The notes under the pieces are model-generated. The model was not told the DNA's origin, did no database searches, and worked only from the letters and a program-made list of their open reading frames with translations. A DNA stretch of 64,000 bases from an uncultured Prevotella sp. (GTDB lineage Bacteria > Bacteroidota > Bacteroidia > Bacteroidales > Bacteroidaceae), in the NCBI GenBank assembly GCA_945869265.1, contig CAMBOI010000002.1, positions 1 through 64,000 of the forward strand, given 5' to 3'. Below are positions 1 to 64,000 of this stretch, one piece after another (position 1 is the stretch's first letter; the number at the start of each line of letters is the position of its first letter). A program made the translations under genes and the position numbers.

Positions 1-1005
1 ATAGAAAAGTTAAGAGGGATATTATCAGTAGGAAATGACACACCCAAGGAGTCACTACCTATGGTGATATTGGATACAGACATCGCTTCGTCTGCCGATG
101 ACCTTGTCACGATGAGTTGCCTGTATCACATGGCCGACAAGGGGAAGGTGAATTTTGCGGCAATCATGGTAAACCGCAATGGGGATACGAACGCCAAGAT
201 GGCGGACATCATGAACACATACTACAAGCACCCGGAAGTGAAGATAGGAGTGACGCATACTGGTCCTGAGAATCCAATGGTTTGGATTGACTATTGGAAG
301 ATATGCGAGCCGGGGACGTATGCCGGCGAACCAGTGTTTCCGCGTAGTTTGTCGGATGCCGAAATCAGTAGTCTTCCGGATGCTGCCAAGCTATACAGGA
401 AGATACTCGGCAGGAGCGAAGACCATAGTGTGGTGATTCTGTCGATTGGTTTTGCCAACAATCTTGCGCGGCTATTGGAGAGCCAAGCCGATGAGTATTC
501 TCCGCTTGACGGTGTGGAACTGGTGAGACGCAAGGTAAAAGGCATATATCTTCAGGCAGGGCACTATGGAGTGGCAATGGAGCCCGATTTTAATTTTATG
601 AGCGACCCCGAGAATGCCATCAAGTTGATGGACAAATGTCCTGCACCAATGTATTTCTCTCCACAAGAGGCAGGAGACAATTTCGACTATACACCCAGTG
701 TAATGCTTGCCGACCTTAAAGCCGCAGGTATGGCAGACGGTCCGCTATATCATTGCTACAAGCATCACGATTGCGAAACCGGTCAGCGCATGTGGGATAT
801 GATGCCTCTGCTCAGTTGGCTTCATCCCGAATACTTCGACACATTCGGCCCTTATGACATCACACTTGAAGACGACATGATACTCAACCTCAAATTGCCT
901 GAGGCGACATCCAATCACAACCGCTATGTACAATTTCCCAACTTGATAGAGCAAGAGGCCATTATGGGATTGATAAGACGATATTGCTCATTATACGACA
1001 AATAA
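1..1005 (+). CDS. Nucleoside hydrolase-like protein (5' end missing)
   Basis: The ORF track starts at an internal ATG, but the frame is open to the window edge (residues before it read ...GNDTPKESLP), so the true start lies outside. Just after that ATG comes VILDTDIASSADD, which matches the Asp-rich N-terminal calcium site (DxDxxxDD-like) of inosine-uridine nucleoside hydrolases. That family hydrolyses the N-glycosidic bond of ribonucleosides. The known part is about 334 residues, near full family length, so little is lost. There is no obvious secretion signal in the visible part. It lies 28 bases ahead of a condensation-domain gene and is probably cotranscribed with it. Substrate cannot be told; the central and C-terminal parts are divergent, so a related hydrolase activity is possible. 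Confidence 0.75.
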   Translation: MEKLRGILSVGNDTPKESLPMVILDTDIASSADDLVTMSCLYHMADKGKVNFAAIMVNRNGDTNAKMADIMNTYYKHPEVKIGVTHTGPENPMVWIDYWKICEPGTYAGEPVFPRSLSDAEISSLPDAAKLYRKILGRSEDHSVVILSIGFANNLARLLESQADEYSPLDGVELVRRKVKGIYLQAGHYGVAMEPDFNFMSDPENAIKLMDKCPAPMYFSPQEAGDNFDYTPSVMLADLKAAGMADGPLYHCYKHHDCETGQRMWDMMPLLSWLHPEYFDTFGPYDITLEDDMILNLKLPEATSNHNRYVQFPNLIEQEAIMGLIRRYCSLYDK

Positions 1006-1033
1006 TGACGTTATACTTCAAAAAAATTTAAGT

Positions 1034-2308
1034 ATGCAGACAGCAATCAAGCACTATCCACTGACAACAAATCAGAGTGAGATGTTTCAAGAGTGGGAGG
1101 AAGACACGAAGATGACACAGTTTAATATCTGTGGCTACTATCTTATAGAGGGACATCCTCTCATTGCTAAGCGGATGAGAGATGTCTTTAAGATGATTAT
1201 TGAATCACATCCAGTATTCCGTATGCGACTGCTGCATGTGGGCGAACAGGAAGTGGCACCCCTAAAACACTACGACGACCCCACACGCCTCATTAGGCAA
1301 TATCCCGATTATTCGCAGGATATAACCATGACGTTCCAGACAATGAGCGACGAACAGCTAGACAGCCACATAAAGAAGCCGTTAAAGCCCTTCGACCCTT
1401 TCGGCGAACCGCTTTTAAGAGCCGAATTCATCGAGACGCCAAGTCGCCAATACCTGTGCTTTGAGTTCTTCCATCTGCTTGCCGACGGACTCACATATCA
1501 GTCGTTTGTAAATGATATTAAGGCTGCATACGCAGGATTGGACTTAAAACCACAATCCCTTGAGTTCTTCGAATATGCCGAACAACAGTATCAATGGTGG
1601 GACACGGAGGAATATTTCCGTCTCCAGCATTTCTACGAGAGTAAATATGCCGATGGACTGTCATTCACCCGTCTGCCTGAAAGTCATGGAGAAAACTATC
1701 CTTGGGGAGAATTGTTGCAGGAGAGTCATGTCGTGGATAAGGACAGGATTGAGGATTATTGTGAGCGCCATGACTTGTCGGTTGCATCGGTAATGATGGC
1801 TGTGTATGGATGGGCATTGTCGAAGGCAAGCGGAGAATCCACTGTTGCCTTCCTCACGGGGTATCATGGCAGAGGGAAGGGCAATATCGACAAGGCTCTA
1901 TATGGAAATTACATGAAGGAGATAGTTATAAGACTGAATATCACTGACACTATCTCTTTGCAATCCCTTACGAAGCAAATGGAGCGTGAGATGATGGAGG
2001 GAATACGGCATAGTGATTATCCTATCGACCACTACCTCCACACGCATCTGAGTGATGAGGATTATGATTGCACCGAATGTCTGTTTAATAGCTCCTATCT
2101 CGACATGACCACCTCGATGGGCGACATCAAGGTGAGTGCACACATCAAGACCACTGGCATGACATCAATCCCACTCATTCTCACCATTCACCGTTTTGAT
2201 GACAAATACGTTCTTGAGGCGCAAGGCAGTGGAGGGCGTTACAGCCGAAGGCAACTACGTGACTTTCTCCAATTGTATGCCGACATAATTGGCAAGGAGA
2301 TGGTTTAG
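1034..2308 (+). CDS. Stand-alone NRPS-type condensation domain protein (acyltransferase-like)
   Basis: The 424 residues have the size and layout of one condensation domain and nothing else. LTTNQSEMFQEW near the N-terminus corresponds to core motif C1. FHLLADG around residues 146-152 is the HHxxxDG active-site motif with the second, catalytic His (H147) and the structural Asp (D151) kept. GNYMKEIVIRL resembles the later GxFxNxLPLR-like motif. Such domains join an acyl or aminoacyl donor to an amine or alcohol; free-standing versions act as acyltransferases or need carrier proteins supplied elsewhere. No adenylation or carrier domain is visible in the window. Its stop overlaps by 4 bases the end of a convergent gene for a second condensation protein. 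Function beyond the fold is inference. Confidence 0.8.
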   Translation: MQTAIKHYPLTTNQSEMFQEWEEDTKMTQFNICGYYLIEGHPLIAKRMRDVFKMIIESHPVFRMRLLHVGEQEVAPLKHYDDPTRLIRQYPDYSQDITMTFQTMSDEQLDSHIKKPLKPFDPFGEPLLRAEFIETPSRQYLCFEFFHLLADGLTYQSFVNDIKAAYAGLDLKPQSLEFFEYAEQQYQWWDTEEYFRLQHFYESKYADGLSFTRLPESHGENYPWGELLQESHVVDKDRIEDYCERHDLSVASVMMAVYGWALSKASGESTVAFLTGYHGRGKGNIDKALYGNYMKEIVIRLNITDTISLQSLTKQMEREMMEGIRHSDYPIDHYLHTHLSDEDYDCTECLFNSSYLDMTTSMGDIKVSAHIKTTGMTSIPLILTIHRFDDKYVLEAQGSGGRYSRRQLRDFLQLYADIIGKEMV

Positions 2309-3534
2309 CTCAGCAGTTCGTGCCACCAATGCATGAATCGGTTGATGAAGCGTTCCATGTCCTCCTCGGTGTACAGGGGTTCGCTATAAAAGAATTCCAT
2401 TTCAAATCGTCCGACACATCCAATAAGCGTTCCTGACAGGAATTGGTAGGCGGAGTCAAATTGTGTCCATTGCGCCCAGACAGTATTTCCATCCACCAAT
2501 ATATTATACATGTTCTCGTTGAAAAGTACGGTAGTGCCGCAATCGTATGCATTATGTTCTTCCCTCAAATCTTGATTGGTATAGAGGGAATGGCGATTGG
2601 CGGCAAACAGTTCACTGCGCATCTGTTCGACCATTTGCGACAAGGATATATCAGGATTAATATCCACGCACACTGTTGTCTCAAACAGGAAATTGCCAAG
2701 GCTTTCCAGCTCATTGCGCGTCCTGCCTCGTTTAGTGGTGGAAAACAATACTTGTCCTCCTCCACTTGACATATTCGTCATGTCAGCCAATGCCATAGCC
2801 CACGCCACACTGAGCACCTCATTCACGGTGATTTGTTTCCTTTGGCATCTTGCCTCGGTGTCCAATCTGTCGATTACCCTGACCTTCTTTATAAAGCGTC
2901 CTTTCTCATAATGCTCCTTGATGGCGAAATCCGTAAGACGCAGACGTTCTACATTACCGCCCACCTTGTCAAGCCACCACTGTCGGTCGGCATTGTATCG
3001 CTCTGAATGGCGGTTGGCTTCCAGTCGTTCCAAGTGACTGAAGAAAGACATATCATTAAACACTGGCGTATAGTCGTCATTGAAAGTGGCGAACATTATG
3101 CGATTGGTAAACTTGCTCAATGACCATCCGTCGAGTAGCAAATTTGCCACAATAGGAGAATAGAACTTACGTGTAGGGGTAACGAGTATAAAGATGCGTA
3201 TCATTGGACCTGCATAATAATCCAGTTCAACACCAGTATGCTCTATGTACTTGTCGCAATCATCATCAGACAAATATCTTACTTCGGCTTCCAATTGCAT
3301 ATTCATGTCGGGGAATAATCGCGGTTCACCTGAGATATTCACTATACGTGAATGGCATACAGGCGACTCTTGCATATAGAGTGTAGCAATTTTTGCCATG
3401 AGATGTTCGTCAGTGTGATATGGTATAGGCACAACGAATGACAAAAGAAGCTCTTCGTCGCAATGGTCGTTTTGCCAGAAATATAGCATCTCCCTTTGCA
3501 AGGGAGTTAACATATAAGTTTTCTCGTTCTCCAT
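2305..3534 (-). CDS. Degenerate condensation domain protein lacking the catalytic His
   Basis: The protein is about 409 residues from the ATG chosen here (MENEKTYMLTPLQREMLYFW); the track's longer start is a TTG. TPLQREMLYF is a good C1 motif of condensation domains. At the active site the sequence is VANLLLDGWS around residues 129-138, so the Asp-Gly of HHxxxDG is kept but both His positions read Ala-Asn. That argues for a non-catalytic or altered protein, perhaps a partner of the intact condensation protein encoded convergently next door. It is the last gene of a minus-strand operon, 17 bases after the amidinotransferase-like gene. Seen: motif and loss. Known: second His is needed for catalysis in most condensation domains. 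Inferred: partner role. Confidence 0.75.
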   Translation of the reverse strand: MENEKTYMLTPLQREMLYFWQNDHCDEELLLSFVVPIPYHTDEHLMAKIATLYMQESPVCHSRIVNISGEPRLFPDMNMQLEAEVRYLSDDDCDKYIEHTGVELDYYAGPMIRIFILVTPTRKFYSPIVANLLLDGWSLSKFTNRIMFATFNDDYTPVFNDMSFFSHLERLEANRHSERYNADRQWWLDKVGGNVERLRLTDFAIKEHYEKGRFIKKVRVIDRLDTEARCQRKQITVNEVLSVAWAMALADMTNMSSGGGQVLFSTTKRGRTRNELESLGNFLFETTVCVDINPDISLSQMVEQMRSELFAANRHSLYTNQDLREEHNAYDCGTTVLFNENMYNILVDGNTVWAQWTQFDSAYQFLSGTLIGCVGRFEMEFFYSEPLYTEEDMERFINRFMHWWHELLS

Positions 3535-3551
3535 AATGTATGTATAAGTTA

Positions 3552-4439
3552 TTATCGGGTCATACAATTAACATGCAATACGCAACATGAGAGTGAGCCA
3601 CCGCCCTTGAGATACTCGTCCATCTTGAAATATACTGGTTGCATGGCATTCGAGACACAGATTTCTTCCATGCGCCTGAGTTTGGCGCGCTCCTGGCGAT
3701 ATTCTTCGCTTCGAGGATTCAAGGAGTCGATATTCGACGCATTGAGAATGAAGTTGCCCACCGCAACACTGTTCGTAAGTCCGCCGTAAGCCTCAAGGCG
3801 ACTGATGGGGATAATCTCAGCCACCCGTTCGATGGCAGCCAGTTCGCTATGCGTAAAACTCTCAACCGACACAATCACCTTTTCCTTGGTCAAGGGAAAG
3901 ACCGCACAGTCGAGATGATAGAGGAAAGGGTCATTCTGTTCCAAGGCAATGACATTCATCCCGAACGACTCCTCCATCCATTCATAGCTTTTCCTTTCGG
4001 AGCGCATGCCATATCCCCCGATATAGATATTGTCACGCAGGTATTTCAGTTCGGCTTCTCCTTCAAAGAGATGAGGGCATTTGATGGTATTATAACCCAA
4101 ACGACAGAAGAAGTCCATGCCCAAAACCTCCTCACCCCTGCGGTTGGCTACTCTGAAATTGGAGCCTATATACGTAGGCTCAGACATGTGGTGAAGCACT
4201 ATGCCATTGTTGGATACGAACACCAAGTCCTGCAATCCGCAGTCACTTGTAGAGGGCAGAAGATACACAAATCCATAGCGTGAGAGGAAAGAATAAACCT
4301 CCCACAGCTCATGTATGGCTTCCGTAAGATTCACGGATATTTCCTGTTCCGAATATGTTTCCATCCATGCGTTATTCCTTATTGATGTGTCGTAACTCAC
4401 GGGGATATTCATCATGTATAATGGATATTGTATTCCCAT
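3552..4439 (-). CDS. DDAH/arginine deiminase-fold (amidinotransferase superfamily) enzyme
   Basis: The 295-residue protein carries the signature stations of the guanidine-modifying superfamily: QDLVFVSNNG near residues 70-79, FEGEAE at 125-130, a likely catalytic His in LYHLDCAVFPL near 175, and a C-terminal GGGSLSC with the expected nucleophile Cys near 285. Dimethylarginine dimethylaminohydrolases of this size turn methylated arginine into citrulline and methylamine. It lies between the MATE exporter and the degenerate condensation protein with short gaps (28 and 17 bases), which suggests it makes or modifies a guanidine or ureido group in an exported small molecule; that is inference. It could equally be a plain arginine deiminase-like enzyme. 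Confidence 0.75.
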   Translation of the reverse strand: MGIQYPLYMMNIPVSYDTSIRNNAWMETYSEQEISVNLTEAIHELWEVYSFLSRYGFVYLLPSTSDCGLQDLVFVSNNGIVLHHMSEPTYIGSNFRVANRRGEEVLGMDFFCRLGYNTIKCPHLFEGEAELKYLRDNIYIGGYGMRSERKSYEWMEESFGMNVIALEQNDPFLYHLDCAVFPLTKEKVIVSVESFTHSELAAIERVAEIIPISRLEAYGGLTNSVAVGNFILNASNIDSLNPRSEEYRQERAKLRRMEEICVSNAMQPVYFKMDEYLKGGGSLSCCVLHVNCMTR

Positions 4440-4467
4440 AATAAGTTGTTAATGTCTGTATCTGTTA

Positions 4468-6225
4468 TTAATATTTTTTCTTTCTGAAGATTAATGTTGT
4501 AATGTTAAGACCGAACATATACTTATGAGATATATCCTCGCTCATTGCCTTCACCAGTCGGAGACCGATGCCTTGGTTGCTCTCGTCGGTTGTCTTACTA
4601 TTGTTGAAGGCAGTGGGCGAGAAGGGTTTGCCGGCATCCTTCAGTCGCACCTCCATACGGTCGGGGAAGTCGGTTATCAGTACCTCGAAGCATCCGCCGT
4701 TAACCCTGTCTGAACAATGTTTGAGGATATTGCATATCAGTTCCTCGCAGCAGAGAATGGCTCTGTTGGTCTTTTCCTCGCCCATTTCCACCAAGGTGGC
4801 GAATGCCCTCACATCGAGCAAGGCCTGTTTTACCGATTCAATGTCGTAGTTGATGCATAGTTTTGTAGACACCTCATTGGGTAGCAGTGGCAATAACAGT
4901 AAGCGGCTCCTGAGTTTGCTCCTCTTGGATAAGATAAATGTAGTGAGCATCTGTATGGCGGCGAGTATGGCCATGCCTATGGGGAACGCCCACCAAAACC
5001 AGTCCTTGTTGATAGTGGCGGCTGCAAACGGTACGGCGATGAGTGCTATGGCCTGCAGGATGTTGAACACTATTGACAGACGCTTAAATCCTAACAGGGC
5101 GTGAATCCTGGTGTTGACGTATATAATAAAATATGGTATAAGCACAAGGCTTATTATGCTCAGGTATCTATCCTCGCGCTCTACCGATTGGATGTCATAT
5201 TCTCCAAATATATTGAGGAACATGGTGGGGACGAACACCATTGCGCATGTCACGACACCCACCAACACCACCATCAGTGTATTGCCCCTGCCGAGCAGTT
5301 GGCGAAACGACGAATAGTCGCCTTCGCCCAAATACATTCCTCCCGCACTCTCGTAAATCTCGTTGATGCCCTCGTTGATCATTGTACAAAATGCCAATAT
5401 CTGAAGAGCCACTGCGATGACGAATAGCCCTGAGTCGCCATAATACTCCATCACGATATGGTTGATCAACAACGCTGTCACTCCCGACGACATCATGCCA
5501 AGCGTAAGTGGGAGTCCTTCGCTGAGGATATGCCTGAATATGGACAGGAAATTCTTGACCCTCGTAAAACCGAAACTGCACTTGCCGCTCCTGAGATAGG
5601 TAAGCAGAATGCCAAAACCGACGCACTCACTTATTATTGTGGCACAGGCTGCACCCCTTATTCCCATCCCCAAAGAGCCAATAAACAGGAAGTCAAGACC
5701 GGCATTGACGACAAGGGTTACCAACATTGATAAAGTGACACGTTGTGGATTGCCGTCGCTGTTGGCAAACAAGCATAGCACCACCATTGGAGCCTGGACA
5801 ATGAAGGCGCCAAGCATCACACTCACATAATCCCAAGTGAGTGAATAAATGTGAGGAATGTCTCTGTCGGCAAGCAAAGATATGAGATTGTCGAAGAACA
5901 AAGTGCAGATACCCACAAGTGTTAATATGATGGCAATGCTTGATATGAATGCCACCGTGAATTGCCTACTTGACGCAGAGAAGTCCTGCTTGGCAATGTC
6001 TTGTGCCGACAGGAAGCTCGCCCCCAAGGCAAAGAGCGTCATCACTGCATACATAAAACTGTCAAGCGGCATAAACAGGTTGATGGCCGACAAAGCGTCA
6101 GGCCCCAAGTACTGGCTTGCCACTATGCCGTCGGTCATTGTTCTCACTTGCTGCATTATGCTTGTAAGTATCGACACTGCGAGAAAGCTGCGGAATGTCT
6201 TGTCGATTATATAGTCTTTCTTCAT
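4468..6225 (-). CDS. MATE-family exporter fused to an RsbW-like ATPase domain
   Basis: Residues 1 to about 440 form a typical 12-helix MATE multidrug/toxin exporter (opening DKTFRSFLAVSILTSIMQQ, then TDGIVASQYLG). The last ~130 residues are a GHKL-type ATP-binding domain like anti-sigma factor kinases: an N box in CCEELICNILKH, a G1 box in VRLKDAGKPFSP and a G2 box in GIGLRLVKAM. The ATG at 6225 is preferred to the track's upstream TTG. It is the first gene of an operon with the DDAH-like and condensation genes, with a TACCTTTGC -7 element about 20 bases upstream. MATE proteins use ion gradients to export cationic small molecules; the ATPase tail may sense state or phosphorylate a partner. 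The exported substrate is unknown. Confidence 0.85.
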   Translation of the reverse strand: MKKDYIIDKTFRSFLAVSILTSIMQQVRTMTDGIVASQYLGPDALSAINLFMPLDSFMYAVMTLFALGASFLSAQDIAKQDFSASSRQFTVAFISSIAIILTLVGICTLFFDNLISLLADRDIPHIYSLTWDYVSVMLGAFIVQAPMVVLCLFANSDGNPQRVTLSMLVTLVVNAGLDFLFIGSLGMGIRGAACATIISECVGFGILLTYLRSGKCSFGFTRVKNFLSIFRHILSEGLPLTLGMMSSGVTALLINHIVMEYYGDSGLFVIAVALQILAFCTMINEGINEIYESAGGMYLGEGDYSSFRQLLGRGNTLMVVLVGVVTCAMVFVPTMFLNIFGEYDIQSVEREDRYLSIISLVLIPYFIIYVNTRIHALLGFKRLSIVFNILQAIALIAVPFAAATINKDWFWWAFPIGMAILAAIQMLTTFILSKRSKLRSRLLLLPLLPNEVSTKLCINYDIESVKQALLDVRAFATLVEMGEEKTNRAILCCEELICNILKHCSDRVNGGCFEVLITDFPDRMEVRLKDAGKPFSPTAFNNSKTTDESNQGIGLRLVKAMSEDISHKYMFGLNITTLIFRKKKY

Positions 6226-6244
6226 AATATGCAATTAATCGATT

Positions 6245-6253
6245 GCAAAGGTA
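6245..6253 (-). promoter_or_regulatory. Bacteroidota -7 promoter element for the MATE operon
   Basis: On the minus strand the bases read TACCTTTGC, matching TAnnTTTG. It sits about 20 bases before the MATE start. I see no TTG at the usual 19-20 base spacing, so the call rests on the -7 box alone. Confidence 0.5.
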
Positions 6254-6515
6254 GCAATAATTATTGAAATGGGAGAAATTTATTCTGATATTTTTTGTGT
6301 CATTCGTTCAAAAACAAGTCAAATAATTAAAAAATATGCCGAACCTACAAAAAAGTGAGTCCAAAATATGCCCGATAAAATCATTGTTTTTCCTTGGAAG
6401 GGCGACATAACATAGCACAGGGCTACGCTTTGTCATGAATCAGTGAGGCCAGTCAAAATGGTCTGTCATAGTCCAAAAATGTAAAAATGCGATTTTGAGG
6501 TACTTCCTCAGAGAG

Positions 6516-6635
6516 CTAAAATGTCTCTCCGAGGTAGTGATAGAGGAGCTTCACCTGCAACTTCTTTAAGGCTGCGGTGTAGTCGATGTCAGGACAATAT
6601 GCCTGGGCAAGCTCTTTTTTTGTTGTATAGATCAT
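6516..6635 (-). CDS. Short DUF4248-like protein
   Basis: A 39-codon ORF, too short for the track, begins MIYTTKKELAQAYCPDIDYT and continues through AALKKLQVKLLYHYLGETF. This looks like the N-terminal motif of the DUF4248 family of Bacteroidota small proteins (YTKKELAxxYxPD...A...L). Family members are usually longer (my recollection is about 60-80 residues), so this one may be a truncated relic or a minimal form. A TACCTTTGC promoter box lies about 48 bases upstream, in favour of expression. DUF4248 genes often sit near HU-like DNA-binding proteins and amidases in Bacteroides; nothing of that kind is adjacent here. Function unknown. Confidence 0.55.
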   Translation of the reverse strand: MIYTTKKELAQAYCPDIDYTAALKKLQVKLLYHYLGETF

Positions 6636-6682
6636 AGTGGTACTGGGATTTTTATTTTGTTATTGATGTGATTATTATGTGT

Positions 6683-6691
6683 GCAAAGGTA
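6683..6691 (-). promoter_or_regulatory. -7 promoter element ahead of the DUF4248-like ORF
   Basis: Minus-strand TACCTTTGC matches the Bacteroidota TAnnTTTG box and lies upstream of the 39-residue ORF. No clear TTG at the expected spacing. Confidence 0.4.
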
Positions 6692-6778
6692 ATACTTTTT
6701 CACGAGAATCTGTGACGTTGGGTCTCAAAATTGCAGACGTTGGAGAGAATAATCTGAGACGTGTGGGAAGAGGACGTG

Positions 6779-6826
6779 AGAGGAATTAGGAATTAGGAAT
6801 TAGGAATTAGGAATTAGGAATGAGGA
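6779..6826. repeat. 7-bp tandem repeat (GGAATTA)n in an intergenic region
   Basis: Five to six uninterrupted copies of a GGAATTA heptamer are followed by degenerate forms (ggaatgagga...). The rest of the 6.7-7.07 kb spacer is low complexity, including a doubled 'ctgtgga...tctgtgg' pattern. No gene is visible there. Similar AATTAGGAA fragments recur in other spacers of this window. Confidence 0.8.
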
Positions 6827-7075
6827 TTGAGGAATGAAGAATTTTTTAAGCCGTGGATTTCTGTGCCTAACAAAATCTGTGATAATCCAACCTTATTTTT
6901 TCATCTGTGGAAATCTGTGGATAAAGGAATGTTGAACAATTATAATTATGGAGGACAAATATTGTTAGACTCCTAAAACAATAGATGGGCTAATTCATAA
7001 ATTTTTGATAATATCAAAGCGTGGGAAATAATCGTAATTAATGTAAAGACATGCGGAGGTTTTCATTATTTGCAT

Positions 7076-7083
7076 TATCTTTG
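7076..7083 (+). promoter_or_regulatory. -7 promoter element for the secreted regulatory-domain protein
   Basis: TATCTTTG matches TAnnTTTG and ends 8 bases before the ATG at 7092, so the transcript would be nearly leaderless. No TTG at the standard spacing. Confidence 0.45.
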
Positions 7084-7091
7084 CAACCGAA

Positions 7092-7568
7092 ATGAAGCGG
7101 ATGATGTTCTTGTATGCATTTTGCATGGTGGTAAACATGTTGTGCGGGCAGCGCACTTGCGTTGTGGCAGATATGTTCACTCACATTCCGATTGGGAATG
7201 TGAGGGTGATAGCCGACCATTATGAGAGCAAGGCTGTGAGAACCAACTACAAGGGCGAATTCGATATCACTTCCTCTGATTTCAAACATCTCACTTTTAT
7301 AGCCAGTGGATATATGCGCAGGGTGCTCGATTTGAATGAGATAGGTGATACCATATTTCTCATTGCCAATGACAACCGTCTTGACGAGGTGGTGATATAT
7401 GGCAAGGAACCTATGAAATCATCAGCAGTAGCCAGTTGGGGAGCAAAGCTTAGGGAGCAAGGCAAGTCGATGCCCAAACCCTCGGGTCATGACTTCCTGA
7501 GCATCTTCCGTCGCAAGGTGTCGGCAAAGAAACGCCGGGAGCGAATGAAAGCTATCGAGAACTATTAG
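7092..7568 (+). CDS. Secreted protein with a carboxypeptidase-regulatory-like (CarboxypepD_reg) domain
   Basis: The 158-residue protein starts with a signal peptide (MKRMMFLYAFCMVVNMLCG). Residues ~20-100 follow the pattern of the beta-sandwich found at the N-termini of SusC proteins and carboxypeptidases: IPIGNVRVIADHYESKAVRTNYKGEFDI, then a LTFIASGYMRRVLDL strand pair and LDEVVIYGK at the end. The C-terminal ~45 residues are basic (FRRKVSAKKRRERMKAIENY). It stands alone between spacers and a convergent ccs pair. Bacteroidota use this fold as a surface or periplasmic module; the specific role is unknown. Confidence 0.7.
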   Translation: MKRMMFLYAFCMVVNMLCGQRTCVVADMFTHIPIGNVRVIADHYESKAVRTNYKGEFDITSSDFKHLTFIASGYMRRVLDLNEIGDTIFLIANDNRLDEVVIYGKEPMKSSAVASWGAKLREQGKSMPKPSGHDFLSIFRRKVSAKKRRERMKAIENY

Positions 7569-7608
7569 AGACCTCTTATAATTGTCATTCTACATTAACA
7601 AAGTAGAG

Positions 7609-8397
7609 TTAATAGCTGTGCAGGCTTGATGAGGCTGAGGGCAGGAGATTGACACCCCACCAGCACATCTGCAGTAAGAGAAAACCGATGATGAGGATGA
7701 GATAGGAGAGGACGTCATGGCACGAAGATGTCTTCACCCTGCAGCTGCGGCGGTGGATATACACGAGATATGCACACCATGTGGCTGCAGCCCATGTCTC
7801 CTTGGGGTCCCAAGTCCAATAGCTGCCCCATGCCTGCTTAGCCCAGATGCAACCCGAGACCATGCCGAAGGTGAGCAGAGACATACCGATGTTAACAAGT
7901 TGGTCGGTGGTGGCGAGATACTTGCCGCTATGCCGCCACAGTCCCCCCACAGCCAAGAGGAAGGCGCAACCGAAGACACTGTAGGAGAATATATACACCG
8001 TTACGTGGGGCACAAACCATGCACTCTGCAGCGCCGGCATCAGACTCTGGTCGTGTATCTCGGGATTGAGGATGTTGATGCAGATGAACACTGCCGCCAC
8101 TATCAGTGAAAATAACTGAATCCACCGGTATCTCCATCTGATATAAACTATCAGAGCTGCCACCATCATGAACAGCGAATACCACAGTCGTGTCTCGCCG
8201 AGAGTGCGTAGAGGCGGGCGCTGGAGACTTGTCCACAGTCCGCCGATGAACACGGCATACACCACTATCCCTGCCACCATAGCCCACAGGCTCCACCTGC
8301 TGCATCTCTCGTCATGTCGAAATGCAGCAACAGCCCCGATTGCCCACAATGCCATGGCAGCCAAGGCAAATATCATATATACATCCCAACTAATCAT
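7609..8397 (-). CDS. ccsA: Cytochrome c biogenesis protein CcsA/ResC-like
   Basis: This ~262-residue polytopic membrane protein has the tryptophan-rich WGSYWTWDPKETWAA signature (WWD domain) that presents heme in system II cytochrome c maturation, and a conserved His in VPHVTVYIFSY near residue 131 of the type that flanks the heme. The track starts at GTG 8400; the next codon is ATG 8397 and is chosen. It directly follows the CcsB-like gene. Together they carry heme across the membrane and attach it to CxxCH motifs on the periplasmic side. No cytochrome gene adjoins; the only CxxCH proteins noticed in this window are the three propeller lipoproteins at 28-46 kb. Confidence 0.9.
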   Translation of the reverse strand: MISWDVYMIFALAAMALWAIGAVAAFRHDERCSRWSLWAMVAGIVVYAVFIGGLWTSLQRPPLRTLGETRLWYSLFMMVAALIVYIRWRYRWIQLFSLIVAAVFICINILNPEIHDQSLMPALQSAWFVPHVTVYIFSYSVFGCAFLLAVGGLWRHSGKYLATTDQLVNIGMSLLTFGMVSGCIWAKQAWGSYWTWDPKETWAAATWCAYLVYIHRRSCRVKTSSCHDVLSYLILIIGFLLLQMCWWGVNLLPSASSSLHSY

Positions 8398-8403
8398 CAC
8401 TCT

Positions 8404-9078
8404 TTAATTTTTTAATCTCGCCATTGCCCCCAAGAGCAATAGCGACAACCCTGCCAGCATAGGATATTTCATCGGTTGCCTCTCCACCATCATCAGGCAT
8501 GTATTAACTTCGCCGCTGCTGCCTTCAGGGTTGAAATCCACGAGATAGATGTCCTCGCCTAATCCCATGGAGTGGGGCGCGTTTACCGCCACCTCGGTCA
8601 CTTCTTTGCCGTCGATAATCACTGTGGCAGCATACTGCGTAGGGGTGGCGTCGGCAGCATCGCGCTCTATCCTGAAATCCTTGAGTCGGAGCGAGTAGGG
8701 CAGTCGCACAGTGCGATAGTCACAGTCGAAGGCTTCGTTGGTGGCATATCCATTAGTCACCATCACCCTCAGTTCCTCGTTGAGGCAAGCCCCTGCAAGA
8801 CCGCTCACCAATGCGAGCCAAATGCCCACGTGGGTGGCGAGAAAGGCCCAATCACTAATCACACCTTTTGTCTTCATCCTGTGGATGATTACAAGCGACA
8901 GATGAACCACGAGAGCCACGAGCAAGGCCACGAACACTGGTGACGACTGGAAGCTCCATTCCGCGGGCATGCATCCACCCGCCACGCAAACCGCAGCCGT
9001 CAATCCGATGAGCCAGCATGCCATCGATTGCGAGCGCAATGCCCTCATCCATCTGTGTAATTTATGTAAGTCATTCAT
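8404..9078 (-). CDS. ccsB: Cytochrome c biogenesis protein CcsB/ResB-like
   Basis: The protein has several transmembrane stretches and the ResB-like arrangement of a periplasmic portion with EELRVMVTNGYATNEAFDCDYRTVRLPYSLRLKDF and HSMGLGEDIYLVDFNPEG before a final membrane helix. It is short for the family and pairs with ccsA six bases downstream. The start is uncertain: the track uses ATG 9180, but the region 9080-9180 is very AT-rich and contains a TATATTTGC promoter box right before ATG 9078 (MNDLHKLHRWM), so I prefer 9078, which would give an almost leaderless message. Role: with CcsA, apocytochrome and heme handling in system II maturation. Confidence 0.75.
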   Translation of the reverse strand: MNDLHKLHRWMRALRSQSMACWLIGLTAAVCVAGGCMPAEWSFQSSPVFVALLVALVVHLSLVIIHRMKTKGVISDWAFLATHVGIWLALVSGLAGACLNEELRVMVTNGYATNEAFDCDYRTVRLPYSLRLKDFRIERDAADATPTQYAATVIIDGKEVTEVAVNAPHSMGLGEDIYLVDFNPEGSSGEVNTCLMMVERQPMKYPMLAGLSLLLLGAMARLKN

Positions 9079-9085
9079 TCTGGCT

Positions 9086-9094
9086 GCAAATATA
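9086..9094 (-). promoter_or_regulatory. -7 promoter element for ccsB-ccsA
   Basis: Minus-strand TATATTTGC matches TAnnTTTG and sits 8 bases before ATG 9078. Its position is the main argument against the longer ORF-track start. Confidence 0.45.
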
Positions 9095-9219
9095 AAAAAT
9101 AAAAATGAAAGCAGATAATAAAATGTATAATTAAAATGCAAAGAAATCATAAATTGCTCCCAAAAAGCACGGAGTGCCATAAGATATTTGATAATGGTTA
9201 AATATAATTAAGGTTAATC

Positions 9220-9238
9220 ACTTTGTGGACCACAAAGT
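9220..9238. promoter_or_regulatory. Perfect 19-bp palindrome, likely operator
   Basis: ACTTTGTGG-A-CCACAAAGT is a perfect inverted repeat around a single central base. It touches the TTG (-33) element of the promoter for the 1001-residue protein downstream, a classic repressor or activator position. The binding protein is unknown and is not evidently encoded next to it. Confidence 0.7.
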
Positions 9239-9268
9239 TGTGAACCTCGAATATTATATGTATCTTTG
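9238..9268 (+). promoter_or_regulatory. Promoter TTG-N20-TATCTTTG for the PEP-synthase-domain gene
   Basis: TTG at 9238-9240 and TATCTTTG at 9261-9268 are 20 bases apart, a full Bacteroidota promoter. The leader to ATG 9340 is about 65 bases. Confidence 0.75.
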
Positions 9269-9339
9269 CAGAAAAATAAAATATATTTTTGTATGGATGA
9301 ACCGTTCATATTTTTTTAATCTTAAACAACAATAAAGAA

Positions 9340-12300
9340 ATGGAAACCAAGATACCGCAGGAATGGAATAAGTTTTATCTGAAGGATGTGTCGTTTGTGA
9401 ATATCATGACACGACGCATCTTCAACGTGCTGATAGTGGCAAATCCATACGACGCCTTCATGCTGGAGGACGACGGACGTGTGGACGAGAAGATATTTGA
9501 CGAGTATATGGATCTGGGATTGAGATACCCGCCCACGTTCCGACAGGTGAGTACGACGGAGGAGGCCAACGAGGTGCTGCGCAATACTGCCATCGACCTC
9601 GTGATATGTATGCCGGGTAATGCCGACAACGACGCCTTTGACGTGGCGAGACAGGTGAAGCAGGACTCACCCGACATACCGTGCGTGGTGCTGACGCCTT
9701 TCTCGCATGGTATAACGCGACGCATGCAGGACGAGGACCTCTCGATGTTCGACTACATCTTCTGCTGGCTTGGAAACACCAACCTCATCCTCTCGATAAT
9801 CAAACTGATTGAGGACAAGATGAACCTCGACCACGACATCCAGGAGGCGGGAGTGCAAATGATTCTGCTGGTGGAGGACGGTATCAGGGATTATTCGTCG
9901 ATTCTGCCCAACCTGTACAATTATATCCTGCAGCAGAGCAAGAATTTTTCGCAGGAGGCGCTCAATCCCCATGCCGCCGCACAGCGCAAGAGGGGGCGAC
10001 CGAAGGTGGTGCTGGCAAGATGCTATGACGAGGCGATTGCCATATTCGAGAAATATCACGAGAACACATTAGGAGTGATAAGCGACACGCGATTCCCTAT
10101 CCACGGCATGATGACCGACGACAGGAAGGGCATAGGATATTCTCCCGAGAAGATGGAGAAAGACCCCGAGGCAGGACTCAAACTGCTGCGCGAGATAAGG
10201 AGCAGGGACGAGTTTGTGCCGCTCATATTGCAGAGCTCGGAATCGGCAAACCGCCAGAAGGCCGAGAGGGAGCACTTCCGCTTTGTGGATAAGACATCCA
10301 AGAAGATGAGTGTTGACCTGAGGCATATACTTGAGGAGCACATGGGATTCGGCGACTTTATCTTCCGCGACCCCAACACTCATGAGGAGATAATGAGAAT
10401 AAGGTCGCTGAAGGAGTTGCAGGACAATATCTTCAAGATACCCAACGACTCGATGCTCTACCATATCTCTCGCAACCACATGAGCCGATGGCTGTGTGCA
10501 AGGGCCATCTTCCCCGTGTCGGCATTCCTGAAGCATGTGACGTGGAGAAAGCTGCAGGACGTGGATGCCCACCGACAGATTATCTTCGAGGCCATTGTGC
10601 AGTATCGCCACATGAAGAACATCGGAGTGGTGGCAGTGTTCGACCGCGGAAAGTTTGATGCCTACAGCCACTTCGCCCGTATCGGCGATGGTTCGCTCGG
10701 CGGTAAGGGTAGGGGATTGGCATTCCTCGACAATGTGATAAAGAAGCATCCGGAGCTCAACCAATTTACCGGAGTGTCGGTGAGCATACCGCGCACGGTG
10801 GTGCTCTGCACTGATATCTTCGACGAGTTTATGGACAAGAACAACCTCTATCATATTGCCCTGAGCGACGCCTCGGACGACGAGATACTGCAGCATTTCC
10901 TCAGGGCGCAGTTGCCCGACTCGCTGATTGCCGACTTCTTCACCTTCTTTGATGCGGTGAAGTCGCCGATAGCCATCCGTTCGTCGTCGCTGCTTGAGGA
11001 CAGTCATTATCAGCCTTTTGCGGGAATATATTCCACATACATGATACCCTATCGCGAGGATAAGTATGAGATGCTGAGGATGCTGGCTTGCGCCATCAAG
11101 GGCGTGTATGCATCGGTGTATTACAAGGACTCGAAGGCATATATGACTGCCACGAGCAATGTGATAGACCAAGAGAAGATGGCTGTGATACTGCAAGAGG
11201 TGGTGGGACATCAGTATGGCGACCACTACTATCCTAACTTCAGCGGTGTGCTGCGCTCTATCAATTATTACCCCATCGGCGACGAGAAGGCTGAGGAGGG
11301 TATTGCAAGTCTGGCATTGGGATTGGGAAAATATATCGTGGATGGCGGACAGACCTTGCGCGTGAGTCCGTATCATCCCCACCAGGTGCTGCAGACAAGC
11401 GAGATGGAGACTGCCTTGAGGGACACGCAGACGAGATTCTATGCCTTGGACATGACCAACGTGAGCGAGGACTTCAAGGTGGACGACGGATTTAATATCA
11501 AGAACCTGAGAGTGAAGGAGGCCGACAAGGACGGGTCGCTCAACTATATAGCATCGACCTACGACCCTTACGACCAAGTGATACGCGACGGTATATATGA
11601 GGGCGGACGCAAGATTATCTCCTTCTGCGGGGTGTTGCAGCAGGGGGTATTCCCATTGCCCGAGTTGCTGCAGATGTCGCAGTTGTTTGGTGAGCAGGAG
11701 ATGAAGCGCCCGGTGGAGATTGAGTTTGCATGTAATATCAACAACGACAAGACGGGGGAATTCTATCTGTTGCAGATTCGTCCGATTGTGGATAGCAAGC
11801 AGATGCTTGAGGAGGACCTGACGAAGATTCCCGACGAGCAATGCCTGTTGCGCTCGCACAACTCGCTCGGGCATGGTATCAGTGAGGATGTGACGGATGT
11901 GGTGTATGTGAAGGTGGATGATAATTTCACGGCAGTGAACAATCCCGATATTGCTATGGACGTGGAGAGAATCAACCGCAAGTTCCTCGACGAGGGCAAG
12001 AGCTATATACTCGTAGGACCGGGACGCTGGGGATCGAGTGACCACTGGCTTGGCATACCGGTGAAGTGGCCGCATATCTCGGCAGCCAAACTGATTGTGG
12101 AGTTGGGATTGAAGAACTATAGGGTGGATCCAAGTCAGGGAACGCACTTCTTCCAGAACCTCACTTCCTTCGGTGTGGGATATTACACCATCAATCCATA
12201 CAACAATGACGGCATCTTCCGTCAGGACATCCTCGACGCCATGCCAGCTGTGGAGGAAACGCAATACGTGCGCCACGTGAGATTCGACCATTCGATTAAG

Positions 12301-12345
12301 ATCATGATGGATGGAAAGAAACAGGAGGGAGTGGCGTTGATATAA
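9340..12345 (+). CDS. PEP/pyruvate-binding (PPDK N-domain) protein with two receiver-like domains
   Basis: Residues ~25-160 form a degenerate response-regulator receiver: the phospho-acceptor strand reads IDLVICMPG without the Asp. Residues ~172-335 form a second receiver that looks intact: LLVEDG, D249 in VISDTRFP, a Ser in LILQSSES and a Lys in FVDKTS. From ~455 to ~810 comes the ATP-grasp N-domain of PEP synthase and pyruvate phosphate dikinase (GDGSLGGKGRGLAF, AIRSSSLLEDSHYQPFAGIYST, EFYLLQIRPIVD). The C-terminal ~190 residues (GPGRWGSSDHWLG) are not the phosphohistidine swivel domain, nor is there a PEP-binding barrel, so it cannot be a full PEP synthase. A phosphotransfer or nucleotide-sensing regulator is possible. 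No DNA-binding domain seen. Confidence 0.85.
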   Translation: METKIPQEWNKFYLKDVSFVNIMTRRIFNVLIVANPYDAFMLEDDGRVDEKIFDEYMDLGLRYPPTFRQVSTTEEANEVLRNTAIDLVICMPGNADNDAFDVARQVKQDSPDIPCVVLTPFSHGITRRMQDEDLSMFDYIFCWLGNTNLILSIIKLIEDKMNLDHDIQEAGVQMILLVEDGIRDYSSILPNLYNYILQQSKNFSQEALNPHAAAQRKRGRPKVVLARCYDEAIAIFEKYHENTLGVISDTRFPIHGMMTDDRKGIGYSPEKMEKDPEAGLKLLREIRSRDEFVPLILQSSESANRQKAEREHFRFVDKTSKKMSVDLRHILEEHMGFGDFIFRDPNTHEEIMRIRSLKELQDNIFKIPNDSMLYHISRNHMSRWLCARAIFPVSAFLKHVTWRKLQDVDAHRQIIFEAIVQYRHMKNIGVVAVFDRGKFDAYSHFARIGDGSLGGKGRGLAFLDNVIKKHPELNQFTGVSVSIPRTVVLCTDIFDEFMDKNNLYHIALSDASDDEILQHFLRAQLPDSLIADFFTFFDAVKSPIAIRSSSLLEDSHYQPFAGIYSTYMIPYREDKYEMLRMLACAIKGVYASVYYKDSKAYMTATSNVIDQEKMAVILQEVVGHQYGDHYYPNFSGVLRSINYYPIGDEKAEEGIASLALGLGKYIVDGGQTLRVSPYHPHQVLQTSEMETALRDTQTRFYALDMTNVSEDFKVDDGFNIKNLRVKEADKDGSLNYIASTYDPYDQVIRDGIYEGGRKIISFCGVLQQGVFPLPELLQMSQLFGEQEMKRPVEIEFACNINNDKTGEFYLLQIRPIVDSKQMLEEDLTKIPDEQCLLRSHNSLGHGISEDVTDVVYVKVDDNFTAVNNPDIAMDVERINRKFLDEGKSYILVGPGRWGSSDHWLGIPVKWPHISAAKLIVELGLKNYRVDPSQGTHFFQNLTSFGVGYYTINPYNNDGIFRQDILDAMPAVEETQYVRHVRFDHSIKIMMDGKKQEGVALI

Positions 12346-12348
12346 AAT

Positions 12349-12379
12349 AAAAAAGCCCTGCAAATCGCAGGGCTTTTTT
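12349..12379. terminator. Bidirectional rho-independent terminator
   Basis: AAAAAA-GCCCTGC-aaatc-GCAGGGC-TTTTTT: a 7-bp perfect stem, 5-base loop and A/T runs on both sides. It lies between the plus-strand PEP-domain gene and the convergent M23 peptidase gene and can serve both. Confidence 0.9.
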
Positions 12380-12391
12380 ATATAATAAATA

Positions 12392-13330
12392 TCAATTGTA
12401 TTTCAGAATCTGTCCTGGCATGAGGCGGATGTTCCTGCCAATGCGGTTGAGACGGCAAATCTCGTCGATGGTAGTTCCACGCTTGCGGGCAATCGATGCG
12501 AGGGTCTCGCCACGCTTCACCTTGTGGAATTTCACATCCTTGGCATAAGTAGCCTCAGGAGCGGCAATTGCCAATTCGGTATCCTCGTCTGCCTCGATTT
12601 TACCCTTGCCTCCTACGCCACGCAGACGGTTGGCAACGATAGACTCCTTCTGGTATGTGTCGCGATAGAACATATAATAGTCTCCTACAACATCCTGGTT
12701 CTTGAAGTCGAACATAAGTGCTGGATTGAGAGCTACACCGCAGAGGCGTGTCTCGAAGTGGAGGTGAGAACCAGTGCTTCGTCCGGTGTTGCCTCCAAGA
12801 CCGATGGGCTGTCCTGCTTCCACTATCTCGTCTTCAGCCACAAGGTGCTTTGACATGTGACCATAGATAGTCTCAAGGCCATTGCCATGACGTATGACCA
12901 CATACTTGCCATATCCGCCAGCTTCATACTTCACCATGCGCACCTTGCCACTGAAAGCAGCACGGATGGTGTCGCCGATATACACCTTGACGTCGATACC
13001 CTTGTGCCGACGTCCCCAGCGTGCACCGAAGTTGGATGTCACCACGCGGTTGTCGGTAGGCATGCAGAATCCACGGAGATTAATCTTGAATGTATCGGGG
13101 AGGGCTGTCGCACGATGGGCATAAATATTGTTCCAATCCTCATAGAGATCGGCGGCAGGAGTTTCTGCCTGCTCATTAAGAATGAGCTGGTGGAGTGCTA
13201 CAGAATCGACAGCCTTCATCTTTCTGTCTATTGGGGCTTGGCGCGCGAGCAGGTCCTGAGCCATCACTGGAAGGGACGTCATAGACGCCAATGCCAATAT
13301 TGCTAATGTCTTCAGTTTTCTAAATCTCAT
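12392..13330 (-). CDS. M23 family peptidoglycan endopeptidase with C-terminal LysM domain
   Basis: A signal peptide (MRFRKLKTLAILALASMTSLPVMAQ) is followed by a LytM-type domain. Zinc-site residues are H109 and D113 in RRHKGIDV, with H158 in YGHMS and the HxH of SHLHFE (189-191). Residues ~267-311 are one LysM repeat (KVKRGETLASIARKRGTT), which binds glycan. Such enzymes cut peptide cross-links in the cell wall and help in growth or division; all key residues are present, so it should be active rather than an EnvC-like activator. It stands alone with its own promoter box at 13461 and the shared terminator downstream. Confidence 0.9.
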   Translation of the reverse strand: MRFRKLKTLAILALASMTSLPVMAQDLLARQAPIDRKMKAVDSVALHQLILNEQAETPAADLYEDWNNIYAHRATALPDTFKINLRGFCMPTDNRVVTSNFGARWGRRHKGIDVKVYIGDTIRAAFSGKVRMVKYEAGGYGKYVVIRHGNGLETIYGHMSKHLVAEDEIVEAGQPIGLGGNTGRSTGSHLHFETRLCGVALNPALMFDFKNQDVVGDYYMFYRDTYQKESIVANRLRGVGGKGKIEADEDTELAIAAPEATYAKDVKFHKVKRGETLASIARKRGTTIDEICRLNRIGRNIRLMPGQILKYN

Positions 13331-13460
13331 AATTTGTTTAAGTTATTGAATCAAGTGCTTCTAAAACGAGCATTGTCCGGTTATCAAGGTGGGCTTAAAT
13401 ATTAATTACAATCCAATTACAATTCTTGCCCAAATATGCCGATTTTGTAAAATCGACGTT

Positions 13461-13469
13461 GCAAAGTTA
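13461..13469 (-). promoter_or_regulatory. -7 promoter element for the M23 peptidase
   Basis: Minus-strand TAACTTTGC matches TAnnTTTG and leaves a leader of ~125 bases. The 13331-13612 spacer otherwise shows only AT-rich sequence and no ORF. Confidence 0.5.
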
Positions 13470-13612
13470 GTAAAAAATCCCCAAAGTTGTTCTTTTTTGG
13501 GCTCACTTTATAGCTTATTTAACATTTTAAGGTGGTTTCTTACGGCTTATTAAGTGTTTTCGAACACAAATTGAGTATATTAACAAATAAACTTCGAGCC
13601 TCTGTGTTTAAT

Positions 13613-15751
13613 CTACGAAATAGCCGACCAATCGATATTTGTCTTTTTCAGTTCGCGAAGTCGGTTCCACAGCATTGCATGTTCGGGTAGATTGCAGTCG
13701 GGATCCTTGGTGATGATGTCCTGGGCCTCGTCGCGAGCCAACTGCACGAGGAGTCCGTCGCGTGCAATATCGGCTATCTTGAGGTCGAATGCCATACCGC
13801 TTTGCTGGGTACCTTCGAGGTCACCGGGACCGCGCAGTTTGAGGTCGGCTTCGGCAATGCGGAATCCGTCGTTAGTGTCGCACATGATGTCAATCCTCTT
13901 GCGCGTGTCCTCGCTAAGCTTGTATGGGGTGACGAGAATACAATAGCTTTGGTCGGCACCACGTCCAACACGTCCGCGCAACTGATGGAGTTGGGACAAG
14001 CCGAATCGTTGTGCCTCAAGGATGACCATCACCGAGGCGTTGGGCACATTCACTCCCACCTCAATCACAGTGGTGGCAACGAGCATCTGTGTCTCGCCGA
14101 TGACGAAGCGTTGCATCTCCTCCTCCTTGTCCTTGGCTTTCATCTTGCCGTGTACCTTGCTCATGCGGAATTCGGGGAACACCTCGCGCAGAACCTCAAA
14201 GCCGTCCTCAAGGTTCTTGAGGTCGATCTTCTCGCTCTCCTCAATAAGAGGGAAGACTACATACACCTGTCTGCCCATGCCCACCTGACGACGTATGCTT
14301 TCGTAGAGGCGTGGCAGTTGGGTGTCGAAGACGTGTTGGGTTTGAACGGGTTTGCGACCGGGAGGCAGTTCGTCAATGACACTCACGTCGAGGTCGCCAT
14401 AGAGCGTCATGGCGAGAGTGCGGGGAATAGGTGTGGCTGTCATCACGAGCACGTGGGGAGGAGTGGTGCTTTTGCCCCATAGTTTGGCACGTTGTGCCAC
14501 TCCAAAGCGATGTTGTTCATCTACAACCACAAGACCGAGTTGCCAGAATATCACAGTGTCCTCGATGACGGCATGAGTGCCCACGAGGATATCTACCTTG
14601 CCAAGCGCAAGGTCGGATAGGATGGTCTGTCGCTTTTTGCCTTTCACCATTCCCGTCAGCAGTTCCACCCTGATGTCCATGTCGCCGAGAAACTGGCGTA
14701 TGGTCTGCAGATGCTGTTCGGCGAGAATCTCAGTGGGTGCCATGATACAAGCTTGATAACCATTGTCGAGGGCTATGAGCATCGCCATGAGAGCCACAAG
14801 AGTCTTGCCGCTTCCCACGTCGCCTTGCAGCAGACGGTTCATCTGTCGTCCGCTTCCCACGTCAGTCCTTATCTCCCTGACGACGCGCTTCTGCGCCCCA
14901 GTGAGTTCGAATGGAAGATGATTGTGGAAGAAACCGTTGAACTTGTCGCCGATGCGTGAGAACACCAAACCACGATATTTGCGGCGGTGGTCGCTTGCAT
15001 ACCTTACTATATTAAGTTGCACATAGAAGAGTTCCTCAAATTTCAGTCGCACTCGTGCTGCCTCCAATGCCTTGGCATCGTAGGGAAAATGGATATTGCG
15101 CAAGGCAAAGTCGCGCGAGGCGAGGTTGCGCTTGTTGCGGATGAAGTCGGGGAGTGTCTCGGGGATGGGACAGGCTGCGGGGGACCCTGCAGGACTGATG
15201 GCAGCGATGTTGTCAAGACGTTCGAATAGTTTTCGCATTAGCTTCTCGATGAAGCGTGACGAATATCCTGCCTTGCGCATCTTCTCGGTGAGTGAGTAAT
15301 AGGGTTGCATTCCCATGCCTTGTGTCTGCATTTCCTCTGCGGGGTCAACATCGGGTTGTGAAACGTTGATGCGGCCGTTGAAGACGTTGGGTTTTCCGAA
15401 GATGATGTATTCCTTGCCAATCTTATAGTTTGTCTTGGCATATTTACCACCGGCAAACCATGTGAGGTCCATAATGCTCTCGCCATCGGTGAAGTGGGCT
15501 ACGACGCGCTCCTTTCTTGGACTTGTCTTGAATGTCTCGAATCCCATTATGTGCCCCTTTATCTGTATGTAGGGCATTTCGGTGGTCACCTCTCTGATGC
15601 GGTATATCTTGCTGCGGTCGATGTATTTGTAAGGAAAGTATTGCAGAAGGTCATTAAAGGTGTGGATGCCGAGTTCGTCTCTCAGCATCTTCTCCCTTTG
15701 AGGACCTACGCCTGGGAGGTATTTTATCTCGGTGTCGAGGATGGTGGGCAT
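13613..15751 (-). CDS. recG: ATP-dependent DNA helicase RecG
   Basis: The 712-residue length and order of parts fit RecG. An N-terminal wedge/OB domain begins LDTEIKYLPGVGPQREKML. The helicase core has Walker A in LLQGDVGSGKTLVAL, a DEQH box in VVDEQHRFGVAQRAK, TATPIPRTL and the QLRGRVGRG motif VI. RecG remodels stalled replication forks and branch-migrates Holliday junctions. It follows ispD on the same strand after ~100 bases that hold a hairpin (15766-15786) and low-complexity repeats; cotranscription is possible but not certain. Confidence 0.97.
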   Translation of the reverse strand: MPTILDTEIKYLPGVGPQREKMLRDELGIHTFNDLLQYFPYKYIDRSKIYRIREVTTEMPYIQIKGHIMGFETFKTSPRKERVVAHFTDGESIMDLTWFAGGKYAKTNYKIGKEYIIFGKPNVFNGRINVSQPDVDPAEEMQTQGMGMQPYYSLTEKMRKAGYSSRFIEKLMRKLFERLDNIAAISPAGSPAACPIPETLPDFIRNKRNLASRDFALRNIHFPYDAKALEAARVRLKFEELFYVQLNIVRYASDHRRKYRGLVFSRIGDKFNGFFHNHLPFELTGAQKRVVREIRTDVGSGRQMNRLLQGDVGSGKTLVALMAMLIALDNGYQACIMAPTEILAEQHLQTIRQFLGDMDIRVELLTGMVKGKKRQTILSDLALGKVDILVGTHAVIEDTVIFWQLGLVVVDEQHRFGVAQRAKLWGKSTTPPHVLVMTATPIPRTLAMTLYGDLDVSVIDELPPGRKPVQTQHVFDTQLPRLYESIRRQVGMGRQVYVVFPLIEESEKIDLKNLEDGFEVLREVFPEFRMSKVHGKMKAKDKEEEMQRFVIGETQMLVATTVIEVGVNVPNASVMVILEAQRFGLSQLHQLRGRVGRGADQSYCILVTPYKLSEDTRKRIDIMCDTNDGFRIAEADLKLRGPGDLEGTQQSGMAFDLKIADIARDGLLVQLARDEAQDIITKDPDCNLPEHAMLWNRLRELKKTNIDWSAIS

Positions 15752-15765
15752 TCTTTCATTTTAGG

Positions 15766-15786
15766 CTCGGCGACGAAATCGCCGAG
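15766..15786. repeat. Perfect hairpin upstream of recG
   Basis: CTCGGCGA-cgaaa-TCGCCGAG is a perfect 8-bp inverted repeat whose near end lies 15 bases before the recG start codon. There is no T-run, so it is not a good terminator; it could affect recG translation or just be a spacer repeat. A second palindrome, AAAATCGCC-tc-GGCGATTTT at 15859-15878, shares the core and lies in the last codons of ispD. Confidence 0.6.
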
Positions 15787-15805
15787 AACGGTGGCTGACG
15801 AACTT

Positions 15806-15823
15806 TAATTGACTTCGTCGAAC
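15806..15823. repeat. Dispersed 18-bp spacer repeat, copy 1
   Basis: TAATTGACTTCGTCGAAC here is the exact reverse complement of GTTCGACGAAGTCAATTA at 55314-55331, in another intergenic spacer 39 kb away. Confidence 0.7.
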
Positions 15824-15848
15824 GTTGTTTCTTTAATATTTTAATTTT

Positions 15849-16517
15849 TTAATTTCTTAAAATCGCCTCGGCGATTTTGAGATCAAACGGGGTTGTGATT
15901 TTGATGTTCTCACGATTGCCTTCAACGAGGGTGATAGTATCGCCAAGGGCTTCCACTACCGAGGCATCGTCGGTGAACATAGGAGTGAAGGGTTGGCGAT
16001 AAGCACGCTTGAGCAGTTGGATGTCGAATGTTTGCGGCGTTTGCACAAGTCTGTATTCATCGCGTGACACCGTCCTGCTGTCGTTGTCTTCAAGATGGCG
16101 CACCGTCTCTACTACAGGTATGACGGGAATGACAGCACCTTGATGGCGTGCTGTTTCATAACATCTCGCAATTACATCTATTGATGGGAATGGGCGCACA
16201 CCGTCGTGCACTCCCACCACGCCCTCGGCATTGTCGGGAATAAGTGACAGACCATTGCTCACCGAATGGAAGCGGGTTTCACCACCGTCGGCGATACTGT
16301 ATCTCTCGTCAAACTGATACTCCTTGCACAGTGAGTGCCAGTAGTCCTGTTGTGATTTGGGCAGGACGAGGATGATATTAATATCGGCACTGTATTCGCG
16401 GAAACGGCGAATGGTACGCATGAGCACTGGCAGATTGCATACAGGAAGAAACTGCTTGGGAATATCACTCCCCATGCGCAGTCCCTTTCCGCCAGCCACT
16501 ATAATGATATAATCCAT
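15849..16517 (-). CDS. ispD: 2-C-methyl-D-erythritol 4-phosphate cytidylyltransferase
   Basis: The 222-residue protein opens with [23 protein letters not shown], the nucleotide-binding signature of IspD (Gly-rich loop residues 9-16 and Lys 21), and has [10 protein letters not shown] and [15 protein letters not shown] further on. It transfers CMP from CTP to MEP in the non-mevalonate isoprenoid pathway. Length is typical, with no IspF fusion. It is downstream of the DJ-1 and pdxJ genes on the same strand with ~40-base AT-rich spacers made of 'tttaatatttt' repeats. Confidence 0.95.
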
Positions 16518-16559
16518 AGCGAGCCTTATATCTTTAATACTTTAATATTTCAATATTTT

Positions 16560-17132
16560 TTAATTTTTCAATTCTTCCTCCAGGTGCTTATACATCATTC
16601 CCTCCCTGATAGGATCAACGGGTTTGCTGCCTGCAATCTGCTCAAGCAGTGTGTAGGCAAACTCCAACGAGGCTGCTGGACCCTCGCCTGTGGTGATGTT
16701 GGAGTCAACAGTTACCAAGTCGGCAGTATATTCTGCATCAGTCAGGAATTTCTCAAATCCAGGATAGCAGGTAGCTTTTTTGCCCTTGAGCAGTCCCAAT
16801 CCGCCGAGAACAAGTGGAGCAGCGCAGATGGCTCCAATCTTCTTGTGTCTGAGGTTGTGCTCGATGAGCAGGTTGCGCAATCCCTGATGCTCGTTGAGGT
16901 TGGTGGCACCAGGCATTCCACCAGGAAGAACGAGCAAGTCGGCATCGGTAAATTTACACTCGGCAAATACCTTGTCTGCCTTGATAATCACGTTGTGGGC
17001 GCCCTTGACAAACTCGCTGCCTGTGATGCTCACTGTTACTACTTCAATTCCTGCTCGACGGAATACGTCAACTGGTGTCATGGCCTCAACTTCCTCAAAG
17101 CCATTTGCAAGAAATACATAAACCTTTGCCAT
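16560..17132 (-). CDS. DJ-1/PfpI family protein (YajL/ThiJ-like)
   Basis: The 190-residue protein has the DJ-1 hallmarks: GFEEVEAMTPVDVFRRAGI at the N-terminus with the conserved acidic residue, LVLPGGMPGATNL, and the nucleophile elbow GAICAAP with Cys103. DJ-1 relatives of this type are reported as protein or nucleotide deglycases and oxidative-stress chaperones; the older ThiJ name is misleading. It lies between pdxJ and ispD in the same direction. Confidence 0.9.
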   Translation of the reverse strand: MAKVYVFLANGFEEVEAMTPVDVFRRAGIEVVTVSITGSEFVKGAHNVIIKADKVFAECKFTDADLLVLPGGMPGATNLNEHQGLRNLLIEHNLRHKKIGAICAAPLVLGGLGLLKGKKATCYPGFEKFLTDAEYTADLVTVDSNITTGEGPAASLEFAYTLLEQIAGSKPVDPIREGMMYKHLEEELKN

Positions 17133-17172
17133 AGTATATAAATTTAGATTTTTAACTTATAAATTACAATTT

Positions 17173-17886
17173 TCATTTAATAGCAGCGAGGTATTGCTTG
17201 ATAGTCTCATGCAGTCCCATGTACAAGGCATCGCAGATGATGGCATGCCCGATGCTTACCTCGTCGGTCCATGGTATCATCTGATGATAGTAGTGGAGGT
17301 TGACAAGACTGAGATCGTGTCCGGCATTAAGTCCAAGTCCCTGTCGGCGTGCCTCCTCGGCAGCCTTGACAAATGGGGCAATGGCAGTCTCGCGGTCACG
17401 GAGGTAGTTGGCTGCATAGGGCTCGGTATATAGCTCCACCCTGTCGGCGCCACATTCCTTGGCATAAGCCACCATTTCCTCGTCGGGATCGACAAAGATG
17501 GATGTGCGAATGCCTGCCTCATTGAATCTTCCCACCACGTCGGTGAGGAATGACTTGTTGGTCTTGGTGTCCCAACCGTGATTCGACGTAATCTGATTGT
17601 CGGCATCGGGCACAAGTGTCACCTGTGTAGGTTTCACCTCAAGCACGAGGTCAATATATTTCGGGATTGGATTTCCCTCGATGTTCAATTCTGTTGTTAT
17701 CCTGGGTTTTATATCCCTGACATCCTGGTATCTGATATGTCTTTCGTCGGGACGCGGGTGTACGGTTATACCCTGCGCACCGAATCGCTCGCAGTCAATA
17801 GCCACCATCTCGACATCGGGATTATTTCCACCGCGGGCATTGCGGATGGTGGCCACTTTGTTGATGTTTACGCTTAATTTCGTCAT
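17173..17886 (-). CDS. pdxJ: Pyridoxine 5'-phosphate synthase
   Basis: The 237-residue protein matches PdxJ throughout: [17 protein letters not shown] at the start, [25 protein letters not shown], and [13 protein letters not shown] near the C-terminus. It condenses 1-deoxyxylulose 5-phosphate with aminoacetone phosphate (3-amino-2-oxopropyl phosphate) to pyridoxine 5'-phosphate in vitamin B6 synthesis. Two of its neighbours' pathways share deoxyxylulose phosphate (ispD is in the MEP pathway), so clustering makes sense. It is transcribed away from nadK from overlapping divergent promoters. Confidence 0.97.
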
Positions 17887-17913
17887 CTCTGCTAAATATT
17901 TTCAGTTTTTATT

Positions 17914-17943
17914 TTGTATTTTGAGCGAAAAGTATTACTTTTG
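17914..17943 (+). promoter_or_regulatory. Promoter TTG-N19-TACTTTTG for nadK
   Basis: TTG 17914-17916 and TACTTTTG 17936-17943 are spaced by 19 bases. The leader to the ATG at 17999 is roughly 50 bases. Confidence 0.75.
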
Positions 17944-17947
17944 CACT

Positions 17948-17979
17948 GCAAAGATAAGGTAAATCATTGGAATATCCAA
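17948..17979 (-). promoter_or_regulatory. Promoter TTG-N20-TATCTTTG for pdxJ
   Basis: On the minus strand TTG (17979-17977) and TATCTTTG (17956-17949) are 20 bases apart. The -7 boxes of this and the nadK promoter lie only five bases apart and face each other's transcripts, so the two RNA polymerases should interfere. Confidence 0.75.
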
Positions 17980-17998
17980 ATTAATTAATATTTTTTAT

Positions 17999-18883
17999 AT
18001 GACTGCACGCACATTAAAGTTTGCAATTTTTGGAAATAGCTATCAGGCAAAGAAGTCTGTAGCCATAGAAAGCATCATTCGTTGCCTCAATAATTACGGC
18101 GCTTACATCAGTATCGACAGTGAGTATTATCACTTCCTTGTAGAGGAACAGAAAGTTAAGGTTGAGGTCAACAAGGTGTTCCGTGGTGATGACTTTGACT
18201 CCGACTTCGTCATATCCATGGGTGGCGACGGCACATTTCTGAAATCGGTGAGCAGGGTGGGCGAGAAGTCAATACCCATCATTGGCGTGAATATGGGTAG
18301 GTTAGGATTCTTGGCGGATGTATCCCCCAATGATTTTCGTTGTTGCCTTGAATCATTATATTCGGGCGAATATACAGTAGAGAACCGCACATTGATGGAG
18401 GTAGTGGCTAATGCGGATTTTGCTGGCAGCAAATATGCCCTGAATGATGTGGCTATCCTCAAGCGCGACAATGCCTCGATGATATCCATTCATACCGACA
18501 TCAACGGCAACTATCTCACCACATATCAGGCCGACGGACTTGTCATAAGCACTCCTACGGGCAGCACTGCATATTCCTTATCTAATGGCGGACCGATTAT
18601 TGTCCCTGGCACAAAAGTGTTCTCGCTAACCGCCGTGGCTCCCCATAGTCTAAATGTGCGTCCGATGGTCATTGCCGACAATTCGGAATTGACATTCCAG
18701 GTGGAGTGTCGCAGTTCCCACTTTCTACTTGCCATTGACGGACGCTCAGAGACATTGCCTGAAGGCTCCACCTTTTCCATACGTCGCGCCCCGTTCAGCG
18801 TGAAGATAGTAAAGCGTCCAGGCAAGCGTTATTACGACACACTGCGGGAGAAGATGATGTGGGGAGCTGACCCAAGAAATTGA
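17999..18883 (+). CDS. nadK: NAD kinase
   Basis: The 294-residue protein has the catalytic GGDGTFL motif at 75-81, the NMGRLGFLA segment and the STPTGSTAYSLSNGG motif of NAD kinases. It phosphorylates NAD to NADP using ATP or polyphosphate in the cytoplasm. Length is usual. It is a single-gene unit, divergent from pdxJ. Confidence 0.97.
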   Translation: MTARTLKFAIFGNSYQAKKSVAIESIIRCLNNYGAYISIDSEYYHFLVEEQKVKVEVNKVFRGDDFDSDFVISMGGDGTFLKSVSRVGEKSIPIIGVNMGRLGFLADVSPNDFRCCLESLYSGEYTVENRTLMEVVANADFAGSKYALNDVAILKRDNASMISIHTDINGNYLTTYQADGLVISTPTGSTAYSLSNGGPIIVPGTKVFSLTAVAPHSLNVRPMVIADNSELTFQVECRSSHFLLAIDGRSETLPEGSTFSIRRAPFSVKIVKRPGKRYYDTLREKMMWGADPRN

Positions 18884-18942
18884 TTCTTTTATTATATTAT
18901 AAGGTGGAAGTGTTAAACTAATGTTAAACACTGAAAAAGTCA

Positions 18943-18972
18943 TTGTCATATCGCAGAAATGTCTTACCTTTG
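18943..18972 (+). promoter_or_regulatory. Promoter TTG-N19-TACCTTTG for the GntR-linked ABC operon
   Basis: TTG 18943-18945 and TACCTTTG 18965-18972 are 19 bases apart. The predicted transcription start falls in or just before the inverted repeat that follows. Confidence 0.8.
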
Positions 18973-18974
18973 CA

Positions 18975-18996
18975 GCGTACTATTAAAGTAGTACAC
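18975..18996. promoter_or_regulatory. Inverted-repeat operator for the YtrA-type GntR regulator
   Basis: GCGTACTA-ttaaag-TAGTACAC: the GTACTA/TAGTAC arms are perfect. It lies right after the -7 box, where a bound repressor would block initiation. The operon's third gene is a YtrA-type GntR regulator, so self-regulation is the likely use (inference). Confidence 0.7.
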
Positions 18997-19033
18997 TATA
19001 ACAGAAGTAAACATAACATTAAAAAGTAAGACA

Positions 19034-19864
19034 ATGATACAAGTAAAGAACATCACATTCAGTTATCCTGGAACACGCAGAAACGTGTTTTCGGATTTTA
19101 GTCTTGAACTCAAAGAGAACAACATCTACGGTTTGCTCGGCAAGAACGGAACCGGCAAATCTACTCTATTATATCTTATCAGCGGACTTCTGCGTGCGAA
19201 GAACGGTGAGGTTGTGGTGGACGGAGTGAACAGCAACGACCGCAATCCCAATATCCAAAAGGACATATTTATCGTGCCAGAGGAGTTTGACATGCCAAGC
19301 ATCACTCTCGACATGTATGTGAAGTTGATGGAACCATTCTATCCCAATTTCTCCAGAGACTTATTGGAGAACTGTCTGAAGGACTTCGAACTTCCTCACT
19401 TCCATAAGCTCAACGAACTGTCGATGGGTCAGAAGAAGAAGGTGTTTATGAGCTTCGCGCTCGCCTCGGGTACAAGAATCATGCTGATGGACGAACCGAC
19501 AAACGGTCTTGACATCCCCTCGAAGACTCAGTTTCGCAAGGTGATTGCCAATAACATGTCGGACGACCGCATACTGATCATCTCCACACACCAAGTGCAT
19601 GACGTGGAGTCGCTGCTCGACCATATCCTCATCCTCAACCAGAGCAACATGCTGCTCAATGCCTCTACGGCAGACATCTGCGAGAAATATTCATTTGAAT
19701 ATCGCAACCCGCAGGAAATGGACGAGACAGTTATATATGCAGAACCAACCCTCCAGGGCAACGCAGTGATAGCCAAGCGCAATGAAGGCGCAAAGGAGAC
19801 GAATATCAATCTCGAACTGCTATTTAATGCTGTGGTGGAAGGAAAGTTGAAGATTGAAGGTTGA
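19034..19864 (+). CDS. ABC transporter ATP-binding protein (GntR-linked, BcrA/YtrB type)
   Basis: The 276-residue ATPase has Walker A GLLGKNGTGKSTLL near residues 34-47, signature LSMGQKKKV, Walker B IMLMDEPTNGLD and the H-loop in IISTHQVHD. It pairs with the permease gene that follows. Systems of this shape, with a short GntR regulator, export antibiotics or lipids or sense cell-envelope stress. The last residues (VEGKLKIEG) are encoded by the low-complexity 'gaagattgaag' spacer repeat, so the natural C-terminus may have shifted. Confidence 0.9.
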   Translation: MIQVKNITFSYPGTRRNVFSDFSLELKENNIYGLLGKNGTGKSTLLYLISGLLRAKNGEVVVDGVNSNDRNPNIQKDIFIVPEEFDMPSITLDMYVKLMEPFYPNFSRDLLENCLKDFELPHFHKLNELSMGQKKKVFMSFALASGTRIMLMDEPTNGLDIPSKTQFRKVIANNMSDDRILIISTHQVHDVESLLDHILILNQSNMLLNASTADICEKYSFEYRNPQEMDETVIYAEPTLQGNAVIAKRNEGAKETNINLELLFNAVVEGKLKIEG

Positions 19865-19908
19865 AAAATGAAGATTGAAAATTGAATAATTAAAAAATAA
19901 TAAGATTT

Positions 19909-20745
19909 ATGAAAACGATATTTGATACAAATAGATTTATGAATCTCTTGAAATATGAGATTTTCACTGAGTCAAAAGGATTTGCCCGTGGCGCAATAGG
20001 ATTGACAGTAGGACTTGCATTCTACTTTATGGCAAATCTATATTTCCATAAGGAGATGCTGATGTCCAACCTCGATTACTTTGATGTAATGTATGAAAAC
20101 TTCTCCGGCGGAGCTATTTGTGTGGGATTCGCACTGATGATGGTGGCTGGATGCAGCATCTTCAAGAACATGATAACCAAACAGCAGAGAATAAATTTCC
20201 TCTCACTTCCAGCTTCTAATTTGGAGAAATATCTGGCACGCTTCATTTGGGTGAACATTGGCTATCTTGTGATATTTATCATATCGCTTTGCCTTTCAGA
20301 TATCCTGCTGGCCATCTTCTCGGCAGTGCTTGGACTGGGAGTGCATGGTTCGGTGGCAGCAGTATTCTTCGAACATTTCTTTGACTCAGCACCGCTGAGG
20401 ATAAACGGCAGTTTGCTCAATCCCAATTACTTCTATGTAATGCTCTTCACTGTATTCCTTTTTATGCAGTCGTCATGGACATTCTTCGGCGCTTTATTCC
20501 GCAAGAACGCATGGTTGTGGACATTGTGCTTGCAGGTCCTCTTTGGCACATCATGGGCGATGATTGTATCAGGAGACTCATGTATAGCTGCCGCTTGGCT
20601 TGAATTCTATAAGGCAGTAGGTAAGGATCCATTCTTCTGGATTCACATCATCTTCGCTATCGCTGTTTCAGTGTTGATGTATTGGGGAAGCTATAAGTTA
20701 TTCTGCCGTATGCAGGTGGTAAATAACAAGTGGATAAACATTTAA
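19909..20745 (+). CDS. ABC transporter permease of the GntR-linked system
   Basis: The 278-residue protein has about six hydrophobic helices (for example IGLTVGLAFYFMANLYF, IWVNIGYLVIFIISLCLSDILLAIF and WIHIIFAIAVSVLMYWG) and no other domain. It starts 44 bases after its ATPase and stops 16 bases before the regulator. Substrate unknown. The spacer before it is made of 'gaagattgaaaattgaa' repeats. Confidence 0.8.
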   Translation: MKTIFDTNRFMNLLKYEIFTESKGFARGAIGLTVGLAFYFMANLYFHKEMLMSNLDYFDVMYENFSGGAICVGFALMMVAGCSIFKNMITKQQRINFLSLPASNLEKYLARFIWVNIGYLVIFIISLCLSDILLAIFSAVLGLGVHGSVAAVFFEHFFDSAPLRINGSLLNPNYFYVMLFTVFLFMQSSWTFFGALFRKNAWLWTLCLQVLFGTSWAMIVSGDSCIAAAWLEFYKAVGKDPFFWIHIIFAIAVSVLMYWGSYKLFCRMQVVNNKWINI

Positions 20746-20750
20746 TAGAT

Positions 20751-20756
20751 AGGAGG
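20751..20756 (+). promoter_or_regulatory. Shine-Dalgarno AGGAGG before the GntR gene
   Basis: Most genes here have no recognisable Shine-Dalgarno; this strong one supports the ATG at 20762 and suggests the regulator is well translated. Confidence 0.7.
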
Positions 20757-20761
20757 TTGAT

Positions 20762-21112
20762 ATGAATTTCACGAATGACAAGGCGATATACATACAGATG
20801 GCTGACCGCCTCTGCGACGAGATCCTTGCTGGAACATACAAGGACGACGACCGAATACCCAGCGTCAGGGAGTATGCCGTGATGCTGCAGGTGAACACCA
20901 ATACGGCAGTCAAGGCATACGACCAGTTGGCGCGCGACGGTATCATCTACAACAAGCGCGGATTGGGATACTTCGTCACTGCCGGTGCGAAAAAGGAAAT
21001 CAAGAAGGCGAGAAAGCAGGAGTTTATGAAGCAGACACTGCCCGAAATGTTTCGCCAGATGAAGTTGTTGGACATCACAATAGAAGATATACAGAAATTA
21101 TGGCAACAATAA
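20762..21112 (+). CDS. GntR-family transcriptional regulator, YtrA subfamily
   Basis: The 116-residue protein is a winged helix (YIQMADRLCDEILAGTYKDDDRIPSVREYAVMLQVNTNTAVKAYDQL) plus a short helical tail, the size of the YtrA subfamily, which lacks a large ligand domain. It should bind the GTACTA/TAGTAC repeat at the operon promoter and repress it. An AGGAGG sequence lies 6 bases before the ATG, a true Shine-Dalgarno, rare in this window. Confidence 0.92.
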   Translation: MNFTNDKAIYIQMADRLCDEILAGTYKDDDRIPSVREYAVMLQVNTNTAVKAYDQLARDGIIYNKRGLGYFVTAGAKKEIKKARKQEFMKQTLPEMFRQMKLLDITIEDIQKLWQQ

Positions 21113-21206
21113 TCACAATTTTAACATTAATTATGCTTGTCTTTTGCAGCTAATTCGTAGTTTGGTGCGTCTAACGTGTAAATTAGTAGATAAAAAACAT
21201 AGAATT

Positions 21207-21917
21207 ATGAGTATTATACATCTTAAGGACATCAACAAGACCTATCAGGGTGCACAACCGCTGCACGTTCTCAAGGGCATCAACCTCGATATCGAGAAGG
21301 GGGAGTTTGTATCCATCATGGGTGCATCGGGTTCTGGTAAATCCACATTATTAAATATATTGGGTATTCTCGACAACTACGACACCGGTGAGTATCTGCT
21401 CAACGATGTGCCCATCTGGAATCTTAGTGAGACTAAGGCTGCGGAATATCGTAACAAGATGATAGGTTTCATCTTCCAGTCGTTCAACCTCATCCCGTTT
21501 AAGACGGCGGTAGAGAACGTTGAGTTGCCACTGTTCTATCAGGGAGTGGGCCGACGCAAGCGCCACCAGATGGCAATGGAATATCTCGACCGACTGGGAT
21601 TGACACAGTGGGCCAACCACTATCCCAACGAGATGTCGGGAGGTCAGAAGCAGCGTGTGGCTATCGCGCGAGCACTCATCACCCGCCCGCAGATAATTCT
21701 TGCCGACGAACCGACAGGAGCGCTCGACTCGAAGACCAGTGTGGAGGTGATCAACCTGCTGAAAAAGCTCAACGAGGAAGAGGGTATAACTATTGTTGTT
21801 GTGACTCACGAAGGCGGTGTGGCAAATGAGACCAACAAGATTGTGCATATCAAGGACGGACTCATCGGAGAAATCGAGGACAACTATGATCATCATGCCA
21901 ACCGTGGTTTCAAATAA
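21207..21917 (+). CDS. MacB/LolD-type ABC transporter ATP-binding protein
   Basis: The track adds 21 codons; the natural start is ATG 21207 (MSIIHLKDINKTYQG). The ~236-residue ATPase has Walker A GASGSGKSTLLN, FQSFNLIPFKTAVENVELPL, signature MSGGQKQRVAIARAL and Walker B ILADEPTGALD, the pattern of MacB, LolD and FtsE mechanotransmission ATPases. It drives the two FtsX-type permeases that follow. A TTTTGCAG sequence near 21140 may be part of the promoter but lacks a proper TA. Confidence 0.92.
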   Translation: MSIIHLKDINKTYQGAQPLHVLKGINLDIEKGEFVSIMGASGSGKSTLLNILGILDNYDTGEYLLNDVPIWNLSETKAAEYRNKMIGFIFQSFNLIPFKTAVENVELPLFYQGVGRRKRHQMAMEYLDRLGLTQWANHYPNEMSGGQKQRVAIARALITRPQIILADEPTGALDSKTSVEVINLLKKLNEEEGITIVVVTHEGGVANETNKIVHIKDGLIGEIEDNYDHHANRGFK

Positions 21918-21958
21918 ATCACTACATCTCCCTATACAACCCTTCATCAAATACAACA

Positions 21959-23218
21959 ATGATAGAATTATTCAAAGAAATCTGGAGCACAGCCAAGCGA
22001 AACAAGCTCCGCACGTCGCTCACGGGATTTGCCGTGGCATGGGGAATATTCATGCTGATATTCCTCTTGGGAGCCGGCAACGGACTCATCAATGCCAATC
22101 TCGATCAGTCGGGACGATTCCTCGCCAACTCGATGAAGATATTCGGTGGGCAAACCTCTAAGGCTCATAAGGGACTTAAGGAGGGAAGACCAATCTCGCT
22201 CAATGAGCGCGATGTGAATATGACAGACAAGACATTCGATGAAAACACCGAGGCTGTAGGTTCGGTACTCTCGCAGTATGGAGTGAACATATCGCTCGGC
22301 GAGAACTATATCTCGGCACAAAACCTCAATGGTGTGTATCCCTCAGAGGCTGATATCAACAAGCGCGAGGTTATTTCAGGACGCTTCATCAACGACATAG
22401 ATATGAAAGAACGCCGTAAGGTGATAGCCTTATGGCAAACGCAAGCCAAGGAATTAGCCCATGACTATCTCTCTCTCGTCGGGCGCGACGTAAAAGTGGG
22501 TGACTTGGTGTTTAAGGTGATAGGTATAGTGAAGGATGACAAGCAACAGCAAAATAATGATGCTTTCATCCCCTATACCACCTTGAAAACAATCTATGCC
22601 AAGGGTGATGAGGCGGGGAACATACAGTTTGAAATAAAAGGTCTTGTCACCGAAGAACAGAACAAGGAATTCGAGCGCAACTATCGCGCTCATCTCAACA
22701 TACAGCATGACGCTGCCCCAGACGACGAGTCGGCGGTGTATATCTGGAACAGATACATGGACAACATACAGATGGCGCAAGGTATAAGTATTATTCGCAC
22801 TGCATTGTGGGTCATCGGACTGTTCACCCTTCTGAGCGGTATCGTGGGTGTGTCGAACATCATGCTCATCACCGTGAAGGAGCGCACACGCGAGTTTGGA
22901 GTGCGCAAGGCGATAGGAGCAAAGCCATGGCAGATACTCAAACTTATCATTATCGAGAGCGTCATCACCACCGCCATCTTCGGATACATCGGAATGCTTT
23001 GTGGTATTGCTGCAAACGAATATATGGATGCGACGATAGGGCATGAGGTGGTGGACACAGGACTCTTCCAGGCAACGATGTTCCTCAATCCTACAGTAGG
23101 ATTGGATGTCTGCATACAGGCAACCCTCGTCATCATCATTGCCGGAACCATTGCCGGACTCATTCCCGCACTGAAGGCCTCAAGGGTAAGACCGATAGAG
23201 GCACTGAGGGCTGAATAA
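21959..23218 (+). CDS. MacB-like ABC permease 1
   Basis: The 419-residue protein has one N-terminal helix (FAVAWGIFMLIFLLGAG), a ~230-residue periplasmic MacB_PCD-type domain and three C-terminal FtsX helices (ALWVIGLFTLLSGIVGVSNIMLITVKERTREFGVRKAIGA). Ends with the conserved IPALKASRVRPIEALRAE. It probably pairs with the next permease as a heterodimer. MacB systems transmit force to the periplasmic adaptor and TolC channel, both encoded downstream. Confidence 0.92.
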   Translation: MIELFKEIWSTAKRNKLRTSLTGFAVAWGIFMLIFLLGAGNGLINANLDQSGRFLANSMKIFGGQTSKAHKGLKEGRPISLNERDVNMTDKTFDENTEAVGSVLSQYGVNISLGENYISAQNLNGVYPSEADINKREVISGRFINDIDMKERRKVIALWQTQAKELAHDYLSLVGRDVKVGDLVFKVIGIVKDDKQQQNNDAFIPYTTLKTIYAKGDEAGNIQFEIKGLVTEEQNKEFERNYRAHLNIQHDAAPDDESAVYIWNRYMDNIQMAQGISIIRTALWVIGLFTLLSGIVGVSNIMLITVKERTREFGVRKAIGAKPWQILKLIIIESVITTAIFGYIGMLCGIAANEYMDATIGHEVVDTGLFQATMFLNPTVGLDVCIQATLVIIIAGTIAGLIPALKASRVRPIEALRAE

Positions 23219-23274
23219 ATAGAGTGGGCGCAGGGGAAATTTAATTTTTTAATCCTTTAATTCTTTAATTTCAA

Positions 23275-24519
23275 ATGAAATTCGACATAGATACTTACCG
23301 CGAGATTATCGACACGATCACCCGCAACAAGAGTCGCAGTTTTCTTACTGGGTTCGGAGTGTTCTGGGGAGTGTTTATGCTCATCGTACTTATTGGCGGT
23401 GGACAGGGACTCAAGGAGATGCTGCAGAAGAACTTCGCGGGATTCGCCACCAACTCGGCAATGATATGGACGCAGAATACCACCAAGGCATACAAGGGAT
23501 TCCGCAAGGGACGATATTTCTCGATGGTAGAGAAAGATATGACACGTCTGCGCCAACAGGTGCCCGAACTCGATATTATCACCCCAGTGATGTTCGGTGG
23601 CAAGAAGAATGCCGTGAAGGGCGAGCACTCTTTCTCGGCAAACGTGTCGGGAGTGAGCTATGACTATGCCGACGTAACTTCCCCCATCTTGTACTACGGA
23701 CGCTTTCTCAATGAGATGGATGTTCGTGAAGCTCGCAAGGTGTGCGTAATAGGTAAGGAGGTGTATAAGAAACTGTTCCCCGGTGGCGGCGACCCTTGTG
23801 GACAGCGCATTCGTCTCGACTCTACATATTATCAGATTGTGGGAGTGGATTACAAGGTGAGTGGCATCAGCATCAACGGACGCAACGACCAGATAGTGTC
23901 TATCCCATATACCGTATTCCGCAAGGCATACAACTCGGGCGACCAGATTCATAGTCTCGCCGTGACGGCCAAACCGGGAGTGGTGATGAGTACAATCACC
24001 GACCGTATGCGCACGGTGATAGCAAGGGCGCACACTGTCGATCCAACCGACGAGAAGGCGGTAACCGTGTTTAATACCGAGATCATGTTTGCCATGCTAG
24101 ACAATCTCTTTAATGGTGTCAACTTCCTGATATGGCTTGTGGGTATAGGAACATTGCTTGCCGGAGCCATCGGTGTGTCGAATATCATGATGGTGACGGT
24201 GAAGGAGCGCACCACGGAGATAGGCATACGACGTGCCATCGGTGCCACACCTAAGATGATTCTCTCGCAGATTATTTCGGAGAGTATGTTATTGACAATA
24301 GTGGCGGGAATGAGTGGTATTCTCTTCGGTGTTTGCATATTGCAGATGATAGAGATGGCGAACACTACCGACGGTATAGTAGGGGCACATTTCCAGGTGG
24401 GATTCTGGACGGCTATTGCTGCAGCGCTGCTGTTGAGTTGTCTCGGTGGACTTGCCGGTCTTGCCCCGGCATGGAGGGCAATGAGCATCAAACCAGTGGA
24501 TGCAATGAGAGACGAGTAG
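23275..24519 (+). CDS. MacB-like ABC permease 2
   Basis: The 414-residue protein has the same topology as permease 1 (FLTGFGVFWGVFMLIVLIGGG, a periplasmic domain, then GIGTLLAGAIGVSNIMMVTVKERTTEIG and two more helices) and ends APAWRAMSIKPVDAMRDE. The two are paralogs, presumably forming a heterodimer. The spacer ahead (23220-23274) is 'tttaattttttaatccttt' repeat. Confidence 0.92.
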   Translation: MKFDIDTYREIIDTITRNKSRSFLTGFGVFWGVFMLIVLIGGGQGLKEMLQKNFAGFATNSAMIWTQNTTKAYKGFRKGRYFSMVEKDMTRLRQQVPELDIITPVMFGGKKNAVKGEHSFSANVSGVSYDYADVTSPILYYGRFLNEMDVREARKVCVIGKEVYKKLFPGGGDPCGQRIRLDSTYYQIVGVDYKVSGISINGRNDQIVSIPYTVFRKAYNSGDQIHSLAVTAKPGVVMSTITDRMRTVIARAHTVDPTDEKAVTVFNTEIMFAMLDNLFNGVNFLIWLVGIGTLLAGAIGVSNIMMVTVKERTTEIGIRRAIGATPKMILSQIISESMLLTIVAGMSGILFGVCILQMIEMANTTDGIVGAHFQVGFWTAIAAALLLSCLGGLAGLAPAWRAMSIKPVDAMRDE

Positions 24520-24556
24520 AAAATTGAAATATTGAAATATTGAAAAATTGAAATAT

Positions 24557-25669
24557 ATGAAAAAGTACAGAAAACTGATTGTTGCGGTCATCATTGCCGT
24601 AATCTTCATCGGAACATTCGTGTTCCTTTATCAGAAGTCACAACCGACTCCTGTTGTTTACAATGAATTTACTCCTGAGTTGAAGGACATCCAGAAGACT
24701 ACCGTCATCACAGGAAAGATTGAACCCCGCAACGAGGTTACGGTGAAACCGCAGATAAGCGGTATCATTACCGAACTCTACAAGGAGGCTGGCGACATGG
24801 TGCAGCAGGGCGAGGTGATCGCAAAGGTGAAGGTTATCCCCGACATGGGACAGCTTTCTTCGGCTGAGGCCCGTGTGCGCCTTGCCGACATCAACCTCAA
24901 GCAGGCTCAGGTGGATTTCTCCCGCGAGGAGTCGCTCTATAAGCAGAAGTTGGTGAGTGCCGACGAGTTTGACAAAATCAAGCAGACTCTACGTCAGGCA
25001 AAGGAGGAGGTAGTGGCAGCACAGGATGCTCTCGACGTTGTGAAGAACGGTGTGTCGAAGAGTAATGCCAGTGCCAGTTCAACGCTCATCCGCTCCACTA
25101 TCACCGGTCTCATCCTCGATGTACCTGTAAAGGTGGGTAATACTGTTGTGCTCAGTAACACCTTTAACGACGGTACCACTATTGCCACTGTGGCTAATAT
25201 GAACGACCTTATCTTCCGTGGAAATATCGACGAGACGGAGGTGGGACGATTGGTGGAAGGTATGCCGATGAAGATTACCGTTGGAGCATTGCAGGACCTC
25301 TCGTTTGAGGCAAATCTTGAGTATGTGTCTCCCAAGGCAGTGGAGAGCAACGGAGCCAACCAGTTTGAGGTGAAGGCGGCAGTGCATGTCATCAAGGGTG
25401 GAAAGATTCGTTCGGGATATAGTGCCAATGCCGAGATTGTGCTTGCCAAGGCCAGCAAGGTGTTGTCGATTCCCGAGAGTGCCATCGAGTTTAGTGGCGA
25501 CTCCACCTTTGTATATGTTGTCAAGGGTTCTGGTGAGAAGAAGACCTACGACCGACGTGCCGTTACCACTGGACTGAGCGACGGTGTGAACATCGAGATC
25601 AAGAAGGGTATATCCGCCAAGGACAAGGTGCGCGGACCTCAGAAGGTGGCTGACACAAATAATAAATAA
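24557..25669 (+). CDS. Periplasmic adaptor (HlyD/MacA family)
   Basis: From ATG 24557 (the track's 24548 is TTG) the ~370-residue protein has an N-terminal membrane anchor (LIVAVIIAVIFIGTFVFLY), a biotinyl-lipoyl-like half in VKPQISGIITELYKEAGDMVQQGEVIAKV, a coiled-coil hairpin (~95-170), a beta-barrel and the C-terminal domain. It links the ABC permeases to the TolC channel in a tripartite efflux or secretion system. Confidence 0.92.
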   Translation: MKKYRKLIVAVIIAVIFIGTFVFLYQKSQPTPVVYNEFTPELKDIQKTTVITGKIEPRNEVTVKPQISGIITELYKEAGDMVQQGEVIAKVKVIPDMGQLSSAEARVRLADINLKQAQVDFSREESLYKQKLVSADEFDKIKQTLRQAKEEVVAAQDALDVVKNGVSKSNASASSTLIRSTITGLILDVPVKVGNTVVLSNTFNDGTTIATVANMNDLIFRGNIDETEVGRLVEGMPMKITVGALQDLSFEANLEYVSPKAVESNGANQFEVKAAVHVIKGGKIRSGYSANAEIVLAKASKVLSIPESAIEFSGDSTFVYVVKGSGEKKTYDRRAVTTGLSDGVNIEIKKGISAKDKVRGPQKVADTNNK

Positions 25670-25711
25670 CACATTGATATCTTCCTTAAGTTCCCCAAAT
25701 ATTAAAAATAT

Positions 25712-27052
25712 ATGAAAAAGGTATTTTCAATTATATCAGTTTTCTTGTTTGCGACATCACAGATGATGGCACAGGAGGCAAAGCAATGGACTCTGCAGGA
25801 GTGCATTCAGTATGCCCTCGACCATAATATCCAGGTGAAGCAGCAGCAGAACACCACTCGTCAGCAGAAGATTCAGCTCGACGACAACAAGGGAAATCAT
25901 CTTCCTACTGTGGATGCATCCATCGGTCAGAATTTCTCCTTCGGACGTGGTCTTACGGCTCAAAATACATACGAGAACACCAATACTTCGAGTACATCGT
26001 TCCAACTCGGTGCCTCGGTGCCGCTTTTTGTAGGAGGAAAGATTGTGAATGCAGTTAAACTCTCGCAGCTCAACCTCGACGCATCTCTTGCCGACCTCGA
26101 AAGGGCGCAGGATGACATCCGCACTCAGGTGGCAAAGGCATACGTGCAGATTCTCTATGATATGGAGGTGAGCGATGTTGCAAAGCGACAAATTGCTATC
26201 GACTCTATGCAGGTGTATCGACTTGAGAGGATGATGGAGGCAGGAAAGGCCAGTCAGGCTGAGGTTTCGCAACAGAAGGCGACACTTGCGCAGAGCCGAC
26301 TCACAGCCACTAATGCCGACAACAACTATCGTCTTTCGCTTTTGGCACTCTCTCAGCTTCTCGAATTGCCCACTCCCGAGGGCTTTTCTATCGTGAAACC
26401 TGATGTGGCTGCCATCACTCCGTTGAGTGGCAATGAGGGCAGTATCGTGGCTCCTGATGTCATCTACGCCGAGGCACTCGGTGTGAAGCCCCAAATAAAG
26501 GCAGAGCAACTGCGCCTTAAGGCAACCGACTTCAATATCAAGATAGCTCGTGCCGACTATATGCCCACGCTCTCTTTCTCTGCAGGACTTGGCACCAACT
26601 ATTATAAGACGTCGGGATTTGAAGCCGATGGATTTGGCAAGCAGTTGAAGAACAACTTCAGTCAGTATCTCGGTCTAAACCTCTCCATCCCCGTGTTTAA
26701 TCATTTCTCCACCCGCAACAAGATACGCACGGCGAAGATAGACCGCGAAAACCAGGTGCTGAAACTCGAGGATACCAAGAAGACGCTCTACAAGGAGATA
26801 CAGCAGGTGTATTACAATGCAGTGGCTTCGGAGGCGAAATACACTTCAAGCCAACAGGCGGTGATGAGCAATTCGGATGCCTTTGCACTGATGAAGGCAA
26901 AATATGAGAACGGCAAGGCCAACATCACCGAGTTTAACGAGCAGAAGAACAACTTGCTCAAATCAGAGAGCGACATGGTGCAGGCAAAATATGAATACCT
27001 CTACAATTCCGCCCTCATCGACTTCTATCGTGGCAGGACTCTGAGTTTCTGA
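25712..27052 (+). CDS. TolC-family outer membrane efflux protein
   Basis: A signal peptide (MKKVFSIISVFLFATSQMMAQ) precedes two related halves with the OEP pattern (WTLQECIQYALDHNIQVKQQQ; LGVKPQIKAEQLRLKATDFNIKIARADYMPTLSFSAGLG). At 446 residues it is the usual size. It completes the five-gene export operon and is followed by a terminator. Confidence 0.93.
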   Translation: MKKVFSIISVFLFATSQMMAQEAKQWTLQECIQYALDHNIQVKQQQNTTRQQKIQLDDNKGNHLPTVDASIGQNFSFGRGLTAQNTYENTNTSSTSFQLGASVPLFVGGKIVNAVKLSQLNLDASLADLERAQDDIRTQVAKAYVQILYDMEVSDVAKRQIAIDSMQVYRLERMMEAGKASQAEVSQQKATLAQSRLTATNADNNYRLSLLALSQLLELPTPEGFSIVKPDVAAITPLSGNEGSIVAPDVIYAEALGVKPQIKAEQLRLKATDFNIKIARADYMPTLSFSAGLGTNYYKTSGFEADGFGKQLKNNFSQYLGLNLSIPVFNHFSTRNKIRTAKIDRENQVLKLEDTKKTLYKEIQQVYYNAVASEAKYTSSQQAVMSNSDAFALMKAKYENGKANITEFNEQKNNLLKSESDMVQAKYEYLYNSALIDFYRGRTLSF

Positions 27053-27091
27053 CGCAACGACTAATGTTTTTGTGCTATATATTATATTTTT

Positions 27092-27133
27092 AACGAGACT
27101 GTGCATCCTATATGGTCGCAGTCTCGTTCTTTT
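27092..27133 (+). terminator. Terminator of the MacB-like export operon
   Basis: AACGAGACTG ... CAGTCTCGTT (27092-27101 / 27119-27128) forms a 10-bp perfect stem followed by CTTTTCTT, 40 bases after the TolC-like stop codon. Confidence 0.8.
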
Positions 27134-27156
27134 CTTCTCCTGATAAAGAAATTATT

Positions 27157-27291
27157 TCATTCCGGTAACTCCTCATTGTTACGACTTTCATATTTCACAC
27201 GACCACACCTTAGAATGTGCTCCTTGAGGTTTTCGTTCTGAATCAAGTCAAATATATCCTCATTTTTATGTCTTTGTAATAAACAAAGCAT
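27157..27291 (-). CDS. Unrecognised 44-residue ORF, possibly a gene fragment
   Basis: The minus strand reads MLCLLQRHKNEDIFDLIQNE and then NLKEHILRCGRVKYESRNNEELPE before a stop. The composition is protein-like (charged, amphipathic), but I recognise no family and see no promoter. It may be the tail of a decayed gene. The remaining spacer 27292-27460 shows no ORF. Confidence 0.25.
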   Translation of the reverse strand: MLCLLQRHKNEDIFDLIQNENLKEHILRCGRVKYESRNNEELPE

Positions 27292-27466
27292 GACAAACAG
27301 TCAGCAAAGATTAAAATAATTATACTTTGCCGACATTATGGCATTTTTGCGGTTATTGGCACATGGATTGCAATATCTATTAGTGAAAGCGGAAGGCTAC
27401 AAAGAGCAACAAAAGCTTGGAGGTAGCCGGAAGCAAAGAACATTAATAGTATAACAATATAAAAAT

Positions 27467-27472
27467 AGGAGG
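27467..27472 (+). promoter_or_regulatory. Shine-Dalgarno AGGAGG before the Hsp20 gene
   Basis: AGGAGG lies 5 bases before ATG 27478. Together with the GntR gene it is one of two strong Shine-Dalgarno sites in the window, and fits a gene that needs high output under stress. Confidence 0.7.
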
Positions 27473-27477
27473 TTATT

Positions 27478-27906
27478 ATGTTACCAGTTATGAATTCAAA
27501 CAGTTGGTTCCCAACAGTGTTCGACGACTTTTTCAACAGTGATTGGATGCCAAAGATGAAGGCCACAGCGCCGGCAGTCAACGTTAAGGAAGATGCAAAG
27601 GCTTACACTATGGAAGTGGCAGTGCCCGGTATCAAGAAGGAATTCTGCAGGGTAAACATCAATGCCGACGGCAATCTCGACATTGCCATCGAGAACAAGA
27701 TGGAACACAAGGAGGAGGACAAGAAGCAGCACTACCTGCGTCGCGAGTTCAGCTACTCCAACTACCAGCAGACCTACGTGCTGCCTGACGACATCGTCAA
27801 GGACAACATCGCAGCCAAGGTGGACGACGGCGTACTGACTATCACAATGCCGAAGGTCACCAAGGACGATGTGAAGAAGATTCAGCGTCAGATTGACATA
27901 GCATAA
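27478..27906 (+). CDS. Small heat shock protein, Hsp20/alpha-crystallin family
   Basis: The 142-residue protein has an aromatic-rich N-arm (NSWFPTVFDDFFNSDWMP), an alpha-crystallin domain (AVNVKEDAKAYTMEVAVPGIKKEFCRVNI to DGVLTITMPK) and a short C-tail. It is an ATP-independent holdase for unfolding proteins. It is monocistronic, with a strong Shine-Dalgarno and its own terminator. Confidence 0.95.
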   Translation: MLPVMNSNSWFPTVFDDFFNSDWMPKMKATAPAVNVKEDAKAYTMEVAVPGIKKEFCRVNINADGNLDIAIENKMEHKEEDKKQHYLRREFSYSNYQQTYVLPDDIVKDNIAAKVDDGVLTITMPKVTKDDVKKIQRQIDIA

Positions 27907-27925
27907 CGCTATGTATCACACCCAG

Positions 27926-27966
27926 ACAGGCGAGGATTACACAGGTTAATCCCCGCCTGTTTTTGT
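27926..27966. terminator. Bidirectional terminator between hsp20 and the first propeller lipoprotein
   Basis: ACAGGCG-a-GGATTA-cacaggt-TAATCC-c-CGCCTGT followed by TTTTTG. The stem is 13 bp with one mismatch. It lies between convergent genes. Confidence 0.85.
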
Positions 27967-27973
27967 TATGGTG

Positions 27974-29443
27974 TTATCTTATAGTGCACTTTTTTCTCTC
28001 CTTTGAGTTAAGTTGCTCGCGTGCGGTGCGTATGTCGAAATCCACCTTGGTCAGAGTGAAGTCGGGACAGTTGAATGAGTCGAGGTTGTCCATGTCGGTT
28101 TTTCTCGGATTGCGTTGTGGAAGGAGGAAAGGTTTTGTTATCTTGCCCTTATCGTCTATGGAAGCTATGTAGGCACGCGAGATGGTGCCGTCCTGTCCCT
28201 TGGATGAATATACAAACCAATGGCTATTACTGCTCCAGTTGTGATAGCTCTCCGACTTGTCGGTATTTACTTCCGTGAGGGGGCGTGTCTTACCTGTGTT
28301 AAGGTCCATGAGCCAAAGGTCTGACTCGCGCTGACTAACCGGGAAATTGCATCTCAAGGCAGTGCAATACATAAGCCATCTTCCGTCGTAAGAAGGGCGT
28401 GCAAGCACATAACTTCGGTCGGTGGCAGGACCATTGAGTAGTGTGTCAACCTTTTCGCCTAATTGTCCTGTCTTGGCATCAAAGGCGATGGCGCATAAAC
28501 TGCATTTCACTTTTTCGTATTCTGCCGGTACGTTGCAGTTTTTAGATGTACTGAAATAAAGAGTTTTGCCGTCGGCAGAGAATGCGGGGAATATCTCCAA
28601 GTCGGCAGTGGAGAGTAGGGGAGAGAGGATAAGTTGACCTGTCTTTGTATCGAGCACCATCACGTCGCTAAACTTATGATACACTTCGAGGTTATGATCC
28701 TTGTCGGTAAAGAAACTCTGATGCACCGAGTTGACGGCGTAAGCACAGTATCTACCGTCAGGATGCCATGAGGCATAACTTCCGGCAGCCTTGGTAGAGT
28801 CGGTCTTTGTGTCATACCACGTTTGCTTGCCGTCCTTTTCCACAAGTGTTCCTCCGCCTTCACCTCTCACCTGCGTTGTGAATTGTCGGGGATTGGTGCG
28901 ATTGGCAGTGTGGCAGTTGAAGCACTTGCCTGGCAATGCCGTTTCGGTCATCATGGGATATTCGTCAAATGAGTGAATATCTCGTTGGTATATACCGATG
29001 TTACCGCCCACCTCATATCCTGGTTGGATGCGTCGGTAAGTGATTCCGAAGTCATCAAGTGGATATTGGCTCACGTACATCTTGAATGTGCGGTATTCCT
29101 TCCATTGTCCGTCTTCTGTCTTGGCCCTAACGGTAATGTCGATACTGCCTCCGATGTTCTGTCGGGTGAGTTCGTGCCATTCGTCAACGTCCCATTCCGC
29201 CCATTCGCCTTGTATGTGAATCTCGCCTTGCTTGCTTCCCTTGGCTATGACATCCACCTTCACGCAACCGTTTTCCTCCACGTTGAAGTCCATGGGGGCA
29301 ATGCCAGCGGGAATGGTCACGCCGATGTAGTCGGGATAGATATCCGGCAATCTGTCCACCTTCTCCGCATTATTAACGCTCTCTGTACAAGACACAAGAA
29401 GCGCCACAATCAATGTCCATATATACCCGTTAATATTCTTCAT
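27974..29443 (-). CDS. CxxCH-containing beta-propeller (PD40/TolB-like) lipoprotein, module copy 1
   Basis: A lipoprotein signal (MKNINGYIWTLIVALLVSC, lipidated Cys19) is followed by a ~130-residue beta-rich domain, then KCFNCHTAN at 173-181, a complete CxxCH c-type heme site, then PD40/WD40-like blades (SWHPDGRYCAY, FPAFSADGKTLYFS, ARPSYDGRWLMY, HNWSSNSHWFVYSSKG). Two paralogs at 41.7 and 44.1 kb keep the motif as CxNCHT. Covalent heme would need the CcsA/CcsB system. It is the last gene after the DUF6057-like membrane protein. Annotation pipelines have used names such as 'cytochrome c biosynthesis protein' for similar proteins; I do not think that is proven. Function unknown. Confidence 0.8.
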   Translation of the reverse strand: MKNINGYIWTLIVALLVSCTESVNNAEKVDRLPDIYPDYIGVTIPAGIAPMDFNVEENGCVKVDVIAKGSKQGEIHIQGEWAEWDVDEWHELTRQNIGGSIDITVRAKTEDGQWKEYRTFKMYVSQYPLDDFGITYRRIQPGYEVGGNIGIYQRDIHSFDEYPMMTETALPGKCFNCHTANRTNPRQFTTQVRGEGGGTLVEKDGKQTWYDTKTDSTKAAGSYASWHPDGRYCAYAVNSVHQSFFTDKDHNLEVYHKFSDVMVLDTKTGQLILSPLLSTADLEIFPAFSADGKTLYFSTSKNCNVPAEYEKVKCSLCAIAFDAKTGQLGEKVDTLLNGPATDRSYVLARPSYDGRWLMYCTALRCNFPVSQRESDLWLMDLNTGKTRPLTEVNTDKSESYHNWSSNSHWFVYSSKGQDGTISRAYIASIDDKGKITKPFLLPQRNPRKTDMDNLDSFNCPDFTLTKVDFDIRTAREQLNSKERKKCTIR

Positions 29444-29467
29444 TCTTCATCCTTCATTTTTTATTTT

Positions 29468-31102
29468 TTATTTAGCCTCCCTCATCATTTTCTTCACATA
29501 GGCAGCATACGCCGACCCCGGCACATTGCCTTGTTGCTGTATGGCTTGATAGGCATCGGCATATCCGTAGGGCATTTGGCTATATCCGCCGTATTGCTGC
29601 ACCCACTGCATATACCCCATAAAACTATTGAAATCGCCGTCGAGCAGCAACTGTCCCATAAAGTAGCTTAGGGCGAGGCGGTTGTCGGTGTTCTGTTGGA
29701 AAAGCAGTCCTAACATTTTGTGCTTCTCGGGATAACTATAAAGAAAACTGTCCTTATAGCGATAGCGTCGCAATTTACCCCAAGTCTCATGACTGTTCAC
29801 CTTGGCGTCGTTGTATAGATAAGTCTCGGCATCCTCTGCCCACGACTTGTAGAAAATGGTGTTCTTGAGAATGTTCAGACGCTTTTCAGCTGCCTTGTAG
29901 TCGCCGTTGACGATATAACATTCGGCAATGCGCTTTGTGCATCGTCCGCTCTGTCGGGCATTGAGTATCGACTGTTGGATGTCGGTCATATATCTCTTGG
30001 CGGAGTTAACCATGCCCAACCGCCAGAATGCCTCTGCCGTGGGGAGGTCGGACATATTGTCGCGTACCATTTGCAGGAGTAGGGCGTCGGTGCCGCTTTG
30101 CTTGAATGTGAACATCCTGTCGGCCAACTGCCCCGTCATGCCCAAGGCAAGGTTGACGCAGTTGCTGCTCATGGCAATGTCTGCTTGATGTCTCTCAGCC
30201 CTCTTGATGATGTCGTGCCATCGCTCCTGTCTCACCATTGAGTCTTGCCAAAGAATCTCATATACAAAAGGGTCGAAACCTTTGTTTATGGCGAATATAC
30301 CTACGATGGCCAACGTAGATACCTTTAATGCCAGGTGAAGATATCTGCGTGTCCTACTGAAGGTATCTTCATTTTTCCACGGGTAAAACCGTGCCGCCAA
30401 AGCTATAACTATAGGTGATAGCAACACCACATATTGCATGACGGGAGCCATAAGAGGAATACGGTAGTAATTGATGCCTCCCACCATCATACTGAGAGGC
30501 CATTGATAATCTACTACCCAATATGCCGCCATGATTGATATGGCGAATAGGGTCACATCTTCGATGAATAGTTTCCATCCATATTGCAATCCTCGGATAG
30601 CTACATATATCACGGCTGCAGGTCCTGCTGCCCAGTAAATCACGGGGACAGCCACTATATCGAATAAATAACCATGTCTGCCATACTTGCTCATGGCAAC
30701 TATTGCTCCGAGAGCCAAAACTATTGCCATGGGCAATGACATGAGAGTGTCGATGTCGCCCTGATGCCATAACATCAGCAGTGGTAGCAAGAATGTAATC
30801 GGGAATGCAGTCTTATCCCATTGCCTCACTGTCATCCACATCAACCATTGCATTGCGGCATATACCACACCTATAAGCAATGCCCCGAGCCATGGCACAT
30901 AGTAGAACTGCACCAGGAACTCACTGACATAATCAGCCATTCCTCCTGGCACTGCCATGCGTTGAAAAAAATAATCACCGGTAGTCAGCCACAGTTGGTT
31001 CTGCTCCTGATAGTTCAGTGCCTCAGGATATCCCAAGAGCCAGAACAAGAATACCGCGATACCGAATAACGCAGTAATTATCGCCCTAAGATTATTCTTC
31101 AT
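29468..31102 (-). CDS. DUF6057-like polytopic membrane protein, module copy 1
   Basis: The 544-residue protein has about ten transmembrane helices in its first ~290 residues and a helical soluble C-terminal half with TPR-like repeats (CVNLALGMTGQLADRMF, IAECYIVNGDYKAAEKRLNIL). A loop after helix 1, YQEQNQLWLTTGDYFFQRMAVPGG, recurs in the two paralogs (GYQEQFQLFLFDSSYFAERIAVPGG and YYKEQNQLFLMSADYLATYF). Each paralog adjoins a CxxCH propeller lipoprotein. No catalytic motif recognised. Order: DUF4369 lipoprotein, this gene, propeller lipoprotein. Confidence 0.75.
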   Translation of the reverse strand: MKNNLRAIITALFGIAVFLFWLLGYPEALNYQEQNQLWLTTGDYFFQRMAVPGGMADYVSEFLVQFYYVPWLGALLIGVVYAAMQWLMWMTVRQWDKTAFPITFLLPLLMLWHQGDIDTLMSLPMAIVLALGAIVAMSKYGRHGYLFDIVAVPVIYWAAGPAAVIYVAIRGLQYGWKLFIEDVTLFAISIMAAYWVVDYQWPLSMMVGGINYYRIPLMAPVMQYVVLLSPIVIALAARFYPWKNEDTFSRTRRYLHLALKVSTLAIVGIFAINKGFDPFVYEILWQDSMVRQERWHDIIKRAERHQADIAMSSNCVNLALGMTGQLADRMFTFKQSGTDALLLQMVRDNMSDLPTAEAFWRLGMVNSAKRYMTDIQQSILNARQSGRCTKRIAECYIVNGDYKAAEKRLNILKNTIFYKSWAEDAETYLYNDAKVNSHETWGKLRRYRYKDSFLYSYPEKHKMLGLLFQQNTDNRLALSYFMGQLLLDGDFNSFMGYMQWVQQYGGYSQMPYGYADAYQAIQQQGNVPGSAYAAYVKKMMREAK

Positions 31103-31111
31103 TCTTCACTC

Positions 31112-31756
31112 TTAAAAGAAGTCCACATCCTTAATACTTCCGTCCGGCATTTTCTTCTTATATGTCTTTGGGAACTGCTTGAGCAGGAAGTCGCCAAGGC
31201 TTGTGCCCTTCATGCTTTCGCCCATAGCATTTGAAGCCCTGCGGTAGTCGCGGCGCATACTCTCGAGTTTGGCTTTCATAGCCTCGGCAGTGGTAATGTC
31301 GCCTTTCTTCTCGGCATTGCGTCCGTCAATCATGAATGGCTGACATTCCATGTTAAATCTCTCTGTCCTCTCCTTCCATACCTGCAGAGAGTCGTTCTGA
31401 GGAGTACCCTTGCAAGAACTGATACTGTCGATAAACACCTGAATATCGCCCGGCTCTGTCACTATGAGCAGGTCTTGCACTCCTGTGCGGAAATGATAGT
31501 CAACTCGTATCACTCTCAAGTCGCAAGTATCGGCAGTGAATTCAAATTTCCCGTCTGCCACTACCATAGAGTCAACAGTCTCCATAGTGGCCGGTCGGGT
31601 CATTGGCACGAGAAAGATTTTCTTTCCGTTGAACTTAGGGTTAATGGTTCCCATGATATGGCACTTGCCGGTTACTGGTTTTGTGGTGGATTTACATCCT
31701 GCCATTGTCAAAGCCATCAATGTGATGGCACATACAAATAATATTTTCTTCATCAT
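31112..31756 (-). CDS. DUF4369-like lipoprotein
   Basis: The track begins 61 codons too early, inside a terminator and promoter; the start is ATG 31756 (or 31753), giving a lipoprotein signal MMKKILFVCAITLMALTMAGC. The domain GKCHIMGTINPKFNGKKIFLVPM...MVVADGKFEFT is the DUF4369 pattern, often found in front of thioredoxin-like proteins in Bacteroidota; here no thioredoxin domain follows, only a helical tail. It is first in the operon with the DUF6057-like protein (9-base gap) and the propeller lipoprotein. Confidence 0.75.
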   Translation of the reverse strand: MMKKILFVCAITLMALTMAGCKSTTKPVTGKCHIMGTINPKFNGKKIFLVPMTRPATMETVDSMVVADGKFEFTADTCDLRVIRVDYHFRTGVQDLLIVTEPGDIQVFIDSISSCKGTPQNDSLQVWKERTERFNMECQPFMIDGRNAEKKGDITTAEAMKAKLESMRRDYRRASNAMGESMKGTSLGDFLLKQFPKTYKKKMPDGSIKDVDFF

Positions 31757-31778
31757 TATTCTTTTTAGTAAAAACGCT

Positions 31779-31810
31779 GCAAAGTTACGATTTCTTTTCC
31801 AAACTGCCAA
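31779..31810 (-). promoter_or_regulatory. Promoter TTG-N20-TAACTTTG for the copy 1 module operon
   Basis: Minus-strand TTG (31810-31808) and TAACTTTG (31787-31780) are 20 bases apart. It separates the module transcript from the SusCD unit upstream. Confidence 0.75.
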
Positions 31811-31842
31811 ATGTTTTTGAGAAATATTGGTAAGAGACAGAA

Positions 31843-31881
31843 AGAAAACCCCCGCCCACCTCATGGAGAGGCAAGCGGGGA
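31843..31881 (-). terminator. Terminator of the SusC/SusD/lipoprotein operon
   Basis: On the minus strand CCCCGCTTGCCTC-tccat-GAGGTGGGCGGGG is followed by GTTTTCTTT. The GC-rich stem is 13 bp with one or two mismatches, 30 bases after the lipoprotein stop. Confidence 0.85.
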
Positions 31882-31911
31882 CGAACAGTAATTTAACTAC
31901 TAAAACCAAAA

Positions 31912-33399
31912 TTACTTTTTCTTGAATGCCCACCAAGTGGCTTCACCCCAACCGGCTGTGCCAGGAGCTGCGTAGATGAGCTGCAGTTGGTCTTCGGTAG
32001 CCTTAAGAATTTCGAATTCTGTAGGCTTGGTTCCGCCACCATTAATCTGGAATGGGAAGAGAATAGAACCTGGGTCTGTTACGAGAGTTCCGTATGCCCA
32101 TGTTGCCAGTGAGCCATCGATAGAAGCCTGGGTGCGCTTACCCATCTGCCAGTTCTTAATCTCGAACTTACCACTGCGGATTTCCTTGCCGGAACCATCG
32201 TAAGACTTCACTGCACTTGTCTTCCAGTCGAATGTCATGTAAGCGTCTGCGCTTTCCTCGCCTGTAGCAACGCCAGTGTCAGAGTGCTGGAGCTGACCAG
32301 TGAGTTCCTCAGGAGTAGCACCCCACCAGATTCCACTAGTCCAATCTTCGCCAGGAGCATAACCGAGGTTACCCCATACAGCACCATCTGCACGTAACTC
32401 AGTATCCCAAGTCCATGCTTTAGTGCCAAAGCCTGTGAGAGCACACTCTGCGTCAGAAGAGCTCTTGAATGCCCACCATGTGGCCTCGCCCCAACCGGCT
32501 GTGCCAGGAGCTGCATATATAAGCTGGAGATGGCTTGCATCAAGTTTGACAATTTCGAATGATGTAGGCTTGGTTCCGCCACCATTAATCTGGAATGGGA
32601 AGAGAATTGCACCTTCTGTAGTCTTCAGAGTACCATAAGACCAGTTTGCAACAGAACCATCAATTGAAGGAACATTCTTCTCGCCTGTGTAACCCTCTAC
32701 AGAGTACTTACCGCTACGAATCTGGTTGCCAGCAGCGTCGTAAGTCTTTATGTTACCATCATCATAGAACTCCATATATGCGCCAGCTGCCTCTTCGCCT
32801 GTAGCAACACCAGTATCTGAATGTTGCAACTGAGTCAGAAGACCTGCAGGGTCAGAACCCCACCAGATTCCACTAGTCCAATCTTCGCCAGGAGCATAAC
32901 CGAGGTTACCCCATACAGCACCATCTGCACGTAACTCAGTATCCCACTCCCAAACCTTATATCCGTAAGCGTCAGAAGCGAGGACACGCATTTCGGGTGT
33001 CAACTCCAATGGTACAAATACATTACATGTTTTCTCTGCAATAACCTTTGAACCGTCGAAGTTCATTGTTTCTACATAGAAAGTCTGTTCATTGGGATTG
33101 CCACGCTTCGGTACTATTTTGAACTTGCCGTTGGCAACACCAGAAACGAGAACATTCTCTACTCCATCTGCATCCTTCTGATAGATGCGAACAACTCGTG
33201 ACGGAGATGTCGTGAAGGTGAAGTAGTTACCATCTTCTTTCTCCTGAGTGTAGGTTTCGTCATACTGTTTGAATGAGAAACCGTCAGAAAGCTGCTGCTC
33301 AGACAAGCTGCTGCTTGGCATACTGATGTCGTCCTTTGAGGGATCGCAGGCAGTTAGCAAGCCCACGGCAGCCATCATGAATATAATTGATTTTTTCAT
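31912..33399 (-). CDS. Lipoprotein with two tandem ~180-residue repeats (SusE/F position)
   Basis: Lipoprotein signal MKKSIIFMMAAVGLLTAC (Cys18) with acidic residues after the Cys, as in surface-exported Bacteroidota lipoproteins. After an Ig-like ~130 residues come two near-identical units, each with WDTELRADGAVWGNLGYAPG, EDWTSGIWWG, QLQHSDTGVATGEE, LFPFQINGGGTKP and AAPGTAGWGEATWWAFK. The duplication is visible in DNA, including 90 identical bases 537 apart. Third in the SusC-SusD operon, it probably binds the transported glycan or ligand at the surface; the Trp-rich repeats fit that (inference). Confidence 0.8.
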   Translation of the reverse strand: MKKSIIFMMAAVGLLTACDPSKDDISMPSSSLSEQQLSDGFSFKQYDETYTQEKEDGNYFTFTTSPSRVVRIYQKDADGVENVLVSGVANGKFKIVPKRGNPNEQTFYVETMNFDGSKVIAEKTCNVFVPLELTPEMRVLASDAYGYKVWEWDTELRADGAVWGNLGYAPGEDWTSGIWWGSDPAGLLTQLQHSDTGVATGEEAAGAYMEFYDDGNIKTYDAAGNQIRSGKYSVEGYTGEKNVPSIDGSVANWSYGTLKTTEGAILFPFQINGGGTKPTSFEIVKLDASHLQLIYAAPGTAGWGEATWWAFKSSSDAECALTGFGTKAWTWDTELRADGAVWGNLGYAPGEDWTSGIWWGATPEELTGQLQHSDTGVATGEESADAYMTFDWKTSAVKSYDGSGKEIRSGKFEIKNWQMGKRTQASIDGSLATWAYGTLVTDPGSILFPFQINGGGTKPTEFEILKATEDQLQLIYAAPGTAGWGEATWWAFKKK

Positions 33400-33438
33400 T
33401 GCTTTTTCAATTTGATTAATGATTATACATCTCTTTTA

Positions 33439-35250
33439 TTACCAGCCTCCGTATTCAGAGTCAGCACCTGTCCAACCCTCGTTCTGTACAACAGTACCGA
33501 GTGCCACCTGGGTGTCAGGCATCTTTTGGAATCCGGCAGTTGCGTTGTAACGTACGCTGTAGCCTCCGTTGTGGCTGGCAGCCTCGTTCTTTGCAGGCGA
33601 ACCGCAGTAATAGATGTCCTGACCTTCTTGTTTGTCAAGAGCTACAGAGGCAATGTGCCAACGGCGGATGTCGTTCCAACGGATACCCTCGCAAGCAAAC
33701 TCCCAGCGACGCTCATCCTGGAGAGCCTTGAGTGTATAGGTTGAAATTGGGTCAAGTCCAGCACGGGCACGCACCTTGTTGATACCAGTCACGTCTTCCT
33801 TCAACTCCGACTGCATAAGCAGTACGTCAGCGAAGCGGATAAGAACCTGGTCGTGGATGTTGTCGAGCTGGAAGTTGTTACCATAACCACCCTGCTGACC
33901 GCCAGTCATACCATACATACATGTCTCGAAGCAGAATGCATATTCAGGAGCGGGGTTGCCGTCAGAACCAGGGATTGTACCATCGTTCTTGCATGCGATA
34001 GGCGACCACTTCTTTGCATAATAGTCGGTCTCCTGCACGAAGTCAGCCCAACCGCCACGTCCGTAGTTTGGCATTTCCTTAGTATCGTTAACGTCGCAGA
34101 TGGTAGCCTTCAGACGAATGTCGTTAGGCTCGGCAACCTTCCAGTCTTTCACGAGGTTGGGAGCAACAGGACCTGCGCCCCATCCCTGACCGAACGGGAA
34201 TGTATTTTTTATGTCCTGACCGCCACGAACACCGAAGTGAAGGGCATAGCCGTTTGAGTATCCGATAGTGGTGCTCCAAGAAGCCTGCTTGTTAAACTTG
34301 ATGGCGAACATTGACTCCGGGTTAATGCCATTGTCGTTTTCCACCCAAGCAAGTCCCTTACCGGCAGCGTAAGGATAGTCGTTGATGGTCTTTTTGTTTG
34401 TATAAGCCCAAAGGTTGCGGAAGTCATCTACCAGTGAGTAACCGGAATTGTTAACACAGTCGTCGATATATCCGATAACATCCTGCTTTGTCAGAGTTGT
34501 TCCGTCTGGAAGTTCTACTGATGTAAGAGGGTTGTAGGTTGTGCTAACCATGTCTGCCACGGTAGTACCATTGCAGTACATACCAGTGTAGAACAACCAT
34601 GCACGTCCGAGCATAGCCTCTGCAGTGTATTTGTCAACATGACCAACGCGAGAAGAGTTGAGACTGTTCTCAGCAGGCATTGAAGACGCTGCGTCGCGGA
34701 GGTCCTGGAGAATCTGTCCCCAGAGCACCTTTACGTCGCCCTGCTTGTTGTCGGCCTCGGCAGCATTTCTTACCAAAGGTACGTTGCCGTACATTGAGGC
34801 AAGCTCATAGTAGTAGAAAGCGCGGAGGAACTTTGCCTCACCGATAGCCTGGTTCTTAACGTCCTCAGACATGCTTTCTGAACCTTCGAGCACTTCGAGA
34901 AGGGTGTTGGCACGTGAGATACCCTTGAAACGGTCGGCATAGAACTGGTTGGTCATGTCGGCGTTGTAGTTCATGAGCAAGTCCTCAGCCTGCATCAGCT
35001 TGTCGTTGGTACCGCCACCGCCGAGCTGGTCGTCAGAGGCCAGACAGGCATTGTAGAGGAACGACATCTGAGGATTGGCATGTATTTCGTTCAGGTTCTG
35101 ATATACACCTGCAAGTACAGCCTCTGCGTCGGCATCAGTCTTAGGGAACTGGCTAGATGACATTTCACCAATGTTCTCCACATTGTCGATGTCGCAAGAT
35201 GCAAGTCCCATTGTGCAAAGGGCTGTTGCTATATAAAATATCTTTTTCAT
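33439..35250 (-). CDS. SusD/RagB-family outer membrane lipoprotein
   Basis: The 603-residue protein has a lipoprotein signal (MKKIFYIATALCTMGLASC), the SusD N-terminal TPR region (DADAEAVLAGVYQNLNEI; AIGEAKFLRAFYYYELASMYGNVPLV) and a C-terminal ALQDERRWEFACEGIRWNDIRRW motif that is highly typical. SusD caps the SusC channel and binds substrate. It lies 21 bases after susC. No glycosidase or peptidase adjoins to reveal the substrate. Confidence 0.96.
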   Translation of the reverse strand: MKKIFYIATALCTMGLASCDIDNVENIGEMSSSQFPKTDADAEAVLAGVYQNLNEIHANPQMSFLYNACLASDDQLGGGGTNDKLMQAEDLLMNYNADMTNQFYADRFKGISRANTLLEVLEGSESMSEDVKNQAIGEAKFLRAFYYYELASMYGNVPLVRNAAEADNKQGDVKVLWGQILQDLRDAASSMPAENSLNSSRVGHVDKYTAEAMLGRAWLFYTGMYCNGTTVADMVSTTYNPLTSVELPDGTTLTKQDVIGYIDDCVNNSGYSLVDDFRNLWAYTNKKTINDYPYAAGKGLAWVENDNGINPESMFAIKFNKQASWSTTIGYSNGYALHFGVRGGQDIKNTFPFGQGWGAGPVAPNLVKDWKVAEPNDIRLKATICDVNDTKEMPNYGRGGWADFVQETDYYAKKWSPIACKNDGTIPGSDGNPAPEYAFCFETCMYGMTGGQQGGYGNNFQLDNIHDQVLIRFADVLLMQSELKEDVTGINKVRARAGLDPISTYTLKALQDERRWEFACEGIRWNDIRRWHIASVALDKQEGQDIYYCGSPAKNEAASHNGGYSVRYNATAGFQKMPDTQVALGTVVQNEGWTGADSEYGGW

Positions 35251-35271
35251 TGTACGTTCAATTTTTAATAA

Positions 35272-38200
35272 TTAGAATTTAACGTTTACACCTACCATGT
35301 ATGTGCGTGGCTGTGGATAGTTACCTACGTCAACGCCGGTTACCCAAGACTCAGAGGCGATAGACTTACCGTTTTCAGGATCCATACCCTTGTAGCCTGT
35401 GATGGTGAAGAGGTTCTGTGCTGCCACGTAGAGACGAAGCTGCTGGAATGGGCAATTCTTCCAGATGGTCTTGAAGTCGTAGCCCAAGGTGAGGTTCTGC
35501 AGACGGAAGTAGTCGGCATTCTCGATATAAATGTCAGAGATAGACTGCCAGTTTACACCAGAGTTCATCTTGGCAAACTGAGGATATCTGTTGCTTGTGC
35601 CCTCGCCGTTCCAGTAAGAATAAACTTCAGATGTGAAGTTCTCGTATTCACCGTCGGTGAACTTACGATAAGAACGAGCTACCTGCTGACCGAGTGCTGC
35701 ATAACCAGTCACGTTAATGTCGAAGCCCTTGTAGCTTGCACCGAGGGTGATACCCATTGTCACGTCTGGTGTAGGATTACCGAGGTCGGTCTTGTCGTCG
35801 TCGTTAACAATACCGTCACCATTTACGTCAACGAACTTCAGGTCGCCCACCTTAAGGCTTGAACCCTGGTGAGAGTTGGCGGGATCGCCGTCCTTCAGAG
35901 TAGCTGTGTAAGCAGCGAGATCCTCTGCGTTCTGGATAACGCCGTCGGTCTTGTAGCCCCAGAAGTAACCGATTGGGTGTCCTTCCTCGAAGCGTGCCAT
36001 GTAGCCAGTGCCCTGTGCGAGCAGGTCGCTACCGCCGTTGTTGTATTTCTGTGGAGAATTAACCTCTGTAACCTCGTTCTTGTTGTATGCGATGTTATAA
36101 CCGATGTTGTACTTGAAGTCCTTTCCAATCTGGTCCTGCCAGTTGAGCGCAACCTCGACACCGGTGTTCTCAACAGTACCGGCATTCTTCAACTGAGAAG
36201 AGAAACCTGTTGTAGGTGATACAGGCACTGCCACGAGCAGGTCTTTGGTCTTCTTCTTATACCAGTCGGCATTTAAGCTCAGCTTGCCACCGAAGAAACG
36301 GGCGTCAAGACCGATGTTCAGCTGCTCTGATGTCTCCCAAGTAAGGTCGGCATTGGCAAGACGTGAGAGAGAAGCACCACGTACAGGAGTGTCCTTGGTA
36401 TTGCCGAATGAGTAGTTGCTGTGTGCGTCGTAAGCGAAAGCAGCCTCATACTGGAATGCAGAGATATTCTTGTTACCGTTCTGACCCCAACCGGCGCGCA
36501 GTTTCAAGAAGTCGAGAGTTCCGGCAAGAGATTCCATGAATTTCTCGTTGCTGATAACCCAACCAGCAGAGAATGATGGGAAGTAACCCCAGCGCTTGCC
36601 AGGAGCGAACATTGAAGAACCGTCGGCACGGATGATAGCAGAGAACATATACTTCTCGGCGAAGTCATAGTTCAGACGTCCGAAGTATGACATACCGCGT
36701 GAGTCGGTGCTTGGCAGACCAGATACAGTGGCTGATGTGTTGTTCTTCATCAGTGTCATGTAAGCATGGTCGAAGTCGGAAATGATAGCGCTTGTAGCAG
36801 TTGCGCTGAGTTGGAATCCAAAGTCAGGACGGCTCTCGCCATACTCGGTACCAACGAGCACGTCGAAGTGGTTATCCTTGGCAATGTCGAACTTATAGTT
36901 CAGGGTATTTGTTGTTCCCCAGCTCCAACCTGTACCAATCTGGTTTGTGGCAGACTCGTTGGTGCGCTGGTCACCCTGGTCGTTGAGGTGATATGTACCG
37001 AGGAAGTTACGCCATGTCCATGTGTTCTGCTTGTAGCTCACCTGTCCACGATAGATAAGACCCTTGATAGGCTGGATTTCAACATAGCCCACAACATCGA
37101 GGTTTTGATTTACGCTCTTGTTGTTTGCACTCTGATTCTTTACCAAAGATGCGAGCGGGTTGGTAGCGTAAGATGTATAGTTGAAGAAACCTGAGCTCTT
37201 CAGGTCATCATAACCGAAGAATTCGCCATCATTATTATAAATAGGTATAAGCGGGTTGGCACGGAGCATGGTAGAAAGCTGGTTGGAATACTGGCCGCCA
37301 TCGTCGAGACCCTGCTTCTGGCGGTGCCCATAATAGAGGTTCTCACCCACCTTGATTACGTCCATACCCTTGGAGTTACGCAGGATAACGTGCTCAGAGT
37401 TCAGACGCAGTGTGAAGCGGCGGAAGTCAGACTTTGCATAGTCGCCACCGAATACACCATCCTGATACTGATAGCCAAGACCCATTGAGAACTTCGAGAG
37501 GTCGGAACCACCGGTAATGTTCAGAGAGTGGCTGGTAGTAACGGCGTTCTTGTTGCGCAGTGCCTCAACCCAGTTGGTTCCGGGGTTAGCTCCACTCTGA
37601 TAGTCGGCGAGGAGCTGCTCGTTGCCCTGGAAAAAGTCTGCCCAGTTATAAGGAGTCTCACCAGAGTTGTATTTGGCGAGGTCCATCACCTTCATATATT
37701 CGCCAGCGGTAAGCATCTGCGGCAGGCGATAGATGTTTGACCATCCCATATAACCGTCGTAAGAAACCTGTACCTTACCAGCCTTACCCTGCTTTGTGGT
37801 AACGAGGATAACACCGTTGGCAGCAGCCGAACCGTAGATGGCACAAGAGGCGGCATCCTTCAGCACGTCGATACGCTCGATGTCGGCAGGGTTGATGTTA
37901 TTGATATCACCACCTGATACACCGTCAATAACGTAAAGAGGTGCTGTGTTGCCGTTGGTACCGGCACCACGGATGGTAACCTTAAATCCGTCACCTGGCT
38001 GACCAGATGAGGCCTGAATGTTTACACCAGGAGTCTGGCTCTGCAATGCACCGAGAGCCTGGGTAGTGTTAAGCTTTGCGATGTTCTCGCCCTTCACCTC
38101 AACTGTGGCACCAGTGACGAGCTTCTTCTTCTGAACACCATAACCTACGACTACTACTTCCTCCAATTCTTGGCTGTTGCTTTCGAGCTTAACGTTGTAG

Positions 38201-38517
38201 GTATTAGCATTGCCCACTTTTACTTCCTGCGGCTTTGCGCCCACGAAGGTGATGACGAGCACGTCACCGGGTTTTGCGTTGATAGCGTATTTACCGTCGA
38301 AATCGGTAATCACACCATTGTTGGTACCCTTGATTTTCACGGTAGCTCCGATCACCGGACCCATGTCGTCAGTAACGGTACCCTGCACTTTCTTTGCTTG
38401 CTGAACGGCAGCTACTGGAGATTCCTTCGCGCCTGCGTATGCGTCAGATGGCAAGGCTGCGCCGAGCACCGAGCAAACGCCCATCAGCATGACTGATTTT
38501 TTGAATTTCAAATCCAT
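35272..38517 (-). CDS. SusC/RagA-family TonB-linked outer membrane transporter
   Basis: The 1081-residue protein has a signal peptide, a CarboxypepD_reg-like domain (QGTVTDDMGPVIGATVKIKG), the TonB box region QELEEVVVVGYGVQKK, a plug domain (RIDVLKDAASCAIYGSAAANGVILVTTK) and a large beta-barrel ending YMVGVNVKF. With SusD it imports oligosaccharides or peptides, powered by an ExbB-ExbD-TonB system such as the one at 59.8-62.8 kb. No sigma/anti-sigma or hybrid sensor gene is adjacent. It follows a ~220-base leader. Confidence 0.97.
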   Translation of the reverse strand: MDLKFKKSVMLMGVCSVLGAALPSDAYAGAKESPVAAVQQAKKVQGTVTDDMGPVIGATVKIKGTNNGVITDFDGKYAINAKPGDVLVITFVGAKPQEVKVGNANTYNVKLESNSQELEEVVVVGYGVQKKKLVTGATVEVKGENIAKLNTTQALGALQSQTPGVNIQASSGQPGDGFKVTIRGAGTNGNTAPLYVIDGVSGGDINNINPADIERIDVLKDAASCAIYGSAAANGVILVTTKQGKAGKVQVSYDGYMGWSNIYRLPQMLTAGEYMKVMDLAKYNSGETPYNWADFFQGNEQLLADYQSGANPGTNWVEALRNKNAVTTSHSLNITGGSDLSKFSMGLGYQYQDGVFGGDYAKSDFRRFTLRLNSEHVILRNSKGMDVIKVGENLYYGHRQKQGLDDGGQYSNQLSTMLRANPLIPIYNNDGEFFGYDDLKSSGFFNYTSYATNPLASLVKNQSANNKSVNQNLDVVGYVEIQPIKGLIYRGQVSYKQNTWTWRNFLGTYHLNDQGDQRTNESATNQIGTGWSWGTTNTLNYKFDIAKDNHFDVLVGTEYGESRPDFGFQLSATATSAIISDFDHAYMTLMKNNTSATVSGLPSTDSRGMSYFGRLNYDFAEKYMFSAIIRADGSSMFAPGKRWGYFPSFSAGWVISNEKFMESLAGTLDFLKLRAGWGQNGNKNISAFQYEAAFAYDAHSNYSFGNTKDTPVRGASLSRLANADLTWETSEQLNIGLDARFFGGKLSLNADWYKKKTKDLLVAVPVSPTTGFSSQLKNAGTVENTGVEVALNWQDQIGKDFKYNIGYNIAYNKNEVTEVNSPQKYNNGGSDLLAQGTGYMARFEEGHPIGYFWGYKTDGVIQNAEDLAAYTATLKDGDPANSHQGSSLKVGDLKFVDVNGDGIVNDDDKTDLGNPTPDVTMGITLGASYKGFDINVTGYAALGQQVARSYRKFTDGEYENFTSEVYSYWNGEGTSNRYPQFAKMNSGVNWQSISDIYIENADYFRLQNLTLGYDFKTIWKNCPFQQLRLYVAAQNLFTITGYKGMDPENGKSIASESWVTGVDVGNYPQPRTYMVGVNVKF

Positions 38518-38740
38518 ACTTAAGTACTTTTCTTTAGATTTTAATTTCTCATTGTTGTTAATTACTAAATTAGTGAGGACACATCCACCTGGTGGACACG
38601 TCCTGGAATGATTTTGGTTTCTTTGTTACGTACTGTTTCTTTTTAACATGTTAGTTTAAATTTATTTACGATAAATATTATGTTTCGAATCGGTTTTGGC
38701 CTCATAAAAATGGGCTTTTTTGATTGTTCACTTTTCGGTT

Positions 38741-38749
38741 GCAAAGATA
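38741..38749 (-). promoter_or_regulatory. -7 promoter element for the SusCD operon
   Basis: Minus-strand TATCTTTGC matches TAnnTTTG. The ~215-base leader to susC is long enough for post-transcriptional control, as often seen for SusC genes. No TTG at standard spacing, so an activator may be needed. Confidence 0.5.
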
Positions 38750-39092
38750 GGTCTTTTTTCTGAAATAGAATGATACTTTTTTGCTAAGTATTAATACTAT
38801 TTTGTAAAATTGTGTCTTTTTATGCCATTTTTCTATTAATTTGAGAGAAAAACGGGTATTTTTGCTTAATTTGTGTAAATAATACACTTAAAATTAAAGG
38901 TATTCCTAATAAATAGTTAAAACCTGTAATTAGGTCGTTAATTTATATATACTTACTTCTATCAGATGTACAATACAAGTATTTCTATAAATAATTATAT
39001 TAATGTACGCGCGTAAGTGATACTTTATCCTCAATGACAATTAAGTTATGTATATCTTGTTGTCCTGTCGTTGTCTTTTCATAACAACGATT

Positions 39093-39224
39093 GGAACAGT
39101 TGTTCCATAACTGTTGTCACATCTGTTCCATCACTGTTGTCACAATCGTACCATAGCTACTGGTACGATTGTGACAATCGAAGTGGTACGACTGTGACAA
39201 CAACTGTGGTACGACTGTGACAAC
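39093..39224. repeat. Palindromic repeat array with a 16-bp perfect hairpin
   Basis: Starting with the palindrome GGAACAgtTGTTCC, ~23-base units ending TTGTCACA-(n)-CC occur twice on one strand, then three times inverted (GGTACGAYTGTGACAA). The centre is TTGTCACAATCGTACC-atagctact-GGTACGATTGTGACAA (39137-39152 / 39162-39177), a perfect 16-bp stem; further GGTACGACTGTGACAA copies begin at 39185 and 39208. No coding potential. It lies in the divergent spacer between susC and the second module. Confidence 0.85.
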
Positions 39225-39416
39225 AGGCATCTGTCTTGTTCATCAAACAGGTTGACTAGTTTTTTTATTATTTGTATTTCTCGTTGACTCTTCTTGTCAT
39301 TGTTCACTCTGAAAGTTGACTATTATATATGAACAAGAATATGGATGATAATTGCTGAAATAACCCTAAAAATTGCGTTTTTATGGCATATTATTAAAGA
39401 AATAGCACCAGTTCTG

Positions 39417-39496
39417 ATTTATCTGTCACTATATAAATATTTATAAACATCTGTGTTTCAGATATATAATATAAATAATGACACTGACAGATAAAT
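39417..39496. repeat. 12-bp inverted repeat flanking 56 bp
   Basis: ATTTATCTGTCA (39417-39428) and TGACAGATAAAT (39485-39496) are exact inverse copies around a very AT-rich centre. Nearby at 39513-39524 is the palindrome GCGTGCGCACGC in an alternating purine-pyrimidine tract. Confidence 0.5.
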
Positions 39497-39569
39497 TGCA
39501 ACATTTTATCCTGCGTGCGCACGCGCGCGAGAGTAATTATTAAACGTAGAAAACAAAACTTATCTTGTA

Positions 39570-39638
39570 AAAAACAGCCAAATACCATAATGAAAAACGG
39601 CCAAATACCATAATGAAAAACGGCCAAATATCATAATA
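39570..39638. repeat. 23-bp tandem repeat, three copies
   Basis: The unit CGGCCAAATACCATAATGAAAAA is present three times (39575, 39598, 39621), the first and last with one or more changes. The track's 77-residue minus ORF is just this repeat read through. It lies just upstream of the ATPase remnant. Confidence 0.85.
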
Positions 39639-39715
39639 TAACTTTTTTTAAACTTTTAATGTACTGAATATCAATAATTATTCGTAATTTTGCTGCCGAA
39701 TAGAATAATGAAGAA

Positions 39716-39898
39716 ATGAAGCAGTATAAAAACAGAGTTATTGACCGCCTTTTGGCGGATAAACTTGAAGCAATGGGAGCAGTACTTATTGAGGGACCGA
39801 AGTGTAGTGCCAATCGGCTGTTTGAAAGACTAATTGCGTTTTATGGCTTATTCTTAATATGTAGAAACAAGTATTCAACAATGTGGCAAGTTGTTTAA
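39716..39898 (+). pseudogene. Truncated AAA ATPase (DUF4143-type) gene remnant
   Basis: The first 30 codons read MKQYKNRVIDRLLADKLEAM followed by GAVLIEGPKC, which closely matches the N-terminus of Bacteroidota ATPases that continue GPKWCGKTTT. Homology stops right at the Walker A loop, and the remaining frame (SANRLFERLIAFYGLF...) is unrelated sequence. The normal protein is near 400 residues. A -7 box TAATTTTG at 39685-39692 remains. So the gene was cut by deletion just after EGPK. No functional product expected. Confidence 0.7.
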
Positions 39899-39976
39899 TA
39901 ATCAAATACAAATATGTTACAATTATCTTTCAACGTCATTGAACAGTTAATTATTTTTAATAAACTGAGGCTTTTC

Positions 39977-40007
39977 TTGGTGATAATGAAAATAATGCCT
40001 ACATTTG
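39977..40007 (+). promoter_or_regulatory. Promoter TTG-N20-TACATTTG for the copy 2 module operon
   Basis: TTG 39977-39979 and TACATTTG 40000-40007 are 20 bases apart; the leader to ATG 40023 is about 10 bases. Confidence 0.75.
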
Positions 40008-40022
40008 CAGTAAAAAAAGAAG

Positions 40023-41699
40023 ATGCCAATAATTAAGAATAATAATGAAGCAGTCGTCAGATGGGCACTCACTGCCGTGCTTGGAGTGGGTGCCTATCTG
40101 TTTTGGTTTAAGGGATATCCCTATGCCATGGGGTATCAAGAGCAGTTTCAGCTCTTTCTCTTTGATTCTTCTTATTTTGCAGAGCGCATTGCTGTTCCCG
40201 GTGGATTAGGAACATACGTTGCGGAGTTCCTGACACAATTTTATAATAGTCCAGCTATTGGTGCGATAGTCATTGCGGCAGTTTATGTGTTGCTGCAAAG
40301 GTTGGTGTGGATGATAGCCAAGAATAATATGCGCAAGGATGACAACCCCTGGTTGGCATACATACTATCGTTTGTTCCGTCGCTGATGATATGGTATCAG
40401 ATGGGAGATGAGAGTACGATGTTGGCATATTCCGTATCGCTGATTTTTGCGTTGGTGTTTATGTTGTTGCTTCCCCGTGGATGTATTACCGGTGTCTGTA
40501 GCTCACTGGTGGCAATTCCCGTGGTATATTGGCTTATAGGTCCGGTTGTCTTTGTGTTTGCCATATATTCAGGAGTAAAGATTGCAGGACAATTCAAGAC
40601 ACGCTTGTCGGCAATTGCCATTGTCATTTTGTCGTTAGTATATGCTTTGGTGTGGATACTGGTGAGTGCATCGTTTGTGCCATATCCATTATACAGACTA
40701 TTTGTTGGAATATACTATTATCGTTTTATTGAGGTTATACCATATACCTTAATTATAATAACTATTATTACATTGCTGTTGGCAATTATCCCTATCCATT
40801 TGTCGATAAAGAACACCAAGATACTTATTCCCGTGTCGGGTATAGCAGTGGCAGGATTGGCTGTGATAATGATTCCAAAGGCATACAACGATCTGAAATA
40901 CGACTTGGTGGAATATGATTGGCTTGTGCGTCAGCAGAGATGGAATGATGTTATCGCCAAGTCGGAGCGCAAGCAACCTTCACTACCGATGAGTGTATGT
41001 GCCACCAACCTTGCACTCGGTATGACGGGACAGTTGGGCGACCGTTGCTTCGACTTCTTCCAGCATGGCACAGAAGGCTTGTTGCCGGAGTTTGAGCGCA
41101 ATTTCTCTACCACGATGCTTACTGGCGATGTGTATTTCCTGCTCGGACTGGTCAATACTTCACAACGTTATGCGTTTGAGGCGATGGAATCCGTTCCGAA
41201 TTACAACAAGAGTGCGAGGGCGATAAAGCGTCTTGCCGAAACCAACCTAATCAACGGGCAGTATGCCGTGGCAAGGAAGTATCTCGCTATGCTCAAGAAA
41301 ACCATCTATTATAGACTATGGGCAGAGCGACGTTTGGAGATGATAGACAATCCGAGACTTATCGAAGAGAACAACGTGTATGGTTATCTGCGCAAGGTGC
41401 GCCTTGCTGATGATTTCCTCTTTAGCGACAAGGAGGTGGATAAGATATGCGGACAATTGCTCATGCGCAACAAGGAGAATATGATGGCAATGCAGTATCT
41501 GCTCGTCTATCCGCTGCTCAACCGCGACTTCCCTACCTTTATGGAGTATTCTACTTATATTAAGACATTGAAGAATTATACTCCTCGTGCAGCTGTTGAG
41601 GCTATGGCATTAGCATACGCACAACAACGGAAGTTGCCACAGGCAGAGATTCAGAGATACCAGGGATGCTCAACGTGGAGGTACTTGTTGGGGAATTAG
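40023..41699 (+). CDS. DUF6057-like polytopic membrane protein, module copy 2
   Basis: The 558-residue protein is a clear paralog of the protein at 29.5-31.1 kb: the same first helix (VLGVGAYLFWFKGYPYAMGYQEQ), AERIAVPGGLGTYVAEFLTQFY loop, about ten membrane helices and a soluble tail starting ATNLALGMTGQLGDRCFDFF with TPR-like helices (AIKRLAETNLINGQYAVARKYLAML). It is first in an operon with the propeller lipoprotein and a Mfa2-like lipoprotein. Function unknown; the pairing is the best clue. Confidence 0.75.
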   Translation: MPIIKNNNEAVVRWALTAVLGVGAYLFWFKGYPYAMGYQEQFQLFLFDSSYFAERIAVPGGLGTYVAEFLTQFYNSPAIGAIVIAAVYVLLQRLVWMIAKNNMRKDDNPWLAYILSFVPSLMIWYQMGDESTMLAYSVSLIFALVFMLLLPRGCITGVCSSLVAIPVVYWLIGPVVFVFAIYSGVKIAGQFKTRLSAIAIVILSLVYALVWILVSASFVPYPLYRLFVGIYYYRFIEVIPYTLIIITIITLLLAIIPIHLSIKNTKILIPVSGIAVAGLAVIMIPKAYNDLKYDLVEYDWLVRQQRWNDVIAKSERKQPSLPMSVCATNLALGMTGQLGDRCFDFFQHGTEGLLPEFERNFSTTMLTGDVYFLLGLVNTSQRYAFEAMESVPNYNKSARAIKRLAETNLINGQYAVARKYLAMLKKTIYYRLWAERRLEMIDNPRLIEENNVYGYLRKVRLADDFLFSDKEVDKICGQLLMRNKENMMAMQYLLVYPLLNRDFPTFMEYSTYIKTLKNYTPRAAVEAMALAYAQQRKLPQAEIQRYQGCSTWRYLLGN

Positions 41700-41724
41700 G
41701 AATCGTTTAAATAAAGAGTGAAGA

Positions 41725-43254
41725 ATGAAGAATGAAGAAATAAGGTTTAGCGACCGAAGGGAAAGCCAATGGCTACGCGAACTAATTAATGAAAAATGTT
41801 TCGCATATATTGGGGTATTGATTGTTTCGTTTCTTGTATCTTGTACGGAGACGGTGGATAATGCGGTGCTTTCTGATAAGATGCCGACGATATTTCCAGA
41901 CTATGTGGGAGTTACGATACCTGCAACGATTGCTCCGATGAACTTCAATGTTGAGGGCGATGTTGATAAGGTGGATGTTGTCGTCAAGGGAAGTAAAGGG
42001 GGCGAAATGCATGTGCAGGGTGAATATGCCGACTTCAACCTTGACGACTGGCATAGTCTTGTGGCAAGCAATAAGGGCGGAAAACTTACCTTTACTGTAT
42101 GTGCCAAGAGTGATGGTAGGTGGACACGCTATCGCGACTTTGAGATGTATGTGAGCAAATACGATATGAAAGACTATGGACTGACCTATCGACGCATTGC
42201 TCCTGGATATGAGGTGTATAGTCACATGGGACTGTATGAGCGGCGACTTGACAATTTCGATGAGCGTGCAATCATTGAGAATACTCAGGTGCCGGGAATG
42301 TGCGTCAACTGCCATACGTCGTGCAAGACCAATCCCGACAACTTCGTTTTCCATATCCGTGGCGACCATGGGGCAACACTCGTGAAGTCAGGGGGGAAAT
42401 GTGAACTACTCAAGGCAAAGAACGATTCCATCAAGGGCTCTATGGTTTATCCCTATTGGCATCCGTCGGGGAAATATTGCGCTTTCTCCACCAATATGAC
42501 TCGACAGGGATTCCATATAGTGAAGGACGAGAGGGTGGAGGTGTTCGACCTATCTTCGGATGTTTTTGTATATGACATAGAGAAGCACCAGCTGATACTC
42601 GACACTCTTCTCTCGACAAAGCTCTATTCAGAGAATTCTCCCGTCTTTTCAGCCGATGGACGCACTTTATACTATCTCACCAGCTTACAAAAGGAATATC
42701 CATTGCAATTCAAGGATCAGAAATATAATCTATGCAGTATAGCCTTCGACCCCGAAAAAGGTGCTTTCGGCAATAAGGTTGACACCGTTTATAATGCTGT
42801 AAGTATGGGAAAAACAGTAACATGGCCTCGACCCTCATACGACGGGCGTTATCTAATGTTTACGCAGATGGATTACGGATATTTCTCAATTTGGCATAAG
42901 GAGAGCGACCTATGGTTGCTCGACCTGCGCACTATGAAAGCCCAACCTCTGAAGGCTGCTAACAGTGACGATGCCGACAGTTTCCACAATTGGAGCATCG
43001 GGTCGCATTGGTTTGTCTTCACCTCGCGACGTATCGACGGACTCTATTCCCACCTCTATTTGTCGTGTATCGACGAGAAGGGACAACCGACCAAGGCATT
43101 CCTTCTTCCACAAAAGAATCCCAAGGAATATTACACTACATCCATATATTCATTCAACACGCCCGACTTTACCTCCCGTCCAGTGGAACTTGACAGCAGG
43201 GAGGCAGCGAGACAAATCAGTTCGGATAAAAGAATAGAAACAAACGTAAGATAA
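41725..43254 (+). CDS. CxxCH-containing beta-propeller lipoprotein, module copy 2 (5' frameshift suspected)
   Basis: This is a paralog of the copy 1 lipoprotein with MCVNCHTSC (CxxCH at 193-197 of the track ORF), blades such as YWHPSGKYCAF, PVFSADGRTLYYL and RPSYDGRYLMF, and the same PQKNPKEYY...NTPDFT ending. The annotated N-terminus MKNEEIRFSDRRESQW is spacer-like. ATGAAAAATG at 41789 is out of frame by one base: with one more A it would read MKKCFAYIGVLIVSFLVSC, a perfect lipoprotein signal. So either an A-run slipped, a base was lost in sequencing, or the long start is used. The remainder of the gene is intact. Confidence 0.75.
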   Translation: MKNEEIRFSDRRESQWLRELINEKCFAYIGVLIVSFLVSCTETVDNAVLSDKMPTIFPDYVGVTIPATIAPMNFNVEGDVDKVDVVVKGSKGGEMHVQGEYADFNLDDWHSLVASNKGGKLTFTVCAKSDGRWTRYRDFEMYVSKYDMKDYGLTYRRIAPGYEVYSHMGLYERRLDNFDERAIIENTQVPGMCVNCHTSCKTNPDNFVFHIRGDHGATLVKSGGKCELLKAKNDSIKGSMVYPYWHPSGKYCAFSTNMTRQGFHIVKDERVEVFDLSSDVFVYDIEKHQLILDTLLSTKLYSENSPVFSADGRTLYYLTSLQKEYPLQFKDQKYNLCSIAFDPEKGAFGNKVDTVYNAVSMGKTVTWPRPSYDGRYLMFTQMDYGYFSIWHKESDLWLLDLRTMKAQPLKAANSDDADSFHNWSIGSHWFVFTSRRIDGLYSHLYLSCIDEKGQPTKAFLLPQKNPKEYYTTSIYSFNTPDFTSRPVELDSREAARQISSDKRIETNVR

Positions 43255-43257
43255 ATT

Positions 43258-44130
43258 ATGAAGACACCTAAGACACTATTATTGATTATCGCCGCTTTAT
43301 TATTTGCGGCATGCGAAAAGTATGTAGCCGAAGATGTGGCTCAGACGGAATCCAAAGTTGTTGACGGCAACTTGGTGGTGACGGCGGAGTGCTTAGTCAC
43401 CAAGTCGGGTGTAGAGGATGAAGAGACGGCGACATTACCGCTCAATGAGAGATTTACTCGAATGAGCATGGTGATTTATCAGAATGACGTGAGAGTGGAT
43501 TATGTAAATCAGGTGAATACCGACAAAGACTTCGGCACGATGTCGGTTGACTTGGAACCCGGTACTTATCAGCTCGTGGTCTTAGCACACTCGGGCACAC
43601 GCTCGCCTACAACAACCAATTGCCACAAGATCTCCTTTTCAGCACCTCTCACTGATGTCTTTTCCTATTATGGGGAGATAACAGTGGGAAAAGAGGCCAA
43701 CAAGATATCCGTACAACTCGCGCGTGCAGTGGCTAAGATACAGCTCAACATCAAAGATGATATTCCTGCCAATGTGTCTTTCTTCAATTTCATATATAAG
43801 GGTGCGTCGGTGTCGTTTGATCCAACCACAAAGGTTGGACTGGCTTCCTCCACTCGTCGCAATATGGAGATAGAGAAGGTGGAAGGAGTGAAGACTTTCG
43901 AGTTATATACCTTCGTCACAGGAGCTGACCAATTGGTGGACTTGGATGTGGCGGGGTATTCTGAGGCAAAGGATGTTGTTGGAGCTAAGAAATTCCCAGG
44001 TATATCTGTAGAACTGCGCAAGGTGTCAAAGATTGACAGCCCGGTGTTTGATGGGGTGATAGAGGGTCCCACCGACATATCGGTTATATTAGATGACACT
44101 TGGGATGGTGTGATTGATTATACATTCTAA
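43258..44130 (+). CDS. Mfa2/FimB-like fimbrial anchor lipoprotein
   Basis: The 290-residue protein has a lipoprotein signal (MKTPKTLLLIIAALLFAAC, Cys19) and two transthyretin-like beta-sandwich halves (LNERFTRMSMVIYQNDVRVDYVNQ; DLEPGTYQLVVLAHSG; then AVAKIQLNIKDDIPANVSFFNF), as in Mfa2/FimB fimbrillins of Bacteroidota. Such proteins anchor or cap surface fimbriae. It starts 3 bases after the propeller lipoprotein, so it is cotranscribed with module copy 2. No major fimbrillin is nearby. Confidence 0.75.
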   Translation: MKTPKTLLLIIAALLFAACEKYVAEDVAQTESKVVDGNLVVTAECLVTKSGVEDEETATLPLNERFTRMSMVIYQNDVRVDYVNQVNTDKDFGTMSVDLEPGTYQLVVLAHSGTRSPTTTNCHKISFSAPLTDVFSYYGEITVGKEANKISVQLARAVAKIQLNIKDDIPANVSFFNFIYKGASVSFDPTTKVGLASSTRRNMEIEKVEGVKTFELYTFVTGADQLVDLDVAGYSEAKDVVGAKKFPGISVELRKVSKIDSPVFDGVIEGPTDISVILDDTWDGVIDYTF

Positions 44131-44171
44131 GCCAGTTGCCGTTTATTAGAATGTAAACGGCAGTGGCTTTG
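44129..44171. terminator. Bidirectional terminator between convergent operons
   Basis: AAGCCA-gt-TGCCGTTTA-ttagaatg-TAAACGGCA-g-TGGCTT: a long stem with a small bulge between the Mfa2-like gene and the copy 3 lipoprotein. The flanking T-run is short, so strength is uncertain. Confidence 0.75.
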
Positions 44172-45597
44172 ACCTAAACAGCCTGCCTACGTCTTCTGCC
44201 TTGAAGGGCAGGGGACCACGGCCTAATTCGGGTGCGTTGTATGATTTCAGGAAGTTGTCGTAGAACGACGGGTATTTCTGTGGCATCACGAATGGTTTGT
44301 GTGCCTTGCCTTGACGATCGACATAGCAGAAATATGGCTTGCCGTAGAGCCCGTCGTCGCGCTTGCTGGCAAACACAAACCATCGGCTGTTGCTGCTCCA
44401 TGAGTGATAGGTGTCGGACATGTTACTGTTTACGACACTCAAGGAATCCACTTTTCTTGTTTCCAAGTTAATCATCCTTAGGTCAGTCTCGCGGTGCCAG
44501 ATTGGGAATGTGCCGTACGCCTGTTGGGTATATAGTAGCAGTTTGCCATTGGGCGACACTCGTGGATGGCATACCGACGTGGAAGCCTCGGTGAGAGTGT
44601 CGGCCTTGGTGCCGATAGTCTCGTTGGTGGCGTCAAAAGGAATGCGGCAGAGCACATACTGCAATCCTCTTACGGCAGTCCCGAGGTCGGCAGAGTCGCG
44701 ACGTAACAACGAGTTGCGCGCCGTGCAGTAGTAGATGTATTTGCCGTCGGGCGAGAATGTGGGGAAGGTCTCGAGCCACAGACTGTCGGCAAGTAGGGGA
44801 CTGCGGATAATCTTACGTTGGTCGAGGTCGGCAATATACACATCCGACGCAGTGTCAAATACTTCTAATCGCTTACTGCCTGCAGCATGGAAGGCTGGAA
44901 TAATCTTGTTGGCTGAAAAGACTATATGCCTTCCGTCGGGATGAAAACCGAAATACACGCTTCCGCCAACCATCCCTTCGGCCTTGATGTCGAGCAGCTC
45001 CAGTTTGCCGTTGCGGTTGAGCACTGCTCCACCGCCTTCGCCTCTGACGTACATCATTGACAAATCGGGCGACTGATTGCTATATGTGTGACAATTCATG
45101 CAGCGGTTGCCCACTCGCTCATAGTCGCAGAAGTTGCGTGTGGTAAAATCCTCAAGACAACGCTCCTGCAACTGCAGACGGCTGAACACCTCATAGTCGG
45201 GTTCTATCAGTCGGTAGGTGAGCCAGGGGTCGATGCTATCACCCATGACAGTCCATGTAAACGGACGGTATTCCACCCACTCGTTCTCCTGTCCTACGCT
45301 CACGCTCACAGTGATTTTCTTGCCTACATTGTCGGCAAGCAACTTGCGCCAGTCGTCGATGTCAAATGTCACCTCATTTCCATTTTCGCTGCATAGCGTC
45401 TCTCCATTTACCTTCACCTTGACATCCTGGCATAGCGAATCGCGCACAAGGAAGTTAAGTGGAGCTATATTCACGGGTATGGTCACGTCGCGATAGTCGG
45501 GATAGATGGGTGCATCCATATCGGCTGTCACCTCCATCCTGTTGTCGCATCCTGTTGCCACAATCAGCAACATCATCCAATATATTATTCTTTTCAT
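44146..45597 (-). CDS. CxxCH-containing beta-propeller lipoprotein, module copy 3
   Basis: The 483-residue protein has a lipoprotein signal MKRIIYWMMLLIVATGC (Cys17), the shared IYPDYRDVTIPVNIAPLNF opening, RCMNCHTYS with CxxCH at 166-170, RGEGGG, propeller blades (GFHPDGRHIVF, FPTFSPDGKYIYY, PRVSPNGKLLLY, HSWSSNSRWFVFASKRDDG) and the PQKYPSFYD...NAPELG ending. It is the most divergent of the three. It follows its DUF6057-like partner after a spacer of 'tttcaatatttcaattttt' repeats. Confidence 0.8.
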   Translation of the reverse strand: MKRIIYWMMLLIVATGCDNRMEVTADMDAPIYPDYRDVTIPVNIAPLNFLVRDSLCQDVKVKVNGETLCSENGNEVTFDIDDWRKLLADNVGKKITVSVSVGQENEWVEYRPFTWTVMGDSIDPWLTYRLIEPDYEVFSRLQLQERCLEDFTTRNFCDYERVGNRCMNCHTYSNQSPDLSMMYVRGEGGGAVLNRNGKLELLDIKAEGMVGGSVYFGFHPDGRHIVFSANKIIPAFHAAGSKRLEVFDTASDVYIADLDQRKIIRSPLLADSLWLETFPTFSPDGKYIYYCTARNSLLRRDSADLGTAVRGLQYVLCRIPFDATNETIGTKADTLTEASTSVCHPRVSPNGKLLLYTQQAYGTFPIWHRETDLRMINLETRKVDSLSVVNSNMSDTYHSWSSNSRWFVFASKRDDGLYGKPYFCYVDRQGKAHKPFVMPQKYPSFYDNFLKSYNAPELGRGPLPFKAEDVGRLFRSKPLPFTF

Positions 45598-45636
45598 TAG
45601 CCCTTTATTTTTTCAATATTTCAATTTTTCAATATT

Positions 45637-46920
45637 TCAATTTTTAAACAGTTCCCTGTACATCGGCTCTGTCGGTTGTCCATAGACTGGGATATAGTAT
45701 TTCTTCATATCCTCCATGAACATATCCCTTGCCCCGACGATATAATCAGTGCAGAGCAAGTAGTCGAGAGCCACACGGTTGTGAGGATTGGCAGCCAACA
45801 GTGTTGTCAGCACGTCACGGCAGTTGGCGTTGGCGCGCAGTGTGTCATTCTTGATGGCATATTCCCGCTTGGAGGTCAGTGACATCGAGCGCAGTTTGCC
45901 ATCGCGTGTGGGGCGGTTGGCTTTTGCCCATCTGCTGTAGGCAAGTGTGTTGTCGAGAATGCGCAGGTATTTCATTGCCGCAGGGTAGTCGCCTGCCACA
46001 AGGTTGGCCTCGGCAAGTCGTTTTACCATTCTCACGTTGCGGTTGTCGGGTGCGAACACGCATGCCAACAGTGCCTCGCGCTCGGCAAGTGTCATGTCGC
46101 CGAGGGCATAATACAGTTCGCCTACCATCTTTATCTCAACGGGAGTGGATTTAGGTCCTATCTCGTATAGCGTACCGAGATTCACCGGTTTCACCTTATT
46201 AATAACTTCAGGCAGTTGGCGGCGTTGGGCCATCACAAGATAATAATAGAAGGCCGCCTCGTTGGTGGGATTAGGCATTTCCCTCACCTTTGCCAACATC
46301 TCGTCGTGCCTGCCAAAGTAATACAGACTCTCTATCTCAAGATACTTCTCGACATCCATGTCGGGTTTTTGCAGGCGGCCAAGATTCGGTTGCCAGAACA
46401 TCCATACACATAAGGGCATGAAGGCTATTGACAAGAGAGCTGCTATCTTGGCAGTTCCCTGGCTGTATCGAATATATCGCCATTTAGGGGTGGCGATGAT
46501 TATCATTGTGAGTAGCATACCCGTGATAGACAAAAGCTGTCCCAAACGGTATTCTACATCAAAGTTGAGTGCTGCCGTAAGTAACATCATTGTTATTCCG
46601 GCAGCGAAGGCCAAGGGGCGCATTAATCCAATCTTGCGCAGGAGACATGTGAGCATAAGTCCGGTGACGGTGATGACGACGGTGAGTATTGCTGCCCCCG
46701 CATAGGTGTAGTAATACATTTGCGTCAGGAAGTCGCCCGCCATATTGGCTGCCCACGCCTTGCGGTCGAAGTAGGTGGCAAGGTAGTCGGCAGACATCAG
46801 GAACAGTTGGTTCTGCTCCTTGTAGTAGAACGAGTATTCATAAGCAAACTGGAAAAAGCTCCAGATGCCTAATGCAGTGATCAATACTGCAATATATGGA
46901 ACGATTCTATTGGCTTTCAT
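45637..46920 (-). CDS. DUF6057-like polytopic membrane protein, module copy 3 (short form)
   Basis: From ATG 46920 (the track's extension lies in the promoter) the ~427-residue protein has the family loop YYKEQNQLFLMSADYLATYF and AGDFLTQMYYYTYAGA, fewer membrane helices (about six) than its paralogs, and the TPR-like soluble tail (AEANLVAGDYPAAMKYLRIL). It lacks ~120 residues of the membrane part. It precedes the copy 3 propeller lipoprotein. Function unknown. Confidence 0.72.
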   Translation of the reverse strand: MKANRIVPYIAVLITALGIWSFFQFAYEYSFYYKEQNQLFLMSADYLATYFDRKAWAANMAGDFLTQMYYYTYAGAAILTVVITVTGLMLTCLLRKIGLMRPLAFAAGITMMLLTAALNFDVEYRLGQLLSITGMLLTMIIIATPKWRYIRYSQGTAKIAALLSIAFMPLCVWMFWQPNLGRLQKPDMDVEKYLEIESLYYFGRHDEMLAKVREMPNPTNEAAFYYYLVMAQRRQLPEVINKVKPVNLGTLYEIGPKSTPVEIKMVGELYYALGDMTLAEREALLACVFAPDNRNVRMVKRLAEANLVAGDYPAAMKYLRILDNTLAYSRWAKANRPTRDGKLRSMSLTSKREYAIKNDTLRANANCRDVLTTLLAANPHNRVALDYLLCTDYIVGARDMFMEDMKKYYIPVYGQPTEPMYRELFKN

Positions 46921-46943
46921 ATAGTAAGTTGTCTTTATCGGGT

Positions 46944-46952
46944 GCAAAAATA
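46944..46952 (-). promoter_or_regulatory. -7 promoter element for the copy 3 module
   Basis: Minus-strand TATTTTTGC matches TAnnTTTG, 23 bases before ATG 46920. No TTG at the standard spacing. Confidence 0.4.
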
Positions 46953-47035
46953 CTAAAACTTTTCCGTATATGGCTACAAAACTGATGTTTTTTTGATGTT
47001 TTTTCTGATATATGGATTAAAAAGTGTAATTAGAT

Positions 47036-47066
47036 TTGGCTGCTTGGTCAAAATAATGTAACTTTG
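47036..47066 (+). promoter_or_regulatory. Promoter TTG-N20-TAACTTTG for the S9 peptidase
   Basis: TTG 47036-47038 and TAACTTTG 47059-47066 are 20 bases apart. Confidence 0.75.
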
Positions 47067-47099
47067 CAGTCGTTAGGACATTAAAAAATAATAATAGCA

Positions 47100-49544
47100 A
47101 TGAAACTATACCGAAATCTTATGCTTGCCATGATGCCGATGGCATTGGCAACTACTATCAGTGCCGCCGATTATCAGGTGGAGAGGGTGCGATATGCAGG
47201 ACCGTTTAATGTCGTGCAACCCCTTGTACTCGACAGTATCGACAATAACCAGACACGTTATTCGGCTGACAATGCCGTGGCTACAACATTGTCACTTGAT
47301 TTGACTAATGCAAAACCGCTTGTCGATTTGTCTTCTCTCAAGCTCGACTCCGCCACACTTAATATGGTGCGTTTCGACGTTATGGCATCAAACTATATAA
47401 AGGAACTGAAGGCTAATGTCAAGGGAGCAAAGAAATATAAACTCTATGCCGACGGAGTGGAGCAGGGGGGAGCCTTATCCTTGCAGCCGGGCTATCATTC
47501 GTTGACTCTGAAGTTTGTGGCGGACAGTACGGGATTGGCTATATCATTGCCCTCGGAATCATTGTCATCGGCAGACGGCGGAAAGCATGCCCTCATGATG
47601 GCTGACGTGTTGGCAACGCGCATAACCAACAAGGCGTCTCTCTCTCCTTCGGGCAGATGGGCTCTTGTGGGATGGCGTTGGCTTGATGCCACTAACAAGA
47701 CACGCTCGCAGAATCTGCTCGTTGACCTAAAGACAGGAATGAAACGCTCCGTAAGCGACCGACTGTCGTGGATGCCCTCTTCCGACAGATATTATTATTT
47801 GGCAGAGGAGGGAGACAAGAAGCCCCTGAAGGCTGTTGACCCCGCAACAGGAGTTGAGACGGTGCTCACTCCCGACATGCCCACCTATTACTATGCAATA
47901 TCACCCACCGAGACATTCGCCATCATAATGCAGTCGCATGATGGACCTAAGAAGGAAGACGGTGTATTTGAGATTGTGCATCCCGACGACCGTCAACCTG
48001 GGTGGCGCACGAGATATTCGTTGGCACGTCTTGACTTTGCAACGGGAATGGTGCAGCCACTTACCTATACTTACCATCCTGTGTCGATAAGCGACATAAC
48101 TCCCGATGGCAGACATATCCTCTTCTCTGTAGCCACCGACTCGCTCACGCAGCGACCTACAACACGTCAGACATTCTACGATCTCGACTTGCAGACCATG
48201 CAAAGCAAAATGCTGGTAGAGAAGGACGGATTTATAGGCAATGCCATCTATGGAGGCAATAGCGACAAGGTGTTCTTTGTGGCAAGCACTGAGGCTTTCG
48301 GCTGTATTGGCAAGAGAGTGCCCGAGGGCGCAACACCGAGCATGTATGACTATCATCTCTATGTTATGGACACCGCCACCCGCAAGGTCACTCCTCTCAC
48401 TGCTGACGATGCCACAAGTATCGAGGATGTGGTTTATTCGTTGTATGACAAGTGTCTGTATTATACCGCGCAGAACGGGGACAGTGTAAGTCTGTATCGC
48501 CTCGACCCCAAGACCTTGCGCTCGTCTAAGGTGCGCCAACCGCTTGAGGTGATAAGTGGAATGAGTGTTGCCGAAAAGGGTGGCAATATTATGGTGCATG
48601 GTTCGTCGGCGGATGTGCCCTATGAGATATATAATATCACATCTCCTGCAGGCAGACCCAAGGTTGTGCTTGTGGCTGACCCCAATGCAGAGGTCAAATC
48701 TTCTCTCGACATCAGCGAGGTGAAAGCATGGAGCTTCCAGTCGCCACGAGGCTATCGTGTCACGGGATTTTATAGTCTGCCCGTCAATTTCGACCCGTCA
48801 AAGAAATATCCCGTTATTGTGCATTATTATGGTGGTTGTTCGCCTACTTCGCGCCGCTATGGTAATGGTTCGCATTATCCGGCATTCTATTGGAACGCTC
48901 TCGGCTATATCGTCTTCACGGTTAACCCCTCGGGAGCGTCGGGTTATGGTCAGGAGTGGGCGTCACGCCATGTGAACACTATGGGCGAAGGCCCGGCACA
49001 GGACATTATCGACGCCACGCGACAGTTTGCCAAGGATGTTCCGCAGTGTGATGCCGACCACATCGGTTGTATATCGGCATCTTATGGCGGATTTATGACC
49101 CAGTATATGATGACCAAGGACAATCCTTTCGCCTGTGGAGTGTCGCATGCGGGTATATCCAGTCACACCAGCTATTGGGGTGAGGGATATTGGGGATATT
49201 CATATAGCGAGACATCGGCTGCCAACAGTTATCCCTGGACACGCAAGGACCTGTTTGTTGAGCGTTCGCCACTTTATAATGCTGACAAGATAAAGAAGCC
49301 TATCCTCTTCACTCATGGCACTGCCGACACTAATGTGCCTGTGGGCGAGAGTATTCAGATGTACACGGCACTTCGTCTGCTAGGTGTGCCTACGGCATTT
49401 GTCGAGGTTGAGGGTGAAAATCATGGTATCATGGATCCCGCAAAACGCATCAAGTGGATTAACTCAATCATGGCTTGGTTTCAGAAGTGGCTCAAGGACG
49501 ATTCGTCATGGTGGGATGCCATATATACTCCGAAGAAGCTGTAG
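47100..49544 (+). CDS. Secreted S9-family (prolyl oligopeptidase/DPP4-like) serine peptidase
   Basis: The 814-residue protein has a signal peptide (MKLYRNLMLAMMPMALATTISA), a DPP4-type propeller in the first ~560 residues (SPSGRWALVGWRW; TPDGRHILFS), and an alpha/beta hydrolase domain. The nucleophile lies in CISASYGGFMTQYM, the Asp in HGTADTNVPVGES and the His in EGENHGIMDP. It would cleave short peptides in the periplasm or at the surface. It is monocistronic, divergent from module copy 3. Confidence 0.93.
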   Translation: MKLYRNLMLAMMPMALATTISAADYQVERVRYAGPFNVVQPLVLDSIDNNQTRYSADNAVATTLSLDLTNAKPLVDLSSLKLDSATLNMVRFDVMASNYIKELKANVKGAKKYKLYADGVEQGGALSLQPGYHSLTLKFVADSTGLAISLPSESLSSADGGKHALMMADVLATRITNKASLSPSGRWALVGWRWLDATNKTRSQNLLVDLKTGMKRSVSDRLSWMPSSDRYYYLAEEGDKKPLKAVDPATGVETVLTPDMPTYYYAISPTETFAIIMQSHDGPKKEDGVFEIVHPDDRQPGWRTRYSLARLDFATGMVQPLTYTYHPVSISDITPDGRHILFSVATDSLTQRPTTRQTFYDLDLQTMQSKMLVEKDGFIGNAIYGGNSDKVFFVASTEAFGCIGKRVPEGATPSMYDYHLYVMDTATRKVTPLTADDATSIEDVVYSLYDKCLYYTAQNGDSVSLYRLDPKTLRSSKVRQPLEVISGMSVAEKGGNIMVHGSSADVPYEIYNITSPAGRPKVVLVADPNAEVKSSLDISEVKAWSFQSPRGYRVTGFYSLPVNFDPSKKYPVIVHYYGGCSPTSRRYGNGSHYPAFYWNALGYIVFTVNPSGASGYGQEWASRHVNTMGEGPAQDIIDATRQFAKDVPQCDADHIGCISASYGGFMTQYMMTKDNPFACGVSHAGISSHTSYWGEGYWGYSYSETSAANSYPWTRKDLFVERSPLYNADKIKKPILFTHGTADTNVPVGESIQMYTALRLLGVPTAFVEVEGENHGIMDPAKRIKWINSIMAWFQKWLKDDSSWWDAIYTPKKL

Positions 49545-49581
49545 TGTATTGATATAAATCAATAATATTACACTTTAATAC

Positions 49582-49642
49582 AAAAACACGATGCAAAAGT
49601 TGCAGATTGAAAGAAATATGCTTAATTTTGCATCGTGTTTTT
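49582..49642. terminator. 17-bp inverted repeat: terminator overlapping the GH43 promoter
   Basis: AAAAACACGATGCAAAA (49582-49598) and TTTTGCATCGTGTTTTT (49626-49642) are exact inverse copies. It lies 38 bases after the S9 peptidase stop and ends in T's, so it can terminate that gene. The right arm also contains most of the -7 box of the next promoter. Confidence 0.65.
49600..49630 (+). promoter_or_regulatory. Promoter TTG-N20-TAATTTTG for the GH43 gene
   Basis: TTG 49600-49602 and TAATTTTG 49623-49630 are 20 bases apart, inside the loop and right arm of the inverted repeat. Confidence 0.7.
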
Positions 49643-49749
49643 CATAGTATTAGATTTAAGGTTAACAAAGGTTTTGGGGTCGCAGCGGCGGCCCTTTTTT
49701 GCAGGTAACAACTGAGTCTATAAATATTAATATAATAACTATTCCCAAA

Positions 49750-51264
49750 ATGAGAAAAATCAAAATGACAATCGCTGCCTCTTTGTTTGCCCTTATGGCA
49801 TTGGCACAGAGTATCAATCCGGTGATTCCCGGATTTCATCCCGACCCATCGGTTTGCAGGGTGGGGGATAAGTTTTATCTTGTAAACTCGTCGTTCCAGT
49901 ATTTCCCTGGTGTGCCCGTCTTCGAGAGCAGCGACATGCAGCACTGGACGCAGATAGGTAATGTGCTCGACCGCCCCTCGCAGTTGCAGCTCAAGGGGGC
50001 AACCTCGTGGCAGGGTATATATGCCCCTACGATTAGGTACAATGACGGTATCTACTATATGATAACGACAAACGTGGGCAATGGCGGCAACTTTATGGTG
50101 ACGGCATCAGATCCCCGTGGTCCATGGAGCGAACCGATGTGGCTCGAACAGCAAGGTATCGACCCTTCACTTTATTTCGAGAACGACGTGTGCTATATGG
50201 TGAGCAATCCCGACAACACGATAATGCTCTGCGAGATTGACCCTCGCACGGGTGGACAACTGACGGAGTCAAAACCGATATGGAGAGGTACGGGAGGGCG
50301 CTATCCCGAAGGATCACATATATATAAAAAGGATGGCTATTACTATCTGCTTATTTCCGAAGGAGGCACTGAGATTGCCCATAAACTGACAATTGCCCGC
50401 AGTAAGAATATCTATGGCCCGTATGAGGGCTGTCCTGATAATCCTATCTTCACTCATTGCTGTATGGCAGCACAGACATCGCAGATACAGGGCACCGGTC
50501 ATGGCGACTTTGTGCAGGGTGCCGACGGCAGATGGTGGTTGTCGTTCCTTGCCTTCCGTTTCATTGGTGGTAGCTATCATCATCTCGGACGTGAGACTTT
50601 TGTGTTGCCTGTGGAATGGCCTGAAGGCGGTTGGCCTGTGGTTAATGGCGGAAGACCGGCGGAAGTGACAGGTCAATCCACTGCCATTGCAAACAGTTGT
50701 TCGACCACATTCCAAAATATCGGTCCGGAGTTTATTCATATCCAGCAACCAGTGGAGGAGAGATACGAACATGTGGGCACGGCTTTGCGACTGCATTGCT
50801 CACCATCATCTCTCACTGCCAACAACCAACCGACATTCATAGGCCGACGAATGCAGAATGCTAACATGGCTGCCACAACATTCATGGATGCCACGGGATT
50901 GCAGTCGGGTGATGAGGCTGGATTCACTCTGTATCAAATACACGACGGACACAGTGACATTGTTGTAGGCCGTGAGACAGACGGACGACTATATGTCACG
51001 TTGCGCCACACCATCAAGTCGCTTGTGAAGGAAGAGCCGCGCCGATATGTTGACAATCCCAAGATGTTCATGAGAATACAGACCACCACACCCGAAATTG
51101 TCACTTTCCTTGTGGGTGAGACACTCTACAACATGCAGCCTCTCGGCACTATCGACTCACCTCTACTCTCTACCGAGGTGGTGGGCGGATTCACAGGTGC
51201 CATTCTCGGATTGTATGCCACAGGTAAGGGCTATGCCGACTTTTTCCACCTCGATTACCGATAA
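49750..51264 (+). CDS. Glycoside hydrolase family 43 (beta-xylosidase/arabinofuranosidase type)
   Basis: The start is ATG 49750, which gives a signal peptide (MRKIKMTIAASLFALMALAQ); the track's 17 extra codons lie in the leader. The ~504-residue protein has an N-terminal five-blade propeller with the general base Asp in PGFHPDPSV, the DPSLYFENDVCYM segment and the acid Glu in YPEGSHIYKKDGYYYLL, then a C-terminal beta-sandwich (GFTLYQIHDGHSDIVVGRE) as in xylosidase-like GH43 members. Substrate is likely xylo- or arabino-oligosaccharide. It is not in an obvious polysaccharide utilisation locus. Confidence 0.93.
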   Translation: MRKIKMTIAASLFALMALAQSINPVIPGFHPDPSVCRVGDKFYLVNSSFQYFPGVPVFESSDMQHWTQIGNVLDRPSQLQLKGATSWQGIYAPTIRYNDGIYYMITTNVGNGGNFMVTASDPRGPWSEPMWLEQQGIDPSLYFENDVCYMVSNPDNTIMLCEIDPRTGGQLTESKPIWRGTGGRYPEGSHIYKKDGYYYLLISEGGTEIAHKLTIARSKNIYGPYEGCPDNPIFTHCCMAAQTSQIQGTGHGDFVQGADGRWWLSFLAFRFIGGSYHHLGRETFVLPVEWPEGGWPVVNGGRPAEVTGQSTAIANSCSTTFQNIGPEFIHIQQPVEERYEHVGTALRLHCSPSSLTANNQPTFIGRRMQNANMAATTFMDATGLQSGDEAGFTLYQIHDGHSDIVVGRETDGRLYVTLRHTIKSLVKEEPRRYVDNPKMFMRIQTTTPEIVTFLVGETLYNMQPLGTIDSPLLSTEVVGGFTGAILGLYATGKGYADFFHLDYR

Positions 51265-51332
51265 TTTTTGTAAAGTCCACATATCAAAATTAACAAAATA
51301 ACAACTTTTATCATAAAAAAACGTCAAAATGC

Positions 51333-51363
51333 TTGTAAGTGAGAAATAAAATGAGTAATTTTG
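51333..51363 (+). promoter_or_regulatory. Promoter TTG-N20-TAATTTTG for fba
   Basis: TTG 51333-51335 and TAATTTTG 51356-51363 are 20 bases apart; leader about 45 bases. Confidence 0.75.
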
Positions 51364-51414
51364 CGGTCGATAACAGAAAGATTATTTTTAGTAACATAAA
51401 AAAACATAAAGAAA

Positions 51415-52419
51415 ATGGTTAGTTACAAGGAATTGGGTCTCGTGAATACTCGCGAGATGTTTAAGAGAGCAGTAGCCGGTGGCTATGCTATCCCAGCTTT
51501 CAACTTTAACACAATGGAGCAGATGCAGGCTATCGTGCAGGCTGCAGTAGAAACAAAGTCACCTGTCATCATGCAGGTATCAAAGGGCGCTCGCAACTAT
51601 GCCAACGCCACTATCCTCCGCTATATGGCTCAGGGTGCAGTAGAGTATGCTAAGGAGCTCGGTTGCGAGCATCCTGAAATCGTGCTCCACCTCGACCACG
51701 GTGATAGCTTCGAGCTTTGCAAGGATTGCATCGACATGGGCTTCTCTTCAGTGATGATCGACGGTTCACACCTCCCCTACGAGGAGAACGTTGCTCTCGC
51801 TAAGAAGGTTGTTGACTATGCTCATCAGTTTGACGTAACTGTTGAGGCTGAGCTCGGTGTCCTCGCTGGTGTTGAGGATGAGGTTTCGGCTGCTGAGTCA
51901 CACTACACAAAGCCTGAGGAGGTTATCGACTTCGCTACTCGTACAGGTTGCGATTCACTCGCTATCTCTATCGGTACTTCTCATGGTGCATACAAGTTCA
52001 CTCCTGAGCAGTGCACACGCGATCCGAAGACTGGTCTTCTCGTTCCTCCTCCATTGGCATTCGATATCCTCGCCGAGATCGAGCAGAAGTTGCCTGGATT
52101 CCCTATCGTGCTCCACGGTTCTTCTTCAGTTCCTCAGGACGAGGTTGCAACTATCAACAAGTTCGGTGGCAAGTTGCCCGATGCTATCGGTATCCCCGAG
52201 GATCAGCTCCGTCAGGCAGCAAAGAGCGCTGTTTGCAAGATCAACATCGACTCTGACTCTCGTCTCGCCATGACTGCTGCTATTCGTCAGCACCTTGCTG
52301 AGCATCCTGGAGACTTCGACCCACGTCAGTATCTGAAGCCTGCTCGTGAGAACATGAAGAAGATGTACATCCACAAGATTGTGAACGTACTCGGTTCTGA
52401 CGGCAAGCTCGCTCAGTAA
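51415..52419 (+). CDS. fba: Class II fructose-bisphosphate aldolase
   Basis: The 334-residue protein matches class II aldolases: IPAFNFNTMEQ, the LHLDHGDSFE motif with H92, catalytic D94 and zinc ligand H95, VEAELGVLAGVED, and IVLHGSSSVPQ. It interconverts fructose 1,6-bisphosphate with dihydroxyacetone phosphate and glyceraldehyde 3-phosphate. Codon use is visibly more biased (CTC, GCT, GTT) than its neighbours, as expected for a highly expressed gene. Confidence 0.97.
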   Translation: MVSYKELGLVNTREMFKRAVAGGYAIPAFNFNTMEQMQAIVQAAVETKSPVIMQVSKGARNYANATILRYMAQGAVEYAKELGCEHPEIVLHLDHGDSFELCKDCIDMGFSSVMIDGSHLPYEENVALAKKVVDYAHQFDVTVEAELGVLAGVEDEVSAAESHYTKPEEVIDFATRTGCDSLAISIGTSHGAYKFTPEQCTRDPKTGLLVPPPLAFDILAEIEQKLPGFPIVLHGSSSVPQDEVATINKFGGKLPDAIGIPEDQLRQAAKSAVCKINIDSDSRLAMTAAIRQHLAEHPGDFDPRQYLKPARENMKKMYIHKIVNVLGSDGKLAQ

Positions 52420-52436
52420 TTGAATAACTACAAAAT

Positions 52437-52470
52437 AAAAAGGGCAACCATTGCGGTTGTCCTTTTTTAT
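52437..52470. terminator. Bidirectional terminator after fba
   Basis: AAAAAGGGCAACC-attgc-GGTTGTCCTTTTTT: an ~9-bp stem with A/T tracts at both sides, between fba and the convergent 62-residue gene. Confidence 0.9.
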
Positions 52471-52471
52471 T

Positions 52472-52660
52472 TTATTTATGTCGGTTGGCCCTTTGTTCGC
52501 GGTACTTGGCCTTCTGTCGGGCTGAACCGCTGCCGTGGGCTCCTGTGATGTATTTCTTTTTCTTGGCCTTGGTCTTCACCTTGTCCTTATTGGGATCGCC
52601 CTTTGGCATTCCCTTGAACACCATCCCGCCGCCGGCAATAATATCGTCAATATCTGCCAT
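52472..52660 (-). CDS. Small basic conserved-looking protein, coupled to AICAR transformylase
   Basis: The 62 residues (MADIDDIIAGGGMVFKGMPK then ...KTKAKKKKYITGAHGSGSARQKAKYREQRANRHK) have an acidic head and a strongly basic, likely disordered tail, suggesting nucleic-acid or ribosome contact. The ATG comes one base after the stop codon of the upstream AICAR transformylase gene, so translation is probably coupled, and a good terminator follows. I do not recognise the family. Confidence 0.6.
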   Translation of the reverse strand: MADIDDIIAGGGMVFKGMPKGDPNKDKVKTKAKKKKYITGAHGSGSARQKAKYREQRANRHK

Positions 52661-52661
52661 A

Positions 52662-53843
52662 TCAATGGTGGAAAAGTCTTACGCCAGTGAATGCCATGGC
52701 AATGCCATACTTGTCGCAGGTGTCGATAACATGGTCGTCGCGCACGCTGCCTCCGGCTTGTGCGATGTATTCAACTCCACTCTTATGAGCACGCTCGATA
52801 TTGTCTCCAAAGGGGAAGAAAGCGTCGCTGCCAAGGGCAACACCCGTGTTCTTGGCTATCCATTCCTTCTTCTCTTCGCGAGTGAGCACCTCAGGCTTCT
52901 CCTTGAAGAACTGCTGCCATGTGCCTTCGCGCAATACATCATCATGGTCGTCGGAGATATACACGTCGATGGTGTTGTCGCGATCGGCGCGGCGGATGTT
53001 GTCAACAAACGGCAACGACATTACCTTTGGATGCTGGCGCAGCCACCAGATGTCGGCCTTGTTACCGGCGAGACGTGTACAGTGGATGCGGCTCTGCTGA
53101 CCGGCTCCAATACCGATGGCCTGTCCGTCCTTGACATAGCATACTGAGTTGCTCTGAGTGTATTTCAGTGTGATAAGTGCGATGATAAGGTCGCGCTTAG
53201 CTGCATCGCTGAATGTCTTGTTCTGTGTGGGGATGTTCTCGAAGAGAGCGGGATCGTCGAGCTTCACTTCGTTGCGACCCTGTTCGAATGTGATACCGAA
53301 CACCTGTTTACGTTCGATAGGTGCAGGCACGTAGTTGGGATCAATCTTGATGACATTATATGTTCCCTTGCGCTTGGCTTTGAGAATCTCAATAGCCTCG
53401 GGAGTATAGTCGGGGGCGATGACACCGTCGCTCACCTCACGCTTGATGAGAAGGGCTGTGGCCTCGTCGCAGGTGTCGCTAAGTGCCACGAAATCACCGT
53501 ATGAGCTCATGCGGTCGGCACCGCGGGCACGGGCGTAGGCACAGGCAATGGGTGATAGTTCCACCTTGAGATCGTCAACGAAATAGATTTTGCGGAGTGT
53601 ATCATCAAGAGGCAGACCGACAGCAGCTCCTGCCGGTGAGACATGCTTGAATGAGGCTGCAGCAGGCATACCTGTGGCTGCCTTCAGCTCCTTGACAAGT
53701 TGCCATGAATTGAATGCGTCCAGGAAATTGATATAACCAGGGCGACCGTTGATTACCTCAATAGGCAACTCTCCCTCTTCCATATATATGCGTGAGGGCT
53801 TTTGATTCGGATTACATCCGTACTTTAATGCTAATTCTTTCAT
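52662..53843 (-). CDS. Phosphoribosylaminoimidazolecarboxamide (AICAR) formyltransferase, stand-alone
   Basis: From ATG 53843 (MKELALKYGCNPNQKPSRIY) the 393-residue protein is only the AICAR transformylase half of PurH; the ~200-residue IMP cyclohydrolase domain is absent. Family features are KYGCNPNQ, AASFKHVSPAGAAVG, KYTQSNSVCYVKDGQAIGIGAGQQSR and ALGSDAFFPFGDNIERA. It transfers a formyl group from 10-formyl-THF to AICAR in purine synthesis. The track's 27 extra codons (NSLTSLTSLNSLTSLTSK) are translated spacer repeat. Stand-alone versions occur in Bacteroidota; the cyclohydrolase must come from elsewhere. Confidence 0.92.
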   Translation of the reverse strand: MKELALKYGCNPNQKPSRIYMEEGELPIEVINGRPGYINFLDAFNSWQLVKELKAATGMPAAASFKHVSPAGAAVGLPLDDTLRKIYFVDDLKVELSPIACAYARARGADRMSSYGDFVALSDTCDEATALLIKREVSDGVIAPDYTPEAIEILKAKRKGTYNVIKIDPNYVPAPIERKQVFGITFEQGRNEVKLDDPALFENIPTQNKTFSDAAKRDLIIALITLKYTQSNSVCYVKDGQAIGIGAGQQSRIHCTRLAGNKADIWWLRQHPKVMSLPFVDNIRRADRDNTIDVYISDDHDDVLREGTWQQFFKEKPEVLTREEKKEWIAKNTGVALGSDAFFPFGDNIERAHKSGVEYIAQAGGSVRDDHVIDTCDKYGIAMAFTGVRLFHH

Positions 53844-53904
53844 TTTCTTAGACGTTAATGAAGTTAAGGAATTTAAAGAAGTTAAGGACGTTAAGGAATT
53901 AACC

Positions 53905-53950
53905 AAAAAAGAGACAATCCCCATAGTCCTATGCGGCTTGTCTCTTTTTT
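53905..53950. terminator. Bidirectional terminator after rplS
   Basis: AAAAAAGAGACAA (53905-53917) and TTGTCTCTTTTTT (53938-53950) form a 13-bp stem with A/T tails, just downstream of the L19 stop. Confidence 0.9.
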
Positions 53951-53978
53951 ATTCCTTGTAGAGTCGAATGTGGTGATT

Positions 53979-54338
53979 TTACTCGCCAACGTTGACTCTT
54001 CTCTCCTTGATACGGGCCTTCTTACCGGTGAGTGCACGCAGATAATAAAGCTTAGCGCGACGTACCTTACCATGCTTGTTGATCTCGATGCTCTCGATGT
54101 TCGGAGACTCGATTGGGAAGATACGCTCAACACCTACGGTACCTGACATCTTGCGCACGGTGAAGCGCTTCTTGTCGCCATGACCGGAAATCTTGATAAC
54201 TACACCACGGTAGAGCTGGATACGCTCCTTGCTACCCTCGATAATTTTGTAAGCGACAGTGATAGTGTCACCTGAACGGAACTCAGGGAACTTCTTGCCG
54301 GTTGCAAATGCTTCTTCAGCAACTTTAATTAAATCCAT
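53979..54338 (-). CDS. rplS: 50S ribosomal protein L19
   Basis: The 119-residue protein matches L19 ([65 protein letters not shown]). It sits at the 30S-50S interface. It is a single-gene unit with promoter and terminator; in many bacteria it follows trmD, which is not here. Confidence 0.98.
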
Positions 54339-54430
54339 TTTCTTGTATAAAATTAAATTTGTTTATCGTTCCAACGCAACATAACAGGCAACACGTTACT
54401 TCCTGCCAGCGATTACGCCGAAAAGCGGGT

Positions 54431-54462
54431 GCAAAGGTAATACTTTTTATTGGATTATGCAA
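54431..54462 (-). promoter_or_regulatory. Promoter TTG-N20-TACCTTTG for rplS
   Basis: Minus-strand TTG (54462-54460) and TACCTTTG (54439-54432) are 20 bases apart; leader ~90 bases. Confidence 0.75.
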
Positions 54463-54479
54463 TTTTCTTCGTGTTTTTT

Positions 54480-54509
54480 TTGTGTTTTCATTGGAAATTT
54501 GTACTTTTG
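54480..54509 (+). promoter_or_regulatory. Promoter TTG-N19-TACTTTTG for the split nucleotidase operon
   Basis: TTG 54480-54482 and TACTTTTG 54502-54509 are 19 bases apart. It shows that the track start at 54457 lies upstream of transcription. Confidence 0.75.
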
Positions 54510-54528
54510 CACAGTAATTTTGATTATT

Positions 54529-55290
54529 ATGAGGAAAAATTTGCTTCTCACGTTGACTATCTGTATGATAGCTGCTGCTGCCTCCGCACAAAAATATCGT
54601 GTTTCGGGGGTGGAAAGAACGAGACTGACTGTGGATTCCACTTACGATGCCTGTAAGGATAATGCCACTGCTGTGTTTCTCGTTCCGTATAAAAGTATCA
54701 TCGACAGTATTATGTTGCCCGTTGTTGGCCGGTTGGAATGTGCTGCCGAGATTGACAAACCCGAGAGTAGAATGACCAATCTTATGGCAGACATTATGCT
54801 ATGGTCGGGGGTGTTATGTGGAGAGAAAATTGACGTGGGCGTGTATAACATCGGAGGGATACGCTCGCCCATGGCTGCTGGCGACGTCACTTATGGCGAT
54901 GTGTTGTCAGTGGCTCCTTTTGAGAATAAGGTTTGTTTTCTTTCTCTCACTGGTGATGCTCTAATTGAGTTGTTTTCACAGATGGCATTCACTGGTGGCG
55001 AATGTGTGAGCAAAGGGGTGAACTTAGTGTTCACAAAGGATGCCAAACTGAAGTCGGCTAAGCTCAACGGGCAGGATATCCTACCCGAAAGGAAATATCG
55101 CATAGCTACCAACGATTTCCTCGCACAGGGCAATGACAAGATGCTCGCTTTCAAGAAGAAAACGGATTTCGTCGTCTTAGACGACAAGGCCTACAATGCC
55201 CGTGAGGTGATGGTGAAATACTTCTCATATATGAAGGAGCATGGCCTTAAGGTGAATCCACAAGTTGAGGGTAGAGTTGTGGTGGAATGA
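54529..55290 (+). CDS. Secreted 5'-nucleotidase C-terminal domain protein
   Basis: From ATG 54529 (signal MRKNLLLTLTICMIAAAASA) the 253-residue protein contains only the substrate-binding C-terminal domain of UshA-type nucleotidases: ESRMTNLMADIMLWSG, VGVYNIGGIRSPMAAGDVTYGDVLSVAPFENKV and YRIATNDFLAQG. The metal-binding phosphatase domain is encoded by the next gene. Together they probably form one periplasmic nucleotide phosphatase. Confidence 0.9.
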   Translation: MRKNLLLTLTICMIAAAASAQKYRVSGVERTRLTVDSTYDACKDNATAVFLVPYKSIIDSIMLPVVGRLECAAEIDKPESRMTNLMADIMLWSGVLCGEKIDVGVYNIGGIRSPMAAGDVTYGDVLSVAPFENKVCFLSLTGDALIELFSQMAFTGGECVSKGVNLVFTKDAKLKSAKLNGQDILPERKYRIATNDFLAQGNDKMLAFKKKTDFVVLDDKAYNAREVMVKYFSYMKEHGLKVNPQVEGRVVVE

Positions 55291-55313
55291 GGGATTATGA
55301 ATTAGGAAACGTA

Positions 55314-55331
55314 GTTCGACGAAGTCAATTA
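55314..55331. repeat. Dispersed 18-bp spacer repeat, copy 2
   Basis: GTTCGACGAAGTCAATTA, exact inverse of 15806-15823, embedded in an AATTAGGAA-rich spacer. It accounts for the odd N-terminal residues (NVVRRSQLG) in the track ORF that starts at 55287. Confidence 0.7.
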
Positions 55332-55334
55332 GGA

Positions 55335-56192
55335 ATGAAAAGGTTATCGATGATTTTTGCTTTCTTGCTTGTAGTATTGGCAGGAAATGCACAGGAGAAA
55401 AAGCAATTGGTGATATTGCATACCAATGACACTCACAGCACGATTCTGCCATTGAAGAGTACCTTTGAGGACTCTATTATGGCAGGTAAGGGAGGAGTGG
55501 TCAGGCGTACCAATCTTATTAATGAGGAAAGGCGCAAGACTCCCGACTTGCTCTTGTTCGATAGTGGTGATTTCTCACAGGGGTCGCCTTTCTACACTAT
55601 GTTCAAGGGTGATGTAGAGGTAGGAGTGATGAATGCCATGGGATATGATGCCACTACTCTTGGCAATCATGAGTTTGACAATGGCTTGGATAATTTGGCA
55701 CGCCTTGCACGAATGGCAAAGTTCCCGATGGTGTGCTCCAATTATGATTTCACGGGTTCTGTACTTGAAGGTCTTATCAAGCCATGGATTATTCTTGAGA
55801 GAAATGGAGTGAAAATTGGTGTGTTCGGTCTTACTCCCAAACTTGAGGGTATAGTGATGGAAAACGCCATCAATGGTGTTCGCTATATCGACCCGATAAA
55901 GGCAACACAGCAGACGGCTGACTATCTGCGCAATGTGGAGAAATGCGACCTCATCATCTGCCTCTCGCACACGGGATGGGATTTGTGGCCTAAGTATATC
56001 GACGATAACCATGTCTTTGCCGCCACAAGAAATGTTGACCTCATCCTCGGTGGACACTCGCATACATTCATGGAGCACCTTGAATATGTCACTGACATTG
56101 ATAGTAATAAGGTGCCCGTTGACCAAAACGGCAACCTTGGCGTATATGTTGGAAAACTTACATTGAACCTCGAACAGATTTACTCGAAATAA
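55335..56192 (+). CDS. Secreted metallophosphatase (5'-nucleotidase N-terminal domain)
   Basis: From ATG 55335 (signal MKRLSMIFAFLLVVLAGNAQ) the 285-residue protein has the calcineurin-like metal motifs HTNDTHS, DSGDFSQG, LGNHEFDNG, LSHTGWD and GGHSHTF. It lacks the C-terminal substrate domain, supplied by the preceding gene. The track's start at 55287 overlaps the previous stop as ATGA and is possible by coupling, but it would bury the signal peptide behind translated repeat. Ends 13 bases inside the convergent PorT-like gene. Confidence 0.93.
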   Translation: MKRLSMIFAFLLVVLAGNAQEKKQLVILHTNDTHSTILPLKSTFEDSIMAGKGGVVRRTNLINEERRKTPDLLLFDSGDFSQGSPFYTMFKGDVEVGVMNAMGYDATTLGNHEFDNGLDNLARLARMAKFPMVCSNYDFTGSVLEGLIKPWIILERNGVKIGVFGLTPKLEGIVMENAINGVRYIDPIKATQQTADYLRNVEKCDLIICLSHTGWDLWPKYIDDNHVFAATRNVDLILGGHSHTFMEHLEYVTDIDSNKVPVDQNGNLGVYVGKLTLNLEQIYSK

Positions 56193-56923
56193 AACGATAG
56201 GACAATCATCTTGGAATGGCCGGCACGCACACTGCCGGCCATTTCCTTTAGTGTGTCGTCCTTCAGCTGTGAGGCCTGACCTTTGTCGAGAGCATTCGAC
56301 AAGCTATAGCAGAACTTCAGCTCTGGTATTAGTTTGAAGAAGGGCAGATAGAGGTCGCAGCCCACTCCAATCTCAATCATCGTGTCGAAGCGTTTCAACT
56401 TTATGATGTCCTGCTCCTTAGATGTGAGGTTGAACATGGGGTTTATGCCCGCCATGAGGTAGGGGCGATAGTTGTTATGGCGCTTGCTACTGAACTTTAA
56501 GTCGATGGGGAAACTTACGTAGGTGTTTTTCAGTTCCTGAGTCTCAGTGCGGGCCTTGCCGCTCTCGTCAAGATTGTCGAGATCGCGGAAGGTGAGATAC
56601 TTCGAACCGAAATGCATGGTTGGAGTGATGCGCAGATTAAGATAATCACTCAAGCGCATGTCGGCAAGAACACCAACGGAGATGCCGGGATTCCATTTGC
56701 TCGCGTCGCATACGATGGAGCGAGTCACCTGGCTGCCGTCTTCACGTATGTATGTCTGCGGACCGACGTTCTCGAGTTCTATGTCCTGGGTATTGAATCC
56801 TATTACTATACCAAAATGCATCGGTCGCAGGTCTATATACGGTTTGTTTTCCACTCGCCGTTCCTGTGCCGTTGCCATTATTGTTGTTACTGCCAATAAC
56901 AGTGTTATTATTGCTTTTTTCAT
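56180..56923 (-). CDS. PorT-like outer membrane beta-barrel protein
   Basis: A signal peptide (MKKAIITLLLAVTTIMATAQ) is followed by alternating beta-strand sequence ending in an aromatic (MIVLSFYFE), a small outer-membrane barrel. YIDLRPMHFGIVIGFNTQDIEL resembles the start of PorT proteins, which take part in type IX secretion in Bacteroidota. No other Por/Gld gene is here, so a general OmpA-like or PorT-family barrel is as likely. Confidence 0.7.
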   Translation of the reverse strand: MKKAIITLLLAVTTIMATAQERRVENKPYIDLRPMHFGIVIGFNTQDIELENVGPQTYIREDGSQVTRSIVCDASKWNPGISVGVLADMRLSDYLNLRITPTMHFGSKYLTFRDLDNLDESGKARTETQELKNTYVSFPIDLKFSSKRHNNYRPYLMAGINPMFNLTSKEQDIIKLKRFDTMIEIGVGCDLYLPFFKLIPELKFCYSLSNALDKGQASQLKDDTLKEMAGSVRAGHSKMIVLSFYFE

Positions 56924-57028
56924 TGTTTTTTAGTGCTTTTATTATATAAAACGCACATCTTACAACTATATTGTATTAAATTAAGCAAAAAGAATACCTA
57001 AAATATGGTATTTTTCAAAACTTTTTTG

Positions 57029-57036
57029 TACTTTTG
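57029..57036 (+). promoter_or_regulatory. -7 promoter element for the ferredoxin gene
   Basis: TACTTTTG matches TAnnTTTG, about 50 bases before ATG 57087. No TTG at standard spacing. Confidence 0.5.
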
Positions 57037-57086
57037 CATCACTATTTCATAGTAAACACATTTATTAATTTAAAAAAGAAAGTAAT

Positions 57087-57257
57087 ATGGCTTACGTAAT
57101 TGGTGACGATTGTATCGCTTGCGGTACATGTATCGATGAGTGTCCTTCTGGAGCAATCTCTGAGGGCGAAAAGTATTCAATTGATCCTGATACCTGCACT
57201 GAGTGCGGTACTTGCGCAGATGTTTGTCCTTCTGAGGCAATCAGTCTTCCCGCTTAA
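57087..57257 (+). CDS. 2[4Fe-4S] ferredoxin
   Basis: This 56-codon gene is missing from the track. It reads MAYVIGDDCIACGTCIDECP, then SGAISEGEKYSIDPDTCTECGTCADVCPSEAISLPA: two CxxCxxCxxxCP clusters in the classical clostridial-type arrangement, each binding one [4Fe-4S]. It carries electrons at low potential, for example for pyruvate:ferredoxin oxidoreductase, Rnf or hydrogenases. It has its own promoter box and terminator, and strongly biased codons, pointing to high expression. Confidence 0.97.
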   Translation: MAYVIGDDCIACGTCIDECPSGAISEGEKYSIDPDTCTECGTCADVCPSEAISLPA

Positions 57258-57271
57258 TTGATACTTTAAAC

Positions 57272-57312
57272 AAAAAAAAGGGGCTGACATTTTTTGATGC
57301 CAGCCCTTATTA
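57272..57312 (+). terminator. Terminator of the ferredoxin gene
   Basis: GGGCTGACAT-tttttg-ATGCCAGCCC followed by TTATTATT; a 10-bp stem with one mismatch. Confidence 0.85.
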
Positions 57313-57378
57313 TTACCAATAAGTCTAATCTTATCTTCATTCGGGGGATAGTGATTATCCCCCGAAAAAAATCTCTAT

Positions 57379-58806
57379 TTACATACCAAGTACCTGCTTT
57401 GCAACGGCATTCTCCGGATCAATCACGATTAGCTTCTCAGAGAGTTTCTTGGCTGCTGCCATGTTGTCAGCAATACGTGCCTCGTAAGAGATGAGGTAGA
57501 GGTAAGCCTCCTTCAGACGGCTCTTGTCTGAGTTGTTAAGCTCTGTGCGAGTGTTGTAGAGCTCAATAAGCTTCTCGTAGTGAGGCTTGGCATAACCGTT
57601 CTTCTGGTCGTCGTCCATTGCGTTGTTAACGCGTGCGCGCCAGAATGTGGCATACTCAATAGCATCTGCATATTTCTCACCAAGATTCTTGTAAAGTTCA
57701 TCTGACTTCTTCAGCGATGCTACCATCTCGCCATCAGTGAGTTTGCTTGCCTGATAGTAGTAGAGCTGTGCAAGTCCGGCATGGTCGGTGGCAGTTGGAG
57801 TAGAATACTCTGCAAGATACTGCTCGTAGTACTTGATAGCTGATGCGTAGTCTTCAATCTCACTATATGTGTCAGAAAGGGTCTTTATCACACCAGCCTT
57901 CTTGTCCTTTGAGTCAAACTCCTGCTCGATGGCCTTCTTATAGCTTTCGATAGCCTCGTCATACTTCTTTTCTCCCTTCAGGGCATTGCCATAATAGGTA
58001 TAGTCGAAGTATGAGAACTTGGCACTGTCGCTCTTGTTGAAGAGGGCGTCAGCATACTGCAAGGCCTGCTCATACTGCTTGGTGTCTGTTGAGGTGAAGA
58101 ATGCCAAGCGGTTGAAGGCAGCATCGCGTGGAGCCTTTGTCAATCCGAATTTTGCCACCTCAAGGGCATTGGCAGCCTTACCGCTAAGATAGTATGCCAT
58201 GGCGAAATCGCGGATGTCGCGCTCTTCCATCTTGTCCTTGTCAGCCCATGCCTTGCTATAGCTGTCAATGGCATTGCCAAACTTATTTGAGGTGTAGTAG
58301 ATACGACCTGCAAGTGCGTCAACAGCAATGTCGGGACGCTGTGCACGGAGTTCCTCCAACTTGGCAACTGCCTCTGTTGGACTCACCTTCTTATATACGT
58401 TGGCATACTTGTAGTAACCCTCAGGATCCTTCGGGTCGAAGTATATAGCCTGCTGATACTGCTGGGCAGCAGCACCACCGTCGTCGCTCAATGCCTGAAT
58501 GTCGCCGAGGATGATGAATGCCTTGGCACATTTCTTGTTGGCCTTGAGTGCATTCTCTGCCATAATGCGTGCATTGGCAGTATCCTTCACTTCATAATAA
58601 GCCTTTGACATGGCAAGAAGCACATCTGTGTTCTTCTTGTACTTCTTTGCATACTTCTTAGACTGCTCAGCCAGATCGCCAGCCTTGCTCTTAATCATCT
58701 TTGTGATAGCCTCAGTGTCTGCTTTCGGGTCGCCCGTCTGAGCGAACGCTGGAGTACCGATGCCTAGCATCAATGCTCCCATCATTACGTATTTAATTGC
58801 TTTCAT
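57379..58806 (-). CDS. Secreted tetratricopeptide repeat protein
   Basis: The 475-residue protein has a signal peptide (MKAIKYVMMGALMLGIGTPAFA) and at least six TPR units, for example CAKAFIILGDIQALSDDGGAAAQQYQQAIYFDP and YDEAIESYKKAIEQEF. TPRs scaffold protein complexes. It is the last gene of the exbB-exbD-exbD-tonB-pstS-like operon, so a structural role in the TonB energy complex or the cell envelope is plausible. Confidence 0.9.
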   Translation of the reverse strand: MKAIKYVMMGALMLGIGTPAFAQTGDPKADTEAITKMIKSKAGDLAEQSKKYAKKYKKNTDVLLAMSKAYYEVKDTANARIMAENALKANKKCAKAFIILGDIQALSDDGGAAAQQYQQAIYFDPKDPEGYYKYANVYKKVSPTEAVAKLEELRAQRPDIAVDALAGRIYYTSNKFGNAIDSYSKAWADKDKMEERDIRDFAMAYYLSGKAANALEVAKFGLTKAPRDAAFNRLAFFTSTDTKQYEQALQYADALFNKSDSAKFSYFDYTYYGNALKGEKKYDEAIESYKKAIEQEFDSKDKKAGVIKTLSDTYSEIEDYASAIKYYEQYLAEYSTPTATDHAGLAQLYYYQASKLTDGEMVASLKKSDELYKNLGEKYADAIEYATFWRARVNNAMDDDQKNGYAKPHYEKLIELYNTRTELNNSDKSRLKEAYLYLISYEARIADNMAAAKKLSEKLIVIDPENAVAKQVLGM

Positions 58807-58839
58807 AATCTATATTTAATATTTTAATTCTTTAATATT

Positions 58840-59799
58840 TTAATTCTTACTCACCACCACTTCTCTCACTGCCATATTGCCTCTTGCTGGCAAGAGTCCT
58901 GCTTTGAATATTATCTTCTGACCGATAGGCGACTGCAAGAAATTAGAGAATCCCCATGGGAGTCCCTGTCTTGGGTCGGTGAGCAGTGCATAGATGGTAC
59001 GCACCAGCGGATAGTTGCCGTTGTATATATAATATTGGTAGGGTTTCCAACTGTTCATAGGTGTTGCCTCGTCCAGTCTTGACACCGATACCACGCGTAT
59101 ATTCTTTTTGAATGTTACGTTCGTAGTGTCACGAGCGTCGTTGAGCCAGTTGCTGCCAATTATGCCGATTGCATCCTTGTGTGTCGATACATAATTGATT
59201 ACTTCCTCACTCTTTTTTACAGCCTCGATATTGGGGCTATTGATAGGTTTGCCGCCCAAGATACTGTCAACACAGAAGTGGACTGTACTCGATTTGGCAT
59301 TGTCGAATACCACGTCAAATGTGCCGAGTTTGCTCTGCGGGAAAACCTCTTTCCATTTTGTCACCTCTCCACCCAATATTCTCTTTATATCCTTTATAGA
59401 TATACAGGTGTCAGGATTTTCATTGTTGACGATGAGTGCCAGACCGTCGTATGCAATAGGAATACTGCGGGCGATGAGTTTGCGGTCGGCGAAGTTCTTA
59501 ACCTCACTGTCTCTCAGTCGTCGGGCGGCAACGGTAAGCCACACCTTTGTCTGCATAAGCGAGTTGATACCGTCGAGCTCATTGGTGTAGATAGGCTTAA
59601 TAGTCGCCTGTGGGTAGGTGTGTTCAAATACCTCCCTCATTTCTTCGATAATAGGACTGAAACTCTCATCTGAAGTAAATGACATCGTGCCCGATGAGTA
59701 GGTATCAGTTCTACCATTTTTAGGTTTGTTGTGGCATGACCACAACAAACCTAAAATGAGAGTTAATCCAACTAATATGTTGAATGTGCGTTTTGTCAT
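58840..59799 (-). CDS. PstS-like substrate-binding lipoprotein
   Basis: Lipoprotein signal MTKRTFNILVGLTLILGLLWSC (Cys22). The domain shows the PBP-like pattern of phosphate-binding proteins (MSFTSDESFSPIIEEM; LIARSIPIAYDGLALIVN; DIKRILGGEVTKWKEVFP; IGIIGSNWLND; QGLPWGFSNFLQSPIGQKII). No Pst transport genes adjoin; instead it is 3 bases after tonB. PstS-like proteins in this place are frequent in Bacteroidota; phosphate binding itself is not shown by sequence. Confidence 0.85.
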   Translation of the reverse strand: MTKRTFNILVGLTLILGLLWSCHNKPKNGRTDTYSSGTMSFTSDESFSPIIEEMREVFEHTYPQATIKPIYTNELDGINSLMQTKVWLTVAARRLRDSEVKNFADRKLIARSIPIAYDGLALIVNNENPDTCISIKDIKRILGGEVTKWKEVFPQSKLGTFDVVFDNAKSSTVHFCVDSILGGKPINSPNIEAVKKSEEVINYVSTHKDAIGIIGSNWLNDARDTTNVTFKKNIRVVSVSRLDEATPMNSWKPYQYYIYNGNYPLVRTIYALLTDPRQGLPWGFSNFLQSPIGQKIIFKAGLLPARGNMAVREVVVSKN

Positions 59800-59802
59800 A
59801 AA

Positions 59803-60636
59803 TTACTGAAGTCTAAATGTTACAGGTACGGTGAACTTCACACGTACAGCACTACCATTCTGCTTACCGGGAATCCAGTGGGGCATTGCCTTAACCACGC
59901 GCACGGCTTCCTTGTCGAGTGACGGGTCAACCGACTTAACAACCTGTACGTCGGTGATAGAACCGTTACGCTCTACCACGAAGGTCACGATAACACGTCC
60001 CTGTACTCCATTCTCCTCAGCTACAACAGGATACTTGATGTTCTTGCTAAGCCACTCGAAGAGTGCGGCCTGACCACCGGGGAACGATGGCATCACCTCT
60101 ACCACGTCGAAGACTTTTGTCTCTTCTTCCTTTGGAGGCTCTGGCTGGGCAATAACTTCCTTGGCCTTGAGCACCTCGCCGCCAGCCTCGTCGTTACCCT
60201 TTACGTCGAACGAACCGATGGCAGTCTTGGTCTTGTTGAGGTCTTCTTGGCTCTTGAGCTCCTCTTCGGGCTTAACCTCAGAGTCCTTCTTGATGACAGG
60301 CGGTGTGAACTTCACTGAGCTCTTAACCTTCTCAACCACTTTCTGCTCTTCAACCTTAACGGGTGCCTTCTTCTCCACCTTGGCTTCCTTCTTCTGGGCC
60401 AACTTGGAGAGCTCGACATCAGTTTCCATAGCTACCTTCTTGGGGAAAGCGTTCTCGATGGCTACCTTGGCTGCCACTGCTGCCATGATTGCAATGATTA
60501 CTGCAAACACAAGCAACATTGACTTTACGTTACGCTTGCCAGTGTCCTTGCGGAGCACGTATGCACCGTATTCCTTGTTGCGGCCTTCGAATACGAGATC
60601 GACCCAATTATTATCTATAAGATCTACTTTTGACAT
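59803..60636 (-). CDS. tonB: Energy transducer TonB
   Basis: The 277-residue protein has a short cytoplasmic head, one membrane helix (MLLVFAVIIAIMAAVAAKVAI), a Lys/Glu/Pro-rich periplasmic linker (~70-185) and a TonB C-terminal domain (MPSFPGGQAALFEWLSKNIKYPVVAEENGVQGRVIVTFVVERNGSITDVQVVKS). It passes proton-motive energy from ExbBD to outer-membrane transporters such as the SusC at 35-38 kb. Confidence 0.95.
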   Translation of the reverse strand: MSKVDLIDNNWVDLVFEGRNKEYGAYVLRKDTGKRNVKSMLLVFAVIIAIMAAVAAKVAIENAFPKKVAMETDVELSKLAQKKEAKVEKKAPVKVEEQKVVEKVKSSVKFTPPVIKKDSEVKPEEELKSQEDLNKTKTAIGSFDVKGNDEAGGEVLKAKEVIAQPEPPKEEETKVFDVVEVMPSFPGGQAALFEWLSKNIKYPVVAEENGVQGRVIVTFVVERNGSITDVQVVKSVDPSLDKEAVRVVKAMPHWIPGKQNGSAVRVKFTVPVTFRLQ

Positions 60637-60659
60637 TGTTCTTTACGTTTTAATTGTTG

Positions 60660-61301
60660 TTACTTTACACCCTTCAAATTGAGCAGCTTCTGGTCGTCTT
60701 CACTGATCTTGTCGATCACGTAAGTACCGATACTGCAGATCTGCATTTCATCGAGAGCGTCAACCATGTTCTTATAAGAAGCAGTGTCAAGAGGCTTGAT
60801 GATGATTGTAAGCTTGGGCACCTTCTCGCCGTCCAGGTTACCGTTCTTGATCTCTGCGAGCTCCTTCTGGTAAGTGCTGTCGGGCATATTGTACTTGATC
60901 TTCTTCTCATCCAGTTTCTGCTTTGCCAGCATGATCTTTGCTACCGGTGCAATGCCTTCCTCGGTCATGTGGCTTATCAGCACCTTGCGGATACCATCCT
61001 TGCCCCATGTTGTTTCCTTTAGGCATGTCGGGTCGTCATACTTTGGCAAACCATCGATGTGGTAAATCTTATCATTGCCTGCAAGAATGAGCGTGATGGT
61101 GTGGGAAGCCTTTGTTGCTGACTTGTCCTGTTCCTGCACGTTCTTGTCATTGCTCGGCATCGTCAACTGCATAGCCTGAGGCTTGCTCAGAGTGGTACAC
61201 AGCATGAAGAACGTGATAAGAAGCATCATCATGTCCACCATCGGCGTGAAGTCCACGCGGGTGTTCATCTTTTTCTGCTTGCTTTCTTTTTTCTTTGCCA
61301 T
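60660..61301 (-). CDS. exbD: ExbD-family biopolymer transporter, second copy
   Basis: The 213-residue protein has a basic start (MAKKKESKQKKMNTRVDFTPMVDMMMLLITFFML) with the TM Asp (VDFTPMVDMMMLL) needed for proton flow, then a periplasmic domain. It lies between the other exbD and tonB. Two exbD genes in one operon suggest a heteromeric ExbD pair. Confidence 0.93.
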   Translation of the reverse strand: MAKKKESKQKKMNTRVDFTPMVDMMMLLITFFMLCTTLSKPQAMQLTMPSNDKNVQEQDKSATKASHTITLILAGNDKIYHIDGLPKYDDPTCLKETTWGKDGIRKVLISHMTEEGIAPVAKIMLAKQKLDEKKIKYNMPDSTYQKELAEIKNGNLDGEKVPKLTIIIKPLDTASYKNMVDALDEMQICSIGTYVIDKISEDDQKLLNLKGVK

Positions 61302-61303
61302 GT

Positions 61304-61918
61304 TTATTCCTCCGATGACGTTTTAAGATTTGTAATCAGTTGGTAACGGTTCTCTTCCATGTCCTGAAGCTCTGACATAAGTGCCTTGACTGCTTTGTAA
61401 GGAGTCTTGCTATCGCACTTGATGGCGATACGAATGTCAGGGTTGGCATCGCGAGCTGCCTTTACCCACTCTTGAAATTCACTCATTCCCCCCTCGATAC
61501 TATCGGTGGGAACTCCAAGCGTCTTGATGACTTCTGCCATCTTCTCGGGCTCAAGGTTGAGGTAGTCGGGAAGCTTGGTGACGGGTACACCAATCATCGA
61601 CTCTTCCTTGAACTTCTTGATCTGCGCACCGTTCAGCGTTACGCCGAATTTGTCGGTGACAGTCTGCATGATGGCCAACATGTCGTTCTTATTGTCGGTT
61701 CCGACGAAGATTTTGCCGTCCGAGCCAACAAGAATGTTCAGCACATTCTTCTCGGGCACCTTAACCTCCGACACTGAACTTGGCGTAACAACCTGAATAG
61801 GTTCTGGCTGCAAGAATGTTGATGTCAACATAAAGAAGCACAGAAGAAGGGTCATCACGTCCGACATAGGAGTCATGTCAATCCAGACGTCTTTTTTCTG
61901 TATCTTTATTTTACCCAT
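61304..61918 (-). CDS. exbD: ExbD-family biopolymer transporter, first copy
   Basis: The 204-residue protein has IDMTPMSDVMTLLLCFFMLTSTFL, the ExbD membrane helix with its Asp, and a periplasmic domain with a longer loop. It shares 2 bases of spacing with the second exbD. Together with ExbB it forms the proton channel that drives TonB. Confidence 0.93.
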   Translation of the reverse strand: MGKIKIQKKDVWIDMTPMSDVMTLLLCFFMLTSTFLQPEPIQVVTPSSVSEVKVPEKNVLNILVGSDGKIFVGTDNKNDMLAIMQTVTDKFGVTLNGAQIKKFKEESMIGVPVTKLPDYLNLEPEKMAEVIKTLGVPTDSIEGGMSEFQEWVKAARDANPDIRIAIKCDSKTPYKAVKALMSELQDMEENRYQLITNLKTSSEE

Positions 61919-61947
61919 TATTATTCGCTAATTAAAAGGTAAAACAA

Positions 61948-62781
61948 TTAAGCCTCTTCTGTGTGGTTAACGTCGTATGTAGATGCAATTGTGTAACCAA
62001 CCTCGTCGAGGGCGTATGTCAACTTGTCGATCTTGTTTGTGAAGAAGTTATAGATAACTACTGCGAACCAAGATGTCAAAATACCTGATGCTGTGTTCAC
62101 AAGGGCCTCAGAAATACCGGCAGACAGTGCCATAGAATCAGCACCACCACCTGCAGACAGAGCCTGGAATGAACGGATCATACCGAGCACAGTACCGAAC
62201 AGAGCGGTAAGTGTACCGAGGGTAACGATGGTTGCTACGATAGGCAAGTTCATCTGGAGAGTAGGCATCTCAAGCTGAGTAGCCTCCTCGTGAGCCTGCT
62301 GGATCTTGGCGATCTTCTGAGCCTTCTTCAGAGTGGTGTTGCCTTCAGCATCCTTGTAGGCGTTGATTGAAGCGAGAACCACGTTAGCTACTGAACCCTT
62401 CATCTTGTTGCAAAGAGCTGTAGCCTCGTCGAACTTACCAGTCTTGATGAGTTCCTTAACCTGGGTTGTGAACTTGCCAAGGCTCATTGTACCGAATGCA
62501 CTTCTAAGAGCGAAGAAACGCTCAACACCGAGGCAGATAACAGAGAGAAGGAGAGTCAAGATAAGACCTACTACGAAACCTCCCTTATACACGGTACCCA
62601 TAAGGTTTACTGGGTGTCCTGTGGGATCGCCACCTGCGAAGTTGTCAGGTGCACCGAGTACCTGGAAATAGAATGCGTAAGCGGCTACACAGCAGATTAC
62701 AAGAATCCAGATAGCGTTCTTTACTCCCTTAAAGCCCGATGATTTCTTAGCTGGGGCTGCAGCATTTGTTTTTGTTGCCAT
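61948..62781 (-). CDS. exbB: MotA/TolQ/ExbB proton channel protein
   Basis: The 277-residue protein has three main membrane helices (ILVICCVAAYAFYFQVLG; VVGLILTLLLSVICLGVERFF; and the paired TIVTLGTLTALFGTVLGMIRSF and EALVNTASGILTSWFAVVIYNFF) with the typical GTVLGMI and SEALVNTA motifs. First gene of the TonB energy operon. Confidence 0.94.
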   Translation of the reverse strand: MATKTNAAAPAKKSSGFKGVKNAIWILVICCVAAYAFYFQVLGAPDNFAGGDPTGHPVNLMGTVYKGGFVVGLILTLLLSVICLGVERFFALRSAFGTMSLGKFTTQVKELIKTGKFDEATALCNKMKGSVANVVLASINAYKDAEGNTTLKKAQKIAKIQQAHEEATQLEMPTLQMNLPIVATIVTLGTLTALFGTVLGMIRSFQALSAGGGADSMALSAGISEALVNTASGILTSWFAVVIYNFFTNKIDKLTYALDEVGYTIASTYDVNHTEEA

Positions 62782-62886
62782 AATACTTTTAATTTTTTTA
62801 GTTATTTAATGAATTAAAATGATATTCGCTTGATTGTTTTTTTTATGTTCAACAAGTGTCTTTGCGGAGTTGCCTCCTTACGAGCG

Positions 62887-62917
62887 ACAAAGATAATAAA
62901 TAAGTGCCAAAATCGCA
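62887..62917 (-). promoter_or_regulatory. Promoter TTG-N20-TATCTTTG for the exbB-tonB operon
   Basis: Minus-strand TTG (62917-62915) and TATCTTTG (62894-62887) are 20 bases apart; leader ~100 bases. The -33 element lies in an arm of an imperfect inverted repeat. Confidence 0.7.
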
Positions 62918-62976
62918 ATGAATTAATAAGTTTTAACTACATTTTTTTGATTTCTTCATTGATTATGGCACTTATT
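62898..62976. repeat. Imperfect 22-24-bp inverted repeat between the aminotransferase and exbB
   Basis: AATAAGTGCCAaAATCgcAATGAA (62898-62921) is mirrored by the inverse of AATAAGTGCCATAATCAATGAA (62955-62976). It begins right after the aminotransferase stop, so it may be a terminator or processing stem, and overlaps the exbB promoter. Confidence 0.6.
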
Positions 62977-62985
62977 CCTCTTTTT

Positions 62986-64000
62986 TTATGCTAATTTTGA
63001 CAATGCTTCCTTAATTCGGCGCATCGCCTCAACTATATTCTCGTCGCTTGTGGCATAACTCATGCGGAAACATTCGGGGTCGCCAAATGCATCTCCTCCC
63101 ACGGTTGCCACGTGTGCCTGTTCGAGCAGGTACATGGCGAAGTCGGATGATGTGTTGATGACAGTGTCACCGCATTTCTTGCCGAAGAAACTGCTGCACT
63201 TCGGGAACAGGTAGAACGCTCCCTCGGGCACGTTCACCTCCAAACCAGGGATGTCCTTGGCGAGTTTCACTATGAGGTCGCGACGGCGCTCGAATGCCTT
63301 GCGCATCTCTTCTACGCACTCCTGTGAGGCAGTGTATGCAAATTCGGCTGCTTTCTGGCTCACTGAGCACGGACCGCTGGTGTATTGTCCCTGCAGTTTA
63401 TTGCAGCCCTTGACTATCCACTCGGGGGCGGCAATGTAGCCTATGCGCCATCCAGTCATGGCGTATGCCTTCGACACTCCGTTCACGATGATCGAGCGCT
63501 CCTTCATTCCGGGGAACTGGGCTATGCTCTCGTGGTGACCGATGTAGTTGATGTGCTCATAGATTTCGTCGGCAAGCACGAAGAGGTCGTCGTGCTTCTT
63601 GATAACCTCTGCCAATGCCTCAAGCTCACTCTTTGAATATACGCTTCCCGTAGGGTTGCTCGGTGAGCAAAGGATAATCATGCGTGTCTTGGGCGTGATG
63701 GCAGCCTCAAGCTGCTCGGGAGTCATCTTGAAGTTTTGGCTGAATCCAGCCTCCACAATCACGGGCACTCCGCCTGCCAACTTCACCATCTGGGGATATG
63801 ACACCCAATAGGGGGCAGGGATGATAACTTCCTCGCCGTCGTTGACAAGGGCCATCACCGTGTTGCACACGCTCTGCTTGGCTCCGTTCGAAACGAGCAC
63901 CTCGTTTACCGTGTAGCCAAGACCGTTCTCATTCTTGAGCTTTGCCACGATAGCTTTCCTCAGGTCGGGGTAGCCCGGCACCGGTGAGTATCTTGAGAAG
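62986..64000 (-). CDS. Aspartate aminotransferase-like PLP enzyme (5' end missing)
   Basis: The frame continues through the window edge (FSRYSPVPGYPDLRKAI), so the track's GTG start is internal. The visible 338 residues are a class I/II fold-type I aminotransferase: VLVSNGAKQSVCNTV, CSPSNPTGSVYSKSELEAL, LADEIYEHINYIG, and the PLP lysine in IIVNGVSKAYAMTGWRIGY, with the substrate-binding Arg near the C-terminus (CFRMSYA). It interconverts aspartate and 2-oxoglutarate with oxaloacetate and glutamate; other amino donors are possible. Confidence 0.92.
   Translation of the reverse strand, partial: FSRYSPVPGYPDLRKAIVAKLKNENGLGYTVNEVLVSNGAKQSVCNTVMALVNDGEEVIIPAPYWVSYPQMVKLAGGVPVIVEAGFSQNFKMTPEQLEAAITPKTRMIILCSPSNPTGSVYSKSELEALAEVIKKHDDLFVLADEIYEHINYIGHHESIAQFPGMKERSIIVNGVSKAYAMTGWRIGYIAAPEWIVKGCNKLQGQYTSGPCSVSQKAAEFAYTASQECVEEMRKAFERRRDLIVKLAKDIPGLEVNVPEGAFYLFPKCSSFFGKKCGDTVINTSSDFAMYLLEQAHVATVGGDAFGDPECFRMSYATSDENIVEAMRRIKEALSKLA

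Follow-up and report, generated by a model that had tools for sequence, protein, structure and literature searches.

The gene at positions 9340–12345 (forward strand) of the window, a 64,000-nucleotide stretch of DNA from an uncultured Prevotella sp., raises the question of what is controlled by a protein in which two response-regulator receivers are joined to an ATP-grasp domain of the PEP synthase type. The 1001-aa protein was delimited from the open reading frame call, Pfam and homologues, and both flanking genes lie on the opposite strand. Full-length homologues span 98% to approximately 38% identity, indicating that this is a whole-protein family rather than a chance arrangement. A 764-aa open frame that runs antisense to the gene (10069–12363, reverse strand) is probably a codon-usage shadow. 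The union of receivers with a PPDK domain is already known: the combination has been named 'Bacteroides-like' (PMC5847659), and Asp-less receivers have been described as highly associated with PPDK outputs (PMC4395418). The 1001-aa protein very probably shares the architecture of the proteins in these two papers, the accessible portions of which, in contrast to the present analysis, give no function, C-terminal domain or link to glutamate dehydrogenase (GDH).

The domain layout (all features on the forward strand) is given consistently by Pfam, an AlphaFold2 model, Foldseek and residue conservation, and the domain observation of the original prediction is therefore right. Pfam places PPDK_N (PF01326) at residues 452–829 with an E-value of 1.6e-42 (146 bits, cut-off 27) and Response_reg at residues 67–140 with a weak match below the cut-off (E 3e-4). 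The AlphaFold2 model (mean pLDDT 72.8) contains two receivers, a helical region, the ATP-grasp domain and a C-terminal alpha/beta domain, with both receivers forming complete (beta-alpha)5 folds at residues ~28–170 and ~172–335. In a Foldseek comparison with the PDB, the top match is HpeI, a PPDK_N-only protein (9goj, E 7e-10), followed by PleD and 3luf, whose tandem receivers match with E-values down to 2.6e-6. Structure prediction thus confirms that the receiver-like regions are receivers.

The two receivers differ in their acceptor sites. Receiver 1 (residues 28–165, 9421–9834) is supported by the weak Pfam match, the model, the Foldseek matches to tandem receivers and the homologues, and receiver 2 (residues 172–335, 9853–10344) by the model, Foldseek and conservation, which was scored in two sets of homologues of the same type (type A), 109 close ones and 55 drawn from a broad sample. 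At the acceptor position of receiver 1 (M91, 9610–9612) every one of these homologues carries Met or Thr (Trp once) instead of Asp, and the acidic pair is absent. In receiver 2, by comparison, no variation is seen at E179, D249 (10084–10086), S299 (10234–10236) or K318 (10291–10293) and a single homologue departs at D180, so that this domain combines the fold, acidic pair, Asp, Ser/Thr and Lys of a response regulator while receiver 1 has the fold without the site. These results bear out the earlier claims that the first receiver has lost its phospho-acceptor and that the second retains D249 together with its Ser and Lys. A helical linker domain (residues 336–440, 10345–10659), which the original prediction overlooked, lies between receiver 2 and the ATP-grasp domain. 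It is modelled with low confidence in part (392–430) and contains a His residue, H375, in the motif YHxxRNHxSxWLxAR that is invariant in type A.

The ATP-grasp domain (residues 452–829, 10693–11826) is assigned to the PPDK_N type from the PF01326 match, the HpeI structure match and alignment. K456, R547, E793, E795, Q812 and R814 align with ATP-site residues of PEP synthase and PPDK, and the domain thus has both the fold and the catalytic residues of the nucleotide domain of these enzymes, its K, R, E-x-E and Q-x-R positions corresponding to theirs. K456, R547, E795 and Q812 are retained in all three types of the family (A, B and C, described below), as is R814 with four Lys exceptions. The likeness to PEP synthase (PpsA) and PPDK extends to the start of the following domain, where a hairpin aligns with the beginning of the swivel domain, and then breaks down. 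Neither the PEP-utilizers domain (PF00391) nor the PEP/pyruvate barrel has a Pfam match up to E 10 in the 1001-aa protein, and the phosphohistidine motif GGxT[SC]H is absent from it; unlike PEP synthase and PPDK, the protein also carries N-terminal receivers, a helical domain and a different C-terminal domain. The chain ends 170 residues past the ATP-grasp domain. The claim that the phosphohistidine and PEP domains are missing consequently stands as far as Pfam is concerned, but the position after the ATP-grasp domain is not empty: it holds a conserved domain of 170 residues in which one His is invariant.

This C-terminal domain (residues 832–1001, 11833–12342) has no Pfam match. Types A, B and C share the two motifs of this domain, GxGRWGSxDxxLG and S-x-G-[TS]-H-F-F, with little or no variation; the core GxGRWGS of the first (G893-x-G-R-W-G-S899, 12016–12036) and H936 (12145–12147) of the second (S932-Q-G-T-H936-F-F, 12133–12153) are invariant. 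The possibility that the domain is a canonical swivel was suggested by the predicted order of a strand, the S-Q-G-T-H helix and a strand, which resembles the GGxTSH region of the swivel. When the ATP-grasp and C-terminal domains were aligned together with PEP synthases by profile, they were clearly homologous (E 7e-23), and the posterior was good through the first swivel hairpin and confidence was lost beyond it; past this hairpin, a longer profile alignment placed GGRTSH of the PEP synthases against GPGRWGS and not against H936. Modelled in isolation, the C-terminal domain reaches a pLDDT of 90, and Foldseek finds no structure match for it in the PDB (best E 0.046, TM 0.27). The domain alone was not recognised as a swivel by hhalign (P 0.3–0.55), and a profile search of PDB sequences with it found nothing, so the assignment as a canonical swivel was dropped. 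Since only the first hairpin aligns and the domain alone goes unrecognised, it is named here a family-specific domain at the swivel's place. It is possibly a strongly changed descendant of the swivel domain, and H936 is a candidate acceptor or active-site His.

The same results bear on the proposal, made in the original prediction, that the protein is one half of a split dikinase whose His carrier is encoded separately, as in HpeHI or PpsAB. Such enzymes exist (PMC12167813), and HpeI, the ATP-grasp half of one of them and likewise an ATP-grasp unit without a canonical swivel in its chain, is the closest structure in the PDB. However, the search for a separately encoded swivel found none among the recurrent neighbours of the family, an HpeH-like partner gene was not seen, and a scan of the protein's own genome gave no hit to PF00391. 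The last of these absences from the assembly is not proof, because the other PPDK_N match of that genome (G000:C4, L001), a probable PPDK, is severed by a contig end. The protein further differs from HpeI/HpeH and PpsAB in having its own receivers and a conserved C-terminal domain that fills the swivel position, and the family's neighbour is GDH rather than aromatic catabolism. A split dikinase is considered very unlikely.

Of 248 genomes sampled across the phylum, 43 contain some match to the family. Bacteroidales and other classes of Bacteroidota both have full-length relatives, which are rare among Bacteroidia outside Bacteroidales. Type B proteins (~580 aa) are without receivers, and type C proteins (~1060 aa) have a different N-terminus that appears GAF-like by eye; some type C members carry a nucleotidyltransferase domain at the C-terminus. 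PPDK_N and a C-terminal NTP_transf_2 domain are joined in a single chain in the type C relatives at L113:4808–7987 and L117:7646–10834, genes that stand in GDH-linked groups, sometimes adjoining type B and type A genes. Short (~375 aa) relatives of type C also lie beside tandem type-A genes in one family of Bacteroidia (L162:6664, L164:99).

It is the genomic neighbourhood that gives this architecture a likely partner. Of the 50 sampled Bacteroidota genomes that carry the family, 36 have one of its genes no more than 600 bp from a GDH gene, across many taxonomic families and all three subtypes, whereas chance adjacency is estimated by us at ~0.2% per gene (given ~3 GDH genes in 3300 and two neighbours for each gene). 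GDH genes (ELFV_dehydrog) are recurrent neighbours of types A, B and C and are found within 5 kb in 39 genomes; the second most frequent cluster, aminotransferase-like as identified by eye, reaches 11. Among the 41 pairs with an upstream GDH, 38 share the same strand, and three pairs from Bacteroidales are divergent. Distances within the family correlate with those within GDH (Mantel r 0.80 for all members and 0.84 for type A), a value reached by none of 2000 permutations. Pairing of paralogues with their GDHs was consistent in 21 of 21 comparisons among seven genomes with two modules, comparisons that are not independent of one another and that could also come out consistent if the linked module had been co-duplicated as a unit. 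Taken together, linkage, distance correlation and paralogue pairing make it very likely that the family member and GDH are functionally paired. The gene pairing shows functional association and is not proof that GDH is the substrate. The linkage is broken in the window and in approximately one quarter of the sampled genomes; each of the two GDHs encoded in the own genome has family-linked orthologues in relatives, with identities of up to 89% for one and of 76–81% for the other. A search for GDH-specific signature residues was given up, as no residue was found that distinguishes linked from unlinked GDHs.

The neighbours also bear on the possibility that the protein is a small-molecule dikinase in the amino-acid pathway of GDH (its substrate might be a keto acid or an amino acid), in which the C-terminal domain would double as substrate and phosphohistidine domain and the receivers would tune activity. 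The ATP-grasp domain is homologous to those of PEP synthase and RPH, the alignable first hairpin and the swivel-like order of strands and helix would suit such an enzyme, and so would the aminotransferase-like and peptidase-like genes that recur near the family and fit a wider role in an amino-acid pathway. Against this, a domain for the second substrate is not found by Pfam, a swivel is recognised neither by domain-only hhalign nor by Foldseek, and strict pairing with particular GDH paralogues suits a protein partner better; we regard a small-molecule dikinase as unlikely. The pairing with GDH would also be expected if the protein were an ATP or energy sensor devoid of transferase activity, that is, an allosteric GDH-binding subunit in which the ATP-grasp domain binds ATP and the receivers take the signal, with a role like that of GarA/OdhI or PII-type control. 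The lack of a recognisable acceptor domain agrees with a sensor of this kind, but a pure sensor need not retain all of the catalytic residues, and the dikinase set at positions 456, 547, 795, 812 and 814 is kept in types A, B and C while H936 is invariant. An energy sensor is therefore held to be improbable, to the same degree as the small-molecule dikinase.

The preferred reading is instead a receiver-gated ATP-grasp regulator of GDH, based on the domains, the intact D249 and ATP site, the invariant H936 and the genomic and evolutionary pairing with GDH. In this mechanism, a signal would act through a histidine kinase to phosphorylate D249 of receiver 2, with the Asp-less receiver 1 serving as a putative structural or dimerisation module. 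The state of receiver 2 would then switch the ATP-binding, dikinase-type ATP-grasp domain, and this domain together with the C-terminal domain (GRWGS, S-x-G-T-H936) would alter GDH activity, as suggested by the pairing and by the title of a 1996 report described below. The likeliest route, which is speculative, would be a covalent and reversible phosphoryl (or nucleotidyl) transfer to the GDH hexamer, in which H936 might serve as relay or catalytic His. That the protein acts on or with GDH is rather probable, the full explanation is evenly poised between right and wrong, and covalent modification of GDH by the protein is doubtful though credible. More tentative still, and on balance improbable, although slightly less so than the sensor or the small-molecule dikinase, is the idea that the family represents a new two-component output class, in which a receiver-controlled dikinase-type enzyme phosphorylates or otherwise modifies GDH via its C-terminal domain and H936 replaces the swivel histidine. 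If true, ammonia assimilation in Bacteroidota would be under post-translational control, and the sister forms would differ in their sensors: type C would combine a GAF-like one with a nucleotidyltransferase domain and type B would have none. The main result is a specific assignment to GDH control, which would also provide a first function for the REC-PPDK architecture, possibly with a dikinase domain acting on a protein. The original interpretation is partly supported: a regulatory tie between a phosphorelay and metabolism finds support, but the process concerned is glutamate and ammonia metabolism, which redirects the reading away from pyruvate.

A candidate for the kinase comes from three other genomes of two families, in which the type-A gene is directly followed by a HisKA_3 kinase gene, the spacing ranging from −13 to 25 bp. 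The gene order in these genomes is type-A gene, PAS/HisKA_3 kinase, LuxR-type regulator and second GDH module. This arrangement is suggestive of the adjacent kinase as the cognate one, and the neighbourhood thus supplied the candidate that had been sought.

GDH is one of the main enzymes with which Bacteroides and Prevotella, dominant in the human gut and rumen, assimilate ammonia, and reversible GDH inactivation has reportedly been described in B. fragilis. The protein would probably control the uptake or release of nitrogen by these gut bacteria. According to its title, the study of Baggio and Morrison (1996; cited in PMC4539542) concerns one or more trans-acting genes downstream of gdhA that affect GDH activity in B. 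thetaiotaomicron. A similar position is occupied by the family gene in Bacteroides-like genomes (L065, L127, L128), where it directly follows one family-I-type GDH in a tail-to-tail orientation, 80–303 bp away. In Parabacteroides distasonis (NZ_OY725790.1), gdhA is divergent from a gene annotated as a 'PEP/pyruvate-binding domain-containing protein'. As far as the title of the 1996 study goes, the family member is possibly its trans-acting factor, and the present analysis offers a concrete candidate, with residues D249, the ATP site and H936 and with pre-paired GDH partners. In the accessible part of PMC4539542, the NAD(P)H-GDH of B. fragilis appears as three spots on 2D gels, and spots of the same GI number and mass that vary in pI are taken there to suggest isoforms. 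For P. ruminicola 23, NADPH-GDH activity is given as 24.3 under ammonia excess vs 4.6 under limitation, with gdhA transcript 2.2-fold apart (PMC5552732), figures that have large error bars and are compatible with control beyond transcription.

The region upstream of the gene contains features of a promoter. The Bacteroidales −7 promoter consensus is TAnnTTTG, and a match to this element, TATCTTTG, is present at 9261–9268 (forward strand). Just upstream lies a near-perfect palindrome, CTTTGTGGACCACAAAG, at 9221–9237, which written as ACTTTGTGGACCACAAAGT occupies 9220–9238. It is altered yet still palindromic in the closest relative (L003), and is a possible operator. An operator regulon defined by this palindrome was considered and dropped, as the palindrome is present in a single copy in the own genome. 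Elsewhere in the window (4468–6234, reverse strand), Pfam identifies a MATE-type transporter (MatE, in two stretches) with a C-terminal HATPase_c_2 anti-sigma-like ATPase domain (E 2.9e-12), an unusual fusion.
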